A DNA stretch of 64,000 bases from Paludisphaera mucosa. Lineage in GTDB: Bacteria > Planctomycetota > Planctomycetia > Isosphaerales > Isosphaeraceae. The DNA is taken from assembly GCF_029589435.1 (NCBI RefSeq), contig NZ_JARRAG010000002.1, forward strand, positions 1,674,001 through 1,738,000. The letters are read 5' to 3'. The notes beneath the pieces are model-generated. The model was not told the DNA's origin. It made no database searches and saw only the letters and a list, made by a program, of their open reading frames with translations. Made by a program: the position numbers and the translations under genes. Of this stretch, positions 1 through 64,000 are shown piece by piece. The first letter of the stretch is position 1. Every line of letters begins with the position of its first letter.

Positions 1-231
1 AGAACGGGACAAGGGAGGTGGGAGAGATGTGACCCACCATAGAGGCTTCCCGAGAGGGCGGCTATGCAATATCCGGCATCCTTTTTCTAACTTTCGGCCC
101 GCCCCGTCGGCCGCCCGATTTCGGGCCTTTCCGCCCGTCTCGTCCGGTTGTCGCCGCGGGCCCGCGAGGCTACCTTGTAGGCCGCGCCATCCCGCGGACG
201 CCTCCACGTCACCTTATATGAATTTCGACGC

Positions 232-1437
232 ATGGCCGAACCCCTGAAACTCGCAGTCGCCCGATGCCGCCCGCCGCACGTCGCGCTGGTCGTCCAGACC
301 TCGATGGCGTACGGCCGCCGGATCCTCGAGGGGGTCTCCCGATACGCCCGCGAGAACGGGCCCTGGACGTTCTACTTCGAGCCCCGCTCGCGCCAGGACC
401 CCCTGCCCGCGTGGCTGGCCTCGTGGGACGGCGACGGGATCATCCTGGGGGTGTCGAAGGCGCGGCGCGAGGTGCGTCCGGCCCGGCGGGTCCCGACGGT
501 GGACCTGGACGACCAGGGGGGGCGGCCCCACGTCCAGAGCGACCATCGGGCGATCGGCGCCCTGGCGGCGGAGCACCTGCTGGAGCGCGGCTTCAAGCGG
601 TTCGCCTTCTTCGGCTATCCCGGCTTCCGCTGGTCGGTCGGCAACTACGACGGGTTCGCGGAGCGGGTGCGTCGCGAGGGCTGGGAGTGTCGGCTCTACC
701 GCGGCGGCCAGCAGGCCTCGTGGGGCCACCAGCTCCCGGCCTGGGACCAGGAGATGGAGACGGCCTCGCGCTGGGTCGCCTCGCTCCCCAAGCCCCTGGG
801 CCTGATGGCCTGCAACGATTTCCGGGGCATCCAGGCGCTCGAGGCCTGCCGCCGCGCCGGGGTCTCGGTGCCGGAGGAGGTCGCGGTCGTCGGCGCCGAC
901 GACGAGACGCTCGCCTGCGAGCTGGCCGACCCCCCGCTGTCGAGCGTGATCCCCGACTGCCGCTCGATCGGCTACCAGGCCGCCTCGCTGCTCGACCGGA
1001 TGATGCGCGGCGAGCGTCCCCCCCGCACGACGCTCATGATCCCGCCGCTGGGGGTCGCCGTCCGCCAGTCGACCGAGATCACGGCGATCGAGGAGCCCTG
1101 CGTCGCCGAGGCCCTCCGCTACATCCGCGACAACGCCTGCCTGGGCATCCGCGTCGACGACGTGCTGGAGCACGTGGCGGTCTCGCGCAGCAAGCTCCAG
1201 CGCCGGTTCCGCGAGGCGATCGGCCGGACGATCCACGAGACCATCGCCCGCGAACGGCTGCGGCGGGTCGAGCAGCTCCTGGCCGAGACCGACTTGAGCT
1301 ACGAGGCCGTCGCCGCCCGGTCCGGCTTCGCCTACCTCGGATATATGAGCACCGTCTTCCGCCAGGCGACGGGCGTCACCCCCGCCGCCTACCGCCAGCA
1401 GCACGCCCGCGACCGCGGTTTCGACCCATCCGCCTGA
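232..1437 (+). CDS. XylR-type transcriptional regulator (sugar-binding domain plus AraC HTH)
   Basis: A cytoplasmic DNA-binding regulator of 401 residues. Residues about 12-270 look like a LacI/periplasmic-binding-protein fold that would sense a sugar, with typical segments such as LMACNDFRGIQALEACRRAG and VAVVGADDETLACELADPPL. Residues about 285-395 form an AraC-type double helix-turn-helix ending in FRQATGVTPAAYR. This order is that of XylR, which activates sugar-use genes when its ligand is bound. No sugar catabolic gene is adjacent; the nearest glycosidase (GH97) is about 2 kb downstream behind unrelated genes, so the target is unknown. The first 231 bases of the window hold no recognisable gene. 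Family assignment is firm; the ligand cannot be told. Confidence 0.9.
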   Translation: MAEPLKLAVARCRPPHVALVVQTSMAYGRRILEGVSRYARENGPWTFYFEPRSRQDPLPAWLASWDGDGIILGVSKARREVRPARRVPTVDLDDQGGRPHVQSDHRAIGALAAEHLLERGFKRFAFFGYPGFRWSVGNYDGFAERVRREGWECRLYRGGQQASWGHQLPAWDQEMETASRWVASLPKPLGLMACNDFRGIQALEACRRAGVSVPEEVAVVGADDETLACELADPPLSSVIPDCRSIGYQAASLLDRMMRGERPPRTTLMIPPLGVAVRQSTEITAIEEPCVAEALRYIRDNACLGIRVDDVLEHVAVSRSKLQRRFREAIGRTIHETIARERLRRVEQLLAETDLSYEAVAARSGFAYLGYMSTVFRQATGVTPAAYRQQHARDRGFDPSA

Positions 1438-1528
1438 TCCGGCCCCGCGGCTCGCCGTCTTGACGTTGCAGGACGGTCGTCCTATGATTCGGCGCGATGA
1501 AGGTGGTTCCTGGGCGGAGGGCCTCGCG

Positions 1529-2812
1529 ATGCGGCGACGGGTTGTGGTCACGGGGATGGGGATGATCACGCCGGTCGGCGGGGACGTCGAGTCGTCCTGG
1601 ACGGCGCTCTGCGAGGGCAAGGGGGGCGTGGGGCCGATCACCCTGTTCGACGCCGGGACGTTCGCGACGAGGATCGCGGCCGAGGTCCCCCGCTTCGACC
1701 TGGGGGCCTACCGCACCGACGCGGATCGCTGGCGCGACCACAGCCGGACGTCGCAGTTCGCCCTGGCCGCCGCGACGCAGGCCGTGGCGCACGCGGGGCT
1801 GGAGACGTCCGAGGTCGACCCGTCGCGGTTCGGCGTCTACCTGGGCTCGGGCGAGGGCCAGCAGGACTTCGGCCGGTTCGTCGAGCTGGTCCACGGCTCC
1901 AGCAAGTCGGGCAAGGTCGACACCGCGGCCTTCACCCGCATGGGCCGGCACTCCCTGCACCCGGTCCGCGAGGCCGACCAGGAGCCGGGCAACGCGGCCG
2001 GGCACCTGGCGTCGGTCTTCGGCGCCCGGGGCGCGAACATGACCTGCCAGACGGCCTGCGCCGCCAGCGCCCAGGCGATCGGCGAGGCCAGCGAGTTCAT
2101 CCGCCGCGGCGTGCTCGACGTCGTCCTGGCGGGGGGCGCGCACTCGATGATCCACCCCCTGGGCGTGACGGGCTTCATCCTCCTGACCGCGATGTCCACC
2201 CGCAACGACGACCCCGCCCGCGCCAGCCGGCCTTTCGACCGCGACCGCGACGGCTTCGTCCTGGGCGAAGGGGGCGGCGTCCTCGTCCTGGAAGAGCTGG
2301 AGCACGCCCGGGCCCGCGGCGCGGTGATCTACGGCGAGGTCGCCGGCCACGGCTCGACGGCCGACGCCTTCCGCCTGACCGACAGCCACGACGAGGGCCG
2401 CGGGGCCGTCGCCGCCATGCGGATCGCCCTCGACGACGCCGGCCTGGACCCGTCCGACATCGACTACATCAACGCCCACGGCACCAGCACGCCCTCGAAC
2501 GACTCGATCGAGACCCTGGCGATCAAGAAGGTGTTCGGCGACCGGGCGTACGCGATGCCGATCTCCAGCACCAAGAGCATGACCGGCCACCTGGTCTCCG
2601 CCGGCGGCGCCGTCGAGGCCGTCGCCTGCCTGCTCGCCCTCCGCGACGGCGTCCTGCCGCCGACGATCAACCTGGAGACCCCGGATCCCGCCTGCGACCT
2701 CGACTACATCCCCCACCAGGCCCGCGAGCGGCGGATCGACGCCGTCCTGTCCAACAGCTTCGGCTTCGGCGGCCAGAACACGGCCTTGATCCTCAGGCGG
2801 TTCGCCGGCTGA
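1529..2812 (+). CDS. Beta-ketoacyl-ACP synthase II (FabF-like)
   Basis: A 427-residue condensing enzyme that would elongate an acyl chain on acyl carrier protein with malonyl-ACP. It starts RRRVVVTGMGMITPVGG, the usual FabF opening, so ATG 1529 is preferred to the upstream TTG at 1460. The Cys-His-His triad is present: the cysteine in TCQTACAASAQA (near residue 180), the first histidine in NAHGTSTPSND, and the second in STKSMTGHLVSAGG. The C-terminal glycine-rich loop NSFGFGGQN is intact. The length is normal. No acyl carrier protein, FabG or FabZ gene is adjacent, so it may serve a specialised lipid or polyketide rather than core fatty acid synthesis. Planctomycetes often carry several FabF paralogues. 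Confidence 0.9.
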   Translation: MRRRVVVTGMGMITPVGGDVESSWTALCEGKGGVGPITLFDAGTFATRIAAEVPRFDLGAYRTDADRWRDHSRTSQFALAAATQAVAHAGLETSEVDPSRFGVYLGSGEGQQDFGRFVELVHGSSKSGKVDTAAFTRMGRHSLHPVREADQEPGNAAGHLASVFGARGANMTCQTACAASAQAIGEASEFIRRGVLDVVLAGGAHSMIHPLGVTGFILLTAMSTRNDDPARASRPFDRDRDGFVLGEGGGVLVLEELEHARARGAVIYGEVAGHGSTADAFRLTDSHDEGRGAVAAMRIALDDAGLDPSDIDYINAHGTSTPSNDSIETLAIKKVFGDRAYAMPISSTKSMTGHLVSAGGAVEAVACLLALRDGVLPPTINLETPDPACDLDYIPHQARERRIDAVLSNSFGFGGQNTALILRRFAG

Positions 2813-2894
2813 CCGCGGCCGATTCGTATGTCTCGATCGCCGACGACTCGCTAAAATCCAGCCGGACATGGATTTCTCAGGGAGGTCGTCGGAC

Positions 2895-3497
2895 ATGAAT
2901 GCGGAAACGGTGAGGGACCGGGACGAGGAGATCGTGGTCGTCTCGGGCCTGCCGCGCTCGGGCACGTCGCTGATGATGCAGATGCTCGACAAGGGCGGGA
3001 TCGAGGCCGTCTCCGACGGCCAGCGCACGCCCGACGTGGACAACCCCCGCGGCTACTACGAGTTCGAGGTCGTCAAGAAGATCAAGGACGACGTCTCGTG
3101 GATCCCCGAGACCCGCGGCAAGGTCTTCAAGATGGTCTCGCAGCTCCTGTACGACCTGCCGGCCTCGGAGACGTACCGCGTCGTCTTCATGCAGCGCGAC
3201 TTCGACGAGATGCTGACCTCCCAGGAGAAGATGCTCGCCCGCCTCGGCCGGCCCTCGGCCCCCCGCGACGAGATCAAGCGCGCCTTCACCCAGCACCTCG
3301 ACCGCCTCTACGCCTGGCTCGAGAAGCAGCCGAACATGCACGTCCTGTTCGTCCGCCACCACGACCTCGTCGCCGAGCCCCGCGCCCAGTCCGAGCGGAT
3401 CAACGCCTTCTTCGGCGGCCGCCTCGACGTCGACGCCATGGTCGACGCCGTCGACCCCTCGCTCTACCGCAACCGCAAGGCCGAGGCCGCGGGCTGA
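2895..3497 (+). CDS. Sulfotransferase-like P-loop protein
   Basis: A 200-residue protein with the N-terminal sulfotransferase P-loop SGLPRSGTSLMMQML, which binds the phosphosulfate of PAPS in this family, and a second segment YRVVFMQRDFDEMLTSQEKM at the place where the 3'-phosphate-binding arginine/serine strand lies. The start at ATG 2895 is set by GGAGG at 2881-2885, nine bases upstream; an earlier ATG at 2868 has no such site. The protein is shorter than classical sulfotransferases (about 250-300 residues) and seems to be a compact bacterial form. The acceptor is unknown. A GH97 glycosidase follows after 39 bases, so the two may be cotranscribed and act on a sulfated sugar, but that is inference. 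Confidence 0.75.
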   Translation: MNAETVRDRDEEIVVVSGLPRSGTSLMMQMLDKGGIEAVSDGQRTPDVDNPRGYYEFEVVKKIKDDVSWIPETRGKVFKMVSQLLYDLPASETYRVVFMQRDFDEMLTSQEKMLARLGRPSAPRDEIKRAFTQHLDRLYAWLEKQPNMHVLFVRHHDLVAEPRAQSERINAFFGGRLDVDAMVDAVDPSLYRNRKAEAAG

Positions 3498-3536
3498 TCG
3501 GTCCCCACCTCGTCGGCACACCTCGCGGAGGCCGTC

Positions 3537-5525
3537 ATGGCCGTTCGGACCCGCTGGACGTTCCTCCTCGCCCTGACGATCGGCCTGCCGGCGGCGGCCC
3601 GCACGGACCCGATCGAGCTGAGGTCTCCCGACGGGCGACTCACGGTCAGGGTCCGGGTCGGCGGGGAAGGCCCGCCCGCCTTCGACGTCGCCTTCCGCGG
3701 CGTCCCTATCGCCGAAGGCTCGCTCGGGCTGGATCTCGCGGGCTCCGGCCCGCTCGCCCGGGGCCTGCGGATCGTCGGGGAGCGGCGACGGGTGGTCGAC
3801 GAGACCTACGCCATCCCCGTCGGCAAGGCGTCGTCGGCCCGCGACCGCCACAACGCGGTGATCCTCTCCCTGGTGGAGTCCGCCGCCCCGGCCAGGCGTC
3901 TCGACGTCGAGTTCCGGGCCTTCGACGACGGGGTCGCCTTTCGCTACCGGATCCCCGAAGGCGGGCCGATCGGCGACTTCGTGATCGTCGACGAGCTGAC
4001 CCGGATCGCCTTCCCCGGCGCGCCGACGGCCCACGCCCTGCCCCTCGACTCCTTCACGACGCCTTATGAGAAGTACTACGAGGCCGTGCCGGCCTCGGCC
4101 GTCGGGCCCGACCGCCTGATCGGCCTACCCCTGCTCCTCGAGCGTCCGGGGACGGCCTGGATCGCCGTGACCGAGGCCGACCTGACCGACTACGCCGGGC
4201 TCTACCTCGCGGGCGACGCCTCGGCGCCGGGGACGTTCCGGGCCCGGCTCTCCCCGCTCCCCGGGCGTCGCGACGGCGCGAAGGTCGTCGGCAAGGCCCC
4301 GCACGAGTCGCCCTGGCGGATCCTCATGGTCGCCGACGATCCCGGCCGGCTCCTGGAATCGAACCTGATCTTCCACCTGAGCGACCCGCCGGCGATCGCC
4401 GATACCTCGTGGATCCGGCCCGGCAAGACCACGTTCCCCTGGTGGAACGGATACGCCCCCGGCGGTGCGGGGCCGCGGCCGGGCGTCGACACGGCGACGA
4501 TGAAGGCCTACATCGACTTCTGCGCCGAGCAGGGCATCCCCTACCACTCGCTCGACGGCCTGGACGTCGCCTGGTACGGCGGGCCCATCCAGCCCGACGG
4601 GCCGACCGACGTCACCAGATCGGCGCCGTCCATCGACATGCCCGAGCTGCTCCGGTACGCCCGCGAGAAGGGCGTGCGGCTGCGGCTCTGGCTCCACTGG
4701 CGCGCGCTCCGGCCCCAGATCGACGAGGCGTTCGCGACCTACGAGCGCTGGGGCGTCGAGGGGGTGATGGTCGACTTCATGGACCGCGACGACCAGGAGA
4801 TGGTCCGGTTCTACCACGAGATGGCCGAGAAGGCCGCCCGCCGCCACCTGACCCTGACGCTGCACGGGGCCTACAAGCCGACCGGCATGGAGCGGACCTG
4901 GCCGAACGTCCTGAATTACGAGGCGGCGCTCAACCAGGAATACAACAAGTGGTCCGCCGACGGCAGCCGCGGGACGCCCCCTTCCCACAACCTGGACGTC
5001 GCCTTCATCCGCATGATCGCGGGGCCCCTCGACTACCACCACGGCGGGATGAGGAACGTCCTGCCCGAGGACTTCAAGTTCCGCAACGAGGCGCCGCTGG
5101 TCCAGGGCACGCGCGGCCACCAGCTCGCGATGTACGTCGTCTACCTCGATCCCCTGCCGATGACCGCCGATACGCCCGCGGCCTATCGCGGCCAGCCCGG
5201 CCTCGATTTCCTGAGGGACGTCCCCACGAGCTGGGACGAGACGCGGGTCCTCCACGCCGAGTTCGGCCGCTGCCTCGTGGTGGCGAGGCGCAAGGGCGAC
5301 GCCTGGTATCTCGGCGGCATGACGGCCGTCGAGGGACGCGAGCCGGCCCTCGACCTGGGCTTCCTCAAGGGTCCGCACGAAGCCGACCTCTGGCTCGACG
5401 AGCCGACCGGCGGGCCGACGGCCCTGTCCCGCCGCCGCGAGCGAGTGGCGTCCGGGACCCCCTTGAAGGTCCGGATCCCCCGCGACGGCGGGTTCGTGGC
5501 GCGGTTGTCGCCGCGGCCGGGTTGA
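3537..5525 (+). CDS. Glycoside hydrolase family 97 protein
   Basis: A secreted glycosidase of 662 residues. An N-terminal signal peptide (positive MAVRTRW then a hydrophobic stretch to about residue 22) is followed by the three GH97 parts: an N-terminal beta-sandwich opening IELRSPDGRLTVRVRV (about 25-280), a TIM barrel (about 290-560) and a C-terminal beta domain. Barrel signatures include FPWWNGYAPGG, GIPYHSLDGLDVAWYG, GVMVDFMDRDDQEMVRFYHE (about 408-427, where the aspartate of retaining members lies) and LNYEAALNQEYNKWS. GH97 contains alpha-glucosidases and alpha-galactosidases; the substrate cannot be read from sequence alone. It probably acts in the periplasm or outside the cell. It ends facing the YTV gene, with a hairpin between them. 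Confidence 0.92.
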   Translation: MAVRTRWTFLLALTIGLPAAARTDPIELRSPDGRLTVRVRVGGEGPPAFDVAFRGVPIAEGSLGLDLAGSGPLARGLRIVGERRRVVDETYAIPVGKASSARDRHNAVILSLVESAAPARRLDVEFRAFDDGVAFRYRIPEGGPIGDFVIVDELTRIAFPGAPTAHALPLDSFTTPYEKYYEAVPASAVGPDRLIGLPLLLERPGTAWIAVTEADLTDYAGLYLAGDASAPGTFRARLSPLPGRRDGAKVVGKAPHESPWRILMVADDPGRLLESNLIFHLSDPPAIADTSWIRPGKTTFPWWNGYAPGGAGPRPGVDTATMKAYIDFCAEQGIPYHSLDGLDVAWYGGPIQPDGPTDVTRSAPSIDMPELLRYAREKGVRLRLWLHWRALRPQIDEAFATYERWGVEGVMVDFMDRDDQEMVRFYHEMAEKAARRHLTLTLHGAYKPTGMERTWPNVLNYEAALNQEYNKWSADGSRGTPPSHNLDVAFIRMIAGPLDYHHGGMRNVLPEDFKFRNEAPLVQGTRGHQLAMYVVYLDPLPMTADTPAAYRGQPGLDFLRDVPTSWDETRVLHAEFGRCLVVARRKGDAWYLGGMTAVEGREPALDLGFLKGPHEADLWLDEPTGGPTALSRRRERVASGTPLKVRIPRDGGFVARLSPRPG

Positions 5526-5559
5526 TCCTTCGGCGGCGTCGAGCCTTTCGAAACGCGAA

Positions 5560-5587
5560 GACGGAGCCGGTGCGGGCCGACTCCGTC
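5560..5587. terminator. Hairpin between convergent genes (bidirectional terminator candidate)
   Basis: GACGGAG at 5560-5566 pairs with CTCCGTC at 5581-5587, with further C/G pairing inside. On the plus side it is followed by TCGTGTT and on the minus side by TTCGCGTTTCG, so it lacks a strong T run. It lies between the ends of the GH97 gene and the YTV gene and could end transcription from both. Confidence 0.55.
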
Positions 5588-5628
5588 TCGTGTTCAGGGG
5601 GCGGATCCGTCCGCGAAGGTCGTTGCGA

Positions 5629-6492
5629 TCAGCCCTGCTTCGACGGGGCGCCGATGGCCTGCATCGAGGGGATGATGGCCTGGGTCGAGGGGGCGACGGC
5701 CGGGGCGGCGTACTCGACCGGGGCGTAGGTCACCGGGACCATCCGGTTGACCTTCTTGTACGCCGTGACGGCGACCTGCTCGCAGACCTTGCGGGGGACC
5801 TGCTTGGTCACGACGCGGGGCTGGCAGGTCCACGTGACGACCGGCACGCGGTCGGTCACGACCTCCTGCACCATCCGCTTGTGGGTCACCCGCTTGACGT
5901 CGTTGACGACTTCCTGGACGTAGCGGGTCCGGGTCACCGGCACCTGCCGCGTCTGGGTCTCGCGGACGATCTGGGTGACGACCACGTCCTTGACCGTCGG
6001 GACCGCCGTGTAGGTCGTCTTGGCGACCGTCTTGCACTCGCCGCAGGCCGACTTGTGGTGCAGGAAGCACTTCTTCACCGGCACCGTGACGTACTCGGTC
6101 GACGGCACATACTCGCACGACTGCACCTGCTGCGTCGTCTGGACCGGACGGCAGACGGTGTAGTTCTGGGTGACGTAGTCGGTCTCGTGGATCGGCTTGC
6201 AGACGACCCGCTGGACCGGGACCTCGACCGTGTCGTAGATCGGCTTGCAGACGACCCGCTGCCGCTCGACGTAGTTCGTGACCGGGATCCGCTCCATCAC
6301 CGTCTTCGTGACCGTGTCATACTCCGTATGCCACTGCTTCTTGTAGACCGTGTACGGGACGAGTTCCGTCACGCACTGGTAGGCCGGCTGGGCGATCACG
6401 CAGGGCGTCTTGTGGCACGTCCCGCACGCCGAAGCCGTCTGGGCCGCCGTCAGCAGACAGGCCGCCATCGCCAAGCTCATTCGAAACCGCAT
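5629..6492 (-). CDS. Secreted YTV-repeat protein (planctomycete family)
   Basis: A 287-residue exported protein made almost wholly of short, degenerate repeats rich in V, T, Y and C, such as CVTELVPYTVYKKQWHTEYD, RQRVVCKPIYDTVEVPVQRV and CKPIHETDYVTQNYTVCRPV. These match the YTV repeats described mainly from planctomycetes; their function is not known. The start at 6492 (MRFRMSLAMAACLLTAAQTA) gives a clean signal peptide and has GGAGGAAG a few bases upstream; ATG codons at 6516 and 6549 do not. Many cysteines, several in CGTCHKTPC and CGECK motifs, suggest disulfides or metal binding in an extracytoplasmic place. A structural or cell-surface role is likely but is inference. Confidence 0.8.
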   Translation of the reverse strand: MRFRMSLAMAACLLTAAQTASACGTCHKTPCVIAQPAYQCVTELVPYTVYKKQWHTEYDTVTKTVMERIPVTNYVERQRVVCKPIYDTVEVPVQRVVCKPIHETDYVTQNYTVCRPVQTTQQVQSCEYVPSTEYVTVPVKKCFLHHKSACGECKTVAKTTYTAVPTVKDVVVTQIVRETQTRQVPVTRTRYVQEVVNDVKRVTHKRMVQEVVTDRVPVVTWTCQPRVVTKQVPRKVCEQVAVTAYKKVNRMVPVTYAPVEYAAPAVAPSTQAIIPSMQAIGAPSKQG

Positions 6493-6694
6493 GGTCGTCT
6501 TCCTCCGGATGTCCATCACAATCGTCTCGCGCCCAGGTCGCTCGCTCATCCCGCCGCCCGCAGAGACGCTCGAGGGTAAGTCTACAACATGGGTAAAAGG
6601 AGTAGCTTGGAAAATTTGTAGCGGTCGCGTCCTCTGGGTGGTTCTAGGACAGCATACCGTTTAGCAAACCCAGGGCCAAGCCCGTTTATTCTTC

Positions 6695-7942
6695 CTAGAC
6701 CCTCAGGAAGAGCCGTCGGCGGTACATCCAGAGCAGGATCAGCCAGAGGGCCAGCAGGGTCGCGACGCCCTGGACGAAGGGCTCGTAGGGCGCGCCGAAG
6801 ACTTTGAAGACGTCGGGGCCGAGATGGGTGTGGAAGCCGGCCACGAGGAAGTCCTCGACGAGGTGGGCCAGGCAGTAGGCGGCGATCGAGTTCATGCCGA
6901 TCACGCGCAGGGGGAAGGCCCAGGCCTTCCAGCCCAGGACGTCCATGACGAAGTAGAACCCGGCGAGCAGCAGGAAGCAGATCCCGCCCGAGTAGAGCGT
7001 CCACGAGGGGGTCCAGATCCGCTTGACGACCGGGCAGAGGCCGGCGGCCCCGAGGCCCCAGCCGACGGCCGCGGCGACGACCCCGGCGGCGGCCAGCAGG
7101 CCGATCTTCGACCAGGGCGTGCGCCGCTCCTTGAGGACCCCGCCGGCGAGGAGGCCCAGGATCATGGTGGCGAGCGTCGGGATGAAGCTGATCGTCGCGT
7201 AGCCGCCGCCGTTGTAGAGGAACGGCTTCTCCCGGGGGAAGAGGTTCAGGAACCAGGTGTCGAAGGCCCAGGCCGGGTTGCTGTTCTTGTTCCAGTGGGC
7301 CTGGAACCCGTTCATGAGGTGCGGCCAGTCGGCCCGCACGCCGTGGGCGACGTAGTCGAACCCCTCGCCGGGCGTGGGATAGGCCGCGAACAGCAGCCAG
7401 TAGCCCACGAGCAAGGCCGTCAGGGCGATCCCCTGCACCTTCCGCGACTGCCACCCCAGCAGGAACAGGAGCGGATATCCCAGGCCGATCTGCGAGAGCG
7501 TGTCCTCGAACGTCCAGTAGGTCTGGGGCCGGCCGACCGAGCGCAGGAAGACGCCGAGCAGGATCAGGACGAGGGCCCGCCAGAGGGCGTGGGCCGTCAT
7601 CAGGCCCTTCGACTGGCCCTTGGCCATCCGCGAGGCGATCGAGAACGGCAGGGCGACGCCGACCAGGAACGAGAACGAGGGCTGGATCATGTCGTGGGCG
7701 ACGCAGCCGATCCACTCGACGTGGTCCTGCTGGTCGGCGAGGAACCGCCAGACGTCGCTCCCCGGGAAGTTCCGGGCCATCGCCCCGAAGCGGAGCACCT
7801 CGGCCATCATCAGGAACATCACCAGCCCGCGATAGGCGTCGATCGAGTCCAGCCGGGCCGTCGGCTCGACCGCCGGGACGGGGGCGATCTCGGGCAGGGC
7901 GTCGGCGGCCTCGGGCTCGACGGGGGGCGTGTCGGTGCTCAT
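6695..7942 (-). CDS. DUF5009 family multi-pass membrane protein (acyltransferase-like)
   Basis: An integral inner-membrane protein of 415 residues with about ten hydrophobic segments. After a proline- and acid-rich cytoplasmic N-terminus it shows the family opening RLDSIDAYRGLVMFLMMAEV, then HVEWIGCVAHDMIQPSFSFLVGVALPFSI and, near the C-terminus, FPLRVIGMNSIAAYCLAHL. These are hallmarks of DUF5009 proteins, which are related to heparan-alpha-glucosaminide N-acetyltransferase and the NagX group and are thought to acetylate or move sugars across the membrane. No sugar pathway gene is directly adjacent. A substrate cannot be assigned. The divergent gene on its other side is the fused sigma factor at 8115. 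Confidence 0.85.
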   Translation of the reverse strand: MSTDTPPVEPEAADALPEIAPVPAVEPTARLDSIDAYRGLVMFLMMAEVLRFGAMARNFPGSDVWRFLADQQDHVEWIGCVAHDMIQPSFSFLVGVALPFSIASRMAKGQSKGLMTAHALWRALVLILLGVFLRSVGRPQTYWTFEDTLSQIGLGYPLLFLLGWQSRKVQGIALTALLVGYWLLFAAYPTPGEGFDYVAHGVRADWPHLMNGFQAHWNKNSNPAWAFDTWFLNLFPREKPFLYNGGGYATISFIPTLATMILGLLAGGVLKERRTPWSKIGLLAAAGVVAAAVGWGLGAAGLCPVVKRIWTPSWTLYSGGICFLLLAGFYFVMDVLGWKAWAFPLRVIGMNSIAAYCLAHLVEDFLVAGFHTHLGPDVFKVFGAPYEPFVQGVATLLALWLILLWMYRRRLFLRV

Positions 7943-8114
7943 CGTGGAGTCTCGGGCGTGGGCTTCGGTCGGGCGGCGGGCACGTCCGTGTCACGATACC
8001 GCGTCCCCGCGCCCGTTGCGAGCGCGGCGAACCCTCGGGAATTCCGCCCTCGGTTGAAAGCGCCGGCCGCCTTCGGGGCACTATTCCGCGTCTCAACGAT
8101 CCAGGAGGGCAGAG

Positions 8115-10313
8115 ATGGCCGGATGGAATCGCGAAGGGCTGGTCCGCTCGATCCAGACCCTGTACGAAGCGGGCACCCTGAGCGGGCTGGACGACGCGGA
8201 GCTGCTGGGGCGGTTCCTCGACCGGGGCGACGGGGCCCAGGCGGCCTTCGAGGCGATCCTGGCGCGGCACGCGGCGATGGTCCACGACGTCTGCCGGGCC
8301 GTCGCCGGCTCGGACGCCGACGCCGAGGACGCGTTCCAGGCGACGTTCCTGGTCCTGGCCTGCCGGGCGGCGAGCGTCCGGCGTCGGGGCTCGCTGGCGT
8401 CCTGGCTGTTCGGCGTCGCCCGCCGCGTGGCCGTGAGGGCCCGGGCGAACGCGGCCCGTCGCCGGGCCCACGAGTCCCGCGCCAGAGAGGCGGCCCCCAC
8501 CGCCTACGATCCGACTGAGCCGGACGACGCCGTGACGATGTTGATCGAGGAGGTCGACCGCCTCCCCGCTCGGTATCGCGACCCGATCGTCCTGTGCCAC
8601 CTCCAGGGCCTCACCTACGAGGCCGCCGCCCGCCGTCTGGGCTGTCCGCTGGGGACGCTCAGCATTCGCCTGAAGCGGGCGAAGCTTCGGCTGCGGGATC
8701 GTCTCGAACGCCGAGGCTTCGACCCGGCCCTGGGCTCGGTCACGCTTCCCGGCGCGGCCGTCCCGGGAGCCCTCGCCACCGAGACGGCCCGCATTGCGTG
8801 CCTCGTCGCGCCGGCCCTCGGGGCCGGAGTCCCTGCATCCGTCCTGTCCTTGAGCCGAGGAGCCTTGCGGACCATGCGGACCCAGAAACTCGTCGTCGCG
8901 TCGGCCGCCTTCCTCGTCCTGGCCGGCGGCATGTGGGCCTGGAAACCGACTGCGGCCGGCGAGGGGCCGGACCCGACTCAGGAAGCCGTCGAACCCAGGC
9001 CCGCCGTGAAGTACCAGATGGCCGGCCGGGTCGTCGACGAGGAGACCGGGGAGCCGGTCGCCGGCGCCACGATCCAGGTCTCCACGTCCGATTCGGGCGC
9101 GGGCGGCTTCGTCGAGAAGGAGGGCCGATCGGGCCCCGACGGCGCCTACTTCGTGACCCTGCCCCTAGGCCACTCCCAACTGACCAGGATCTCCCCCCCG
9201 CCCGGTTACTACGTGCCGGGCGAGATCCTGGGCCTTCGTCCGTTCGCCGTCTCCGACGACGCGCCGGTCGTGCGAAAGGACTACGTCGTCCGGCGGGGGG
9301 CCGACTGGCGGTTCCGGCTCGCCTGGGCCGGCGACGGCCGATCTGCCGCCCGGGGTTCGATCTATACGGGGGTCGCCCACGCCGTGGCGGACGGGGCCGG
9401 CGAGGCGCGGGTCGCCCTGTCCCGCTCTCGAGGCGAGGTCAAGGGTTCGGTGGAGGGTCCCGGCGACTGGACGTCCTCCCCGTCCGCCTTCCTGATCCGG
9501 TGGGACGACCAGTTCCGACCCGAGGCGGTCCGGAGCGTCGATCGGCTCGAAGGCGAGGGTGCGAGGTATCGGCTGACCGACCAGGATGGCCGGTGCGCGA
9601 CCTTCGAGGACGTGGCCGGAGGCCGGTTCGACCCGCGCCTGGAAGGCGGCCGGTTGGTCGTCCACGTCGCCCTGCCGGACGTCCAGCCCGCGGTCCTCCC
9701 TGAGACCTTCGGGACGGTCGTCGACCGCTCGGGCGGGCCCGTGCCCGGCGCCCTGGTGGAAGTCGTCTACGTCTGGAGGCTCGGGGGCTCGACGCACCGT
9801 TCGATGACCGCGTCGGAGCATTGCCGCACGCGGACCGACGCGCAGGGCCGCTATCGATTCGACTGCATCCCCGAGACGAGCGGGGGCTCCGCGCCTCACG
9901 CCCTGGAACTCTCGATTTCCGGGGAGGGCTTCGTCGCGGTCGACACGGAACCTCTCGACGTCCGGCGCGACGCCGCCCTGGAATTCCCCGCCGTCGTGCT
10001 GGCGCCGGGCGGGTCGGTGGTCGGGACGGTGGTCGACGTGGACGGCAAGCCGCTCGGGGGGGCCGTGGTCGAGGACGTGCAGGCGAGCGGCCTGCGGCCG
10101 CATTTCACGCGGACCGACGCCTCCGGCCGCTTCCGGCTCGACGGCCTGCCCGAGGGCCGGGTCTTCCTCGCGGCCAGGTACGGGAACCTGATGAGCGAGA
10201 GCGGCGTCTCCCACGAGGCCCTTCGCGAGGATCCCAGGCCCGTCACGATCCGGCTCGTCCCCATCCCGGAATTCCCGGACCCCGGCCCCGGGCCCAGGGG
10301 CGAGGTCTTGTAA
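8115..10313 (+). CDS. ECF sigma factor fused to membrane anchor and carboxypeptidase-regulatory-like domains
   Basis: A 732-residue fusion. Residues about 15-195 are an ECF sigma factor: region 2 with ARHAAMVHDVCRAVAGSDAD and AEDAFQATFLVLACR, region 4 with LPARYRDPIVLCHLQGLTYE and GTLSIRLKRAKLRLRDRLE. A membrane segment KLVVASAAFLVLAGGMWAW (about 256-274) follows, then 440 residues containing several carboxypeptidase-regulatory-like beta repeats, for example AGRVVDEETGEPVAGATIQV and GTVVDVDGKPLGGAVVEDVQ. The layout predicts a sigma domain inside the cell tied to a sensor outside it, a form known from planctomycetes. AGGAGG at 8103-8108 sets the start. No separate anti-sigma gene is next to it, so the C-terminal part may itself control the sigma activity (inference). 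Confidence 0.88.
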   Translation: MAGWNREGLVRSIQTLYEAGTLSGLDDAELLGRFLDRGDGAQAAFEAILARHAAMVHDVCRAVAGSDADAEDAFQATFLVLACRAASVRRRGSLASWLFGVARRVAVRARANAARRRAHESRAREAAPTAYDPTEPDDAVTMLIEEVDRLPARYRDPIVLCHLQGLTYEAAARRLGCPLGTLSIRLKRAKLRLRDRLERRGFDPALGSVTLPGAAVPGALATETARIACLVAPALGAGVPASVLSLSRGALRTMRTQKLVVASAAFLVLAGGMWAWKPTAAGEGPDPTQEAVEPRPAVKYQMAGRVVDEETGEPVAGATIQVSTSDSGAGGFVEKEGRSGPDGAYFVTLPLGHSQLTRISPPPGYYVPGEILGLRPFAVSDDAPVVRKDYVVRRGADWRFRLAWAGDGRSAARGSIYTGVAHAVADGAGEARVALSRSRGEVKGSVEGPGDWTSSPSAFLIRWDDQFRPEAVRSVDRLEGEGARYRLTDQDGRCATFEDVAGGRFDPRLEGGRLVVHVALPDVQPAVLPETFGTVVDRSGGPVPGALVEVVYVWRLGGSTHRSMTASEHCRTRTDAQGRYRFDCIPETSGGSAPHALELSISGEGFVAVDTEPLDVRRDAALEFPAVVLAPGGSVVGTVVDVDGKPLGGAVVEDVQASGLRPHFTRTDASGRFRLDGLPEGRVFLAARYGNLMSESGVSHEALREDPRPVTIRLVPIPEFPDPGPGPRGEVL

Positions 10314-10586
10314 CCACCCGGCGGCGGGGGTTCGGAGGCGTCGGCGCGGGGCGGTCTCACTTCCCCCGACTCGCTCCTTGCTTCGCGCCTCGGGCACGGG
10401 CATGATGGCGCGAGGCTCGCCTAGCGGCGGGTCGACCTCCTACCTTCGCGTGCGAGCTTCCTCCTCCCCTGCGATCGGCCGACCGACGCCCGGCGGCCGT
10501 GCGACGGCGACGACACGGGCGGCGGGCGGACCAGACGGCACACCGGGGGCTCGCCCGGACATCCCCAGAGAGAGGGAGAAGCCACG

Positions 10587-11921
10587 ATGACGGAACCCGT
10601 TTCGACCGCCGAAGGCTCGGCCGCGAAGGGCCCGACCCGGCGCGACTGCATCAAGACGGCGGCCCTGGCCGGCGCGGCGTTCGCCGTCCCGACGATCGTG
10701 CCGGCCTCGGCCCTGGGCCGCGACGGCGCCGTCGCCCCCAGCGAGCGGATCACCATGGCGGGCGTCGGCCTGGGCCCCCGCGGCCAGTTCGTGCTCGACT
10801 GGATGAGCCCCGAGCCCGACGTCCGGTTCGTCGCCATCGCCGACGTGCAGAAGAGCCGTCGCGAGGAGGTGAAGGCCAAGATCGACAAGAAGAACGGCGA
10901 CCAGGACTGCAAGACCTACGCCGACTTCGAGGAGATGCTCGCCACCCGGCCCGACATCGACGCCGTCCTGCTCGCCACCGGCGACCGCTGGCACGCCCAG
11001 GCCGCCATCCGCGCCATGCGGCTGGGCAAGGACGTCTACTCCGAGAAGCCGTCGAGCATGACCGTCGCCGAGGGCCGCGCCGTGGTCGACGCGGCCAAGC
11101 GCTACGGCCGGGTGTATCAGACCGGCACCCAGCGGCTCAGCGAGGGCCCGTTCCGGATGATCATCGAGCTGGCCCGCTCGGGCAAGCTCGGCAAGGTCCA
11201 CACCGCCCGCGCCCACATCGCCCCGTGGGACTCGGCCGACCTCAGCCACGCCTGGCTCCCCGAGGAGCCCCAGCCGTCGAAGGACGACGTCAACTGGGAC
11301 GCCTGGCTGGGCGGCTGCCCCTGGCGGCCGTACAACAGCGGCTACGTCAAGGGCGGCTGGCGCGGCCACTACGACTTCCACACCAGCTGCATCGGCGAGT
11401 GGGGCGCCCACACGTTCGCCCAGAGCCAGGCCGGCATCGACGCCCTGGACACCTCGGCGATCGAGTACACCTACGTCAAGAACGTCAGCGGCGACGGCAT
11501 GGTCGCCACCTTCGCCTCCGGCGTGAAGATGATCCTCCAGCGCGAGGGCTGGAAGGGCTCGTGCGGGATGACCTTCGAGGGCGACGAGGGCTCCGCCTCG
11601 TGCGCCGACGGCTACGCCAAGCCCGACGTCTCGTCGCCGGCCCTGCTGGCCGAGGGCGAGCGGCTGCTGGCCGAGTACGTCGAGCAGACCAAGCGGCCGA
11701 TGAACCACGTCCGCGACTTCTTCGACTGCGTCAAGACCCGCCGCTGGACCGTCGCCAACCCCGAGGTCATGCACCGCACGATGAGCACCGTGCACGCGGC
11801 CAACGTCTGCATGTGGCTCCGCCGCGACGTCCACTTCGACCCGGTCCGCGAGGAGTTCGTCGGCGACGCCGAGGCGAACCGCTTCCTCACGCGGGCCCAG
11901 CGCGCCCCCTGGATCATCTAA
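10587..11921 (+). CDS. Gfo/Idh/MocA family oxidoreductase with Tat-type signal
   Basis: A 444-residue NAD(P)-dependent oxidoreductase-like protein. The N-terminus carries TRRDCIKTAALAGAAFAVPT, a Tat-like signal (R-R followed by a hydrophobic run), which predicts export in folded form with its cofactor. The Rossmann domain starts at ITMAGVGLGPRGQFVLDWMS and includes FVAIADVQKSRREEVKAK, AVLLATGDRWHAQAAIRAMR and the cofactor-lysine motif region DVYSEKPSSMTVAEGRAVVD. The C-terminal beta domain holds HTSCIGEWGAHTFAQSQ. Secreted members of this family are abundant in planctomycetes and act on sugars or related polyols; some (GH109) cleave sugars by an NAD-linked route. The HEAT-repeat gene begins 24 bases downstream and is probably in the same operon. 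Confidence 0.9.
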   Translation: MTEPVSTAEGSAAKGPTRRDCIKTAALAGAAFAVPTIVPASALGRDGAVAPSERITMAGVGLGPRGQFVLDWMSPEPDVRFVAIADVQKSRREEVKAKIDKKNGDQDCKTYADFEEMLATRPDIDAVLLATGDRWHAQAAIRAMRLGKDVYSEKPSSMTVAEGRAVVDAAKRYGRVYQTGTQRLSEGPFRMIIELARSGKLGKVHTARAHIAPWDSADLSHAWLPEEPQPSKDDVNWDAWLGGCPWRPYNSGYVKGGWRGHYDFHTSCIGEWGAHTFAQSQAGIDALDTSAIEYTYVKNVSGDGMVATFASGVKMILQREGWKGSCGMTFEGDEGSASCADGYAKPDVSSPALLAEGERLLAEYVEQTKRPMNHVRDFFDCVKTRRWTVANPEVMHRTMSTVHAANVCMWLRRDVHFDPVREEFVGDAEANRFLTRAQRAPWII

Positions 11922-11945
11922 CATCACCCGACGAGGAACTTTGAT

Positions 11946-12635
11946 ATGAAGACGAAAGCCGTCGTTCTCGCCGGGGCCGCGCTCCTGGCCGCCTCGTCGT
12001 CGGCCCTCGCCCAGAAGGCGTCGCAGTCGGCGGGCAACCGCAAGCGGCAGACGCAGGACGAGCTGGTCGAGGTCCTCAAGAAGGCCGACGCCACCCGCAA
12101 GGACAAGGCCGACGCCCTCCGCGTCCTGGCCCAGGTCGGCGACCGCGGCTGCCTGCCGGTCGTCGCCCCCCTGCTCAGGGACGAGGAGCTGGCCGACATG
12201 GCCCGCTACGCCATCGAGCCGATCCCCGACCCCGCCGTCGACGACGCCCTCCGCGCCGCCGTCGCCGAGGCCACGGGCCGGCCGCTCGTCGGCGCGATCG
12301 CCAGCCTGGGCGTCCGCCGCGACGTCAAGGCCGTGCCGATCCTGATCCCCAAGCTGGCCGACGCCGACGTCCAGGTCGCCGTCATCGCCGCCAAGACGCT
12401 CGGCGAGATCGGCACCCTGGCCGCCGCCAAGGCGCTCGAAGACGCCCTGCCGAAGGCCCAGGCCGTCGCCCAGGCCGCCGTCGTCGAGGGCCTCTTCCGC
12501 TCGGCCGAGACCCTCGCCGCCCAGGGCCAGGGCAAGGCCGCCGCCGGCCTCTACGACGCCCTCGCCAAGTGCGCCCCCCTCGCCTGCGTCAAGGACGTCG
12601 CCGCCAAGCGCGCCGAGGCCCTGCGCAAGGCCTGA
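11946..12635 (+). CDS. Secreted HEAT-repeat protein
   Basis: A 229-residue protein with a signal peptide (MKTKAVVLAGAALLAASSSA) and then five or so HEAT-like alpha repeats, for example DKADALRVLAQVGDRGCLPV, VPILIPKLADADVQVAVIAA and GTLAAAKALEDALPKAQAVA. Such repeats bind partner proteins. GAGGAA precedes ATG 11946. It follows the Gfo/Idh/MocA gene closely, so it may act with that enzyme in the periplasm; this is inferred from position only. Confidence 0.8.
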   Translation: MKTKAVVLAGAALLAASSSALAQKASQSAGNRKRQTQDELVEVLKKADATRKDKADALRVLAQVGDRGCLPVVAPLLRDEELADMARYAIEPIPDPAVDDALRAAVAEATGRPLVGAIASLGVRRDVKAVPILIPKLADADVQVAVIAAKTLGEIGTLAAAKALEDALPKAQAVAQAAVVEGLFRSAETLAAQGQGKAAAGLYDALAKCAPLACVKDVAAKRAEALRKA

Positions 12636-12658
12636 TCCCGCCGCATCCGGCTCCGCCC

Positions 12659-12686
12659 CCCCTCCTCTCCTCCGCGAGAGGAGGGG
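12659..12686. terminator. Hairpin between convergent genes
   Basis: CCCCTCCTCTC (12659-12669) pairs perfectly with GAGAGGAGGGG (12676-12686) around a six-base loop. It lies between the ends of the HEAT gene and the carbon-nitrogen hydrolase gene. There is no T run, so it is a possible terminator or a small dispersed hairpin repeat of the kind also seen at 26484. Confidence 0.45.
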
Positions 12687-12752
12687 CCGGCGACCGGTCG
12701 GTCAACGGGCCTACCTGGGCGAGTCCGACGGGCGTCCCGTCGGTCCCGGTCG

Positions 12753-13562
12753 TCACGCCGGGTCGTACGCCCCGACCGGGATCGCGCGGCGGATCTCGGC
12801 GACGCGCGCCAGGTCGATCTCGGCCAGGGCCAGGCCCGAGGGGCCGTCGGCGGCGGTGGCGAGGACGACGCCCCAGGGGTCGACGATCATGGCCCGGCCG
12901 TAGCTCTCGCGCAGCTCGGAGTCGCCGTGGCGGCCGAACTGGGCGGGGGCGAGCACGTAGGCCTGGCACTCGATCGCCCGGGCCCGCAGCAGCTCGGACC
13001 AGTGGTCGCGGCCGGTCCGCATCGTGAACGCGGCCGGGACGCAGAGCATCTCGGCGCCCCGGCGCACGAGCCGGCGGTACTGGTCGCCGAACCGCAGGTC
13101 GTAGCAGACGCTCAGCCCGAACCGACCGAGCGCCGTCTCGGCCACGACCTCCTCGTCGCCCGGCTCGATCGTCCGCGACTCCATCGCGCGCACGGCGTCC
13201 GAATGGTCGACGTCGAACAGGTGGATCTTGCGATAGGTCGCCAGCCGCGAGCCGTCGGGCCCGAACAGGACGCTCGTGTTCCGGCACCGCCCGGGCGTCG
13301 CCCCGCGCTCGTTGAACGAGCCCAGGAGCAGGTAAACCGTATGACGCCGGGCGAGTTCCGCGAGCCGCGAGCAGGTCGGGCCGTCGAGCGCCTCGGCGCG
13401 GCCGACCTTCTCCTCGGCCGGGCCCAGGAAATTGGCGTTCTCGGGCGTGCCGACGAACTTCGCCCCGTAGCCCGCCGCCCGCGCCACGAGGGCCTCGATC
13501 TCGGCCAGGTTGCGTTCGACGTCGGTCGTCGACGACGTCTGGATCACCGCGGCCAGGAACAT
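12753..13562 (-). CDS. Carbon-nitrogen hydrolase (nitrilase superfamily, Nit/omega-amidase-like)
   Basis: A 269-residue cytoplasmic amidase-like enzyme. The Glu-Lys-Cys triad is visible in order: glutamate in FVGTPENANFLGP, lysine in TYRKIHLFDVD, and cysteine in FGLSVCYDLRFGDQYR. The arrangement YRKIHLFDVD and LSVCYDLRF is that of the Nit1/Nit2 branch, which hydrolyses deaminated glutathione or alpha-keto-acid amides. The start MFLAAVIQTSSTTDVERN at 13562 matches family length; the frame is open further upstream (to 13748) but that part does not look coding. A second nitrilase-fold gene occurs at 51983-52831 and is not closely similar. Substrate unproven. Confidence 0.88.
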   Translation of the reverse strand: MFLAAVIQTSSTTDVERNLAEIEALVARAAGYGAKFVGTPENANFLGPAEEKVGRAEALDGPTCSRLAELARRHTVYLLLGSFNERGATPGRCRNTSVLFGPDGSRLATYRKIHLFDVDHSDAVRAMESRTIEPGDEEVVAETALGRFGLSVCYDLRFGDQYRRLVRRGAEMLCVPAAFTMRTGRDHWSELLRARAIECQAYVLAPAQFGRHGDSELRESYGRAMIVDPWGVVLATAADGPSGLALAEIDLARVAEIRRAIPVGAYDPA

Positions 13563-14112
13563 CTCTCCACCCCCGTCTCCGCCCCGGCGGCCGAGCCCCA
13601 CGTCGTCGATCGCGGCGACCGACGAAATTCCGTTCGTGCATGGGCGAGGCCCGCATCCGGCGTGAATCCAGGATACCCAGGCCACCCCAAGCGTGTTCAA
13701 CACGGTTTGCCGATCGGCGGGCGAACTGCGGCACCCCGGCGGAATCACACGAGACTTCGTCCCGCACGACTTATCAAAGGGTTACGTCAAGTGACTGATC
13801 ATGCGAGGGGGAGGACGTCGGGCGGTGTCATCCTAAGAAGGCTGACGGCTTTCTAAAAAAATCTCGTCCACGCCGGCCATTTTTCTGGCCATGAGACCAT
13901 AGAACAGCCAGGGGCAGGTTAATGAAGCGCTGGAAATTTACACCCAAATGTGGCATGGGTTCACAACGTTTTGTCTTTGAAAATCCCCTTTCCTTGAACA
14001 ATGCTTGACGATTCAGGAAGTACCTTTAATGATAGAGGCAGCGGATAGATTCATGGATGCCTAAAGCCGTCGATGGTAGACGGTATGACGACATCTCTTC
14101 GCGAGACCGGTG
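13563..14112. other. Intergenic region between divergent genes
   Basis: About 550 bases separating two divergent genes. The right-hand 330 bases are distinctly AT-richer than the surroundings, with A/T runs near 13852-13860 and 13965-13995, as expected for a promoter region. No convincing gene was seen; a promoter-like pair is listed separately. Confidence 0.6.
14005..14033 (+). promoter_or_regulatory. Sigma-70-like promoter candidate for the glycosyltransferase gene
   Basis: TTGACG at 14005-14010 is followed after 16 or 17 bases by TAATGA/AATGAT (14027-14033). The -35 is a strong match and the -10 a partial one. It lies about 80 bases before the glycosyltransferase start, in the AT-rich patch. 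Confidence 0.45.
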
Positions 14113-15450
14113 ATGTACTTCTTACCGATCCACGTCCCGATCTACACCGCCGGCGATCGTCGGATGGTGACCACGGAATGGCACCGCTCGTTGGAATTGC
14201 TGAGAGACTCTCTCCAGGGACGCTACGGCACGATCGTCGTGCTGGCCCCGTCCCTGCCGGCCGACGCCTCGAGCGTCGAACAGTCGTTGCAGGAGTTGAC
14301 GGAGGCGAACGACGGCATCCGGCTGACCGGCTCGTTCGATCCCCGCGGCCGCGCCCGGGACTACTGGTTGAAGGATCGCCGGCGGTGGCTGGCCGACCTG
14401 CGCGAGCACGTGCCGGCCGCCGACGTCGTGCACGCCGCCCTGGACGACGTCTACCGGCCGATCTGCTACGACGGCTTCCTGGAGGGGGTCCGCGGCGAAC
14501 GGCCGACCCTCTTCGTGCAGGACACCGACATCGTCCTGCAGATGGGCGAACTCGCCGCGGGCCGGGGGCCGAAGGAGGTCGCCAAGGCCTGGACCTACGG
14601 CCGCTTCTACGAGCGGATGTGCCGTCGCGGCGTGCGGCTCGCCGACCTGAGCCTTTTGAAGGGCTCGACGTTGATCCGGCGGTACGGCGAGTCGGCCCGG
14701 AACGCACGCTGCTTCCAGGACACGTCCCACTCGGCCGCCGACGTCGTCCCGGAGCCGACCCTCGAGAGGCGGTTGGAGGGCCTGACGGCGGGCGAGGTCC
14801 GACGGCTCGTCTATTGCGGCCGCCTGGTCCGCCGCAAGGGGATCGACCAGAGCATCCACCTGATCAGGCGGCTGCGCGACCGGGGCGTGGCGGTCGAGTT
14901 CGACGTCATCGGCGACGGCCCCGAGCTTGCGGCCCTCGAGCGCCTGGCGGCCGAATCGGGCCTGGCCGGGGTCGTCCGCTTCCTGGGCCGGGCGTCCTAC
15001 GGCCCGGAATTGCTGCGGACCCTGGCCGGGTACGACGGCCTGCTGTTCACGCCGCTGGCCGAGGACACGCCGCGGATGATCTTCGACGGCTTCGCCGCGG
15101 GCCTCCCCCTGATCGCCTGGGACATCGAATACGTCCGCGAGCGGGCGGCCGAGGACGCCGCGGTCGTCCCCCTGCCGAAGGGCGACCTCGAAGCCTCGGC
15201 GGATCGCGCGGCCGAGGCGCTCCGCTCGCCCCGGCGCCTCGACGACCTGGCGCGGCGCGCCCGACGCGCCGGGGAATATCACGCGGCGGAGAACTGGTAT
15301 CGCCGCCGCGCGGAATGGACCTTCGAGGCCGTGTCCCGGCACCGGACGGCCAAGGCCCATGCGTCGAGGCCGATGGCCCTCCGACCTCCCCCCCCGGTCG
15401 AGGACGCCGCGTCGTCTCAGCGTTTCGAGTACCATTCGGGGTTGCGGTAG
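14113..15450 (+). CDS. GT4-type glycosyltransferase
   Basis: A 445-residue GT-B-fold glycosyltransferase. The C-terminal donor-binding half is clear: LVYCGRLVRRKGIDQSIHLI, EFDVIGDGPELAALERLAAE, VVRFLGRASYGPELLRTLAG and LLFTPLAEDTPRMIFDGFAA, the last being the E-x7-E-like region, here with D and F rather than the usual E-G pattern. The N-terminal acceptor half begins MYFLPIHVPIYTAGDRRMVT. Either GTG 14110 or ATG 14113 can serve as start. The sugar and acceptor are unknown; enzymes of this type build surface polysaccharides or glycolipids. The last 34 bases overlap the convergent lipoate ligase gene. Confidence 0.85.
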   Translation: MYFLPIHVPIYTAGDRRMVTTEWHRSLELLRDSLQGRYGTIVVLAPSLPADASSVEQSLQELTEANDGIRLTGSFDPRGRARDYWLKDRRRWLADLREHVPAADVVHAALDDVYRPICYDGFLEGVRGERPTLFVQDTDIVLQMGELAAGRGPKEVAKAWTYGRFYERMCRRGVRLADLSLLKGSTLIRRYGESARNARCFQDTSHSAADVVPEPTLERRLEGLTAGEVRRLVYCGRLVRRKGIDQSIHLIRRLRDRGVAVEFDVIGDGPELAALERLAAESGLAGVVRFLGRASYGPELLRTLAGYDGLLFTPLAEDTPRMIFDGFAAGLPLIAWDIEYVRERAAEDAAVVPLPKGDLEASADRAAEALRSPRRLDDLARRARRAGEYHAAENWYRRRAEWTFEAVSRHRTAKAHASRPMALRPPPPVEDAASSQRFEYHSGLR

Positions 15451-16169
15451 ACGTCGCGCTCGATCGCCGCGACGCCCGGCCAGAACCCCGCGGGCCAATC
15501 GGCGGCGACGGGCCGCATGCCGAGAGCCCCGACGAGCGGGCCGACGAGCCGCTCGGCCCACGTCCGCGGGTCGTCCGGGACGTCGGCCAGGTCGGCCGCG
15601 CCGGCGAGTTCGGGGACGGCCCCGGCGCGGCGGAGCAGCAGCGAGCTGTGCTGGAGGACGGCCCCCGCCCTCCTCCGCTGGGCGCTGCCGACGAGCTTGA
15701 CGCCGCCCGCGACGAGGTCCTCGCCGTCGCGGCCGGCGAAGCAGAGGAACGGGTGCGCGGGGGGCGGGCCCGCCTCGTCGGGGCGCGCGTCGGCGTGACG
15801 CCGGGCGTCGACGCCGTGCGCGGCGAGGACGTCGGCCGTCGCCCGGTGCACCGCGCGGTAGAGCGCCGTGCTCGGCCGCGCCAGGGGGTGCGTCGTCGGG
15901 ATGACGACGGCGAACGTGAGTTCATGTTCATGCCAGATCGCCCCCCCGCCGGTCGCGCGGCGGACCCGGGCGGCGGACCGCCAGCGGGGCTCCGCCTCCG
16001 CCTCGGCCCGGCGCTGGAAGTAGCCGAGGCTGAGGGTGGGCGTCGACCAGCCGTACGTGCGGAACCAGGCCGCCGACGGGTCGCGCGCGACGAGGTCCAG
16101 GAGCGCCTCGTCGATCGCCATGTTCGTCGGCCCTTCGGCGACGTGGTACGGGAGCACGCGGCAGATCAT
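15417..16169 (-). CDS. Lipoate-protein ligase A family protein
   Basis: A 250-residue member of the BPL/LplA/LipB fold that attaches or transfers lipoate or octanoate to lipoyl domains. Diagnostic parts are [40 protein letters not shown], the ligand-loop [20 protein letters not shown] and the lysine-bearing [20 protein letters not shown] followed by VLQHSSLLL. The lysine in [10 protein letters not shown] is the catalytic one in LplA, LipM and LipL. Without the C-terminal accessory domain of E. coli LplA, it could be a LipM-like octanoyltransferase instead of an ATP-using ligase. Converges with the glycosyltransferase gene with a 34-base overlap. Confidence 0.87.
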
Positions 16170-16223
16170 GGCGTCCTCGAAGTGGGCGGGGCCGGGCGTC
16201 CGGCGATCGTCCTTCCCCCCTCG

Positions 16224-16361
16224 TGGGAGAAGGTGGCCGGAGGCCGGATGAGGGGCTCGCCATCCGTCGCGAGCTTTCCCCGTCCGAGCGCCGCGCCGGC
16301 CTCGAAGTCCGAGGCCCCCATGGGGTCCCCCTCATCCGGCCCTTCGGGCCACCTTCTCCCA
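16224..16361. repeat. Inverted pair of REP-like units
   Basis: TGGGAGAAGGTGGCCGGAGG and onward (16224-16254) is repeated in reverse complement at 16328-16361; the outer 16 and inner 11 bases match, while the middle differs yet keeps its own small palindrome (GGCCGGAGGCC against GGCCCTTCGGGCC). About 73 bases lie between the arms. The motif CTCATCCGGCCCTTCGGGCC is of the kind found scattered between genes in many GC-rich bacterial genomes. A related hairpin occurs at 26484-26511. Confidence 0.7.
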
Positions 16362-16489
16362 CCAGGGGAGGAGGGGGGATCCCTGGGGACCTTGTCCTCG
16401 ATTCTATACTCTACCGGACGAACGAACAGGGACGGGGGCTCGACGCGCGGGCGTGGGCCCCGCCCGCCCGACACCGGGGACGCCGACTC

Positions 16490-17500
16490 ATGACGCAGGG
16501 AACTCGCCGAGAACCGCCGCTCCACAAGCTGGGCGGGCTGGACGTGCACGCCCCGGGGCTGGGCTGCATGGGGATGAGCGAATTCTACGACCCCCGGAGC
16601 CAGGACGACGCCGAGTCGATCCGGGTGATCCATCGGTTCCTGGACGCGGGCGGCGATTTCCTGGACACGGCCGACATGTACGGCTCGGGGCGGAACGAGG
16701 TCCTCGTCGGCAAGGCGATCGCCGACCGTCGCGACCGGGTCGTGCTGGCGACGAAGTTCGGCAACGTCCGCGGCCCCAACGGCGAGTTCCTGGGCGTCCG
16801 CGGCGACGCGGCCTACGTCAAGGAATGCTGCGACGCCTCGCTCGGGCGGCTGGGGGTCGACCACATCGACCTCTACTACCAGCACCGGGTCGACACCAAG
16901 GTCCCCATCGAGGAGACCGTGGGGGCGATGGCCGAGCTGGTGCAGGCCGGCAAGGTGCGCCACCTCGGCCTCTCGGAGGCCGCCACCGAGACCATCAAGC
17001 GGGCGGCGGCCGTGCACCCGATCGCGGCCTTGCAGACCGAGTACTCGCTCTGGAGCCGCGAGCCCGAGCTGGAGATCCTCCCCACCGTCCGGGCCCTGGG
17101 GATCGGCTTCGTCGCCTACAGCCCGCTCGGCCGCGGCTTCCTGACCGGCCGGTTCAAGGCGCCCGACGACCTCGCCGCCGACGACTTCCGGCGCAACTCG
17201 CCCCGGTTCCAGGGCGAGAACTTCCAGAAGAACCTGGACCTCGTGAGGGTCATCGAGGACCTGGCGGCCTCACGGGGCTGCACGCCCAGCCAGATCGCCC
17301 TGGCCTGGGTCCTGGCCCAGGGGGACGACGTCGTGCCGATCCCGGGGACCAAGCGGATGGGCTACCTCGAAGACAACCTCGGCGCGGTGGACGTCGCCCT
17401 CACGGCCGACGAGCTGAGGAAGATCGACGAGCTGCTCCCCGCGGGGTCGGCCTCCGGCGACCGCTATCCCGCCCACTCGATGCAGGCGGTCAACAAGTAG
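16490..17500 (+). CDS. Aldo/keto reductase
   Basis: A 336-residue NADPH-dependent aldo/keto reductase. The (alpha/beta)8 barrel tetrad is visible: Asp in [14 protein letters not shown] with the catalytic Tyr directly after (ADMYG), Lys in [13 protein letters not shown], and His in [14 protein letters not shown]. The C-terminal cofactor part has [34 protein letters not shown] and [17 protein letters not shown]. It resembles the YhdN/AKR11-13 branch that reduces varied aldehydes and methylglyoxal. The start at 16490 gives the normal opening [20 protein letters not shown]; the open frame upstream lies within the REP-like repeat and is not coding. Confidence 0.92.
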
Positions 17501-17615
17501 AGAATCGGCGAGCGCCATCCTTGCATCGCGGCAAGTGGCCTTGGGCCGCCCCGCGCGTCTCTGGTAGAGTCGGGCCGGCCGACGGGGGCAGCGGGACGAC
17601 CGGAACGGAGCGGCG

Positions 17616-18932
17616 ATGAAGACGCGCGGGCGCTGGCGGCTGTCGGTGATGATGGCCCTCTTGTACGCCGTCCAGGGGGCCTTCTGGCCGCTCCTGGGGG
17701 TCCACCTCGGGGAACTCGGGGTCGACGGCCGGGGGCGCGGGCTGATCTTCGCGTCGCAGGCCCTCGCCGCGACCCTGCTGCCGCTGGGCGCGGGCCAGCT
17801 CGTGGACCGGCTGATGCCGACCCAGACGTTCCTCGTGCTCGCCTATTCGGCCGGCACGCTGCTGCTGGCGGCGCTGGCGTCGGGCTGGATCGCCGGGGGG
17901 ATCCCGCTCTTCCTGGTGTTCCTGCTCTACTTCTCGATCATCATGCCCACGCACAGCCTGAGCAGCTCGCTGGCGATGCGCAACCTGGACGACCCCCGCC
18001 GCGAGTTCGCCTCGGTGCGGCTCTGGGGGACGGTCGGCTGGATGGCCGTCGGCTGGCTGGTCTCCGGCCTGATGCTCGTCCTGAACAACGGTCGGACGGC
18101 GGCCGCGGGGGGGATGTACGAGGTCTTCTGGATGGCCGCGGCGCTCTCGCTGGTGATGGCCGTCTACTGCGGGACGCTCCCCAACACGCCCCCGCTGGCC
18201 GGCGACACCACGGGCCGGGCGAACCTCCGCAAGGGGATCGAACTTCTGCGCGAGAAGGACGTTCGGGTCTTCCTGATCACCACCTTCGGCGTCTTTTTGA
18301 CGATCCCCCTGGCTTACCAGGTCGTACCGGGTTACCTCGCCGCGCGAGGCATGCCGAGGCCCTGGATCTCGACGGCCGTGTCGATCAACCAGGTCCCCGA
18401 GGTCGCCGCCCTGGCCTTGATGCCCTGGCTCCTGGGGCGACTCGGCTATAAAGGGACGATGGCCCTGGGTTTGGGCGCGTGGTTCCTGCGATATTTGATC
18501 CTGGCGACCCAGCCGCCGCTCTGGCTGGCGGTGGGCGTGGGGGTCTTGCAGGGCGTCGGGATCGCCTGTTTTTCGATCGGCGGCCAGGTGTTTTTGGACG
18601 GCCGGGCCCCCACGACGCATCGTGCGAGCGTGCAGGCGGTTTTCCTGATCGTCTCGACGGGCCTGCCCTCGTTCCTGGGGAGCCTCGCGGCCGGCGAATG
18701 GGTGCGGCGGACCGACCTGGGGGCGGACGTCTGGGTCTTCCTCGTCCCTTGCATCCTCGATGGGGCGCTGCTAGTGTATTTCTTGAGGGGATTCCGATCG
18801 CAAGCCTCCACGACAGGCCGTCCCGGCGCGGCGGGCCTCATGGCCGAAGCCGACCCTCCTCAACGACTTCACACCAGGCAAGGCGTGGTAGCGTGCGTCG
18901 GGAACTTGATGACGGAGTCGGCCGATGGGTGA
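17616..18932 (+). CDS. MFS transporter (nucleoside:H+ symporter-like)
   Basis: An inner-membrane transporter of 438 residues with twelve predicted helices. It starts SVMMALLYAVQGAFWPLLGV and contains the MFS A-motif-like loop GAGQLVDRLMPTQTFLVLAY and the helix-5 region ASVRLWGTVGWMAVGWLVSG, a pattern typical of the nucleoside-proton symporter and related sugar-porter groups. GGAG lies six bases before ATG 17616. The final eight bases overlap the next gene, which suggests translation coupling. Substrate unknown. Confidence 0.82.
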   Translation: MKTRGRWRLSVMMALLYAVQGAFWPLLGVHLGELGVDGRGRGLIFASQALAATLLPLGAGQLVDRLMPTQTFLVLAYSAGTLLLAALASGWIAGGIPLFLVFLLYFSIIMPTHSLSSSLAMRNLDDPRREFASVRLWGTVGWMAVGWLVSGLMLVLNNGRTAAAGGMYEVFWMAAALSLVMAVYCGTLPNTPPLAGDTTGRANLRKGIELLREKDVRVFLITTFGVFLTIPLAYQVVPGYLAARGMPRPWISTAVSINQVPEVAALALMPWLLGRLGYKGTMALGLGAWFLRYLILATQPPLWLAVGVGVLQGVGIACFSIGGQVFLDGRAPTTHRASVQAVFLIVSTGLPSFLGSLAAGEWVRRTDLGADVWVFLVPCILDGALLVYFLRGFRSQASTTGRPGAAGLMAEADPPQRLHTRQGVVACVGNLMTESADG

Positions 18933-19548
18933 TTATCTCCGCCTGTTGACCGTCGATGATCGCGACGTCCCCCTCGCCGCACTGCAACGGGCCGTCCCTT
19001 TCGGGGCGGTCTGGTCGGTCGACCACCCGGGCATGCTGGGCAACTACCTGGCGATCGGGCCCCAGGCGGAAGACCTCCACGACGTCTGGGCGACCGTCGA
19101 GCTGAACCCCGTCGGCCCCAACACCCTCGGCGCCGAAGAGGTGGCCGAGTTCATCGACAGCCTGGAGTCGGGCGGTCCCCCCTCGGCCTCGCGATGGCTG
19201 GGCGACTTCCTGGAGAGCGTCCGGGCGATCTACGCGATCCGGATCTACCCCGAGGCGATCCGCCACCACCCCGAGGCGATCGACGCCGTCTACGCCGTCC
19301 GCTCCGCCCTGCGCGCCGCGATCGGCGGCGTCGGCCAGTGGGACGGCCACGGCTTCACCAACGAGGACGACCACCTCGTCTGGACCAGCCCCGAGACCAC
19401 CCTCAAGGGCAAGACCGACGCCGCCCTGCTCGACGAATCCACCGGCCTGTGGATCCCCTTCGAACTCGACCTCGACGACCCCCGCGCCCTCGCCGCCTTC
19501 CTCCGCGGCGAACTCCCCGAGCGCGGCCGCTCCCCCCGCGGGGTGTGA
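18925..19548 (+). CDS. Protein of unknown function
   Basis: A 207-residue soluble protein that I do not recognise. It is acidic, has no signal peptide or membrane helix, and contains YLAIGPQAEDLHDVWATVEL, LGDFLESVRAIYAIRIYPEA and GHGFTNEDDHLVWTSPETTL. The start overlaps the MFS gene end by eight bases, and the following membrane gene starts at a GTG overlapping its stop (GTGTGA), so the three are likely one transcript. Confidence 0.7.
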   Translation: MGDYLRLLTVDDRDVPLAALQRAVPFGAVWSVDHPGMLGNYLAIGPQAEDLHDVWATVELNPVGPNTLGAEEVAEFIDSLESGGPPSASRWLGDFLESVRAIYAIRIYPEAIRHHPEAIDAVYAVRSALRAAIGGVGQWDGHGFTNEDDHLVWTSPETTLKGKTDAALLDESTGLWIPFELDLDDPRALAAFLRGELPERGRSPRGV

Positions 19549-20178
19549 AGCTCCCCTCCGTCCCAGGCCCGAGCCAGCCTCCAGCCCTGAGTCGGCCTGG
19601 GCGGCCGCGACGACGGTTCACCTTGATGGACGCCGTCGTCCTGGTCGCCGCGCTGGCTTGCGCCCTTGCGCTGCACCGATACATCGGTGAGTCGGTCGAT
19701 CAAGCTTGGCTCTGGGCCACCATCGGCGATCCATTTAGTCCCCGATGGGTCCTCTGGCGGAAACGCATCGTCTGGTTCGCGGTCTGGCTCCTGCCCTTCT
19801 CCGTCGTGGCCGCGCCGACGCTGCTGGCCTTGAGACTTCTCCCCCCTCGGCCGCCGCGACGTAAGCTGATGACCCAACCCGGCGCCACGGCGTGCCTGGC
19901 CGCGCTCGTCGCGATGACGTACCACGGGGTTCGAGGCCGGCTTGAGCCTTGTGATGGCCTACGCGAAGGAGCGCGAGGCGAGCTTGCAGTTCGAGCTGGT
20001 CGAGTGGTTGAGCCACCCCCCCTGGGATGAGGGAATGGCCGTCGCCGTGGCCTGGATCATCCTCGCGGCCGGAGCACGCTGGCGAGCCGAGCCCGCCTGG
20101 ATCGACCGAGCGGGGCGGGCGCTGGGGGGCTATTTTCTCATCTGTCTGGTCCTCTCGTTGGTCGACAGCTGGTGGTGA
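19545..20178 (+). pseudogene. Frameshifted small membrane protein
   Basis: A reading frame opens with GTG 19545, overlapping the stop of the previous gene, and encodes RRRFTLMDAVVLVAALACAL and then RIVWFAVWLLPFSVVAAPTL, both membrane segments. At the GGGG run 19926-19929 the frame changes: leaving out one G joins LVAMTYHG to FEAGLSLVMAYAKEREASLQ in another frame, which goes on with AVAVAWIILAAGARWRAE and ends at 20178 after a last helix, YFLICLVLSLVDSWW. The whole would be about 210 residues with four or more helices. It may be a real mutation or a one-base sequencing error. Family unknown. Confidence 0.55.
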
Positions 20179-20435
20179 GCGTCTCACGCTCGCCTTGACC
20201 CGACGCTTCGCGAGGGCCGGATGTCTGACGCGAGGCTGATCCAGTAAGGATTTAGGGCCGATCCACAACCCGGAAGGGAATGCCTCCCAACTCGACATCT
20301 CTTCATGGAAAATATCTGAGCCGTCCTCGACCTCACGGTCGAGCGTGCGTTCGCGATGGCCTGAAGAGGCTCGCCGAGTCGGTCGTTTCGTCGTAAGCGA
20401 TATCCTAAAATGAGGTTAGGCGTGAGGGCCCGGCT

Positions 20436-21014
20436 ATGGTCGACGATTCGGATGCTGCCTGGAATTTGTGGTGGGACGACCGAATAGCCGCTCTCGAGGG
20501 CATTCTCGGGAAGTCCGACGAGAACGTCGGCCACGCAATGATCCCATTCCACCTGGGCGGGGCGGCGGACGTCGTCTACTTCCGCACGCACCTTCCCGGC
20601 GTCGTTGCTGTGACCTGTGAGTTGGTCGGTTGCGACGAACAAATCGCGAGCCGGTTCGGCAGCTACGAACTGATGATCTGCCACCGCGACGACGTCGCCT
20701 GGGGGCCGAACATCATCAGTCGCCTGGCTCGATACACCACCGAGGTGGAATTGAATCCTGGCGAAACCATGGATATTGGATCAGCTGTCCCCGACGGCTC
20801 AACCATCGCCGCATTCCTGTTCTGTGATTACGCTCGTTTCAAAGTCCGGGAATGCGAGGCTGGCCTGTTATTGTGCTTGGGTATCACGAAGGACGAAGTC
20901 CAAGCTTGCCGCACTGGGCGGCGTGAAGCGGTGGAATCGGCACTCAAGTCGGCGGGGGTGTTCCCATTCACCGACTTGTTTCGACAGTCGGTCCTGCCGC
21001 CGATGCAGTCATGA
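20436..21014 (+). CDS. SUFU (suppressor of fused) domain protein
   Basis: A 192-residue soluble protein with the bacterial SUFU-domain pattern: DVVYFRTHLPGVVAVTCELV, then GSYELMICHRDDVAWGPNII, a helix SRLARYTTEVELNPGETMDI, and a strand AAFLFCDYARFKVRECEAGL followed by LGITKDEVQACRTGRREAVE. In bacteria SUFU proteins are often immunity proteins or partners in polymorphic toxin loci. No toxin gene is visible beside it. It has lower GC and more varied codons than the neighbours and sits 48 bases from the IS left end, so it may be transferred DNA. Confidence 0.72.
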   Translation: MVDDSDAAWNLWWDDRIAALEGILGKSDENVGHAMIPFHLGGAADVVYFRTHLPGVVAVTCELVGCDEQIASRFGSYELMICHRDDVAWGPNIISRLARYTTEVELNPGETMDIGSAVPDGSTIAAFLFCDYARFKVRECEAGLLLCLGITKDEVQACRTGRREAVESALKSAGVFPFTDLFRQSVLPPMQS

Positions 21015-21062
21015 TACGGTATTTCGACGGACGCCTTCACTTTCGCCTCGTCACGCGACATA

Positions 21063-21079
21063 GAAACTATCTCAGAACC
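21063..21079 (+). repeat. Terminal inverted repeat, left end
   Basis: GAAACTATCTCAGAACC, exact reverse complement of 22572-22588; 47 bases beyond the transposase stop. Confidence 0.7.
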
Positions 21080-21125
21080 GTTATGAGGCCTTAATCCGGT
21101 GAAGTCGCCGGTACCATAACAGGCT

Positions 21126-21932
21126 TCAGTCCAGTTGGATCAGCCCCAGGTAGTTCTCGTCGTGTTTGTCGTAGCGGACCAGCAACGCCCGGCACTTCGA
21201 CAGCCACGCTAGCGTCCTCTCCACCACCCAGCGCCGGGCCTTGCGGCGACCGGGACGCCGACCCGGACGGGGACCCGGGCGGGCTGGACGGATGTGACCG
21301 ATGTACTTGTGCCGCTCGACGACCTCACGACTCGGCTCGTTGTCGTAGCCGGCGTCCAGGCACACGTGCTGCTCGACTTCGCCCGGGTCGGGTCGCTCGA
21401 CGACTACCGCCTCGAGCGTCTCGGCGAGTAGCTTGAAATCCGGCACGTTTGCCCCGGCGATCACGGCCGCTAGCGGGCCGCCGTCGGCCTCGACCAGCAG
21501 GCTCTGCTTCGTCCCCGGCTTGGCCCGGTCGGTCGGGTTCGGGCCCGTCTCTTCCCCCCCGAACCGGGCCTTGCCCAGCCGCCCGTCCGCTGCTTGCCAT
21601 TTCCAGCTCACAGCGCCCAATTCGTCGCACGCCTCGACGAGCACGGCCCAGATGCGCTCAAAGACGCCATTGCGGCACCATCGTTGGAACCAGCGGTGGA
21701 TCGAACTGTCATCGCCAAACCGCTCGGGGAGCTTATTCCACCGGCATCCGGTGCGGAGGCGGAAGATAATCCCGTCAATGGCGGCTCGCCAATTGATTCG
21801 CGGGCGTCCGCCATGAACTTTCGGCGTGGGCGGAGCATCTTCCGAGAGGATCGCTTCGATGCGGCGCCAGAGTTCGTCGTCGATTTCCCAGATTGTGTCG
21901 AGGGGCTTATCCTGAGGACGGTTCCGTCCCAT
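21126..21932 (-). CDS. IS5-family transposase
   Basis: A complete 268-residue DDE transposase. It has the N-terminal DUF4096-like region WEIDDELWRRIEAILSED and GIIFRLRTGCRWNKLPERFG, followed by SSIHRWFQRWCRNGVFERIW. The catalytic residues are in order: Asp in QAADGRLGKARFGGEE, Asp in HVCLDAGYDNEPSREV, and Glu in RRWVVERTLAWLSKCRALLV. TGPNPTDRAKPGTKQSLLVE is the usual strand between the first and second Asp. No frameshift or stop interrupts it, so it may still be active if its ends are intact. Confidence 0.92.
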   Translation of the reverse strand: MGRNRPQDKPLDTIWEIDDELWRRIEAILSEDAPPTPKVHGGRPRINWRAAIDGIIFRLRTGCRWNKLPERFGDDSSIHRWFQRWCRNGVFERIWAVLVEACDELGAVSWKWQAADGRLGKARFGGEETGPNPTDRAKPGTKQSLLVEADGGPLAAVIAGANVPDFKLLAETLEAVVVERPDPGEVEQHVCLDAGYDNEPSREVVERHKYIGHIRPARPGPRPGRRPGRRKARRWVVERTLAWLSKCRALLVRYDKHDENYLGLIQLD

Positions 21933-22021
21933 TCGAGCGCTTCTCCTGGTGCAGAAATCGGAGCAGAGGTGGTTTTATGCACTCATCTACGCTCCTTCCC
22001 AGGAGAAGGTTAGGAGGCCAT

Positions 22022-22462
22022 TTAGGCCCCGAATGAATTTGCTCCAAAGAGGCGTACGCCGTCCACCACCTCGCAGTCGCTCGGGATCTCCCTACGACGG
22101 TGGAAGGCCCGGAAGATCGATAAAACCTCCGCGGGTGTGAACACATCGGACGGGGCGACCTCGACCACATCGGCCGGACCGGCACCGTGTCGCAGCGGAT
22201 CGGCGACTCGGCCCCCGCCGAGCCGATGGCGGAGGACGAAGTGGCGGACGTTGCCCCCTTCGATGAGCCGCCCTTCGATGAGCCGCCGGTCAGGCTCGCC
22301 GACGCACCAGAGGCAGCTTTCGTCGCCGGTGTCGGAGAGGCAGCAATAGAACGTGCGCCGCCCGTCGAACATGCCGACCACCCGCTCGATCTCGGTGTCA
22401 TCGGCCGTAGGCAGCGTGTAGATCTCCTCATCGCAGTCGTGTTCGAGAAGCCATCGGTCCAC
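22022..22462 (-). CDS. Unknown protein carried inside the IS ends
   Basis: A 146-residue soluble protein starting at GTG 22462, with GGAGG about seven bases upstream. I do not recognise the family. The order of features (ERVVGMFDGRRTFYCCLSDT, ESCLWCVGEPDRRLIEGRLI, then VFTPAEVLSIFRAFHRRREI) is like small immunity proteins in which strands displaying a score-like value are followed by a helix ending in IPSDCEV, but this is only a resemblance. It contains an in-frame short duplication, RLIEGRLIEG. It lies between the inverted repeats of the IS, ahead of the transposase on the same strand. Confidence 0.55.
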   Translation of the reverse strand: MDRWLLEHDCDEEIYTLPTADDTEIERVVGMFDGRRTFYCCLSDTGDESCLWCVGEPDRRLIEGRLIEGGNVRHFVLRHRLGGGRVADPLRHGAGPADVVEVAPSDVFTPAEVLSIFRAFHRRREIPSDCEVVDGVRLFGANSFGA

Positions 22463-22571
22463 GAGAGGGCCTCCGCCGCCTAACGAGGAAACTCTGCGGA
22501 CCCGGGCCGCGCAGAACCAGCCCTGATGCTAACATGATGCGCATGCGAAGGGGCAGCCCAATGCATTGCGA

Positions 22572-22588
22572 GGTTCTGAGATAGTTTC
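22572..22588 (-). repeat. Terminal inverted repeat, right end
   Basis: GGTTCTGAGATAGTTTC, exact reverse complement of 21063-21079. It is followed by ATAATAAATACATAAAATTT, an AT-rich patch that is a likely insertion target. Confidence 0.7.
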
Positions 22589-22751
22589 ATAATAAATACA
22601 TAAAATTTTATTGATCTATTAGTCGCCGCCTTTTTCGGTTTCTCCAACGCCCGAAAGCTCGATCCGTCGACACGTCGTAGCTGGCGTCCGTCGCCGCTGG
22701 AGGCGGACGCTTCCCCCTCTGCCCTGAACCCCTCGACCCTTTGCACCCCGT

Positions 22752-23300
22752 TCAGCCAGATCGGTGCGTCGACCGGACCGCGTCGATCGCGGACGCGAAC
22801 GCGCGCATGGCGTCGCCCAGCGGCGCGGATAACGCGGGGTCGGCGAGGATGCCCTCTGCGTCGAGGTTGCGGCCGAGGAGCGGGAGCGTGATCGAGGCCG
22901 GCTCGATCAGCCGGCCGGACATGGTCGTCAGGGTCAGACGCAGGCCGGCGTCGGCGTGGGTCGACCGCTGGGACGCGTTGATGACGGCGACGGGCTTCTC
23001 GTAGAACTCCGGGTCGCTCACGAGCCAGTCGAGGGCGTTCTTCAGCGCGCCGGCGACGCCTCGCGCGTACTCGGGGCTGGAAATCAGCAGGCCGTCGGAC
23101 GCCTCGACCCGCCGCCGCCATTCGATGACCGTCGGCGGCGGCCCGGCCTCGTCGACGTCCGGGTTGAAGTGGGGCAGTCCCGCCAGCCCCTCGAACAGCG
23201 CGACCTCCACGCCCCGCGGGGCCAACCGCGCCGCCGCCTGCAAGGCCGCCGTGTTGGAAGACCTCGCGCGGAGGCTCCCCGAGATCGCCAGGATGCGCAT
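22752..23300 (-). CDS. NAD(P)H-dependent FMN reductase
   Basis: A 182-residue flavodoxin-like reductase. It opens MRILAISGSLRARSSNTAAL, the phosphate-binding loop for FMN, and has the second flavin site DGLLISSPEYARGVAGALKN with ALDWL. This is the chromate/quinone/azo reductase group (ChrR, AzoR-like short form), which passes two electrons from NADPH to quinones, metals or other acceptors. The C-terminal part is a little diverged (LIEPASITLPLLGRNLDAEG). Transcribed alone; its physiological acceptor is unknown. Confidence 0.9.
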   Translation of the reverse strand: MRILAISGSLRARSSNTAALQAAARLAPRGVEVALFEGLAGLPHFNPDVDEAGPPPTVIEWRRRVEASDGLLISSPEYARGVAGALKNALDWLVSDPEFYEKPVAVINASQRSTHADAGLRLTLTTMSGRLIEPASITLPLLGRNLDAEGILADPALSAPLGDAMRAFASAIDAVRSTHRSG

Positions 23301-23554
23301 GTCGCTCCCAGGTCAAGACGCTACAGTTCCGCGGGATGCCCCCGCCGCCGGGGCATTTTTGCGCGACTCGGCCTGTCGTCAAGTCCCGTAGGGTGGCACC
23401 GCGCCCGCCGATGTCATTCGTTGGGTGCCGTGCGTCCCCTTCACCGGCCTCGAAGCGGTGGGCGGGGCCCAACCTGCAAGGCTGTCCAACGTAAGTCCTG
23501 GACATCAAATAGCTTTTCTATGCGCTGGCCGTGGTGGAACGGGGGGGCGGCGAG

Positions 23555-24598
23555 TCAGGCGACGTTCAGCCCCCAACGTTCCGCCAGCCAGGCGGCGAGG
23601 CGAGTTTCGAGCCAGCGGCGGTCGCCGCGCCAGGGGCGGCGGGCGATGTAGCCGAGGTGGCCGCCGTGCGGCAGCAGCTCGAAGCGGACGTAGGGCGGGA
23701 ACGCCACGCCTTCAAAAGCCGAAACCGGGATGAACGGGTCGTCGGCGGCGTGGACGACCAGGCCGGGCATCCGGATCTCGGGGGCGAGCGGCCCGGCGCT
23801 GTTGCGGCGGTAGTAGTCCTCGGCGTCGGCGAAGCCGTTGCGAGGGGCCGTGTAGCGATCGTCGAAGTCGTAGACCGATCGAACGTCGTCCAGCTCCGGG
23901 GGGCCGAGTTCGGGGAAGCGGGCGTGCAGCCTGCGCACCTCGGTGCGCAGCCAGCGGACGAAGCTCCAGTCGTACAGGCGGTTTTGACGGTGCTGCATCG
24001 CCCGGCAGCACGCGGAGAGGTCGATCGGCGGGTTCGCGGCCACGAAGCCGTCGATCGGGGCCCCGTCGTACGAGGGGCGCGACGCCTCGGCCGCCAGCTT
24101 GAGCGCCAGGTTCGCCCCCAGCGAGAAGCCCACGACCGCGATCGGCGACCTGGAGGCGCGTTCGGCCAGCCGATCGACGACCGCGCGGACGTCCTCGGTC
24201 CGGCCCGCGTGGTAGAAGCCCCGGGCCAGCCCGAAGCCGCGGCCCGCTCCCCGGAGGTTCATCCGGACGACGCGGACCCCCAGGTCGTCCAGCCGCCTCG
24301 CCATCCGCAGGATGTACGGGGCCTCCGCCGTGCTCGCCAGCCCGTGCAACAGCACGGCCGCCGGCGCTCCCGGGGCCCATCCCTGGGGCGTCGATTCCAG
24401 CACGCAGATCCGGTCGCCGTCCGGCAGGTCGATCGTCCGCTCGGTCGAATCCAGAACGATCCGGCCCGGCCCGACATACCGCCCGCCGATCGTCTGGGCG
24501 TGGCCGCCTGGGAACCACGGATGCGGGTCGAATCGGGGGGTGAGGGCGTCTGCGGCGGCCGAAATCGGTGCCTCGGAGAGATGGGTGGGGTTGGGCAT
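23555..24598 (-). CDS. YheT-like alpha/beta hydrolase
   Basis: A 347-residue serine hydrolase of the YheT/ABHD1-3 group. Near the N-terminus it has FDPHPWFPGGHAQTIGGRYV, the group signature. The nucleophile elbow is SPIAVVGFSLGANLALKLAA; the acid and base are expected in MPGLVVHAADDPFIPVSAFE and ELLPHGGHLGYIARRPWRGD. Family members act as esterases on lipids or small esters; the substrate is not known. The start MPNPTHL at 24598 is preferred for length, although the frame is open to ATG 24637; neither has a good ribosome site. Confidence 0.87.
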   Translation of the reverse strand: MPNPTHLSEAPISAAADALTPRFDPHPWFPGGHAQTIGGRYVGPGRIVLDSTERTIDLPDGDRICVLESTPQGWAPGAPAAVLLHGLASTAEAPYILRMARRLDDLGVRVVRMNLRGAGRGFGLARGFYHAGRTEDVRAVVDRLAERASRSPIAVVGFSLGANLALKLAAEASRPSYDGAPIDGFVAANPPIDLSACCRAMQHRQNRLYDWSFVRWLRTEVRRLHARFPELGPPELDDVRSVYDFDDRYTAPRNGFADAEDYYRRNSAGPLAPEIRMPGLVVHAADDPFIPVSAFEGVAFPPYVRFELLPHGGHLGYIARRPWRGDRRWLETRLAAWLAERWGLNVA

Positions 24599-24872
24599 GA
24601 AACGTGTATAAGAATGTCGGCTGGTCGACCGCCGCAACGACGCCGTCCCGGCCGCTCGGGGATCGGCTCGGTCTTCCGGAAGCCGAGGTCGCGCCGAAGG
24701 CGAGGCTCATTGTAGAGCCTCTCGGATCATCGCTGCAATCGCGCCAGGCCCACCCGAAAAACCTAGGCGGCCCCTGGGCAAGCTTTCCTGGCTTGACTAG
24801 TATGTTCATTCTTGGGTAGTTGCGCACCCCCCGGAATCACCCGTCCCTGGGAAATCGAGGGTTAGGCATCAT

Positions 24873-26438
24873 ATGGCAGACATCGTCATCATCAATCCCC
24901 GGTTCGAGCCTTCTTACTGGGGAATGGACCACCTCCTGCCGTTCATGGGGAAGGCGGCCAACCTGCCGGTCGCCTGCCTGCCGCTGCTGGCGGCGTTGAC
25001 GCCCGAGGAGCACACGGTCACGCTGATCGACGAGAACGCCGAGGAGATCGACTTCGAGCGCTGCGCGAAGGCCGACCTCGTCGCGATGACGGGGATGAGC
25101 GTCCAGCGCTTCCGCATGAAGGAGATCCTGGGCGAGCTGAAGGAGCGGGGCTGTTTCGTGGCGATCGGCGGCCCCTGGATCACGGTCCAGGAGGACTACT
25201 TCGACGACGAGCCGGCCGACGTGATCTTCATCGGCGAGGCCGAGGAGACCTGGCCCCAGTTCCTGAAGGAGTGGAAGCAGGGCCTGCACCAGTACCGCTA
25301 CGAGCAGGCCGACAAGACCGACATGTCGAAGGTGCCGACGCCCCGCTTCGACATGCTCGACATGAAGAAGTACGCCTTCGGCAGCATCCAGTTCTCGCGC
25401 GGCTGCCCGTTCCAGTGCGAGTTCTGCGACATCATCGTGACGTTCGGCCGCCGGCCCCGGATCAAGACCAACGCCCAGGTCATCGCCGAGCTGGAGGCGA
25501 TCCGCAAGACGGGCCTGCGCATCGCGTTCGTCGTCGACGACAACCTCATCGGCAACAAGAAGGCGATCAAGGAGGTCCTCAGGGAGGTCATCGTCTGGCA
25601 GCGGCAGAACGGCTACCCCCTCAGCCTGTTCACCGAGGCGTCGATCGACCTGGCCGACGACGCCGAGCTGATGGACCTGATGGTCGAGGCCAACTTCATC
25701 GCCACGTTCATCGGCATCGAGAGCCCCAGCGAGGACTCGCTCCGCGAGACCAAGAAGTTCCAGAACGTCCGCTCGGGGGGGACGCTTCTCGAGAAGGTCC
25801 ACCGCATCCAGAACGCCGGCATGGAGGTCTGGTGCGGCATGATCATGGGCTTCGACAGCGACGACGCCGGCATCTTCGACCGCCAGGTGGAGTTCATCCA
25901 GCAGAGCCGGATCTCGTTCTCGATGAGCGGCATGCTCTCGGCCATCCCCAAGACGCCCTTGCACGCGCGGCTGGAGGCCGAAGGGCGGCTCGACCCGGCC
26001 GACCGCTCCGAATTCGGCACCAACGTCATCCCGCTGAAGATGTCGCGCGAGGAGCTGCTGGAGGGCTACTTCGAGGTCCTCAACCGGCTGTACGAGCCCC
26101 AGGCCTACTTCGACCGGACCGACGCCCTCTTCCTCGACCCCAACTTCGACTACGGGATCACCAGCAAGAAACGCTGGTGGAAGATCTCGCGGCGCTGGTT
26201 CCTGTCCGAGATGCAGTGCGCGGTCGAGGGCCTGGGCCTGTTCGCCCGGCTCATGAAGAACGTCCCCGAGGCCGAGCTGCGCCAGGAGTACCGCAAGCGG
26301 TTCAAGCGGTTCATCAAGGTCCACCGCCGCCCGGGGCTGGTCCTCTTCTACGTCTTCCACATGGCCATGCACTACCACACCTGGAAGATGGCCAAGGCGA
26401 TGTCGAGCCGCAGCCAGCAGCTCGTCAACTCGTTCTGA
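24873..26438 (+). CDS. B12-binding radical SAM protein (HpnP-like)
   Basis: A 521-residue enzyme with an N-terminal cobalamin-binding domain (MADIVIINPRFEPSYWGMDH onward; CFVAIGGPWITVQEDYFDDE), a radical SAM core with the cluster motif CPFQCEFCDIIVTFGRRP (CxxxCxxC near residue 180), and a C-terminal DUF4070-type region (SAIPKTPLHARLEAEGRL, FGTNVIPLKMSREELLEGYF). This order and the run LPLLAALTPEEHTVTLIDEN fit the hopanoid C-2 methylase HpnP, which methylates bacteriohopanepolyols, but close relatives methylate other substrates. A fatty acid desaturase gene follows at 26855, which is consistent with a membrane lipid role. No squalene-hopene cyclase lies in the window. Confidence 0.8.
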   Translation: MADIVIINPRFEPSYWGMDHLLPFMGKAANLPVACLPLLAALTPEEHTVTLIDENAEEIDFERCAKADLVAMTGMSVQRFRMKEILGELKERGCFVAIGGPWITVQEDYFDDEPADVIFIGEAEETWPQFLKEWKQGLHQYRYEQADKTDMSKVPTPRFDMLDMKKYAFGSIQFSRGCPFQCEFCDIIVTFGRRPRIKTNAQVIAELEAIRKTGLRIAFVVDDNLIGNKKAIKEVLREVIVWQRQNGYPLSLFTEASIDLADDAELMDLMVEANFIATFIGIESPSEDSLRETKKFQNVRSGGTLLEKVHRIQNAGMEVWCGMIMGFDSDDAGIFDRQVEFIQQSRISFSMSGMLSAIPKTPLHARLEAEGRLDPADRSEFGTNVIPLKMSREELLEGYFEVLNRLYEPQAYFDRTDALFLDPNFDYGITSKKRWWKISRRWFLSEMQCAVEGLGLFARLMKNVPEAELRQEYRKRFKRFIKVHRRPGLVLFYVFHMAMHYHTWKMAKAMSSRSQQLVNSF

Positions 26439-26854
26439 GCCTTCGAGGTTCCGTCGAGAGGTCGTTCGCAGGCCCGGGCGATCCCCCTTCTCCCCTCCGT
26501 GGGAGAAGGGGATTCGCACCAGCCCCGCTCCGGTGTTTTCGGAAGAGCGAATCGGAGGGGGGGCCTGCGGATCCCGCGACGTCGTGAATCCGCCCGCTCC
26601 CTTGCCATCCCGACCTGGCCCGCGATTCGTGAAAAATGGTACAAAGGAGCGAGAGCGAGGCGACTGGCTGTCCGTTTCCCGCGAGTGATACTCCCAAAAG
26701 TTGAACAACGGGCCCTGGACGTACGGCCTCTCGACGATGGAGAGGCCCGGCGCGGGCGTCGCATCGCCCAACCTCGGCCACTCGGGGCCCCCCGATCGGC
26801 GGCCGAAAGCCCGCCGCGGAACCCTCCACGAAAGTCACTGCAAAAAGGTCGAAT
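26439..26854. other. Intergenic region with a hairpin repeat
   Basis: 416 bases without a recognisable gene. It holds the hairpin at 26484-26511 and, near its end, AAAAAGG (about 26841-26847), which serves the desaturase start. Confidence 0.55.
26484..26511. repeat. Hairpin repeat downstream of the radical SAM gene
   Basis: CCCCTTCTCCC (26484-26494) and GGGAGAAGGGG (26501-26511) form a perfect 11-bp stem with a six-base loop. The core CTTCTCCC/GGGAGAAGG also appears in the REP-like pair at 16.2-16.4 kb, so it is probably a dispersed repeat and may also act as a terminator. Confidence 0.55.
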
Positions 26855-27826
26855 ATGAGCACAACGACGACGGCTCGGCCGTTCCACAAGCGAATCGCCT
26901 GGGCGACGACCCTCTTCATCGGCGGCATGCACGCCGCCGCGTTGTTCGCGCTCCTGCCGAGCCTTTTCTCGTGGTCGGGGCTGTTCCTCTGCCTGGTCTT
27001 GCACTGGCTCACCGGCGGCGTCGGGATCTGCCTGGTGTATCACCGGCTGCTCACGCACCGCAGCTTCAAGCTCTATCCCAAGTGGCTCGAATATCCGCTG
27101 ACCGTCGTCGGCATGATGGCCTCCGAGGGTGGGGCGGTCGGCTGGGTGGCCGACCATCGCCGCCACCACGCCTATTCCGATGAGGAGCTGGACACCCACT
27201 CGCCGCTCCGGGGCCTTTTCTGGGCCCACATGGGTTGGTTCATGTTCCCGGACGAGACGACCCGGCACGACGACGCCTACTTCAAGCGCTGGGCGCCCGA
27301 CCTCTTCCGCGACCCGGTCCATCGCTTCCTGGAGAGGAACTTCATCTTCGTCCCCTTGGCCCTCTTCGCCGCCCTCTACGTCGGCGGCCAGTATTACGGC
27401 GGCCTGGGGCTGAGCTGGCTGGTGTGGGGCGGCTTCGTGAGGACCCTGTTCGTCTGGCACACGACCTGGCTGGTGAACTCGGCGAGCCACGTCTGGGGCT
27501 ACCGGACCCACGCGACCCGCGACCAGTCGACGAACCTCTGGTGGTGCGCCGCCTTGACTTACGGCGAAGGCTGGCACAACAACCACCACGCCTTCCAGAC
27601 GTCCGCCCGCCACGGCCTCGACTGGTGGGAGGTCGACCCGACCTACTGGACCATCAGGGCGATGCAGCTCGTCGGCCTGGCCAGCGACGTCAAGCTCCCC
27701 AAGGTCCGCAAGAACGAGGACGGCACCCTCATCGAGACCGACGTCCGCCCGGCCGTGCCGCCGACGACGGCCGCGACCCCGGCCTCCGCCGTGGTCCTGC
27801 CCGTCGAGCAAGAATCCACCGTCTGA
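26855..27826 (+). CDS. Acyl-CoA (stearoyl-type) delta-9 fatty acid desaturase
   Basis: A 323-residue di-iron membrane desaturase. All three histidine boxes are intact: HRLLTHRSFKL (about residues 68-73), VADHRRHHAYSDEELDTHSP and GEGWHNNHHAFQTSARHG. Four membrane helices flank them as in OLE1/DesC-type enzymes, which place a cis double bond at carbon 9 of a saturated acyl chain using oxygen. Hydrophobic start: KRIAWATTLFIGGMHAAALF. The C-terminal 40 residues are a low-complexity T/A/P tail. Together with the upstream radical SAM protein it suggests lipid remodelling, though separate transcription is possible. A terminator-like hairpin follows. Confidence 0.93.
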   Translation: MSTTTTARPFHKRIAWATTLFIGGMHAAALFALLPSLFSWSGLFLCLVLHWLTGGVGICLVYHRLLTHRSFKLYPKWLEYPLTVVGMMASEGGAVGWVADHRRHHAYSDEELDTHSPLRGLFWAHMGWFMFPDETTRHDDAYFKRWAPDLFRDPVHRFLERNFIFVPLALFAALYVGGQYYGGLGLSWLVWGGFVRTLFVWHTTWLVNSASHVWGYRTHATRDQSTNLWWCAALTYGEGWHNNHHAFQTSARHGLDWWEVDPTYWTIRAMQLVGLASDVKLPKVRKNEDGTLIETDVRPAVPPTTAATPASAVVLPVEQESTV

Positions 27827-27860
27827 GACGGGTGGACGGATCGTTTCCGTACAAGTCGCT

Positions 27861-27900
27861 GAACCGCCGCGAGCGATCCACCGATCGTCCGCGGCGGTTC
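27861..27900 (+). terminator. Terminator-like hairpin after the desaturase gene
   Basis: GAACCGCCGCG (27861-27871) pairs perfectly with CGCGGCGGTTC (27890-27900) around an 18-base loop; GGCGTTTGGG follows. It lies 35 bases after the desaturase stop. Confidence 0.6.
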
Positions 27901-28011
27901 GGCGTTTGGGGGGCCGCCCGCGGCGAACCACGGCCTCCCGGGCCTTGTCTTTCGGGGCGAGAGCGGCGATGATGGCGTCGTTCTTCGGGCCGTCTCGACG
28001 GCCCGGATCAC

Positions 28012-28339
28012 GCGGCCCTAGCTCAACGGCAGAGCAGGGGACTCATCAATTCCAAACGGTGGCGCCGGGGGGCGACCCTCGACCGCGAACCGGGTGAATT
28101 GCGGGAAACCTAAACCCTCGCGAGGGGGCACGGCGATCCGCAGCCAAGCCTGGCCGGGCATCGGTGGCCAGGAAGGTTCAGAGACTAGCGGGGTGAGTCC
28201 CAACAATAACCCCCGCCGCGAGCGCCCGGCCTCCCCCGCCCTCTCTCCCGGGCGGGGCGAGGATGAGATAGTCCAAGCCCCGTGGAAACGCGGGGGCCCT
28301 TGAATCCCTTGGTTGCAGGTTCGAATCCTGCGGGCCGCA
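28012..28339 (+). tRNA. tRNA with CAT anticodon, probably tRNA-Ile2, split by a group I intron
   Basis: Joining 28012-28046 and 28303-28339 gives a 72-nt cloverleaf. The acceptor GCGGCCC pairs with GGGCCGC, with discriminator A; the D arm is GCTC/GAGC; the anticodon stem is GGGGA/TCCCT around loop CTCATAA; the T arm is GCAGG-TTCGAAT-CCTGC. CCA is not encoded. The anticodon CAT can be elongator Met, initiator Met or the lysidine-modified Ile2. Full pairing at the acceptor top argues against initiator, and the anticodon arm closely resembles E. coli tRNA-Ile2 (CTCATAATCxCTTGGT). It cannot function unless the intron is removed. Confidence 0.9.
28047..28302 (+). ncRNA. Group I self-splicing intron in the tRNA anticodon loop
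   Basis: A 256-nt intron sits directly after anticodon T36. The 5' exon ends in T and the intron ends in G (28302), as group I splicing requires. The core is visible: GCGGGAAACCTAA (about 28101-28113) in the P3/P4 region, AGCCAAGCC at 28142-28150, CAGAGACTA (28179-28187) with GACTA pairing to TAGTC at 28269-28273 to make P7, and a P9 hairpin CCCCGTGGAAACGCGGGG. Near the start GGTGG can pair with exon/intron TCATC to make P1. The layout closely follows the Azoarcus tRNA-Ile intron (IC3 class). It has no reading frame for a homing endonuclease. Confidence 0.9.
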
Positions 28340-28512
28340 TTCGCCGTACGCCGTCACGATCCGTTCCGCCCCGCTCGGCCCGTTCTCCGTCGCCTACGCA
28401 GCCTCCGATGAGAAGCGACGGGCGACCCCAGCCCCCTGCTCCGCCGAGTTTCGACCCCGGGGGGGAGCGGCCGGCCTCGCATCGTCGATCCCGAACCCGG
28501 AGGGTCTGCATC

Positions 28513-28998
28513 ATGGCGCAGGAACATCTCGAACGCTTCCTCGGCGACATCGCCCCCGCCTTCCGCGCGGGCGACCCGGACGTCGCGACGAAGGAAGCCG
28601 AGTCGCGGAACGTGGCCGTCCTCCAGGAGGTCTACAAGGCCCTGGCGGGCGGCGACTTCGAGGCGGCCCTCGCGACGCTCCACGACGACGTCGAGCTGGA
28701 GATAACCGGCCCGGCCGACATGCCGTTCCGCGGCCGCTGGAAGGGCCGGGCCGAGGTCGGCGAGGCCCTGAGGCGGAACTTCGCCATGATCGAAGACCAG
28801 GAGCCGGTGATCCGCTCGATCGAGGCCCAGGGGGACCAGGTCGACGTGGTCTTCCACGAACACGGCCGCGTCCGCGAGACCGGGGCGCCCTACGCCGTCC
28901 TCTGCGCCCAGTCGTTCACGATCCGCGACGGCAAGATCCTCGGCGTCGAGCAGTACGTCGAGGATCTGACGCCCCCCGGGCCGATCCTCGACGCCTGA
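28513..28998 (+). CDS. SnoaL/NTF2-like protein
   Basis: A 161-residue protein with an NTF2-like alpha+beta cone (about residues 35-155): a helix NVAVLQEVYKALAGGDFEAA, then LHDDVELEITGPADMPFRGR, and strands QVDVVFHEHGRVRETGAPYA and CAQSFTIRDGKILGVEQYVE. SnoaL-like proteins hold small hydrophobic ligands or catalyse isomerisations and are found in many roles, so the function cannot be fixed. The start at 28513 follows the tRNA; an open frame upstream runs through the tRNA gene and is not coding. The next gene starts 13 bases downstream. Confidence 0.78.
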   Translation: MAQEHLERFLGDIAPAFRAGDPDVATKEAESRNVAVLQEVYKALAGGDFEAALATLHDDVELEITGPADMPFRGRWKGRAEVGEALRRNFAMIEDQEPVIRSIEAQGDQVDVVFHEHGRVRETGAPYAVLCAQSFTIRDGKILGVEQYVEDLTPPGPILDA

Positions 28999-29011
28999 TG
29001 CCGAGACCTTG

Positions 29012-31063
29012 ATGCTCGACGACGATCCCATCCCATTCGCGGACGTGCCGGAGGAGCCGCCCGCGCGGCGAGTCGAAGAGCCGCGGCGCGGCCGGGCGTC
29101 GGGACCGGAGCCGGAACCGCCGAGGCCGCCGAAGCGGCGATGGACGCGATTCGTCCCGTTCGTGCTGATCGTCGCGGCCTCGCTGGTGCACGGCTGGGCG
29201 ATCTGGCGCGGGCTCGGGGGCCGCGAGGGGATCGACGGCGCGTGGGTGCCGTGGCGGGACGACCATCCGCTCTACTTCCACAGCGCCCTGGCCACTCGCG
29301 CCTTCCTGTCGCAATCGGGGACGACGGCCGGCTACGACCCCGCGTTCATGTCCGGGTATCCCAAGAGCGTCGTCTTCCCCGCGTCGTCGACGCTCCCCGA
29401 GCTGGCCCTTTGGGCGTTCGGGGGCGAGCGGCCCGAGCGGGCTTTCAAGCTCTACATCCTGCTGGCGGCGGCGGCCGCGCCCTGGCTGGTGGCCTGCGCG
29501 GGCTGGATCCAGGGGATGGGCCGCACGGCGGTCGCGGCGGCCGTGCTCCTCTTCGTGGGATACGTCTGGACCGACTGGCCGATCAACTACGTCGGCTTCG
29601 GCATGCTGCCCTACTTCGTCGCGGCGCCGACGTGCCTGGTCGCGGCCGGGATGTTCGGGAGGTTCGTGGACGTCGGCGGCTTCGGCCGCTGGCTGGCCGC
29701 CGCCCTGCTATGCTCGGCCGCCTTCCTGATGCACCTGACGGCCGGCATGCTCGTCGCGCCGGCGGGCGCGCTGGCGTACCTGGGGGTCTGGATCGCCCGC
29801 CGTCGCGGCGGCCACGGCCTGCCGATTTCGCGGCACCTGGGCGTGTGGACGGTCCCGATCGTCGTCCTGGCGCTCAACGCCTTCTGGTGGGCCCCGGCCC
29901 TGTGGCTGGGCTCGACGAAGGGCGAGAGCGGCTTCGCCTTCTTCCACCCCGAGGGCTCGCTGGCGCGGATCACGCAGCTCTTCACCAGCGAGGCGCCGGC
30001 GGAGCTGATCCTGCTCGGCCTGGGGCTGCCGGGCCTGATGGTCCTGGCGACGAAGGGGCTGGGACGCGGGCTGGCGCTGGCGGGGGTGGCGGCGGCGGGC
30101 TGGTTCTGGGCGTACACGGCGGCCGACGTCCGCGCGCTCGACTTCCTCCAGCCGGGGCGGCACACGTTCGCCCTCTATTCGGCCCTGGCGGTCGCCTCCG
30201 GGGCGGCGTTCTCCGCCGGCCTGGAGCGGCTGCGTCCCGGCGTCGGCGCGACGGGCGCCGAGGCCGTCCACCTCGACTGCTGGGCCATGCTCGCGGCGGT
30301 CCTGATCGGGATCCGGATCCTGGGGACGCCCGCCGCGGCCTCGATCCGGGCGCGCGTGCTGACGGAGCCGACGTTCCTCTCGTCCCAGCCGCCGCCGCGG
30401 TTCTTCTGGATCCTCAAGCGGTTCCAGGAGAACGTGAAGCCGGGCGAGCGGGTGCTGTACGAGGAGGGGGGCGAGGACGTCCCGGGCGCGCCCGACCCGT
30501 TCGGCGGCGGGCGGTTCACCGGGCTCCTGCCGTGGAAGACCGGGGCCGAATTGATCGGCGGGCCCTACCTGAAGGCGGCCCTCAAGGCCAACTTCACGCA
30601 GTTCGGCGGCGACGCCCTGTTCGGCCGAAAGGGCTGGGACCGGCCCTTCTTCGAGAAGTACGCCCGGCTCTACCGGCCGAGCTACATCCTCTGCTGGACG
30701 CCCCACGCGCGGCGGTTCTGCCGCGAGAACCCCGACCTGGCGACGGTGCTGGACGACGACGGGACCCTCTTGTTCGCGAGGATCGCCGGTTACGGCGGCG
30801 ACGCGATCCGGGGCTCAGCGAAGGTCGAGGCGACGCCGGGACGGCTGGTGGTCCGGGAGATGGTCCCCGATCTTGACGGTTGCGTCGTCTTGCGGTATCA
30901 CTCCGTCCCGAGCTTGCAGGCCCAGCCGGCCGCGCCGGTCGACGCGGAATACGCGGAGGAGGACCCGGTCCCGTTCATCCGGGTCCGGCCCGCCGCGGGG
31001 GCCTCGGAGGTGACGCTGGAGATGGCGCCGCCGATCCGGGGACCCTGGTCGTCGAGCCGGTGA
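29012..31063 (+). CDS. Large polytopic membrane protein (GT-C-like)
   Basis: A 683-residue protein with a proline/arginine-rich cytoplasmic N-terminus of about 40 residues, about eleven membrane helices, and a soluble C-terminal domain from about residue 460. The first loop after helix 1 has an acidic cluster WVPWRDDHPLYFHSALATRA, placed as the catalytic loop of GT-C glycosyltransferases, and then TTAGYDPAFMSGYPKSVVFP. It is like the PTPS-related/GT-C membrane families, but I do not recognise a defined family. It precedes a GT87-type gene, so a role in surface glycan or lipid-linked sugar transfer is likely. Confidence 0.65.
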   Translation: MLDDDPIPFADVPEEPPARRVEEPRRGRASGPEPEPPRPPKRRWTRFVPFVLIVAASLVHGWAIWRGLGGREGIDGAWVPWRDDHPLYFHSALATRAFLSQSGTTAGYDPAFMSGYPKSVVFPASSTLPELALWAFGGERPERAFKLYILLAAAAAPWLVACAGWIQGMGRTAVAAAVLLFVGYVWTDWPINYVGFGMLPYFVAAPTCLVAAGMFGRFVDVGGFGRWLAAALLCSAAFLMHLTAGMLVAPAGALAYLGVWIARRRGGHGLPISRHLGVWTVPIVVLALNAFWWAPALWLGSTKGESGFAFFHPEGSLARITQLFTSEAPAELILLGLGLPGLMVLATKGLGRGLALAGVAAAGWFWAYTAADVRALDFLQPGRHTFALYSALAVASGAAFSAGLERLRPGVGATGAEAVHLDCWAMLAAVLIGIRILGTPAAASIRARVLTEPTFLSSQPPPRFFWILKRFQENVKPGERVLYEEGGEDVPGAPDPFGGGRFTGLLPWKTGAELIGGPYLKAALKANFTQFGGDALFGRKGWDRPFFEKYARLYRPSYILCWTPHARRFCRENPDLATVLDDDGTLLFARIAGYGGDAIRGSAKVEATPGRLVVREMVPDLDGCVVLRYHSVPSLQAQPAAPVDAEYAEEDPVPFIRVRPAAGASEVTLEMAPPIRGPWSSSR

Positions 31064-31146
31064 GTGGGCTCTCACACAGTCCGCGACGAAGCACGCGTTG
31101 CCTGCTGATTCGTTCCGCGCGGCTTTCTCCAGGGAGGGAGTACGCT

Positions 31147-32523
31147 GTGCCTGAGATCGACACCGGAGCCGAGGGCCGCGCCGTCGGACGCTATAAGCAG
31201 CCGGTCTTCTTCTGGGGGCTCTGGGCGTCCGTCGTGCTGATCGCGGCCGCCTTCTACTACCCCAAGGCGGCCGACTCGCGGAGCGCCTTCGTGCGCTGGC
31301 AGCCCCAGGTGCTCCAGTTCTGGGGCGGGACGAACATCTACGATCGGATGTACTTCCCCAACCCGCCGATCATGCCGATCACGCTCTATCCGCTCATGAC
31401 GCTGCCGCCGGTCGCCGCGGCGATGAGCTGGTTCTTGATCAAGGCCGCGCTGACGTCGATCACGCTGCTGATCTGCTTCGACGCCGTCCGGGTGCGGGGC
31501 AAGCCGCTGCCGCCGTTCTTCCAGACCGCCGTGCTCCTCCTGACGCTGCGGCCGATCCTGGGCGACCTCCACCACGGCAACATCAACCTGCTGATCCTCT
31601 TCTTCCTGGCCGTGATGTTCCAGGCCTGGCGGAAGGGGCGCGACGGGCTCGCGGGCCTGATGCTCGGGCTGGCGATCTCGTTCAAGGTGACGCCGGCCCT
31701 GTTCCTGCCCTACTTCATCTACAAGCGGTCGTGGCGGGCCGTGGGCTGGACGTTCGCCGGGCTCGTCCTGTTCCTGCTGGTCGTGCCGAGCGTCGTGGTG
31801 GGGCCGCGGTTCAACGCGCTCTGCCTCTCGACGTGGTGCCAGCGGATCGTCACGCCGTTCCTCGTCGAGGGGAGCGCCAGCCCGCAGGAGGCCAACCAGT
31901 CGATGGTCGGCGTCCTGACCCGCCTGCTGACCGAGATCCAGCCCGGGACCGACCGCTACGACGTCCAGTTCGACCTGAACCTCGCGGCGCTGCCGCCGGG
32001 CGTCGTCGGCGCGCTGGTCAAGGTGGTGAGCTTCGGCTTCATCGGGCTGCTGGCCTTCTTCTGCCGGGCCAAGGACCCCGACCGGACGAGCAAGGCGTAC
32101 CTGGGCGAGATCTCGCTCGTGGTGCTGACGATGCTCTTCCTCTCGGAGCGGAGCTGGAAGCACCACTTCGTCACGCTGGTCTTCCCCTTCACCTTCCTGA
32201 TGTCCGAGCTGTTCTCGCCCCGGACCTCGCCGCGGGCGCGCTGGGGGATCTTCTCGGCGCTGGCCGCGTCGTTCCTGCTGATGGCGAGCACGTCCAGCGA
32301 GTTCGGCGGGCTGTTCGCGCACGGCAAGGGGCACGAGATCGCCCAGGGCTACGGCATGTTCATGTGGGCGGGCGTCGTGCTGTTCGCCGCCGTCGCCTGG
32401 AGGCTCCGCGCGGCCGATTCGACGTTCGCCGTGGCGGGCGTCGAGGCGACCCGCCCGCCGGCTCCCGCGGCCCTTTCGGCCCCCAAGCTGGGGATGTCGC
32501 ACCGGAATCTGGCGGCCAAGTAG
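31147..32523 (+). CDS. GT87-type membrane glycosyltransferase
   Basis: A 458-residue polytopic protein of the DUF2029/GT87 group, polyprenyl-phosphate-mannose-dependent mannosyltransferases of the GT-C fold. Evidence: loop after helix 1 with FVRWQPQVLQFWGGTNIYD, then FPNPPIMPITLYPLMTLPPV, and LRPILGDLHHGNINLLILFF and GLAISFKVTPALFLPYFIYK, the conserved GQ/N-x-N and SxK-like motifs. GTG 31147 is chosen because GGGAGGGAG lies just upstream and the next residues are followed by helix 1. It resembles the two proteins at 34024 and 35667 only distantly. A strong hairpin terminator follows. Confidence 0.82.
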   Translation: MPEIDTGAEGRAVGRYKQPVFFWGLWASVVLIAAAFYYPKAADSRSAFVRWQPQVLQFWGGTNIYDRMYFPNPPIMPITLYPLMTLPPVAAAMSWFLIKAALTSITLLICFDAVRVRGKPLPPFFQTAVLLLTLRPILGDLHHGNINLLILFFLAVMFQAWRKGRDGLAGLMLGLAISFKVTPALFLPYFIYKRSWRAVGWTFAGLVLFLLVVPSVVVGPRFNALCLSTWCQRIVTPFLVEGSASPQEANQSMVGVLTRLLTEIQPGTDRYDVQFDLNLAALPPGVVGALVKVVSFGFIGLLAFFCRAKDPDRTSKAYLGEISLVVLTMLFLSERSWKHHFVTLVFPFTFLMSELFSPRTSPRARWGIFSALAASFLLMASTSSEFGGLFAHGKGHEIAQGYGMFMWAGVVLFAAVAWRLRAADSTFAVAGVEATRPPAPAALSAPKLGMSHRNLAAK

Positions 32524-32553
32524 GCCCGAACTCGACTGCTCTCGGAACGGCGG

Positions 32554-32597
32554 AACGCCGGCCCTCCTGGCAACGGGGAGGCCGGCGTTTCGTGTTT
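32554..32597 (+). terminator. Intrinsic terminator
   Basis: AACGCCGGCC (32554-32563) pairs with GGCCGGCGTT at 32580-32589, with partial inner pairing CTCC/GGAG; TCGTGTTT follows. Located 30 bases after the GT87 gene stop. Confidence 0.7.
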
Positions 32598-32813
32598 GAG
32601 GATTGCGGCGGATTTGCGGATCGCCGCGATTTCGCGGATTCGAGTGAAGATCCGGATTGGGTCGGCCGATCTAGAGGTTCATCACGGCCTGGTCCGACGC
32701 TTTTCGGGGATCCCCCCGCGGGGACGTCGGGCCGGGCGCTCGTGCGATCGGGTTGGGAAGCGATCTCGACCGACTGGCATCGCCATCGGCCGTCGGCCTA
32801 GGAGGGCCTCCAG

Positions 32814-33806
32814 ATGAACGAGTCTCGGGAACTGCAGCGGAACCGTCGCAAGCCCGCGCTGGCCGTCGACGCGCTCGAGGATCGCCGCGTGCTGAGCGCG
32901 GGGATGGGGAGCACGTTCGCCATCGTCCCCGGGACGGTGACGACGGCGGGACAGGCGTCTTCCGTCCAGGTGAGCCTCGACTCGACCCATTTCACGCCCG
33001 GGGCGAGGGGGCGGATCACGATCGGGATCGACGTCGCCGCCGACCCGAACGCGTCGGTCAAGCCGATCGTCTCCGCCGTGAAGGGCGCCAACGGCCGGGG
33101 CGTCTCGGTCCAGCACTCGACCTACTCCAAGTCGCTCGTCAAGTCGCAGGGCATGCTGAGCCCCCAGAGCTCGGCCGTGACCACGACCGTGACGGTGCCC
33201 AAGGCCGGCCAGGCCCCCGCCTCGTACAAGGTGGACGTCAAGGGCCAGACCACCGACACCGGCGCGTACCTGCTGGGCTTCTACCTCCCCGGCGACTCCA
33301 ACGGCGACGGGATCGTCGACAAGACCGACCTGTCGACGATCGCCTCGAAGTTCGGCCAGACCTCGACCGACAGCGGCTACGCCTTCGACTCCGACGCCAA
33401 CCGCGACGGCAAGATCGACGCCAAGGACCTGCGGCTGGCCGGCCAGAACGTCGGGGCCAAGACGATCATCAGCCCGGTCACCAGCGTGAACCTCGACCCG
33501 GCCAGCGACGCGGGCATCTCCGACCGCATCACCAACCAGCGGGTCGTCACGTTCAACGGGTCCGCCTCGCCCGACGCGACGGTCGTCTTCACCGAGGTGA
33601 ACGGCAACTCCCCGGGCGCGACAACGACCGTCGGCGCCGACGGCAAGTACAGCATCAACGTCCAGCTCGGCGACGGCTCGAACACCTTCAAGGTGGCGGC
33701 CACCGATTCGTTCGGCCAGACCATCACCGGCTCCATCGCCGCGGTGACCTACAGCACCAACCCGCCCACCGTCGTCAACACGGTCCCGACCACCAAGACC
33801 GCCTGA
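32814..33806 (+). CDS. Surface protein with ALEDRRVLS N-terminus, dockerin-like loops and Ig-like domain
   Basis: A 330-residue predicted exported protein. It begins with KPALAVDALEDRRVLSAG, a variant of the planctomycete LEPR/LEDR N-terminal motif seen on large surface proteins that lack a classic signal peptide. Residues about 30-155 look like a beta domain (cohesin-like in shape). Residues 162-210 hold two calcium loops of dockerin type I, GDSNGDGIVDKTDLSTIASKF and SDANRDGKIDAKDLRLAGQN. Residues about 240-315 are a bacterial Ig-like domain. It is probably shown on the cell surface and takes part in protein-protein binding. A GGAGGG site precedes ATG 32814. Confidence 0.83.
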   Translation: MNESRELQRNRRKPALAVDALEDRRVLSAGMGSTFAIVPGTVTTAGQASSVQVSLDSTHFTPGARGRITIGIDVAADPNASVKPIVSAVKGANGRGVSVQHSTYSKSLVKSQGMLSPQSSAVTTTVTVPKAGQAPASYKVDVKGQTTDTGAYLLGFYLPGDSNGDGIVDKTDLSTIASKFGQTSTDSGYAFDSDANRDGKIDAKDLRLAGQNVGAKTIISPVTSVNLDPASDAGISDRITNQRVVTFNGSASPDATVVFTEVNGNSPGATTTVGADGKYSINVQLGDGSNTFKVAATDSFGQTITGSIAAVTYSTNPPTVVNTVPTTKTA

Positions 33807-34023
33807 GCCCGGCCGCCGGGGTGGACTTCGCGCCCCGACGTCGTTAGGCTGACCCGCTCGCGCGGACGCTCCGAACCCCTCCTCGGGGTCGGCGCGTCCC
33901 GGCGATGCGTGGAGTCCCCGCCGGCGCGGCGACGGCGTCGACGTGCGGGGATGCGGGCCGAAGGCCCTGGACGCGGCGCCGGGCGGGAGCCGACGCGAGG
34001 ATCCCCCGGATGGAGCCTCCCCC

Positions 34024-35331
34024 GTGCCCGTGCTGCGCCACAACCTGATCCTCCTCGTCGTCGCGCTCGTCCTCCCCTTCCTGCTGGCCAGGCGACGCTG
34101 GATCGCCGCCGAACGCCTCCTGTTCGCGGCGGCGACGGTCATGGTCTTCGTCCGGCTGTGGCGCAAGTTCCGGATCGCCGAGCCGGTCGTGGACCTCATC
34201 AACTTCCACCGCTCGGGCGTGCTGGCCCTGGCCGGCCAGGACCCCTACGCGCCGGCGTCCTCGCCGATGATCAACCCGCCGACCGTCCTGCCCCTGGTCA
34301 AGCTCTTCGCGATGTTCTCGGTCGAGGACGTCAGCCCCTACTGGCAGGCCTCCGTCGCCGTCATGACGATCCTCTGCCCGATCGCGGCGTGGGCCGCGCT
34401 GCGGACCGCCCGCGAGGACGACGCGCTTTCGGTCGAGGGCGAGCCCGCGCCGCCCGCGATCTTCCCCTGGGGACTGGCCGCGCTCGTGGTCGTCTCGCCG
34501 GCGGCGGAGATCGGGATCATCCTGGGCCAGTTCAGCGCGCTGGGGACGCTGGCCTTGCTGACGGCGATCTGGCTGCGGAACGTCGGCCGGCCGATCGCCT
34601 CGGGTCTGCTGCTGTCGGTCGCGACGATCAAGGTGGCGACGCTGATCCCGATCCTCACGCAGTTCCTCGGCCGCCGCGACCGCCGCGTCTGGTTCGCGCT
34701 CGCGGGCGGCACGTTGGCCCTGGCCCTCCTGGGCGCGCCGCCGACGCGCTGGCTGGAGTTCTGCCGGTCCAACCTGGAGCGGATCGCCGAGACCCAGCGG
34801 GCGGGGAGCGTCAACGACTACGACTTCGCGACGGGCGAGCAGTTCGCCTCGGTCATCGGCGTCGGCAAGCTGGCGAACTACCTGGGCGTCCGGGACGCCG
34901 CCGTGCGGAGCCGAGTCGAGCTGATCGCCAGCCTCGCCGGCCTGCTGGGCCTGGCCGGGATCACCCGCGCCCGCAGGCTGCCCGCGGCCGCGGCCGTCGC
35001 GACGGCCTGCACCCTGGCCTGCCTGTTCCTCTACCACCGGGTCTACGACTCGCTGATCCTGGCCGCCCCGCTGTTCTACAGCTTCGTCGAGATGAACGCC
35101 CGCGAGGGCTGGCGGCGCACGCTCCACCGGCTCAACGTCGTCGGCCTCGTCCTGATCCCCTGCACGCCTTGGGAGCGGGTCTCGAACCCGCTGCTGCAAT
35201 GGTGCCTGGAAGACGAGACGCTGCGGGAGATCGCGAGGATCGCCATAGTCCCCTTCTCGACCTGGCTGCTCCTGTTCGCCCTCGTCGTCCTGCTCGCCAC
35301 GGGATGGAGGCGAGGGCCGAAACTCGCCTGA
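34024..35331 (+). CDS. GT87-family-like membrane glycosyltransferase (first of two paralogues)
   Basis: A 435-residue protein with about ten helices. Shared marks with the next gene are VDLINFHRSGVLALAGQDPY, SPMINPPTVLPLVKLFA, GIILGQFSALGTLALLTAIW, IASGLLLSVATIKVATLIPI and LGAPPTRWLEFCRSNLERIA, a DUF2029/GT87-type pattern. The acidic residue in the loop before LINFHR would be catalytic. GTG 34024 is taken as start: it lies straight before helix 1, and a short GGAG stands upstream. It ends ATGWRRGPKLA, which tells where its paralogue should end. Donor is probably a polyprenyl-phosphate sugar; acceptor unknown. Confidence 0.8.
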   Translation: MPVLRHNLILLVVALVLPFLLARRRWIAAERLLFAAATVMVFVRLWRKFRIAEPVVDLINFHRSGVLALAGQDPYAPASSPMINPPTVLPLVKLFAMFSVEDVSPYWQASVAVMTILCPIAAWAALRTAREDDALSVEGEPAPPAIFPWGLAALVVVSPAAEIGIILGQFSALGTLALLTAIWLRNVGRPIASGLLLSVATIKVATLIPILTQFLGRRDRRVWFALAGGTLALALLGAPPTRWLEFCRSNLERIAETQRAGSVNDYDFATGEQFASVIGVGKLANYLGVRDAAVRSRVELIASLAGLLGLAGITRARRLPAAAAVATACTLACLFLYHRVYDSLILAAPLFYSFVEMNAREGWRRTLHRLNVVGLVLIPCTPWERVSNPLLQWCLEDETLREIARIAIVPFSTWLLLFALVVLLATGWRRGPKLA

Positions 35332-35666
35332 ATGGGGCTCGTCCAAGGGGTCGCCGGCGGCCGCCTTGCGGACGGCCCTCGTCGGAGCCACCGACCTCCC
35401 CACCTCCGGCCCACCTGACCAGCCAGCCCGCCTCAGGGATATCGAAATAGGTCGCGTCCCCGCCCGTCCCGAGGCCTCGCGCGTCCGGACCTTCGGGCCG
35501 GCGTCCGCCCCTCGCGCCGCCCCGCCTCTCCTGCTCCATCCCTCGGTTGTGATGGCCTGCCACCTCGATCGCCCCCCCTGCGTTGATCGGCCGCGACGGT
35601 CGTCGCGGCGATTCGACGCCTCCGGACGCCTGCGGTCTCGATCAGCTTGTTTCGGCGTAGACCGTC
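35332..35666. other. Intergenic region between the two paralogues
   Basis: 335 bases with no recognisable gene, repeat or promoter; its reading frames are open in several phases but none looks protein-like. Confidence 0.5.
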
Positions 35667-37397
35667 ATGACCGAAACAACCGACGACGCAGCCGATCGGA
35701 GGATGGCGATGCACGCCGTGGCGCTGATCGTGAAGTTCGCCCTGTTGGCCCTCGCGGTTCCTTGCCTCTTTCTGAAGACTCGCCGGCTCGCGATGGAGCG
35801 CGCGGCCTTCGCGATCGCGACGGCGGGGATCTTCCTGAACGCGATCGGGGGGCGGGCGGGCGTCGATCTGATCCATTTTCATCGGGCCGGTGCCTTGGCG
35901 CTGGCGGGCGAGAACCCCTATCCGCCCCACCCGGCGCCGATGCTCAACCCCCCGACCGTCTTGCCGATCGTCAAGCTGTTCGCCCTCGCCCCGATCGGGA
36001 GCGTCCGACCCATCTGGTTGGCCTGCGTCGTGCTCAGCACGCTGCTGAGCCCTTACCTCGCCTGGCGGGCCTACCGGGTCGGACGGCCCGACGACGACGG
36101 GGACGCGCGGTTCCCCTGGGCGGCCGCGGCCCTCGTGGTCGGCTCGCCGGCCGCGTTGACCGGGATCACGCTCGGGCAGTTCAGCGCCCTGGCCGCGGCC
36201 GCGATGTTCGCCGCGCACTGGGCGCGGGGCGCGGGGGCCCCGATCGCGTCGGGGCTGTTGTTGACGGTCGGGACGATCAAGATCGGGACGCTGGTCCCGC
36301 TGCTCCCCCAGTACGCGCGCCGGGGCGACGGGCGGATCTGGGAGGCCCTGATCGCGGGCTGCGTCCTCATGGCGGCGATCGGCGCGCCGCCGACGCGATG
36401 GGCGGAGTACTCGCTCGACGACCTGAAGCGGATCTCCGAGACTCAGCGGCCCGGGAGGATCAACGACGGCTCGTACGTCACCGGGACGAACGCTTCCACC
36501 ATCCTCGGCGTGGGGCAGTTGCTCGAAGGCTTGGGCATGGACGGGGGGGGCCGCCGGAAGGCCGTCGAGCTCGCGACGGCGATGGCGCTGACGGCGATCC
36601 TCGGGTGGCTCGCGTTCGCCGGGAGGGTCGCAACGGACGCGTCGTGGGCGGCGGCCTACACGCTCAGCTGCCTCTTCCTGTACCACCGCAACTACGACCT
36701 GCTGATGCTGGCCCCGCCGCTGTTCTACGGCGTGGACCAGATGCGTCGGCGGACCGGCCGTGGGCGGATCCCGCAGTTCGCCTGCGTCGTCGCCATCCTC
36801 GCGGCCCTGTTCCAGCCGGGGGGCTCGATGCTGCCCCGGCTGGCGGCGTGGTCGATCACCGCGGGGACGGCGGGCCGCGTGGTGCAGGCCCTCGTGCTGC
36901 CTTCCGCGACGTGGATGCTCGTCCTCGTCATGGCGACGGCCCTCGCGACTTCGAAATCGGCGGCGTCCCCTCCCCCCGAAGAGCCTCCGGCGCGGTCGGG
37001 GCGTCGAGGCGGCCGAGGGCCCGGGCGGCGGCGTCGCGGATGGCCGGGTGCTCGTCGCGATCGGCCATCCGCGCGGCGAGCGCCGGCGCGGCGTCGACGC
37101 GGCCTGCGACGCCGAGCGCCACGGCGGCGTTGCGCACCAGGCCGACCCGGCCGGCGCGGCCCATCGCCGAGCCCCGGAGGGCCCGCTTCCAGTCCCCCTT
37201 GGACCGGCCCAGCCATTCGATCAGGTCGGGTCCGTCCCACTCCGGACGCGAGGCCAGCTCGGGGGCCAGGCCCGCGGGGGCCTTGCGGTTCCAGGGGCAG
37301 ACGTCCTGGCAGACGTCGCAGCCGAAGACCCAGCCGTCGAGGTTCGCCGCGGCCTCGTCGGGGATCGGGCCGCGGTGCTCGATCGTCCAGTAGCTGA
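35667..37397 (+). CDS. GT87-family-like membrane glycosyltransferase (second paralogue) with antisense C-terminal extension
   Basis: A paralogue of the preceding gene: VDLIHFHRAGALALAGENPY, APMLNPPTVLPIVKLFALAP, GITLGQFSALAAAAMFAAHW, IASGLLLTVGTIKIGTLVPL, IGAPPTRWAEYSLDDLKRIS. The family part ends at about residue 432 (ATALATSKSA, near 36960), where the first paralogue stops. The frame here stays open for another 145 residues, all arginine- and proline-rich and antisense to queG, so the true stop seems to have been lost. The start may also be ATG 35709 (GGAGG six bases before), which removes 14 polar residues. Function as for its paralogue. Confidence 0.72.
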   Translation: MTETTDDAADRRMAMHAVALIVKFALLALAVPCLFLKTRRLAMERAAFAIATAGIFLNAIGGRAGVDLIHFHRAGALALAGENPYPPHPAPMLNPPTVLPIVKLFALAPIGSVRPIWLACVVLSTLLSPYLAWRAYRVGRPDDDGDARFPWAAAALVVGSPAALTGITLGQFSALAAAAMFAAHWARGAGAPIASGLLLTVGTIKIGTLVPLLPQYARRGDGRIWEALIAGCVLMAAIGAPPTRWAEYSLDDLKRISETQRPGRINDGSYVTGTNASTILGVGQLLEGLGMDGGGRRKAVELATAMALTAILGWLAFAGRVATDASWAAAYTLSCLFLYHRNYDLLMLAPPLFYGVDQMRRRTGRGRIPQFACVVAILAALFQPGGSMLPRLAAWSITAGTAGRVVQALVLPSATWMLVLVMATALATSKSAASPPPEEPPARSGRRGGRGPGRRRRGWPGARRDRPSARRAPARRRRGLRRRAPRRRCAPGRPGRRGPSPSPGGPASSPPWTGPAIRSGRVRPTPDARPARGPGPRGPCGSRGRRPGRRRSRRPSRRGSPRPRRGSGRGARSSSS

Positions 37398-38034
37398 TGC
37401 ACTTGCGGGCGTCGAGCCGGTACGGCCCGTCGAAGGCGTCGGTCGGGCAGGCGTCGAGGCAGCGGGTGCAGGTCCCGCAGTGCGACGTCGCGTGGGGCGC
37501 GTCGGGCTCAAGCTCGACGTCGACCAGCAAGGCGCCCAGGAACGTGAAGCTCCCCAGCTTGCGGTCGATTAACAGCGTGTTCTTGCCGATCCAGCCGAGG
37601 CCGGCGAGGCGCGCGAAATCGCGCTCGAGCAAGGGCGCCGTGTCGACCACCGCCCGCGCCGAGATTTCGGGCGCCTCGCCCTTCAGCCACGCGATCAGGG
37701 CTTCGAGGCGGGCCCGGAGGACGTGGTGATAGTCGCCCCCGCGCGCGTAGCGGGCGATCTTGCCGACCGCGGGCGACGGGTGCGGCGGCCCCCCTGCCCC
37801 GTAGACCAGGCTGACCATCACGACCGAGCGGACGCCTTCGAGGATGGAGTCGGGATGGGCCCTGGCGTCGGCGTGCCGGCGCATGTACTCCATCCCCGCG
37901 TCGGAGCCGGCGTCGAGCCAGTCGCGGAAGCGACCGTAGTCCGGAGCGTCCTGGGCCGGGGCGACCCCCACGCGGTCGAAGCCCAGGGCCAGGGCCCTTT
38001 CCTTGAGCCTTCGTGTGAGGTCGAGAGGGGCCAT
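36928..38034 (-). CDS. queG: Epoxyqueuosine reductase QueG
   Basis: The last step of queuosine synthesis: reduction of epoxyqueuosine in tRNA using cobalamin and two 4Fe-4S clusters. The 368-residue protein has the N-terminal cobalamin domain (MAPLDLTRRLKERALALGFD, RYARGGDYHHVLRARLEALI with the motif YHHVLR), the Asp/His strand DTAPLLERDFARLAGLGWIG, and the cluster motifs CGTCTRCLDACPTDAF and CDVCQDVCPWNRKAP. The C-terminal 100 residues are HEAT-like repeats (RNAAVALGVAGRVDAAPALA), as in full-length QueG. GGGGAG nine bases before ATG 38034 sets the start. It converges with, and overlaps for 470 bases, the extended GT87 frame. Confidence 0.95.
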   Translation of the reverse strand: MAPLDLTRRLKERALALGFDRVGVAPAQDAPDYGRFRDWLDAGSDAGMEYMRRHADARAHPDSILEGVRSVVMVSLVYGAGGPPHPSPAVGKIARYARGGDYHHVLRARLEALIAWLKGEAPEISARAVVDTAPLLERDFARLAGLGWIGKNTLLIDRKLGSFTFLGALLVDVELEPDAPHATSHCGTCTRCLDACPTDAFDGPYRLDARKCISYWTIEHRGPIPDEAAANLDGWVFGCDVCQDVCPWNRKAPAGLAPELASRPEWDGPDLIEWLGRSKGDWKRALRGSAMGRAGRVGLVRNAAVALGVAGRVDAAPALAARMADRDEHPAIRDAAARALGRLDAPTAPEALRGEGTPPISKSRGPSP

Positions 38035-38349
38035 CGCGGTCTCGCTCCCCCGCCCGGGTTCCGGCTCGTTCGACCCGATCCCGGCGTCCTGCGTCCGCAA
38101 TCGGCGATCCTGGACCATGTTTTCTATTGGGGCGTTGCGCGCGGGCTTCGCGAGGGCCGCCGAGGAAGATTCGAGGAGAACGACGAAAACAAAAAAAATA
38201 GGGCGAAGGAAGCCAACTCCGGAGGCCGAAAAACGACCACAAACGACTGGATGCCTGAAGGTTGCGTCGATTTGGGTTGATTGGTCGCAAACGCGAACGG
38301 ACCCACTTCTCCGAGGGGCGTCGCGCGGCCGCGGCGACCCGTCCGATCG
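38035..38349. other. Intergenic region upstream of queG
   Basis: About 315 bases between queG and the stop of metF. It holds an A-rich stretch (ACAAAAAAAATAGGG near 38190) that lowers GC locally and may contain the queG promoter; no gene was seen. Confidence 0.5.
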
Positions 38350-39270
38350 TCAGGCGGTGGGCCGACGGCCGTCGAGGCCGAGGGAGTCTTCGACGCCCAG
38401 GTTCTCGTAGATCCGCCGGGTCGCGTCGGAGCGGTTGAGGGTGTAGAAGTGGAGGCCGCGGACCTGGTTGTCCAGCAGGTCGCGGCATTGCTCGGTGGCC
38501 CAGTGGACGCCGACCTTGGCGACGGCCTCGTTGGAGTCGCCGCAGCGGTCGACGGCGCGGAGGAGTTTGGCGGGGATGCGGGCGCCCAGCGCCAGCTCGG
38601 CGATCCGCCCCAGGGTCTCGCGCGAGGTGATCGGCATGATGCCGGCGAGGATCGGGACGCGGATCCCGGCGAGGTCGCAGCGGTCGCGGAAGTCGTAGAA
38701 GTCGTCGTTGCAGAAGAAGAGCTGGGTGCAGACGTAATCCGCCCCGGCGTCGACCTTGCGCTTGAAGTTGTCCATCTCGACGAGCCGGTTGGGGGTGCCC
38801 GGGTGCCCTTCGGGGAAGCCCGCCACGCCCACGCCGAAGCCTCGCGAGTCGGGCGCGGGCCGGGAGCGGATGAAGCGGACGAGCTGATCGGCGTACTGGA
38901 AGGCGTCGTCGGCGCGGTCGTAGCCTTCGACGGTCCGGGGCGGGTCGCCGCGGAGGGCCAGGATGTTCTCGATGTTGGAGCCGGCGTAGCGGTCGAGGAG
39001 GCCGGCCAGCTCCTCCTCCGAGTGGCAGACGCAGGTGAGGTGCGACACGGCCGTGAGGTTCGTCTGCTGCTGGATCCGGACGATCAGGTCGTGGGTGCGC
39101 TCGCGGGTCGAGCCGCCGGCCCCGTACGTCACCGAGACGAAGGACGGCTGCAGCTCCTGGAGCTTGGCGATGTTCTCGAACAGCTCGGCCGACGCCTTGT
39201 CGGTCTTCGGCGGGAAGAACTCGAAGCTGAAGGTCGTCGGGTGAGCATCGAAGATGTCGAGTATGTGCAT
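38350..39270 (-). CDS. metF: Methylenetetrahydrofolate reductase MetF
   Basis: A 306-residue flavoenzyme that reduces 5,10-methylene-THF to 5-methyl-THF for methionine synthesis. Signature parts: FSFEFFPPKTDKASAELFEN (with the substrate-binding Glu in FEFFPPK), FVSVTYGAGGSTRERTHDLI, HLTCVCHSEEELAGLLDRYA, NILALRGDPP, AGADYVCTQLFFCNDDFYDF and PILAGIMPITSRETLGRIAE. The length is that of the FAD-binding catalytic domain alone, as in bacteria. The start MHILDIFD at 39270 matches family proteins. Confidence 0.95.
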   Translation of the reverse strand: MHILDIFDAHPTTFSFEFFPPKTDKASAELFENIAKLQELQPSFVSVTYGAGGSTRERTHDLIVRIQQQTNLTAVSHLTCVCHSEEELAGLLDRYAGSNIENILALRGDPPRTVEGYDRADDAFQYADQLVRFIRSRPAPDSRGFGVGVAGFPEGHPGTPNRLVEMDNFKRKVDAGADYVCTQLFFCNDDFYDFRDRCDLAGIRVPILAGIMPITSRETLGRIAELALGARIPAKLLRAVDRCGDSNEAVAKVGVHWATEQCRDLLDNQVRGLHFYTLNRSDATRRIYENLGVEDSLGLDGRRPTA

Positions 39271-39392
39271 GTTCGCCTCGGATCCTCCGCCGGTCGCGGG
39301 GCTTCGCGCGTCGTTTCGTCGGGTGCGTCGCCCTATCAGGATACCGTCGCGAAGGGCGCGACGACAGGGCATTCCCGCCGGCCTCGCGAGGC

Positions 39393-40067
39393 TCAGGCCG
39401 ACGTGGCCACCCCGACCCTTGGGCAGAACGACGCCATCGGGCAGGCGCCGCAACGGGGCTTGCGCGCCAGGCAGACCCGGCGGCCGAGCTGGATCAGGCG
39501 GTGGCTCAGGTCGACCCATTCCGCCTTCGGCACGATCGCCATCAGGTCCTGCTCGACGTGCTCGGGCGTCCGCCGCGACGTCAGGCCCAGGCGGGCGGCC
39601 AGGCGCTTGACGTGGGTATCCACGACCACGCCGGTCGCCAGGCCGAAGGCCGTCCCCAGGACCACGTTGGCCGTCTTCCGGCCCACGCCGGGGAGCGCCG
39701 TGAGCGCGTCGAGATCGCGCGGGACCTCGCCGTCGTGATCCTCCTGGAGCCGCGTCGCCATCGCTTGCAGGTTCTTCGCCTTGGCCCGGAAGAAGCCCGT
39801 GGAACGGACGACGTCCTCGACCGCCGCGCGGTCGGCCGCCGCGAGCGCGCGGGCGTCGGGGAAGCGGCGGAACAACTCGGGCGTGACCAAGTTGACCCGG
39901 GCGTCGGTGCACTGGGCCGAGAGGATCGTCGCGACGAGGAGCTGGAACGGGCCCTCGTGGACGAGCGCGCAGAGGGCCTCCGGATACGCTTCCTTGAGCG
40001 TCCGGACGACGCGCCGGGCCTGGGGCCTGGGGTCGATCGCCGCCGCCGGATCCTTCTTGCGCGCCAT
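39393..40067 (-). CDS. nth: Endonuclease III (Nth)
   Basis: A 224-residue DNA glycosylase/AP lyase of base-excision repair that removes oxidised pyrimidines. Helix-hairpin-helix LPGVGRKTANVVLGTAFGLA includes the catalytic lysine; the catalytic aspartate is in VVVDTHVKRLAARLGL. The C-terminal 4Fe-4S motif CLARKPRCGACPMASFC has the normal C-x6-C-x2-C-x5-C spacing. The start MARKKDPAAAIDP at 40067 gives normal length; the open frame upstream on this strand is not coding. Confidence 0.95.
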   Translation of the reverse strand: MARKKDPAAAIDPRPQARRVVRTLKEAYPEALCALVHEGPFQLLVATILSAQCTDARVNLVTPELFRRFPDARALAAADRAAVEDVVRSTGFFRAKAKNLQAMATRLQEDHDGEVPRDLDALTALPGVGRKTANVVLGTAFGLATGVVVDTHVKRLAARLGLTSRRTPEHVEQDLMAIVPKAEWVDLSHRLIQLGRRVCLARKPRCGACPMASFCPRVGVATSA

Positions 40068-40190
40068 GCCGCCCCCTCGACGTCTCCGCGGCCCGGCCGC
40101 CGCCGCCGCGTCCGAGTGAATGTGGCGTCGGATCGAGAAAGCTGTCAAGATGGACCGTCGCGACGCGGGGCGGGAAAGGTGTGAGGGACG

Positions 40191-40829
40191 ATGCACGACG
40201 AACTGGACCTGAAGGACTTCTCGGGGCGGACGCCGCTCTTTCCGCTCTCCGGCGTGGTGATGTTCCCGCACGTCGTCGTCCCGCTGCACATCTTCGAGCC
40301 GCGTTACCGGCGGATGACCGAGGACGCTCTCGACGGCGACCGGCTGATCACGATGGTGCGGCTCCTGGGCGACGGTTCGCCCCGGCCCCCGATCGAGGGC
40401 GTCGGCTGCCTGGGGCGGATCATCCACCACGAGCGCCTGGCCGACGGCCGGTTCAACATCCTGCTCCTCGGCCGCAGTCGGGTGCGGCTGCTCCGCGAGA
40501 CGACCGACGACCTGCCGTACCGCTCGGCCGAGGTCGAGGTGCTGGAGGACGTGCCGGCCTCGGCCTCCGAGGAGCAGGCCCGCGCGGGGCTCGTCGAGCA
40601 CCTCCGGAGGATGGTCGGCGCCGCGCCCGAACTCCTGGAGCTGCTGGATCGGGCGGAATCCCTGGGGGCCCTGGTCGACGTCATGGCGCACGCGCTTGCG
40701 GCCGCCGCCGACTGGAAGCAGCGGCTCCTCGAGGAGACCTCGGTCGAAGCCCGAGTCCAGGCGCTCCATCAATGGCTCCGCGAACTCCCCGCCCGACGCA
40801 CCTTCCCGCCCCCCTTCAGCGACAACTGA
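40191..40829 (+). CDS. LON peptidase N-terminal (substrate-binding) domain protein
   Basis: A 212-residue protein formed by the N-terminal domain of Lon without the ATPase and protease parts. It shows TPLFPLSGVVMFPHVVVPLHIFEPRYRRM as the opening, then GRIIHHERLADGRFNILLLG and RSRVRLLRE, and a helical C-terminus. Stand-alone LON-domain proteins occur widely; they are thought to bind peptides or serve as adaptors, and the exact role is unknown. Divergent from nth; folE follows 138 bases downstream. Confidence 0.88.
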   Translation: MHDELDLKDFSGRTPLFPLSGVVMFPHVVVPLHIFEPRYRRMTEDALDGDRLITMVRLLGDGSPRPPIEGVGCLGRIIHHERLADGRFNILLLGRSRVRLLRETTDDLPYRSAEVEVLEDVPASASEEQARAGLVEHLRRMVGAAPELLELLDRAESLGALVDVMAHALAAAADWKQRLLEETSVEARVQALHQWLRELPARRTFPPPFSDN

Positions 40830-40967
40830 ACGGTCGCCGGCCGCCTTGATTTCCCGGGTGGGGGGGCCTAGAATTGGTCTTTTGATTCGGCCGAAGTCGC
40901 CGCCTTCGTTCAGTTTGCGTCGCAGGAGCGAGCCGGCTGCCCGAGACGAGGCGGGGGACTCGAGCCG

Positions 40968-41585
40968 ATGCTCGCCCGAGAAAGCCTTCGATCCATGCCC
41001 GAGACGACCTCTTCCCCCCCCTTCGACCTGGACCGCATCCGGCGGGCCGTCCGCGAGATCCTCCTGGCCGTCGGCGAGGACCCCGACCGCGAGGGGCTCC
41101 TCGAGACGCCCGATCGCGTCGCTCGGATGTACGCCGAGGTCTTCCAGGGCCTCCACCAGGATCCCCGGACCCATCTCAAGAAGCTGTTCACCCAGCGGTG
41201 CGACGAGATGGTCCTGATCCGCGACATCCGGATGGTCAGCTTTTGCGAGCATCACCTGCTGCCGGTGATCGGCCATGCCCACGTGGCGTACATCCCCAAC
41301 GGCAAGGTCGTCGGCCTGTCGAAGATCCCCCGCGTCATCGACGTCCTGTCGAAGCGGCCCCAGCTCCAGGAGCGTCTGACCGAGCAGGTCGCCGATTTGC
41401 TGATGAAGGAGCTGGACGCCCGCGGCGTCGCCGTCGTCATCGAGGCCAGCCACAGCTGCATGACGATCCGCGGCGTCCAGAAGCCCGACGCCTCCTTCGT
41501 CACGAGCGCGGTCCGCGGCGGCTTCAAGGAAAACCTCGCCACCCGCACCGAGGTCATGTCCCTCATCTTCGGTGCCCGGCGTTGA
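40968..41585 (+). CDS. folE: GTP cyclohydrolase I
   Basis: A 205-residue enzyme that turns GTP into 7,8-dihydroneopterin triphosphate, the first step of tetrahydrofolate and related pterins and the entry to queuosine. The zinc ligands are intact: Cys and His in [18 protein letters not shown] and Cys in [38 protein letters not shown] is the N-terminal signature, and [15 protein letters not shown] the C-terminal one. ATG 40995 (MPETTSS) is an alternative start. Having folE, queG and metF within 5 kb is consistent with a shared folate/pterin theme but they are not in one operon. Confidence 0.95.
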
Positions 41586-41676
41586 TCCTCGGTCGCGGCA
41601 TTCTCTCGCCCCGCCCCGCCCGCTGTGGGATATTGGGCCTTCAGGACGATCGCTGGGATCGACTCGGGATGGAACG

Positions 41677-42420
41677 ATGCTGGCGGATTTCGCGGTTCGA
41701 TGGGTCTTCGGACTGGCGGTCGCGACAGCCTTCTGCCCCGTGCGGACGACGCCGTCCACCTACTTTCGGACCACTTGCCTTGTTATGCTAGGACTCTCCG
41801 TACTCGCCACGCTCGCCTTCACGCGAGTTGGCGGAGTGCAGGAGGGTTGGGGATTTTGGGCGATGGTCGCGACGGCGGCCGCGGCCTATGTCGGGTCGAC
41901 GGCCTGGGGCCTCGGCCTGACGCGGGTCGGGACGGGCGCGTTGTGGGCGGCCGCGGGACTGTCGGGGGCCTGGTTGATCGGGGTTTCGTTCGTCGGCGGA
42001 GGATGCTCGAACTTCAACGCGGCCAGCCGGGGGGCGTCGGGATTCCTGATGGGGACGACTCTCGCGGCGATGCTCCTGGGGCATCAGTATCTGACGACGC
42101 CGACGGCCGCGATCGAGCCGCTGAGGCGTGCGATCCGGTTGATGGGCCTCGGCCTCGGGACGCGGGCGATTCTGGCGCTGGCGGGCCTCTGGCTGGCGAC
42201 GGAGGGGGGGGCCGCGACGTCGCCGGCCTGGCTGTACCCGGCGATGCGGTGGGGGATGGGGCTCGCGGGCCCGTCGTCGGCGGCGTTCCTGGCCTGGAGG
42301 ACGGCCGAATTACGGTCCACCCAGTCGGCGACGGGCGTCCTGTACGCCGCCTTGGGGCTGGTGCTGTTCGGGGAGTTGGTGTCGCTGATGCTCTCGCGGG
42401 GGGGGGCGCCGATCCTTTGA
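41677..42420 (+). CDS. Small multi-pass membrane protein of unknown function
   Basis: A 247-residue protein with about seven membrane helices, from FAVRWVFGLAVATAFCPVRT to GVLYAALGLVLFGELVSLML. A glycine/cysteine motif VSFVGGGCSNFNAASRGASG lies in the middle. I do not recognise the family. The cysteine in FCPVRTTPS and the CxN motif could bind a metal or haem, but this is a guess. ATG 41677 is preferred to upstream starts because helix 1 begins right after it. A zinc-ribbon gene follows 26 bases downstream. Confidence 0.65.
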   Translation: MLADFAVRWVFGLAVATAFCPVRTTPSTYFRTTCLVMLGLSVLATLAFTRVGGVQEGWGFWAMVATAAAAYVGSTAWGLGLTRVGTGALWAAAGLSGAWLIGVSFVGGGCSNFNAASRGASGFLMGTTLAAMLLGHQYLTTPTAAIEPLRRAIRLMGLGLGTRAILALAGLWLATEGGAATSPAWLYPAMRWGMGLAGPSSAAFLAWRTAELRSTQSATGVLYAALGLVLFGELVSLMLSRGGAPIL

Positions 42421-42446
42421 AGGCGAATAAGGGGCGGATCCGGCCG

Positions 42447-42971
42447 ATGGAACTGACGTTCGAGTGTCCCGAATGCAAGATGATCGACCACACGGACGAC
42501 GTGGAGGCGGCGAGCCAGTCCCTCTGCCGGCATTGCCATACGGCGAGGGACCTGCGGCCGGGCGCCTTCGACGCATCGGGCGGGCCGGTCGCGTGTCCCT
42601 CTTGCGGCTCGGCGGACCTCTACGTCCGGAAAGACTTCCCCCAGAGCCTGGGACTCGTGATCGTGGTCGTCGGATTCGCCGCCAGCACGGTCTTCTGGTA
42701 TTATGAGAGGGCGCTGTCCGCCTACGGAGTGCTGGGGGCGTCGCTGCTGCTCGACCTGGCCCTGTATCGATGGGTCCCCGACGTCCTCGTGTGCTATCGC
42801 TGCGGAAGCCAGCTCCGCGGGCCGGGAGTGAATCCCGGCCGCCGGTTCCGCTCGTTCGACCTGGCCCTCGGCGAGCGCTACCGGCAGGAACGCCTCCGCT
42901 CCCAGGACCTGCGGGATCGGGGCGCGTCGGCCGGTTCCGACGAATCGCAGGCCGACGTGGGCGCGACGTGA
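42447..42971 (+). CDS. Zinc-ribbon membrane protein
   Basis: A 174-residue protein with two zinc ribbons before the membrane part: FECPECKMIDHTDDVEAASQ with CRHCHTARD (C-x2-C...C-x2-C), and VACPSCGSADLYVRKDFPQ, whose partner pair CYRCGSQLRG comes after the helices. Two membrane helices (LGLVIVVVGFAASTVFWYYE and YGVLGASLLLDLALYRWV) form a hairpin. It is like a small set of bacterial 'double zinc-ribbon' membrane proteins without known role. Likely cotranscribed with the gene before it. Confidence 0.7.
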   Translation: MELTFECPECKMIDHTDDVEAASQSLCRHCHTARDLRPGAFDASGGPVACPSCGSADLYVRKDFPQSLGLVIVVVGFAASTVFWYYERALSAYGVLGASLLLDLALYRWVPDVLVCYRCGSQLRGPGVNPGRRFRSFDLALGERYRQERLRSQDLRDRGASAGSDESQADVGAT

Positions 42972-43058
42972 CTCGCCTGAGAGGGCACCGCTTCTCGCGG
43001 CGGGACGGCTGCGACGACTTCCCGAACAACGACTCCTCACCGAAATCAAGCCGCTCAC

Positions 43059-46000
43059 GTGGACGAACGCCGAGCCCGCATCTTCGACGACCTGCGCGGG
43101 ATCGTATCGGGGGATTTGTTTTTCGAACCCCTGGATCGGGCGGCGTACGCGCTGGGGGCGGGCCCGTTCGAGATCGACCCGCTCGGCGCGGTGGCCCCGA
43201 GGACGGCCGAGGACGTGGCGACCCTGGCCCGCTACGCCACCGAGAACAACCTGACCCTCCACCCCCGGGGCGCGGCGACCGACCCCGGCGGCGGCGCGCT
43301 GGGGGACGGCTTGGTGGTGGATTTCAGCCGCCACCTGAGGCGGATCGTCGCGATCGGCGAGGATCGCGTCGAGGCCGAGGCCGGGGTGGTCTTCGATGCG
43401 GTCAACGCCCGGCTCGCCCCGCTGGGCCGCCGGTTGGAGCCGACCCCGGCCGCGTCCGAAGCGGCCACGCTGGGCGGCGCGATCGGCATCGACGCCGCGG
43501 GCCCCCGGTCGTGCCGGTTCGGCCCGACCAGTCGCTGGGTCGAGAGCCTGGGCGTGGTCTTCGCGCAGGGCGAAGCCGCCGACCTGGGCTTCGAACCCTG
43601 GCCGGCGTTCGAGGACGAGCCGGCCGACTTCAAGGCCCTGGTCGTCCGCAAGCTCCATCGCATCCAGAAGCGCCGCCGCGGGGCGTGGGAGCCCCGGGCC
43701 GAAGCGTCGATCCCCGCGCCGGCCGCGACCTTCCGCGACCGCGCCGGCTACGCCCTGGGCGAGGCCGCCGACGAGAACGGGGTCGACCTGGCGCGCCTGC
43801 TCTGCGGGTCGGAGGGGACGCTGGCGATGGTCGTCCGGGCGACGCTCCGGACGGTGCCGCTCCCCGCCGCGACGGCCGTGGCGGTCCTGCCGTTCGTCCG
43901 CATGGTCGAGGCCGCGGGCTGCATCCCGTTCCTGATCGGGGGGGACACGGCGCCCTCGGCCTGCGACCTGTACGACTGGCGATCGGTCAGCCTGGCCCGC
44001 GACGCCGAGCCCCTGTTCCGCGAGCACGTCGGCGAGGCGGTCGAGTCGGTGATGGTCGTCGAGTTCGAGGGGGAGTCGGCCGCCGAGGTCGCCGGCAAGG
44101 CGCGGCTGCTCGTCGAGAAGGCCGGCCGCACCGGCCTGCTCTCGGCCGACCCCGCCGTCTTCCATCGCCGATCCGACTGCGAGCGGTTGGTCGACCTGAG
44201 GCGGCGGATCGAGCCCTGGTTCCTCCGCGGGCGGGGCCGCTCGGCGCCCTCGCGCGTGGTGGAAGGCGTCGCGGTGCCGGTCGAGCGGCTCGCCCCGGCG
44301 ATCCGGGGCCTGCAAGACGTCCTCCGCCGCCGGGACCTGACCTGGACGCTCGACGTCTTCGCAGCCGAGGGGCGGATCCGGATGCGGCCGTTCCTGGACC
44401 CGGGCGACCCGGCCGACCGGGCCCGGCTCGAGGACCTGGCGGCCGAGTTCTGCGACGTCGTCCTGTCGGCCGGCGGGACCATCGCGGCCTCGCAGGGCCT
44501 GGGGTTCCTGCGGACGCATCTCCTCCCCCGCCAGGTCGGCGAGTCGGCCCGCGTCTTCCGCGACGTCAAGGACGCCTTCGACCCGGCGCGCCTGCTCAAC
44601 CCCGGCAAGGTCGTGGACGATCCCCATCAGCTCGCGCGGGGGCTCAAGGCGTTCCCCGAGATCCCGGCCGCGGCCGACGTGGGCGGCTCCGGGGCCGGCG
44701 GCGGCACGGTCGCGGCGGCGACGACGGTCGCTCAGGTCGAGCAGGCCGTCGCGCCGGGCTCGCCGCTGATCATCCCCGTCCTGCGCTGGCCGGGGGACGA
44801 CTTCTTGACGGTCGCCTCCTCGTGCAACGGCTGCGGGACCTGTCGCGGGACCGACCCCACGCTCCGAATGTGCCCGAGCTTCCGCGCCCACGGCGAGGAG
44901 GCCGCCTCGCCCCGCGCGCAGGCCAACCTGTTGCGCCAGGTCGCCTCGGGACAGGTCGACCCGCGTTCGTGGGGGTCGGCCGAGTTCCTCTCGAAGGCCG
45001 AGTACTGCATCCACTGCAAGCTGTGCCAGAGCGAATGCCCGGCGGGCGTGGACGTGTCGAGCCTGGTGCTGGAGGCCAAGGCGGCGTTCGTCGAGGACCA
45101 CGGCCTGGCCCCCCAGGATTGGGTCTTCTCCCGCCTGGAGATGTGGGCCCGGCTCGCCAGCCGTTTCCCGATCGTCTCCAACTTCCTGATGTCCCGCCGC
45201 AGCGCCCGCTGGCTCCTGGAGCGGGTGCTGGGCGTCTCGCGTCGTCGGGTCCTGCCGCCCGTGCGGCGGACCCCGTTCACCCGCCGCGCCGCCAAGCTCG
45301 GCCTCCACCGGCCGCGGCCCTCGCGGCCCGGGCCCCGGGTCGTCTATTTCGTCGACGTGTACGCCAACTACTACGACCACGAGCTGGCCGAGTCGGTCGT
45401 CGGCGTCTTGCAGCATGCGGACGTGAACGTCTACGTCCCGACGTCGCAGCGCAGCTCCGGGATGGCGCCCCTGGTCGTCGGCGACGTCGAGCACGCGCGC
45501 GAGCTGGCCCTGCGGAACCTGCGGGTGCTCGGCGACGCCGTCCGCGACGGCTACACGGTCGTCTGCTCCGAGCCGACCGCGGCGCTCATGCTCAGGCAGG
45601 AGTACGTCAAGCTGACCGACGATCTCGACGCCGCGCTGGTCGCCCAGAACACGATGGACCTGGGCCAGTATCTGAAAGGCCTGGACGCCCGGGGGCAGCT
45701 CCCCGCGCCGGCCGAGCCGGTCCGGGCCCGTGTCGGCTATCACCAGCCGTGCCACCTCCGGGCCCTGGACGTCGGCCTGCCGGCCTTCGACCTCCTCCAG
45801 AAGGTCCCGGAGCTGGACGTCGAGTTCATCAACCGAGGATGCTCGGGCATGGGGGGGACCTTCGGCCTCCGCCGCCACCAGTTCCGAGCCAGCCTCCGCG
45901 CCGGCCGGGGCCTGCACCGGCGGTTGATGGACGACGACATCGAGATCGGCGCCACCGAGTGCGGCGCGTGTCGGATCCAGATGGAACAGGGGATCGCCAA

Positions 46001-46103
46001 GCGGACGCTCCACCCGGTGAAGCTCCTCGCCCTCGCATACGGTCTGAACCCCTCGCTCCGCCTCCACTTCAAGGACCCGAAGCCCCGCCACGCGATGTCG
46101 TGA
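43059..46103 (+). CDS. Fused FAD-linked dehydrogenase and iron-sulfur subunit (D-lactate/glycolate dehydrogenase-like)
   Basis: A 1014-residue fusion of a GlcD-like flavin part and a GlcF-like iron-sulfur part. The FAD_binding_4 domain (about 30-250) contains LTLHPRGAATDPGGGALGDG; the FAD-linked oxidase C-terminal domain follows to about 540 (DVFAAEGRIRMRPFLDPGDP, DVKDAFDPARLLNPGKVVDD). Then two 4Fe-4S motifs, CNGCGTCRGTDPTLRMCPS and CIHCKLCQSECPAGVD, and two CCG domains (VGYHQPCHLRALD; INRGCSGMGGTFGLRRHQF; TECGACRIQMEQG). Proteins like this oxidise D-lactate or glycolate and pass electrons to quinone. The substrate is not certain. GTG 43059 is the start. Confidence 0.88.
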   Translation: MDERRARIFDDLRGIVSGDLFFEPLDRAAYALGAGPFEIDPLGAVAPRTAEDVATLARYATENNLTLHPRGAATDPGGGALGDGLVVDFSRHLRRIVAIGEDRVEAEAGVVFDAVNARLAPLGRRLEPTPAASEAATLGGAIGIDAAGPRSCRFGPTSRWVESLGVVFAQGEAADLGFEPWPAFEDEPADFKALVVRKLHRIQKRRRGAWEPRAEASIPAPAATFRDRAGYALGEAADENGVDLARLLCGSEGTLAMVVRATLRTVPLPAATAVAVLPFVRMVEAAGCIPFLIGGDTAPSACDLYDWRSVSLARDAEPLFREHVGEAVESVMVVEFEGESAAEVAGKARLLVEKAGRTGLLSADPAVFHRRSDCERLVDLRRRIEPWFLRGRGRSAPSRVVEGVAVPVERLAPAIRGLQDVLRRRDLTWTLDVFAAEGRIRMRPFLDPGDPADRARLEDLAAEFCDVVLSAGGTIAASQGLGFLRTHLLPRQVGESARVFRDVKDAFDPARLLNPGKVVDDPHQLARGLKAFPEIPAAADVGGSGAGGGTVAAATTVAQVEQAVAPGSPLIIPVLRWPGDDFLTVASSCNGCGTCRGTDPTLRMCPSFRAHGEEAASPRAQANLLRQVASGQVDPRSWGSAEFLSKAEYCIHCKLCQSECPAGVDVSSLVLEAKAAFVEDHGLAPQDWVFSRLEMWARLASRFPIVSNFLMSRRSARWLLERVLGVSRRRVLPPVRRTPFTRRAAKLGLHRPRPSRPGPRVVYFVDVYANYYDHELAESVVGVLQHADVNVYVPTSQRSSGMAPLVVGDVEHARELALRNLRVLGDAVRDGYTVVCSEPTAALMLRQEYVKLTDDLDAALVAQNTMDLGQYLKGLDARGQLPAPAEPVRARVGYHQPCHLRALDVGLPAFDLLQKVPELDVEFINRGCSGMGGTFGLRRHQFRASLRAGRGLHRRLMDDDIEIGATECGACRIQMEQGIAKRTLHPVKLLALAYGLNPSLRLHFKDPKPRHAMS

Positions 46104-46413
46104 CGAAGGAGGCCGGTTTCGTCGCATCCGGCCTTGCGTCCGGCGGGCAACTCGATTAAAACGCCCTCGCCTGTCACGTCTTCGTCAGCAGGCGACGAGC
46201 GGAGGTCGGGGCGGTCGCGACCAGGATGGACGCAGACCTCGCCCCGCACGGTCCCGGCGACGGGACCGCTCCGCGACACCTCTTCGAGATCCGGATGGGA
46301 TGGGGGGGCGATCGTCGCTCCCTCGACTTCGACTGGGATGATCGACCGGACCGCCCCGACGCGGCCCCTCGCAGGGCCGCGCCGAGAGAGCGAAGCCCGG
46401 GGGACGATCGCTC
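46104..46413. other. Intergenic region upstream of bamA
   Basis: 310 bases without a clear gene; CATTAAA-like AT content is slightly higher near 46155. It probably contains the bamA promoter. Confidence 0.4.
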
Positions 46414-49374
46414 ATGACGTATCAAGTAACCAGACGCCTTCCGGCGCCAGGGACGGGTCCGGTGGAGCGAAATCTCATCGAAGCCGACGTCATTCACACT
46501 CGCCCGCCTCGCCGGGCGCCGGCCCGCTTCATCGCGCCGGCGACGGTCTGGGCCCTCGCGACGTCCGCCCTGCTGGCGGCTGCCCCCGCGGCCTCCGCGC
46601 AGGCGCCCCCGAAGGGGACCGTCGTCGAGATCCGGATCGAGGGCAATTCGAGCATCACCGCCGAGAAGATCCGCGGCAAGCTGCTCAGCAAGGTCAACGC
46701 CCCGTACGACCACCAGAAGGTCGACGCGGATTTGAAGTCGCTGATCGCCACGAAGTGGTTCTCGGACGTCGAGCCCTTTTACGAGGAGACGCCCCCCGGC
46801 AGCGGCAAGATCGTCCTGATCTTCCGCGTCCGCGAGATGCGCGTGCTCCGATCGGTCGAGTTCCGGGGCCGGCGCAAGATCTCTCAGAAGGAGATCGAAG
46901 AGAACACCGGCCTGAAGGTCGGCAACCGCGCCGATCCGACCCACATCTTCTCGGCCGTCCGGCAGATCCAGAACCTTTACATCGAGAAGGGCTACGAGCT
47001 CGCCCAGGTCACGCTCATCGAAGGCGGCGAGCCCGGCGACACCCAGGTCGTCATCCAGATCTTCGAAGGGCCGAAGTTCCAGCTCGCGTCGATCGACTTC
47101 AAGGGGAACGTCTTCGCGACCGACGCCCAGCTCTGGACCAAGATCTCCAGCCGTCGCCCGATCGTCGCCTCGCTGGGCGGCAAGTACCACCGCGAGATGC
47201 TCGACGAGGACGCCCGCAAGCTCATCGAATACTACCAGTCGCAGGGATTCTTCGAGGTCCGGGTCACCCCCGTCACCCGCGCCGGCGACGGCCTGGGCGA
47301 CGTCAACCTCACCTTCGTCGTCTCCGAGGGCATCCGGTACCACGTCCGCAACCTGCTCTTCGAAGGGAACAAGCAGATCAAGGAGGAGCAGCTCCGCGAC
47401 GGCCTGATGCTCCATTCCGGCAAGCCCTTCCTCGACGCGGTCCGCGACTCCGACCGCCAGGCCATGCTCAAGCGCTACTACGAGCTGGGGTGCATCAAGA
47501 CCCAGATCCTCGCCGAGCCCCGCTTCACCAACGAGCCGGGCGTCGTCGACCTCGCCTACAAGATCGACGAGAGCATGCCGTTCACGCTGGGCGAGATCAT
47601 CCTGCGGGGCAACACCCGCACCCGCAACGACGTCATCCTCCGCGAGTTCTGGCAGGCCGGGCTCCTCCCCGGCGAGGTCCTGGACCAGAACCGCCTGGCC
47701 ACCGCCCAGAAGCGGCTGCAGGCCCTCGGGTACTTCAACACGAACCCCGAGATGGGCAAGCAGATCGAGGTCAAGATCGTCAACGAGCGGCCCTTCGACA
47801 AGCCCTACGGCGAGCGGATGATGCCGCTCCTCAGCGAGATGGCGGGCGCGCGGATGCAAGGCGACGACGCGACGCCCACCCGGGCCGCGAAGGACGTCGA
47901 TGGGGCTGCGGACGCCGCCCCCGCGACGATCCCCCTCTCCGCGAACGCGCCCCCGGCGACGGCATCGACCGCGATGAAGGTGCGCATGCAGGACGGCGGC
48001 TACTCGGTCGTCCCCGCGCCCGAGGGCGGGGCCGCCGCCGAGGCGGAGGACGGGCCGTCGATGCTCCGGCCGTTCGGCTCGGGCTCGGGCGGCTTCTTCA
48101 GCCCCCCCGCCAACACGGTCCCGCCGATCGCCGTCCCTGCGCCTCCGGGCGCCCCCGGGCTGGGCGCGCCGGGCGATGCTCCGGCGACGCCGGGGCGGAG
48201 TCAGCCGCCGGTCGGCACGGGCGAGCCCGCCGGGACGTTCCCCAGCATCCCCGGCCTCAACATGACCGACGTCGGCCCCGACCGCAACGACCCCTTCCCC
48301 AACCGGTCCTACGCCGACATCGTCACCACCCTGGAAGAGGCCCCCACCGGCCGCTTGATGGTCGGCGTGGCCGCCAGCAGCTTCCAGGGCCTCTTCGGCA
48401 ACGTCACGGTGTACGAGAAGAACTTCGACATCTTCAACGTCCCGCGCTCGTTCAACGACATCTTCAACGGCACGGCCTTCCGCGGCGGCGGCCAGGAGTT
48501 CCGCCTGGACCTCCAGCCGGGCACCCTGATCAACCGCTTCCAGATGAGCCTTCGCGAACCCTACCTCTTCGGCATGCCGATCGGCGGCGCCGCGGCCGGC
48601 TACCTCTTCAATCGTCTCTACCCCGACTGGAGCGAGGCCCGCGGCGGCGGCCGCTTCTCGCTCGGCCGCCAGTTCGGCACCAGCACCTACGCCGACGTCG
48701 CCGTTCGGGCCGAGGACGTGAACTTCTACGGCTATCGCAACCCCGCCCCGGCGCAGTACCTGGCCGCCAGCGGCCACTCGACCCTGGTCTCGGTCCGCCC
48801 CAGCCTGCGGTTCGACAACCGCAACAGCCCGTTCATGGCGACCAAGGGCCAGTACGCCGAATTCTCCTACGAGCAGGGCTGGGGCACCTACACCTGGTCC
48901 AAGTTCGACGCCGAGGGCCGCATGCATTACACGACCGGCAGCCGGCCCGACGGTTCCGGTAAGCGGTTCATCACCTTGCGGGGCCACTTCGGGATCGCGA
49001 CGCAGTCGCTGCCGGTCTACGAACGGTTCTTCGCCGGTAACTTCGGCAGCCTTCGCGGATTTCAGTACCGAACGGTCAGCCCCAAGGCCCTGGGCGTCCC
49101 GGTCGGCGGCGTGATGATGGCCCTGGGCTCGCTGGAATACCAGTTCCCCTGGACCGCATCCGACACCGTCCATCAGGTCGTCTTCACCGACTTCGGCACC
49201 GTCGAGAACGATTACAGCTTCAGCAAACTCCGCGTCTCGGTCGGCACCGGACTTCGGTTGATGATCCCCGCCATGGGCCCGATTCCCCTCGGCTTCGATA
49301 TCGCCTTCCCCGTCATGTACGCCGAAGGCGACGCACTCCGCTACTTCAACTTCAGCATGAGCGCGAGCTACTGA
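46414..49374 (+). CDS. bamA: Outer membrane protein assembly factor BamA
   Basis: A 986-residue outer-membrane insertase. A long N-terminus ends in a signal peptide-like segment FIAPATVWALATSALLAAAP. Five POTRA-like domains follow (about 65-460), for example GTVVEIRIEGNSSITAEKIR, LRSVEFRGRRKISQKEIEEN, FQLASIDFKGNVFATDAQLW, YHVRNLLFEGNKQIKEEQLR and FTLGEIILRGNTRTRNDVIL. The Omp85 barrel makes up the last 350 residues and contains RGFQYRTVSPKALGVPVGG (the conserved RGF-like loop). Between POTRA 5 and the barrel, about residues 468-630 are a low-complexity Ala/Pro/Gly insertion not found in E. coli BamA. No other BAM gene is in the window. Confidence 0.93.
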   Translation: MTYQVTRRLPAPGTGPVERNLIEADVIHTRPPRRAPARFIAPATVWALATSALLAAAPAASAQAPPKGTVVEIRIEGNSSITAEKIRGKLLSKVNAPYDHQKVDADLKSLIATKWFSDVEPFYEETPPGSGKIVLIFRVREMRVLRSVEFRGRRKISQKEIEENTGLKVGNRADPTHIFSAVRQIQNLYIEKGYELAQVTLIEGGEPGDTQVVIQIFEGPKFQLASIDFKGNVFATDAQLWTKISSRRPIVASLGGKYHREMLDEDARKLIEYYQSQGFFEVRVTPVTRAGDGLGDVNLTFVVSEGIRYHVRNLLFEGNKQIKEEQLRDGLMLHSGKPFLDAVRDSDRQAMLKRYYELGCIKTQILAEPRFTNEPGVVDLAYKIDESMPFTLGEIILRGNTRTRNDVILREFWQAGLLPGEVLDQNRLATAQKRLQALGYFNTNPEMGKQIEVKIVNERPFDKPYGERMMPLLSEMAGARMQGDDATPTRAAKDVDGAADAAPATIPLSANAPPATASTAMKVRMQDGGYSVVPAPEGGAAAEAEDGPSMLRPFGSGSGGFFSPPANTVPPIAVPAPPGAPGLGAPGDAPATPGRSQPPVGTGEPAGTFPSIPGLNMTDVGPDRNDPFPNRSYADIVTTLEEAPTGRLMVGVAASSFQGLFGNVTVYEKNFDIFNVPRSFNDIFNGTAFRGGGQEFRLDLQPGTLINRFQMSLREPYLFGMPIGGAAAGYLFNRLYPDWSEARGGGRFSLGRQFGTSTYADVAVRAEDVNFYGYRNPAPAQYLAASGHSTLVSVRPSLRFDNRNSPFMATKGQYAEFSYEQGWGTYTWSKFDAEGRMHYTTGSRPDGSGKRFITLRGHFGIATQSLPVYERFFAGNFGSLRGFQYRTVSPKALGVPVGGVMMALGSLEYQFPWTASDTVHQVVFTDFGTVENDYSFSKLRVSVGTGLRLMIPAMGPIPLGFDIAFPVMYAEGDALRYFNFSMSASY

Positions 49375-49455
49375 GAACCGTCGTTTCTCCAGGCAAAGCG
49401 TATACTCGACACTATTGGACGGTACTAAACCCACCCGTCAGTAGGAGTCGAAGAC

Positions 49456-50697
49456 GTGGCGAGACCAGGCGGACCGTGGTGGTGGCGTGGACGATCCCGG
49501 TGGGCGGCCACCATCGGCGGCAGGCGGCGCACCGCCCCCAAGGAGCTCGGCGAGCGGGACAAGGCGGCCGCCTGGGCGTGGTATTCGGCGCTCGCGGCCG
49601 AGGCGGCGGCCCCCAGGCCCGACGTGCGGGTGGTCGACCTCTTCAATCTATACCTCGACGCTTGCGCGAAGCGGGCCGCCCGGGGCGATATGGATCCCGC
49701 AACGGTGCGGCTCGCGACGACGGTCCTGACCCAGGCCGCAGGGTTCGTCGTCCCCGGCGGCAAGTTCGGGACGTTGCCGGTCGTCGACGTCCGGCTGCGC
49801 CACCTCGAGTCGATCGTCGCCCAGTGGTCCAATCGCCCGGGCGTCCGACCCGGGTCGTTCGTCTCGAGCTCGTACCTGGCCACCGCGACAGGCCTCGTCC
49901 GGACGGCCTTCCGCTGGTCGGTGCGCCCCGGGGGCGGACTGGAGCCCCTGCTGGGCGCCGACCCCTTCGCCGGGTTTCGGGCCCCGACCTCGAGGCCGGC
50001 CAGGGTCGCGATCTGCGATCGGAAGGACGCGGCGAAGTGGTTGAGGTGGCTCCGGGCGCAACCCCGCACCGAGGCGTCCGGCGACTTCACGCTGCTCCAG
50101 CGCTGCCTGATCGCGACCGGGGCCCGGCCGAGCGAGTTCTACCGCGCGACCTGGGGCGAGATCCGATGGGACGCGGGACGGACCGAGGCCGGTGCCACGT
50201 ATGGCGTGCTGACCAGGCTTCTGTGGAAGAACAGCCGGAAGTCCGACAAGCCGCGACGCATCATCCTCCTCCCGTCGGTCCTGCGGCCGCTTCGCCGCTT
50301 GTACACGCGCATCAACCCGGCCCCCGACTCCCTGATCTTTCGGTCGTCGACGAGGAAGCCCTGGGACCCCTCGATGCTGGCCCAGGCGACGGCCCGACTC
50401 CGACGGGCGGCGGTCGCGGCGGCCGTCGACCTCGGGGCGTTGGGGGGCGAGGGCGAGGGCCGAGCGAGGGGCTACCTCTGGCGGCACGTCGCCGCTTCCC
50501 GGCTCGTGATGGCCGGAGTCGACCTGGTGACGGTCGGCGAATTGCTCGGGACGTCGGCGGACATGATCGCGAAGACGTACGGCCACCTTCGCGACGAGCA
50601 CGTCGTCGCCGCGGCGACGACCCTCGGGTCCGCCGGACGAGGGGTTACCAACGGCCCAAGCGGTTCGGGACCGAAGGCCGTCCGCCCAGGACCGTGA
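49456..50697 (+). CDS. Tyrosine recombinase (phage-type integrase)
   Basis: A 413-residue integrase that would cut and join DNA at attachment sites. The N-terminal arm/core-binding part holds VVDLFNLYLDACAKRAARGD. In the catalytic domain the first Arg is in CLIATGARPSEFYRATWGEI, a lysine is in the hairpin KSDKPRRIILLP, the second Arg is in GYLWRHVAASRLVMAGVD, and the nucleophile Tyr is in DMIAKTYGHLRDEHV (about residue 375). Two common residues differ: the His of H-x-x-R is Tyr (YLWR), and the His/Trp before the Tyr is Thr (ELLGTSADM). AGGAG eight bases before GTG 49456 sets the start. It overlaps the next gene by about 53 bases, end to end. Confidence 0.88.
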   Translation: MARPGGPWWWRGRSRWAATIGGRRRTAPKELGERDKAAAWAWYSALAAEAAAPRPDVRVVDLFNLYLDACAKRAARGDMDPATVRLATTVLTQAAGFVVPGGKFGTLPVVDVRLRHLESIVAQWSNRPGVRPGSFVSSSYLATATGLVRTAFRWSVRPGGGLEPLLGADPFAGFRAPTSRPARVAICDRKDAAKWLRWLRAQPRTEASGDFTLLQRCLIATGARPSEFYRATWGEIRWDAGRTEAGATYGVLTRLLWKNSRKSDKPRRIILLPSVLRPLRRLYTRINPAPDSLIFRSSTRKPWDPSMLAQATARLRRAAVAAAVDLGALGGEGEGRARGYLWRHVAASRLVMAGVDLVTVGELLGTSADMIAKTYGHLRDEHVVAAATTLGSAGRGVTNGPSGSGPKAVRPGP

Positions 50698-50926
50698 CGT
50701 TCGCGGAGGGGACGGGGGCGGGCTCGCTCGCAGCCCGCTCTCGCGAGGCTTCCCAGGCCTCGACCGCCTCGACTCGGAATCGGACCGTCGGCCACGACAC
50801 GTAGCGGCCGGGCAGCCGGAGGTCGATCCTCGGCACGCCGCAGGTCAGAACCGTGGCCCGGGCCTGCCGCTCCGTGACATGCCAACGCTCGGCCAGGTCC
50901 GCAATCGTCATGAACTCGCCAGGCAT
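50645..50926 (-). CDS. Excisionase-like helix-turn-helix protein
   Basis: A 93-residue protein with an N-terminal winged-helix segment FMTIADLAERWHVTERQARA and the wing PRIDLRLPGRYVSWPTVRF, as found in excisionases and MerR-type HTH_17 proteins. The C-terminal 40 residues are low-complexity. AGGAGG stands nine bases before ATG 50926, which decides this start against those at 50935 and 50944. It lies end to end with, and overlaps, the integrase gene, as excisionase/integrase pairs often do. It would direct excision or regulate the integrase; that is inferred. Confidence 0.7.
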   Translation of the reverse strand: MPGEFMTIADLAERWHVTERQARATVLTCGVPRIDLRLPGRYVSWPTVRFRVEAVEAWEASRERAASEPAPVPSANVTVLGGRPSVPNRLGRW

Positions 50927-51982
50927 CGGCGACATCCTCCTCAAGGCCTATCCCGCGATGCGCGGGTTCCATGCCCCATTTATCGAGGGAGGCTTCGAAC
51001 TGCACCAAGAGCAGTTTGGTCCGCTGCGTCGAGGCTTGAGGATTCTCGACCCGGCTTGCTCGCCGCCCCGGTGAATCGGCCTTTCATCGCGCCCTGAAGG
51101 GGCCCGGTCCGGACGGACCGAGATCATCGGCCGCCACCTCGATCGCGGCTGCGGCCTCGTCGGGCCGCGACCCCAGGGAGCTAGACCGGGCTCTGAGGGA
51201 GCGGGGCTCGACTTCATCGGTCATCCGGCCGCCGGCTTCACGAATGAGGTCCAGTCGAAGGCGTGGTCGAGGTCGCCGTTCGCCTGGCAGATCGTCGAAA
51301 CGGACGGGGCTGGGCGTCGTTGAACCAGAGGATCGGCGGCGATCGTCCCCGTCCATCAAGGTCGCGGCGCAATGGGAAGGACTCAGCGAGACGGCCCGCT
51401 CATCGCGTCCGGACGCGGGATCGGGCCGGGCCCGTACTGGGCGACGCCTTCCCAGAGTCCGGCCGCGAGTATCGCGAAAGGCTGCATGGTCAACCGCATC
51501 TCATCCCGCCCCCTGCTCTGGGCGGGATGAGCGAGGGGGCGGGTAGTCCGTCGAGGTGCGTCCCGCGGCGCCTGGTAGGTCGGACCAGTACGCCGACGCT
51601 CCGCCGCCACTCGATCACGTCGGGAATCCGACAGTTCCCAGGCTGCCCCGCTCAAACGCAGCCGCGAGTCGCCCGGAGGAGCTTCTCGTTCGCCTTGGCC
51701 GGCCTGGGGGGGTTCACCGTCATGATCTTGCGGTCAGCGTCCCCTCCCGGGCCGGCGGCGGGCCGGCGGCGCGTCGCCGTCCTAGCCGACGCCTGGTCCG
51801 GGATCCCGCCCGGCGGCCGGGAGTCGAGAGGATCGGTCCTGATGAGCATGCGGGCGTCCAGTTCGACGCTGGCGTCCCGGCTTCCCTCGCATCCTCTCGG
51901 AACGCCACGATCGCCGGCGTACGGGGGGATCACGCGTGAGCGCGACCAAAATGGAGCCCCGATCACCTCATACTCGACGGCC
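50927..51982. other. Long region without a recognisable gene
   Basis: About 1.05 kb. Reading frames are open on both strands because of the high GC, but none carries a known domain. The 91-residue frame at 51084-51359 (minus) and the 90-residue frame at 51383-51655 (minus) are candidates at most. It may hold promoters for the xis-like gene, an origin, or decayed cargo. Confidence 0.4.
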
Positions 51983-52831
51983 TCAGACGCCGCGATAGCC
52001 CCGGGCCTCCAGGGCCTCGGCGATCGCGGTCCCCCGGCCGATCGGGGGCCGGGGCGAGACCTCCACGGCCACGAGCGCCTCGGCCCGCTCGCCGTACGGG
52101 CCGCGGGCCAGGACGACGCCGCCCGGCCCCATCGCCAGCGAGCGGCCGATGACCTTGCGGCCGCTCCAGGGGCCGCCCGAGATCCGGCCCACGTTGCTGA
52201 CGCCGACGACGGCGACGTCGTAGAGGCGGGCCAGCTCGGCGTAGGAGTCGAGCCAGAGTCCCCCGTAAGGTTCGCGATCCTCGTCGTGGTCGGCGTCCAC
52301 CGCCCAGGCCGAGGGCGAGAGGATGACCTGCGCCCCCATCCGGGCGAGGACGTGGCCGATCGCCAGCGAGCGGCCGAAGTTGTCGGCGCAGATCGCCAGG
52401 CCGATCGTCCCGAGGTCCGTCTCGACGACGCCCAGCCGATCGCCGACGGCGTAGAGGTCCAGGGCGACGTCCAGCTCGTTGATCTTGCGGTGGTGCAGCA
52501 GGATCCGGCCGTCGGGCCCGATCAGCACGGCGGCGTTGTACAGGCGGTCGCCCGCGCGCTCGACGAGCCCGGCGGCGACGTGGATGCGGTGCTCACCTGC
52601 AGCCTGGGCCAATCGCTCGGCGTGGGGGCCGGGGATCGCCCGGGCCAGCTCGCGCGCCGAAGGGTCGGTCCAGCCCAGGTCCAGGCATTCGGGCAGGACG
52701 ACCAGCCGGCATCCCCGGGAGGCGGCCTCGCCGACGGCCCGGACGGCCCGGCACAGGTTGGCGTCGGGCCGTCCCCCCTCGACCAGGATCTGGGCCATCC
52801 CGGCGCGAAAGCCTCGCTGGGCCGTCTCCAT
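51983..52831 (-). CDS. Carbon-nitrogen hydrolase (nitrilase superfamily)
   Basis: A 282-residue nitrilase-fold amidase. The triad is present: Glu in RLVVLPECLDLGWTDPSA, Lys in LLHHRKINELDVALDLYA and Cys in IGLAICADNFGRSLAIGHV; a second conserved Glu lies in DREPYGGLWLDSYAELAR. The opening RAGMAQILVEGGRPDANLCR is normal. ATG 52831 is used because the frame upstream has no family match. It is not closely similar to the protein at 12753. It is the only metabolic-type gene within the element and may be cargo, or a sign that the element boundary lies elsewhere. Substrate unknown. Confidence 0.85.
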   Translation of the reverse strand: METAQRGFRAGMAQILVEGGRPDANLCRAVRAVGEAASRGCRLVVLPECLDLGWTDPSARELARAIPGPHAERLAQAAGEHRIHVAAGLVERAGDRLYNAAVLIGPDGRILLHHRKINELDVALDLYAVGDRLGVVETDLGTIGLAICADNFGRSLAIGHVLARMGAQVILSPSAWAVDADHDEDREPYGGLWLDSYAELARLYDVAVVGVSNVGRISGGPWSGRKVIGRSLAMGPGGVVLARGPYGERAEALVAVEVSPRPPIGRGTAIAEALEARGYRGV

Positions 52832-53628
52832 GGTCCCCGTCGCCTCCCCATGGTTCCGATCGCAAGTCTGTCGGACCTCGCTCCCACCGTACCTCACCTT
52901 GATCGGGCGGGGAGGCCAGCGGAAGTCTCGGCCCGCGCCGCTGCCGGATGCACTGGAGGACCCGGATCGACCGAGCGTGCCGGGGCGGGCTCGCCATCTA
53001 TGAGGGCCGGCCGCCGAGCGTCACCGCCTCAAGGGCGGTCTACGGGCCGGGATCGCGAGGCGGCAAGACCTCACGCCCCCGAAGGGTGTGGCCCGCGGGG
53101 TCTCGACAGGCCCGGGTCGCGGCGGAGAGCGAGGTCGGCGTGTCGGGCGGGGCCGCTCGCGGTCTCCACTCCGCTCGTCGAGTCGACGGGTCGAAGCGTC
53201 CCGGCGGCTTTGTGGCGACCGGAGGGTGCGATCCCTGGACGCGTCCGGCCCGTCCAACCCGTCTTGAAGGCATCCGCGAGCAGGAGGTCCTCGTCCGTCT
53301 CCGTCCGCGCACCTCCAGCGGGAGGCGAGAAGGCGGCTCGACTTGGCCGATTCCAGGCCTGGGAGGCCGACGAATCGGTCAGCGAAGCCGGCCTCGCAGC
53401 GAGGCCGGGAGGACGAATTTTGGATCACGTGATTCAGACGGCGACCGGCCTCGCCCGACGCCCCGGGCGCCCGACTCGCGGCCTGCGTCACAAAGGCCTA
53501 GGGGATTCGAGGGCGAGCGGATTCGAAAGCCGTCTACCTGCAGGAGCGACTCGTGGCGTAGCCTCCTCCGCGTCGAACTTCCGCTTCTTCGTACATCCGA
53601 GCTGGACGCAGTGGCGTCGGGAGCCGTC
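52832..53628. other. Region upstream of the replication genes
   Basis: About 800 bases with no domain-bearing gene. It holds the palindromic site at 53422-53436. A frame is open through the whole stretch into the primase gene, but the part before GTG 53629 has no protein-like character. A promoter, operator or origin is likely here. Confidence 0.45.
53422..53436 (+). repeat. 15-bp site GGATCACGTGATTCA, left copy
   Basis: Contains the perfect 10-bp palindrome ATCACGTGAT. The same 15 bases occur in inverted orientation at 59057-59071, so the two copies flank the primase-polymerase gene pair. It could be an operator or a replication/recombination site. Confidence 0.5.
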
Positions 53629-56594
53629 GTGGGTAAGAAGCCTTGGATCATCCGCGAATCGATGGGATTGCGGCTCGTCGCCGAGGGCGACGCCGCCGAA
53701 CGAGAGGACGCGTGGAGCCGCGCCGAATCGGCTCTCGAGACGGCGAGCCGATCCCCCGATGGGGGCTGCCGGCCCGGCGAGCCTGGAGTCGCGCGGGGAC
53801 GGAGCACGGGGGCGCCGCCCTCGGGCCCGCGGCTCGAAGGCGGGACGGGCGTACCTACGACCCTCGAGACGTCGCCGGCCGCTTCGAGCCCCCTCGAGCG
53901 GCGTGCGGCCGCGGCGGGGCTCGTCGGTGGCGCGGCGGGCTTCGACGCGAACCTCCCGACGGGCGATGATCAGCCGGCCGTCTCCGGCCGGCGGGGGAGC
54001 CTCGACCAGGACGCCTCGGGAGCCGTCTACGAATACCGCGACGCCTATGGGCGGCCTCTCTTCCAGGTCGTCCGGGGACCGGGTAAGCACTTCCGCCAGC
54101 GTCGCCCCAACCCCGCCGAACCCGGCCGGTGGATCTGGGATGCGGCCGGCGTGGAGCCGATCCTCTATCGCCTCCCGGAGCTCCTCGCCGCGGCCCCCTC
54201 CCGCCTGGTCTACGTGCCCGAGGGCGAGAAGGACTGCGACCGCCTGGCGGGCCTCGGACTCCTCGCCACGACCAACCCCATGGGGGCCGGCCGGTGGCGG
54301 GACCGGTATAACGAGGCCCTGAGGGATCGCGAGGTCGTCGTCCTCGCCGACAATGACGACCCCGGCCGCCGCCACGCCGAATCCGTCGCCCGGTCGCTGG
54401 CGGGCGTTGCGGCGGCCGTGGGCATCCTCCTGTTGCCCGACCTGCCGCCCAAGGGCGACGTCAGCGACTGGCTCGACGCCGGGGGCTCGGTCGGGGAGCT
54501 GGGACGCCTGGCCGCAACTGCCCTGGCCGACTCGGCCCCGGCGAGCGCGCCCCCGGTCGAAACGGCCCCGACCGACGCCTCCGCGTCGCGCCACGGGGCC
54601 GAAGGGGACGTCCTGGAGGCCGCCCGGCCGCACTTCGCCGCGCTGGCGATCGAGTTCGGCCTGAGGGTCGTCTCCGACAGCCCGAATGAACAGGGCTGGT
54701 TGAAATGCCGGGCCGTCGACCGCGACGACGCCCGGCCATCGGCCGGCTTCAACGTGGAGACCGGCGGCTATCACGACTTCGGCACGGGGGGCCGTCTTTC
54801 GTTCCTCGCACTGGCCACGCGCCTGAAACCCGAAGCGTTCCCCGACGAGCGGGCCGTCCTCGACCACCTCGCCGAGCGGTTCGGCGCGGCCCGCCCCGGC
54901 GAGGCGTGGGAACCGCCCCTCCCCTTCCACGACGTCGACCCGCCCCCTTTTCCGACCGACGCCCTGGCCGGCTGGCAGCGGGATTTCATTGAGGCCGAGG
55001 CCACGGCCACGCAGACGCCGCCCGACCTGGCCGCCATGCTGGTCCTGTCCGTCACGGCCGCCGCCTGCGCCGGGAAGGTTGTCGTCGGCGTCAACGGCGG
55101 CTACGAAGAACCCGTCAACATCTTCACGGTCACCGCCCAGCCTTCAGCCAGCCGCAAGACCGCGGTGTTCCGCGACGTCGCCGCCCCGATCGAGGAGCAT
55201 GAGCGCGACCTGGACGCGCGGTCGGCGCCGGCGATCGCCGAGGCCCGCAACCTGAAGGCGATCGACGAGAGGGCGCTCGAAGATCTGCAGCGGAGGGCGG
55301 CGAAGGCGAAGGGCCCCGACCGGAAGTCCTTGGTCGCCCAGGCGGACGAGCTCGCGCGCCGGCTCGCCGCGGCCCCACCCCGCCCGCCGCGCCTGCTGGC
55401 CGACGACGCCACCGCCGAGAGCCTGGGCTCCTTATTGGCCGAGAACGGGGGCATGATGGGCGTCTTCAGCCCGGAGGGGGGCAGATCTTCGACCTCATGG
55501 CCGGCCGCTACGCCGCGAACAAGGACGCGGCGAAGTACGGCGTCTTCCTCAAGGGGCACGCCGGCGACGCCCTCCGCGTCGACCGGAAAGGCCGGCCGTC
55601 GGAGTTCGTCGCCCGGCCCGCCCTCACCCTCGGGCTGGCCGTCCAGCCGGAGGTCGTCAGGGGGCTGGGCCGGATCCCAGGCTCGCGGGGTCGCGGGCTC
55701 ACGGCCCGATTCTTGTTCGCCATGCCCCGCAGCGTCGTCGGCCGCCGGATCGTCGCCCCGCCCGCCGTCCCCGAAAGCGTCAAGCGGGCGTACCGCGAGA
55801 GCGTGCTGGCCCTCCTGGGTCAGCCGTCCGACGCGGACGCCGCGTCGGTGGCGCGCGTGCTCTGTTTCGCCGAGGAGGCCCGGGCGCGATGGGCGGACTT
55901 CGCCGCCTGGATCGAGCCGCAGCTCGGGGAGGCCGGCCCGCTCGCCGGCATGGCCGACTGGGCGGGCAAGCTGTCGGGCGCCGTGGCGAGGATCGCGGGT
56001 CTGCTGCACATGGCCGACCACGCGACGGATCGGGCGCCGTGGGAAGCCCCGATCTCGGCGGGGGTCGTGGAGCGTGCGGTCCGCATCGGGCGTTATCTGA
56101 TCCCCCACGCCCGCGTCGCCTACGACCTCATGGACGTCGACCCTTTGGTCGAGGACGCCGAGCACCTCCTGGGCTGGATCAGGCGTCGCGACGGGGGCGC
56201 GGCCGACGCCGGCCGCACGTTCTCCAAGCGGCAGGCGTTCGAGGGCGTCAAGGCGAGGTTCAAGAAGGTGACGGCCCTGGATCCCGCCCTGGAACTCCTG
56301 GAGAAGCACCACTTCATCCGGCCGCGCGCGGGGGAGCGACTTCCGAACCGGGGCCGGCCGCCCGGCCCGGCCTACGAGGTCAACCCCCTCGTCCTGGAAG
56401 GGGCCGCGGGGCCGACGATGAATCTCGCGCATCCGGCGGACGCGACGGACGGCCTCGGTCTGGCGGGAGGAGGGCGGTCGCCCCGGATTTCTGCGAATTA
56501 TGCGAACGTCTCGGGCGCGTCTCCCGCTCGATCCCGATTCGCGGCGGAGCCCGCGATCGGAGGCGACGGGGAGTTCGAGGAGGGGGTGATCTGA
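53629..56594 (+). CDS. TOPRIM-domain primase with DUF3987 (interrupted by a -1 frameshift)
   Basis: Replication protein of about 988 residues if the frameshift is bridged. Residues about 125-290 are a phage-type TOPRIM domain: VYEYRDAYGRPLFQVVRG, RLVYVPEGEKDCDRLAGLGL (metal-binding Glu), REVVVLADNDDPGRRHAESV (D-x-D) and LPPKGDVSDWLDAGG. From about residue 445 a DUF3987 domain begins (GWQRDFIEAEATATQTPPDL, EPVNIFTVTAQPSASRKTAV). At 55476-55481 there are six G; a seventh would join SPEGG to QIFDLMAGRYAANKDAAKYG, the continuing DUF3987 sequence in the -1 frame to 56594. GGGAG precedes GTG 53629. The stop overlaps the polymerase ATG (TGATG). Confidence 0.78.
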
Positions 56595-59059
56595 TGTCCG
56601 CCCGCGATGCCATCGCCGACCTCCGCGGCCGCGGGGTGGAGCTCGCCGTCGAGGGTGAATCCCTGAGGTTCCGGGCCCCGAAAGGTGTGATCACGCAAGA
56701 CTTTCGAGACATGTTGCTTTTCTATAAAGAGGAGATCGTTCTGCTGCTCCGCACCCCCATGGCCCGCGAGCCCTTCCACCGCCCCACCGACGTCGCAGCC
56801 CCCGGTCCCCCGGCCGAACGCCGGGGGCGGTGGGACGCGTCGCGAGACGACGACGCCGGATCGCGGCCCGCCGGGAGAGAGGCGCTCCCGCGACTCCTCG
56901 GGAACTATTCGCATAATTCGCATATATCGGGCGGGAGGATCGCCGCACCGCGGATTGCGGTGGGCCTGATTCCTCGAACCCGCGAAGGTCGCGACGCTGC
57001 GGCCCGGAGTTCCATCCGGGCCGAGGCCGCCCGCGTGCCCGCGTCCCCTGCCCTCGCCTGGGACGGCCGCACGCTCGTCGGCGACGTGCTGGGCTTCCAC
57101 GTCGAGGCGTCCCGCGCCGCCGCGGGCGAGATCGCGCCGCCGGCCCTGGCCGCCTCGGCTTCGGGCTCGGAGCGACGCCTGGTCCGCCCCGACCTGCTGG
57201 GCGCGTTCGTCCGCCTCCACGGCGACCGCCGCCTCGTCTTCCACGACGTCGCGGCCTCCTTCCGGGTCGTGGCCGATCACCTCGCCGCACGCGACGAGGT
57301 CGAGGCGTTCGAGGCGTGGCGGGCGATCGCAGACGCGGGCCGGATGCACGACGTCGCGCTGCTCGACCAGCTGATCCGGCTCGCCAGGGCCGACGACCCT
57401 CCCCGCCCGCGGGGCCTGGCCGAGATCGCCGCCGAGTACGCCGGGATCGACGGCGAGTCCCTCGGACCGGGGGCGGCAAGGGGCCTCATCTCCCCCGCCG
57501 ATGCGGCCGCGGCCGCCCTGGCCGCCTTCCGGCCGATGCGGCGGATCGCCCTGGAGCTCATGCGTCCGTACGCCGAGATCCGTACCGGCGCGGTCGAGAA
57601 GTTCGGCGTCCTGACCGAGGCGATCCAGGTGAAGGGCGCGATCGCCCTGGCCGCCGTCTCCCGCGCCGGCCTGCTCGTGGACGTCGAACGCCTGGAAGCC
57701 GCGCGCGCCGGCCTGCGCGGCCGCGCGGACGCCCTGGCCGCCGGGCTGGCGGCGACGCCCGGGTGCGGCCGCCTCTTACGCCTCGAGCCCGATGGATCGT
57801 TCGTCCGGACCTCGACGGGGGCGCCGAGCCTGGACTCGGCGGCGCTCGAGGAGGTCCTCATGGGCGTCGCCGAGGATTTAGGCCGCTCGATCGAGCTCCC
57901 ACGCACCGCCGGGGGGAAGGTCTCCGTCGCGACGAAGGCGTGGGCGTCGCTGGCGCCGTCCCACCCCTTCGTCGGGGCCTGGATCGAGCTGGAACGGACG
58001 TCGTCGCTGCTCCGGTCCGCCGCAGCCGTACGCGGCCCCTGCGTCCGCCCGACGTACGCGCCGCTCGTGCGGACGGGGCGGTGCAGCTGCTCGGGGCCGA
58101 ACGTGCAGGCGCTGCCCCGGCGTGGCGGCATCCGCGAGGCGTTCGTCGCGCCGCCGGGACGCCTCTTCCTGATCGTCGACTACTCATGCGCCGAGCTGCG
58201 GACGCTCGCGGCGGTGTGCGAGGCCCGGTACGGAGCCTCGCGGCTGGCCGACGTCCTCCGTGCCGGGGACGACCCCCACGCCCACACGGCGGCCGTCCTG
58301 GCCGGGGTCGCGCCGGTCGAGTTCGCGGCGTGGCGGACGGGCTCGCCCGGGGATCGCGGCCGCTTCGACGAGCTGCGTCGCCGGGCCAAGGCGGTCAACT
58401 TCGGCATCCCGGGCGGACTCGGCTCGGCCGCCCTGGCGGAATACGCCCGCTCGAGCTTCGGCGTCGCGATGACGCAGGCCGAGGCGCGCGCCCTGCGCGA
58501 GCTGCTGGTCGCGGAGGTCTACCCCGAGCTGCGCCTCTATCTGGCGGACGGCGAGGATTCGCACCGGGGCGAGGGGATGGTCGGCGGGCCGCGAGGGCGA
58601 TCCTCTCCCCCGGGGGTGGCGACGCCGACCGGCCGCGTCCGGGGCCGGGTCGGATACAGCCAGGCCCGCAACACGCCGTTCCAGGGCCTGGCCGCCGACG
58701 GGGCCAAACTGGCCCTGTGGGCCCTGACCCGAGAGGGCTACCGGGTGGCGGCCTTCATCCACGACGAATTCGTCGTCGAACTCCCGGAGGAGGGGGTCGA
58801 CCACCTCGCGGAGGCCCGCCGTATCGAGGCGATCCTGGACCGGGCGATGGAAGAAGTCACCCCCGGCATCCCTTCGGCCTGCGATTTCGCCCTGGCCCGA
58901 CGATGGTCCAAGGACGCCAGGGCGGCCTTTTCGCCGGACGGCCGGCTCGTGCCCTGGGAGGACGGCGAGGCGAGTAAGCCCTGCAGCTCACCTGATCGCC
59001 ACTTTCCACGGCGGGAGGCGTCATCGATCGCAGCCCCGAGGAGGGCCGCCCCGCCGTGA
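56594..59059 (+). CDS. Family A DNA polymerase with TubC-like N-terminal domain
   Basis: An 821-residue polymerase. Motif A is LFLIVDYSCAELRTLAAV (about residue 524), motif B RRRAKAVNFGIPGGLGSA (about 594) and motif C VAAFIHDEFVVELPEE (about 721), so the synthetic site is intact. The preceding DnaQ-like exonuclease region (about 155-275) seems degenerate: expected D-x-E is HVE (GFHVEASRAAAG) and expected HN-x-x-FD is HDVAASF. Residues 1-53 (SARDAIADLRGRGVELAVEG, LRFRAPKGVITQDFRDMLLF) resemble the TubC docking domain. It is joined to the primase by a stop/start overlap. Most likely it replicates the element itself. Confidence 0.87.
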   Translation: MSARDAIADLRGRGVELAVEGESLRFRAPKGVITQDFRDMLLFYKEEIVLLLRTPMAREPFHRPTDVAAPGPPAERRGRWDASRDDDAGSRPAGREALPRLLGNYSHNSHISGGRIAAPRIAVGLIPRTREGRDAAARSSIRAEAARVPASPALAWDGRTLVGDVLGFHVEASRAAAGEIAPPALAASASGSERRLVRPDLLGAFVRLHGDRRLVFHDVAASFRVVADHLAARDEVEAFEAWRAIADAGRMHDVALLDQLIRLARADDPPRPRGLAEIAAEYAGIDGESLGPGAARGLISPADAAAAALAAFRPMRRIALELMRPYAEIRTGAVEKFGVLTEAIQVKGAIALAAVSRAGLLVDVERLEAARAGLRGRADALAAGLAATPGCGRLLRLEPDGSFVRTSTGAPSLDSAALEEVLMGVAEDLGRSIELPRTAGGKVSVATKAWASLAPSHPFVGAWIELERTSSLLRSAAAVRGPCVRPTYAPLVRTGRCSCSGPNVQALPRRGGIREAFVAPPGRLFLIVDYSCAELRTLAAVCEARYGASRLADVLRAGDDPHAHTAAVLAGVAPVEFAAWRTGSPGDRGRFDELRRRAKAVNFGIPGGLGSAALAEYARSSFGVAMTQAEARALRELLVAEVYPELRLYLADGEDSHRGEGMVGGPRGRSSPPGVATPTGRVRGRVGYSQARNTPFQGLAADGAKLALWALTREGYRVAAFIHDEFVVELPEEGVDHLAEARRIEAILDRAMEEVTPGIPSACDFALARRWSKDARAAFSPDGRLVPWEDGEASKPCSSPDRHFPRREASSIAAPRRAAPP

Positions 59060-59071
59060 ATCACGTGATCC
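59057..59071 (-). repeat. 15-bp site, right inverted copy
   Basis: TGAATCACGTGATCC, reverse complement of 53422-53436. The polymerase stop codon is its first three bases. Confidence 0.5.
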
Positions 59072-60196
59072 ACCCCGGGCCGCGTCGCGGGAGGCAGGCC
59101 GCACGCCGAAACCGCCTCGAGCCGGCGTCCGGGACGGGGGCGCCCGACGGCGGCCGGGGCGGATGCGATATCGAGGCTCCAGGAAGACGAGGCGGCGGCC
59201 GAGCCTCTGTCCTCCGGGTGTTCGATCGAGGCCCGGGATACGGCCGAGGACGGGCTCCCAAGGCCGAACGGCCAGGGCCTCCAACACACCTCTCCGAGGC
59301 CGTCCTGGAGACATGAGACCGCGACGGCCCTGAGGGGCCGGTCTTGCAGCCGTTCCCGAGGAGCCCCGGATCTTAGCCACGGATGAAGAGTGGGCAGGTC
59401 GTCATGCTCGTTCGAGCCCAGGGCGAGCGGCTGGCCGTGCGGACGTCGTCCGATCCCGCCGCGCCGTCCATGGGGGGGGGTACGTCGCGGCACCCTCGAA
59501 ACAGGGGCAGCCTCCCATCGAGGAGGAGTGGGGTCGGAGCAGACCGATCGCTTCGCGGATGCCGAGGCGGTTGGGCCGACGTGCCGTCAGGGTCGGTTCG
59601 TGGCGCGCCTAGTAGGGCTCGGCCCTCAGAGTATCTAACGACTGCATGTGAGGACGGCCTGGCCTCGAGACCATCCCCACGTCGCGCCGCCGGCGGGCCG
59701 GGCCGTTTCGCGGCGATGGTGCGGGCCGGCGTCGGAACTCATGGCGGGCCGTCTCGAAGTCGGGGCGGCCGCGTTCGTCGGGCCGCCACGACATCCTCGT
59801 CGGACCGGCAGGGCCGCCGCGGGGGCCCCCGGACGCTCATCGGCGAGCGGTCGTGGACGCGCATCTCATCGATCGACCTCGGCACGCCGACGGCATCCTT
59901 GCGGTCCGGACCGGCCGGCTCCACGCCTCGCCGGCGAGCCTCGGTCGACCGAGCGGGCTCGCCGTCCGCCCCCCGCGGTGGATCACGCCGCGAGAGGGCG
60001 TGGCGGACTCGTGGAGCCTCCGAGGCGGCCGGTTCGGTCGTCGACGCGGCGGGGTCGATCGGCACGCGCGACGCCGGTCGCGCGGAGCCGATCCGGGGAC
60101 GGATGGCGTCCCGACCGAAATCGATCTGCCTGCAGGTTCGCGACCCGGCGTAACCTGGCCCCCGGAGACAGTGGAGTTCCGACGGCGAAAGGATAG
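59060..60196. other. Long region without a recognisable gene
   Basis: About 1.1 kb. Open frames occur on both strands but are Arg/Ser/Gly/Pro-rich with no domain, as expected of non-coding GC-rich DNA. A partial copy of the nearby site (GGTGGATCACG) stands near 59978. It ends in AAAGGA (60188-60193), the ribosome site of the next gene. Confidence 0.45.
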
Positions 60197-60922
60197 ATGC
60201 TCATGTACGGCTCGATGTTCCCGTTCCATCGCATCGGGATCGAGGGAGACGCCCCCCGAAGCCCCGCCCGGACGCGGCGGCGCAAGTCCACCAAGGGTTC
60301 GAGGAAGCGCCGTCCGGCCGGCCCGCCGACCAGGCCGAGATTGCGGCCCGAGCAGGTCGAACTGCTCGCCGCGGCCCTGATCGTTCGCCCCAGGGCGGCG
60401 AAGACCGCGGCGTGCGAGCTCAAGCCGGCCTTCTTCTCGAGCGAGCCGCACCTCGAGGTCCTCTGGGAGGTCCTGCTGGGGGTCTTCCCGGTGCACGGCT
60501 TCGGCCGTACGCCTTGCGACGCCCTACGCGCCGCGGTCGCCGCACGGCTCGAGGCCGCGTCGCCCCCCCTGCCTGCCGAGGCGGGGGCGGCCTTGCTGGC
60601 GGCCCCCGATGCCGACATCGGGCCCGGGCTCGAGAGGGGCGCGAATGGCGCGACCTGGAGGCCGGGCGTCATTTACCGAGCTTTTCACGAACTCCGGACG
60701 GTTGGACCTTCCTCCCTGTCGGGGTTCCGGCTCCTCGGTCGATTCCTCTACGAACGAGGGGTCATCGACGAATCGAGGCGGCTCGCCGCGCGATCCATCG
60801 AGGCGATCCCCGGCGACTTCGATTCCAGGTTCGACGAGATACGCCACCGCCTCGAACGACTCAAGTGGCTCGGCGGGCCGATCGTCTACACGCTCGCCGA
60901 CCATCCCCCCCCCGGGCTGTGA
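60197..60922 (+). CDS. DnaB N-terminal-domain-like protein
   Basis: A 241-residue protein without ATPase motifs. After a very basic N-terminus (RTRRRKSTKGSRKRRPAG) it has RLRPEQVELLAAALIVRPRA and LKPAFFSSEPHLEVLWEVLLG, which fits the helicase-loader/primase-interaction fold at the N-terminus of DnaB (usual pattern E-x-x-L-L-x-x-L then F-x-x-x-x-H-x-x-L/I). The C-terminal half is helical, with a terminal RFDEIRHRLERLKWLGGPI. A separate DnaB-like ATPase lies 1.5 kb downstream, so the helicase may be split into two genes. ATG 60203 is an alternative start with better spacing from AAAGGA. Assignment is tentative. Confidence 0.55.
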   Translation: MLMYGSMFPFHRIGIEGDAPRSPARTRRRKSTKGSRKRRPAGPPTRPRLRPEQVELLAAALIVRPRAAKTAACELKPAFFSSEPHLEVLWEVLLGVFPVHGFGRTPCDALRAAVAARLEAASPPLPAEAGAALLAAPDADIGPGLERGANGATWRPGVIYRAFHELRTVGPSSLSGFRLLGRFLYERGVIDESRRLAARSIEAIPGDFDSRFDEIRHRLERLKWLGGPIVYTLADHPPPGL

Positions 60923-61656
60923 CAGCCCGCCGGGCCGACCTCGTAACCCCCGGCTGCATCGGGGCGCCGGGTCGGGGGCTCCGTCGTCCCGCCATGTCCC
61001 CAGGAGCGCGCTCTCGCCCCCGGAGCCGGATCGAACGCCCATCTCCGACTCGATGGGACGCCGATCGCATCGACCACGGCTGCCGAATCCGCCTCCAAAA
61101 GTTGGCCCTCTGGGGGCGATCTCGGCGGCGTCGCGGCGTGGGCGGACCCCGGTCGAGGGAGGCGAGCCCACCTTCCTCAAAGATGCGGCAAAAAGCCGAC
61201 GGGCCGGCGACGGTAGCCTCGCGGCCGGATCTCTGCGCGAAGGCCGGGCCGCCCCCTCGAGCGACGGGGCGTCCAGCGGCCCGACGTCGGCCCGGCCCGA
61301 GCCCCCTCGGCGCCGAAAGGGCTCACGCCTCGAGCGACCCGGCCGCGCCGTCGTCACGGCCGGAAGCCGAGGGGCCGCACCACGACGGCCTCGCCCGTAA
61401 GGCCGGCCCGGCACGGCGGATCGCCCGGTCGCCCAGCGGCCCGGAGCACGAGGAGATCGAGCCGTCGTCCCGACGGGCCCGTCGTTTGAGGCGCCGCGAC
61501 GGGACGCGAGGCCTCGCCCGTAGGCGGAAGAGTCCTGCCGCGTCTCCGGCCGCCCTACCCCCGGGCCCCGCCTACGGCCAATTGGCCGGGGCTTCGGCCC
61601 GGGTCGAGTCCTCGGAGAATCCGAGGGGGCGCCCGCAGGGCGAGGACCAGGGCCAC
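60923..61656. other. Region without a recognisable gene
   Basis: About 730 bases. The frame of the following primase stays open through it, but the translated part is Arg/Ser/Pro-rich with no family character. It is possible that the primase once began here and lost its N-terminus. Confidence 0.4.
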
Positions 61657-62427
61657 ATGGCGGACAACAAGGGCTCGGCCGCGGGGTATCGGGGGGCGGT
61701 CGGCCTCGTGGCGCTCAACTTCGACATCGACCGCGACGACCACCTCGAAGCCCTCGCCGACGCCCGCCGGCCCCACGCCCCCCTCTCCGGCCGCTACGGC
61801 CGCGACGCCGTCGTCGCCTACTACAGCGGCGGCAAGGGCTACCACCTGGTCGTCCCGGTCCCGGCCGGGGCGATCGCCCTCGCCCCCGACGTCCCCGCGA
61901 TCGCCAAGGTGCTCGCCCTCCGGACCGCCGAGGAGGCCGGCGTGGTCGTCGACCCGGCCGTCTACGACGTCCTGAGGATCTGGAGGGCCCCCAACACCCG
62001 GCACCCCAAGTCGGGCCGCTGCAAGCTGCAGCTCTCGGCCGAAGAGCTCGAGTCGCTCGACGCCGCCGCGATCGCCTCCTCGCCGAGGGCCGCCGCCGTC
62101 CCCTCTACGGCCTCCCTCCCGGGGCCCTTCCTCGCCGCCCGCGACGTCCTCGCCGCCGCCCCGGCCCCCGCCTCGCGGTCGGCGACCGCCGCGGCGGGCG
62201 TCGCCCGGCTGAACGTCACGACCCGTCGGTTCTTGGAGGACCCCCTCGAGACCCACGAGGCGGGTCGGGCCGTCGCCCTCTATTCGGCGGCCGCGGACCT
62301 GGTCGAGTCGTCCGGCGACGACGTCGACGCGCTCGTCGAGCTGTTGCAGCTGCCGATCGCGCTCGAGATCGACGTCGAGGCGACGAGGCAGATCAGGTGC
62401 GGGATCGACCGCGGGAGGGGCCTGTGA
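61657..62427 (+). CDS. Archaeo-eukaryotic-type (AEP) primase domain protein
   Basis: A 256-residue protein with AEP primase motifs: catalytic D-x-D in LVALNFDIDRDDHLEALADA (about residues 20-24), the S-x-H-like strand VVAYYSGGKGYHLVVPVPAG, and the third motif region VDPAVYDVLRIWRAPNTRHP with KSGRCKLQL. AEP primases make RNA or DNA primers and are frequent in plasmids and viruses. It lacks the residues that usually come before D-x-D, so it is either a short form or truncated at its N-terminus. GAGGA about ten bases before supports ATG 61657. Its stop overlaps the GTG of the helicase gene. Confidence 0.72.
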   Translation: MADNKGSAAGYRGAVGLVALNFDIDRDDHLEALADARRPHAPLSGRYGRDAVVAYYSGGKGYHLVVPVPAGAIALAPDVPAIAKVLALRTAEEAGVVVDPAVYDVLRIWRAPNTRHPKSGRCKLQLSAEELESLDAAAIASSPRAAAVPSTASLPGPFLAARDVLAAAPAPASRSATAAAGVARLNVTTRRFLEDPLETHEAGRAVALYSAAADLVESSGDDVDALVELLQLPIALEIDVEATRQIRCGIDRGRGL

Positions 62428-63225
62428 TCGCCGACGCCGCCCCCGCCCCGCCCCCGTACCTCGGCGGCGACCAGCTCTACGAGGCCTGGTCGTCGTACCT
62501 CGCCCCCCCCTCGACGCCCGCCTGGACCGACGGGATCCAGTCTTCCACCGCGCCGAGCTCAAGCCGGGCAAGGTGGTGGGCATCGTCGGGGCCCCCGGCG
62601 CCGGCAAGACGGCCCTGTCGTGCCAGGTGGCCTTCGAGGCCGCCGCCCGCAATCCCGAGCTGCGGGTCCTGATTGCAAACGTCGAGATGCCGCCCCAGGC
62701 GATCCTCGACCGCCAGCTGCTCCGGCTCTCGGGCGTCCAGCCCGCCGCCGCCCACTCGTCCGCCACGCCGGACGCACTCGCCCGGCTCGCCGCCGGCCGG
62801 GAGGCCGTCTGGGGGCTTCTGAATCGAGTCGCCTTCTCTCGCGACCCCCACAAGATGCCGTCGATCGTCGCCGCGGCCGCCGCCTGGCGGGCCGACCTGA
62901 TCATCATCGACTACGTGCAGCGGGTCCAGTCCGGACGGCTCGCGTGGGTGCCGACGAACGCGAGCAGATCAACGCGTGCGTCGCCGACGCCCGGCGGATC
63001 GCCGACTCCGGCGGCTGCGTCTTCCTGGTCTCCGCGAGCCGCCGCACCGGCGGGTCGGGGTACGGCCGGCCCGGCCTGGCCTCGTCCCGGGGATCGTCCG
63101 AGATGGAGTTCGGCTGCGACGACCTCTTCACGGTGGATTGCGACGAGGCCGCCGACCTCGAGGAAGCCCCCGAGGGGACCCCCCCGACCCCCCGGCGGGT
63201 CATCCTCGACCACGAAAAAAACTAG
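62424..63225 (+). pseudogene. DnaB-like (RecA-fold) ATPase with two -1 frameshifts
   Basis: A RecA-fold helicase C-terminal domain spread over three frames. It starts at GTG 62424 (overlapping the primase stop, GTGA) with YLGGDQLYEAWSSYLAPPST, changes at 62540 to ELKPGKVVGIVGAPGAGKTA (Walker A) and DLIIIDYVQRVQSGRLAW (Walker B; DnaB-like DYxQ), then changes near 62947 to ADEREQINACVADARRIADS and RRTGGSGYGRPGLASS, ending at 63225. Adding one G at each point (CAG-GTC and TGG-GGT) restores one reading frame of about 267 residues. It would be the replicative helicase of the element. Real decay and sequencing error are both possible. Confidence 0.7.
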
Positions 63226-63294
63226 GACGGTAGAGCCGGCTTGATCGGTAGTTTGCCATCGGTTCTCCTGGGGAAGCCCTCCAGGAGTCGACCG

Positions 63295-64000
63295 ATGCCC
63301 AAGCCCAAGCGGACGCCACGACCGGCCCCCACTCGCACCGTCGAGCTGACGACCGCCACCCGCGTCTGCCCCGGGTGCGACCGGCCCCTCTGGGCCGCCT
63401 ACAAGGGCCGCCGCGTCGTCGCCACCCTCGAGGGGCTCACCCGATTCGCCGTCCAGGTCCGACGCTGCCGCGATGCCGACTGCCCCCGCCACAACGTCTC
63501 GCTCCGGGCCGAAGCCGAGGGGGCCATCGCCCTGCCGCAGCAGGAGTTCGGCCTGGATGTCATCGCCCTGGTCGGTCGCCTCCGCCATGTCGAGCACCGC
63601 GGCGTCGCCGAGATCCACGCCGAGCTGACCCGACGCGGGGTGGGCATCTGCGTGCGGAGCGTCTCCTGCCTGCTGGACCGCTACGACGAGCTGCTCGCCC
63701 TCTCGCTGTCCGACCCCGCCCGACTCCGCCGGGTCGTCGCCGAGGCCGGGCGGGTGATCCTGGCCATCGATGGGCTCCAGCCCGACGTCGGCCACGAGGT
63801 CCTCTGGGTCATCCGCGACGTCCTCTCCGGCGAGATCCTCCTGGCCCGGAGCCTTCTCTCCTCCTGCCGGGCCGACCTGGCCAAGCTGCTCGGCGAGGTG
63901 AGGTCCGCCCTCCAGCCCGAGGCCGAGGGGGCCGCCGGCGTGCCGATCGTCGGGGTGATCTCCGACGGCCAGCATTCCATCCGCGACGCCGTGGCCGAAG
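63295..64000 (+). CDS. DDE transposase, zinc-ribbon type (partial, runs off the window)
   Basis: The first 235 residues of an uninterrupted frame from ATG 63295. A zinc ribbon (RVCPGCDRPLWAAY with VRRCRDADCPRHN) is followed by a helical DNA-binding part (IALPQQEFGLDVIALVGRLR) and the start of a DDE catalytic domain: first Asp in RVILAIDGLQPDVGHEVLWV, second in VGVISDGQHSIRDAVAE. The C-terminal Glu lies beyond the window. Such proteins occur in MULE/ISL3-like families; I cannot choose between them. The region 63226-63294 may contain the left end of this IS. Confidence 0.7.
   Translation, partial: MPKPKRTPRPAPTRTVELTTATRVCPGCDRPLWAAYKGRRVVATLEGLTRFAVQVRRCRDADCPRHNVSLRAEAEGAIALPQQEFGLDVIALVGRLRHVEHRGVAEIHAELTRRGVGICVRSVSCLLDRYDELLALSLSDPARLRRVVAEAGRVILAIDGLQPDVGHEVLWVIRDVLSGEILLARSLLSSCRADLAKLLGEVRSALQPEAEGAAGVPIVGVISDGQHSIRDAVAE

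Follow-up and report, generated by a model that had tools for sequence, protein, structure and literature searches.

In Paludisphaera mucosa, a group I intron of 256 nt splits the anticodon loop of a CAU tRNA gene at positions 28012-28339 of the window, the 64,000-nucleotide stretch of DNA analysed here. Our preferred interpretation, to which we give a probability of roughly 0.93, is that this endonuclease-free intron has been vertically inherited in the family Isosphaeraceae and would self-splice from a tRNA-Ile2 that TilS makes AUA-reading. The intron belongs to a known kind and occupies a known site, but has an unexpected build and phage counterparts; the tRNA that it interrupts is probably essential.

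The split gene and its splice junction

The gene consists of three parts.

28012-28046, + strand: 5' exon of the probable tRNA-Ile2 (tRNA positions 1-36, ending in the anticodon CAU), from ARAGORN on the joined exons
28047-28302, + strand: group I intron, 256 nt, without a recognisable endonuclease, from an RF00028 match of 50.0 bits, covariation, and the absence of a Pfam match
28303-28339, + strand: 3' exon of the probable tRNA-Ile2 (tRNA positions 37-73; CCA not encoded), from ARAGORN on the joined exons

Once joined, the exons give a complete 72-base tRNA(cat) in ARAGORN, with a single G-U pair in the cloverleaf, at 27-43. The original prediction had placed a group I intron within a CAT tRNA, in its anticodon loop, with the same coordinates, the 256-nt insert and the 72-nt cloverleaf; the ARAGORN result, the Rfam match and covariation among relatives bear it out on each point. 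The gene is easily overlooked: in its default mode ARAGORN calls no tRNA in the window, and its intron mode recovers a split tRNA with the exact span 28012-28339 and the 256-base intron, yet sets the junction two bases earlier and misnames the gene Gln(CUG). We prefer the junction U36|A37, because at the alternative one the exon does not end in U nor the intron in G, as a group I intron would require. Both nucleotides had been pointed out beforehand and are constant in 40/40 family genes, a constancy that is partly by construction since the cloverleaf scan required both.

A covariance search with permissive filters matched RF00028 (Intron_gpI) at 28043-28295 over the full model (1-253), with 50.0 bits and an E-value of 9.6e-11. 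This score is exactly the gathering cut-off, and a default Rfam scan across the full window gave no match. The match alone is thus borderline, and the question was therefore settled with the relatives, among which RF00028 scores reach 76.0 bits. The longest stop-free frame of three family introns, including that of the window, has no Pfam match; we therefore reject an endonuclease gene inside the intron, as had been anticipated from the sequence. A promoter scan returned 0 promoters and 2 terminator-like sites, none of them inside the split gene.

Structure and covariation in the family

The structure comprises the four tRNA stems and P1-P9, counted on an alignment of 40 family genes. Of its 3280 cells, 99.5% are paired. 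Double-sided changes occur at 21 of the 82 pairs; with partners slid the number is 3-7, and shuffling gives a mean of 7.5. Because the structure was derived from the 40 sequences themselves, it has an advantage over the slid versions. The double-sided changes lie in P1 beside the splice site, in P2, P3, P6a, P9.0 and P9, and in the acceptor and T stems, the covarying acceptor stem having its two strands in different exons. P4, P6, P7 and P8 draw no support from covariation because they are invariant, and P5 and P7.1 draw none because they vary on one side only. The elements, all on the + strand and placed on the 40-gene alignment, are the following; they include P4, P7 and P9, which the original prediction had already named.

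28044-28061: P1, exon C34-A35-U36 and intron nucleotide 1 (28044-28047) with the guide 28058-28061
28062-28086: P2 hairpin with a GCGA tetraloop; double-sided changes at 7/9 pairs, 99.2% of cells paired
28090-28229: P3, strands 28090-28094 and 28225-28229; double-sided change at 1/5 pairs, 4 invariant
28100-28142: P4, strands 28100-28104 and 28138-28142; paired in 40/40, invariant
28109-28111 with 28130-28133: P5, enclosed by P4; paired in 40/40, one one-sided change
28143-28177: P6, 28143-28145 with 28175-28177; invariant
28149-28154 with 28167-28172: P6a; double-sided changes at 4/6 pairs
28181-28274: P7, presumed guanosine-binding helix, strands 28181-28187 and 28269-28274; invariant in 40/40, also from the RF00028 alignment
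28188-28216: P7.1 hairpin, 28188-28193 with 28211-28216, GCGGGG...CCCCGC; paired in 40/40, only G-C to G-U changes
28230-28262: P8, 28230-28233 with 28259-28262, and a variable extension; base invariant
28275-28301: P9.0, 28275-28277 with 28299-28301; one pair is A-U in 30 and G-C in 10 of 40
28278-28284 with 28289-28295: P9 with a GAAA loop; double-sided changes at 3/7 pairs, 95% of cells paired
28302: intron-terminal G; last G in 40/40, as required by the scan

P1 uses the anticodon itself, C34-A35-U36 pairing with GUG. The wobble at the splice site (U28046-G28059) is kept as U-G in 40/40 genes, and the pair next to it is C-G in 35, U-A in 3 and U-G in 2. The minimum-free-energy fold of the intron alone is no better than shuffles (z -0.96), by a method that cannot represent the P3/P7 pseudoknot; this pseudoknot and the P4-P6 domain are supported by pairing in the 40 genes, with P3 and P6a covarying. 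A spurious fold is ruled out by the covariation.

These elements suggest the following course of events. On folding of the precursor, P1 would form between the anticodon CAU and the guide GUG, and a guanosine bound in P7 would attack after U36. The freed 5' exon would then attack behind the intron-terminal G (28302), and the ligated tRNA would subsequently be trimmed, receive its CCA and be modified by TilS, so as to carry isoleucine and read AUA.

Distribution and inheritance in Isosphaeraceae

A cloverleaf scan found the complete split tRNA-Ile2 gene in 40 of the 45 family genomes, and the six genomes of the window's genus all have the split gene. This rejects a single-genome oddity. The original prediction had singled out a planctomycete case without an endonuclease, and had proposed a look at relatives; the case is confirmed, but it is not a lone one. 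Group I matches to RF00028 of any score occur in 43/45 family genomes, and in 26/26 of those of good quality. Matches over the cut-off occur in 30/45, and in at least one of these genomes (G035) the match is a tRNA-Lys intron; some family matches fall in the tRNA-Lys gene. Of the remaining five genomes, G020 has the halves of the gene distributed over two contigs, and in G044 25 nt of the 5' exon stand at the start of a contig. No match to the split tRNA-Ile2 came from G014, G032 or G035; in G014, which is 96% complete, the gap cannot be put down to low completeness alone.

One and the same exon pair occurs in 30 of the 40 family genes, and the introns range from 252 to 416 nt. The gene upstream in the window encodes a fatty-acid desaturase (26855-27826, PF00487), and at 14 of the 17 family loci tested the desaturase gene is found within 1.5 kb upstream of the split gene. 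An open reading frame downstream (29009-31063, no Pfam match) is present in the 1.5-kb flank at 9 of these 17 loci. The conserved split gene and its shared neighbours speak for one old insertion, vertically inherited in Isosphaeraceae. A plasmid origin was rejected, there being no match in 72,556 plasmid records.

Vertical inheritance of a working intron has to be weighed against decay, i.e., a non-spliced or degenerate intron in a dispensable tRNA copy. The borderline Rfam score and the rarity of AUA would agree with such a pseudogene, but compensatory changes in the tRNA stems, P1, P2, P3, P6a, P9.0 and P9 do not, nor does the invariance of P4, P7 and P8 in 40/40 genes or the retention of the neighbouring genes at most loci tested. 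We thus regard decay as extremely improbable.

The split tRNA-Ile2 is accompanied by a second split gene. The tRNA-Lys(UUU) of the same genome (L191:1499-1871, at C2:315 kb) carries, after U34, a 300-nt intron of a different, short build (see below), and the other TTT tRNA called in the genome is an island copy. The tRNA-Lys gene is split in 6/6 genomes of the genus; in the 45 family genomes it is split in 36 (9 of them read as cloverleaves), uninterrupted in 4 and unassigned in 5. The uninterrupted genes belong to four of the five genomes of one genus (G022-G025), the fifth having no match, and they indicate that an intronless allele is detectable by such a search. These four genomes retain the Ile2 intron, and no loss of that intron was seen in the family. 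Most sequenced members of the family appear to need one ribozyme for their AUA-reading tRNA and another for tRNA-Lys(UUU). Such dependence would make the cost and the permanence of self-splicing introns in essential genes testable in culturable species.

Identity of the tRNA and decoding of AUA

The genome (8,211,357 bases in 9 contigs) encodes TilS (TIGR02432, 156.2 bits for a cut-off of 93.6). A strict pattern found two intact CAT tRNAs besides the split gene, one initiator-like and one elongator-Met-like by sequence. ARAGORN called 78 tRNA genes in the loci examined, covering 75 of the 79 tRNA-model matches of the genome; the other four are C2:352859-352941 (34.7 bits, over the tRNA-model cut-off), the weak matches at C2:2736092 and C2:3408240, and the 3' half of the split gene itself. 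No tRNA with a TAT anticodon is among the ARAGORN-called genes, and a tRNA-Gln(CUG) is separately present.

The split tRNA is distinct from the initiator and elongator tRNA-Met by exclusion and by sequence. Its continuation, AATC..TTGGT, is presumably typical of bacterial tRNA-Ile2. Exclusion and these sequence signatures together make tRNA-Ile2 the most likely identity, in agreement with the original proposal, which the two other well-formed CAT tRNAs and the TilS gene support. It is very unlikely that the gene specifies elongator tRNA-Met or, with the ARAGORN junction, tRNA-Gln. ARAGORN does label the joined CAT tRNA as Met and, in intron mode, the split gene as Gln(CUG), and the loop CUCAUAA is also found in elongator Met. 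Yet the genome has separate genes for an initiator-like and an elongator-Met-like tRNA and for tRNA-Gln(CUG), and with the Gln junction neither splice site would follow the group I rules. The presence of TilS, the lack of a tRNA-Ile(UAU) among the genes called, and the continuation mentioned above likewise argue against Met.

AUA accounts for 13 of 16,674 codons in 37 ORFs of the window, chosen by length and GC3, and on this count it is rare but used. As the genome encodes TilS and yielded no further convincing tRNA-Ile2, decoding of AUA probably depends on splicing, which is likely to be the sole route to an AUA-reading tRNA. The earlier suggestion that this might be the only tRNA-Ile2 of the cell therefore stands in so far as the search for further CAT tRNAs gave no second convincing one, and is weakened by a degenerate CAT copy (L038 5714-5783) in a tRNA island, which might still act as a second AUA reader. 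In the 41 of 45 family genomes whose matches were covered in full, none of the CAT matches, some of them unclassified, has an Ile2-like continuation.

The tRNA island just mentioned (L038, C1:837-844 kb) has 23 tRNA genes, many of them low-scoring. A tRNA with a CTA (amber) anticodon, labelled Pyl by ARAGORN, lies near tRNA-Ser(CGA) (L041:101-183), and an odd tRNA labelled Ile(AAT) has an encoded CCA after it (L052:98-172).

Two builds at the same site

The RF00028 alignment showed 33 extra nucleotides between P7 and the 3' strand of P3 in the window intron, forming P7.1. Such an insertion is found in 40/40 family tRNA-Ile2 introns (33-63 nt), in both tRNA-Asn(GUU) introns of other planctomycetes (33-34 nt), in 15 of 25 viral-contig tRNA introns (33-39 nt) and in both phage-record introns measured (37 nt). 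It is 0-1 nt long in the other 49 tRNA introns, all of the short build: 9/9 in tRNA-Lys, 13/13 in tRNA-Ile2 after position 33, 4/4 in fMet, 11/11 in Leu(UAA), 1/1 in Arg(CCU), the one in tRNA-Ile2 after position 36 of a planctomycete outside the family (G056), and 10 of the 25 in viral contigs. Eleven of these 49 occupy the same site as the window intron. The insertion lengths thus reveal two builds at the same tRNA-Ile2 site.

In subgroup IC3, the build of the Azoarcus intron, the 3' strand of P3 follows P7 directly and there is no P7.1; 33 nt are inserted there in the window intron. We take the intron of the Azoarcus sp. BH72 pre-tRNA-Ile(CAU) to belong to this subgroup and to be inserted in the anticodon loop after CAU. 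The window intron resembles it in its tRNA-Ile2 host, its site, its short length and the absence of an endonuclease, but differs by its P7.1 insertion and its 256 nt. The difference extends to a P3 strand, AGCGCCC in the window intron and ACGGCA in the Azoarcus build, which is represented here by short-build introns of viral contigs. The original prediction had assigned the insertion to the same site class as Azoarcus, which is right for the site and not for the build.

The shared site, U36|A37, raises the alternative of an Azoarcus-type (IC3) intron transferred to planctomycetes from proteobacteria or cyanobacteria. Short-build introns at this very site, in 10 of 23 viral-contig split CAU tRNAs and in G056, would fit such a transfer, which is nevertheless improbable given that the insertion separates all 40 family introns from all 49 of the short build. 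The trees bear on both sides of the question. Without the P7.1 columns, FastTree separates the builds with a support of 0.998, and IQ-TREE does so (97.3/97) on a 122-column core after the 9 long-branched tRNA-Lys introns and L118 were left out. In contrast, IQ-TREE does not recover the split with all 77 sequences (188 columns), and on the 122-column core with tRNA-Lys included it puts the short-build Lys introns on the P7.1 side. Throughout, the trees were built without 23 of the 40 Ile2 introns from the family and without 8 viral introns that are near-duplicates; G246 (loop CT|CATGA, L170) is outside the intron set. Within the P7.1 group, the trees gave no firm branching order for the Isosphaeraceae, tRNA-Asn and phage introns: the grouping of Isosphaeraceae with the tRNA-Asn introns received 0/59 in IQ-TREE and 0.58 in FastTree.

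The window intron shares one trait with subgroup IA2, the P7.1 at 28188-28216, paired in 40/40 family genes with one-sided changes only; its 33-nt insertion has neither P7.2 nor the G-U-A linker. We thus name it P7.1-bearing and IA-like, and file it as neither IA2 nor IC3. The phage intron of Pf-WMP3, in which G-U-A links P7.1 to P7.2, is one that has been assigned to IA2 (PMC3428280), and in the intron of phage Twort the guanosine pocket is surrounded by P7.1/P7.2 (PMC1995217). The Pf-WMP3 intron is like ours in having a P7.1 insertion between P7 and P3, but lies in a DNA polymerase gene, and the insertion of the window intron is a single hairpin without GUA.

Counterparts in phages and viral contigs

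A 3'-junction pattern matched 28 contigs that their collection assigns to viruses, several of them near-duplicates. Twenty-five hold a split tRNA, with CAU in 23 and UGU in 2 (L102, L114), and three hold none (L097, L116, L117). The introns of L102 and L114 bear P7.1 and lie after position 36 of a UGU (Thr) tRNA, which gives the P7.1 lineage more than one tRNA host. Eight P7.1-bearing introns of viral tRNA-Ile2 genes, 588-773 nt long, have a stop-free stretch of 138-228 codons (L096, L107, L109, L112, L113, L119, L120, L122). HNH_3 was matched in 3/3 representative ORFs tested, and these ORFs probably encode homing endonucleases aimed at tRNA genes.

Split tRNA-Ile2 genes are also found in Klebsiella phage Muenster (MT708547.1; L202:2483-2790), in the partial record of Klebsiella phage phiKp_21 (L203:2483-2790) and in record OU509535.1 (L205:2494-2794), with introns of 228-231 nt scoring 89.9-104.1 bits against RF00028. 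In Muenster and phiKp_21 the gene is unannotated, between tRNA-Ser and tRNA-Asn; OU509535.1 has no annotation at all. The Muenster intron shares the site of the window intron, CTCAT|AA, and a P7-P3 insertion (37 nt), but differs in its phage host, its score (104.1 bits) and its second hairpin after P7.1 with a GUA, as seen by eye. A 2014 review placed every phage intron observed by then in a protein-coding gene (PMC3984707). A search of 50,697 phage records with the window gene matched only 32 nt of its 3' exon, in two Stenotrophomonas phage records; one of these phages, RAS14, has an uninterrupted 73-base tRNA annotated at the matching site.

A broader history may be sketched tentatively, with the odds somewhat against it. 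A P7.1 lineage specialised on anticodon loops may move between phage tRNAs, where it bears HNH genes, and bacterial ones, the Isosphaeraceae copy being an old endonuclease-free descendant fixed in the sole AUA-reading tRNA; IC3 introns would have reached the same phosphodiester independently. Two unlike builds share a single phosphodiester bond, among bacteria as well as viral contigs, which offers a direct case in which to ask about the origin of bacterial tRNA introns.

Known bacterial cases and other split tRNAs

The tRNAscan-SE 2.0 paper gives 36 bacterial genomes with tRNA-fMet or tRNA-Ile2 interrupted by group I introns, with Gloeobacter and Synechocystis (fMet) and Acidovorax and Burkholderia (Ile2) as examples (PMC8450103). 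These, too, are group I introns that hide the tRNA from tRNAscan-SE (PMC8450103), but in other phyla than that of the window; words beginning with Planctomyc are absent from the main text. The Azoarcus pre-tRNA-Ile intron is named in PMC3984707, and a 2014 table has cyanobacteria, alpha- and beta-proteobacteria only (PMC4033280). The portions consulted of PMC11835236 and PMC4705646 have nothing on planctomycetes, and the word intron is absent from the main text of the Paludisphaera borealis chromosome paper (PMC5352709). We found no report of a planctomycete tRNA group I intron in the open-licence literature searched, and an earlier notice may exist.

Outside the family, 41 of the 352 genomes of the class that were searched have a group I match. 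The assignment of these introns to genes excludes L154, L165, L168, L174, L183, L185, L187 and L188, and L094, L146 and L148 are fragments at the ends of contigs. In other planctomycete families (L124-L188), introns were observed in tRNA-Leu(UAA) after position 34, in tRNA-Ile2 and in tRNA-fMet after 33, in tRNA-Asn(GUU) after 35 and in tRNA-Arg(CCU) after 36, as well as in 23S/16S rRNA.
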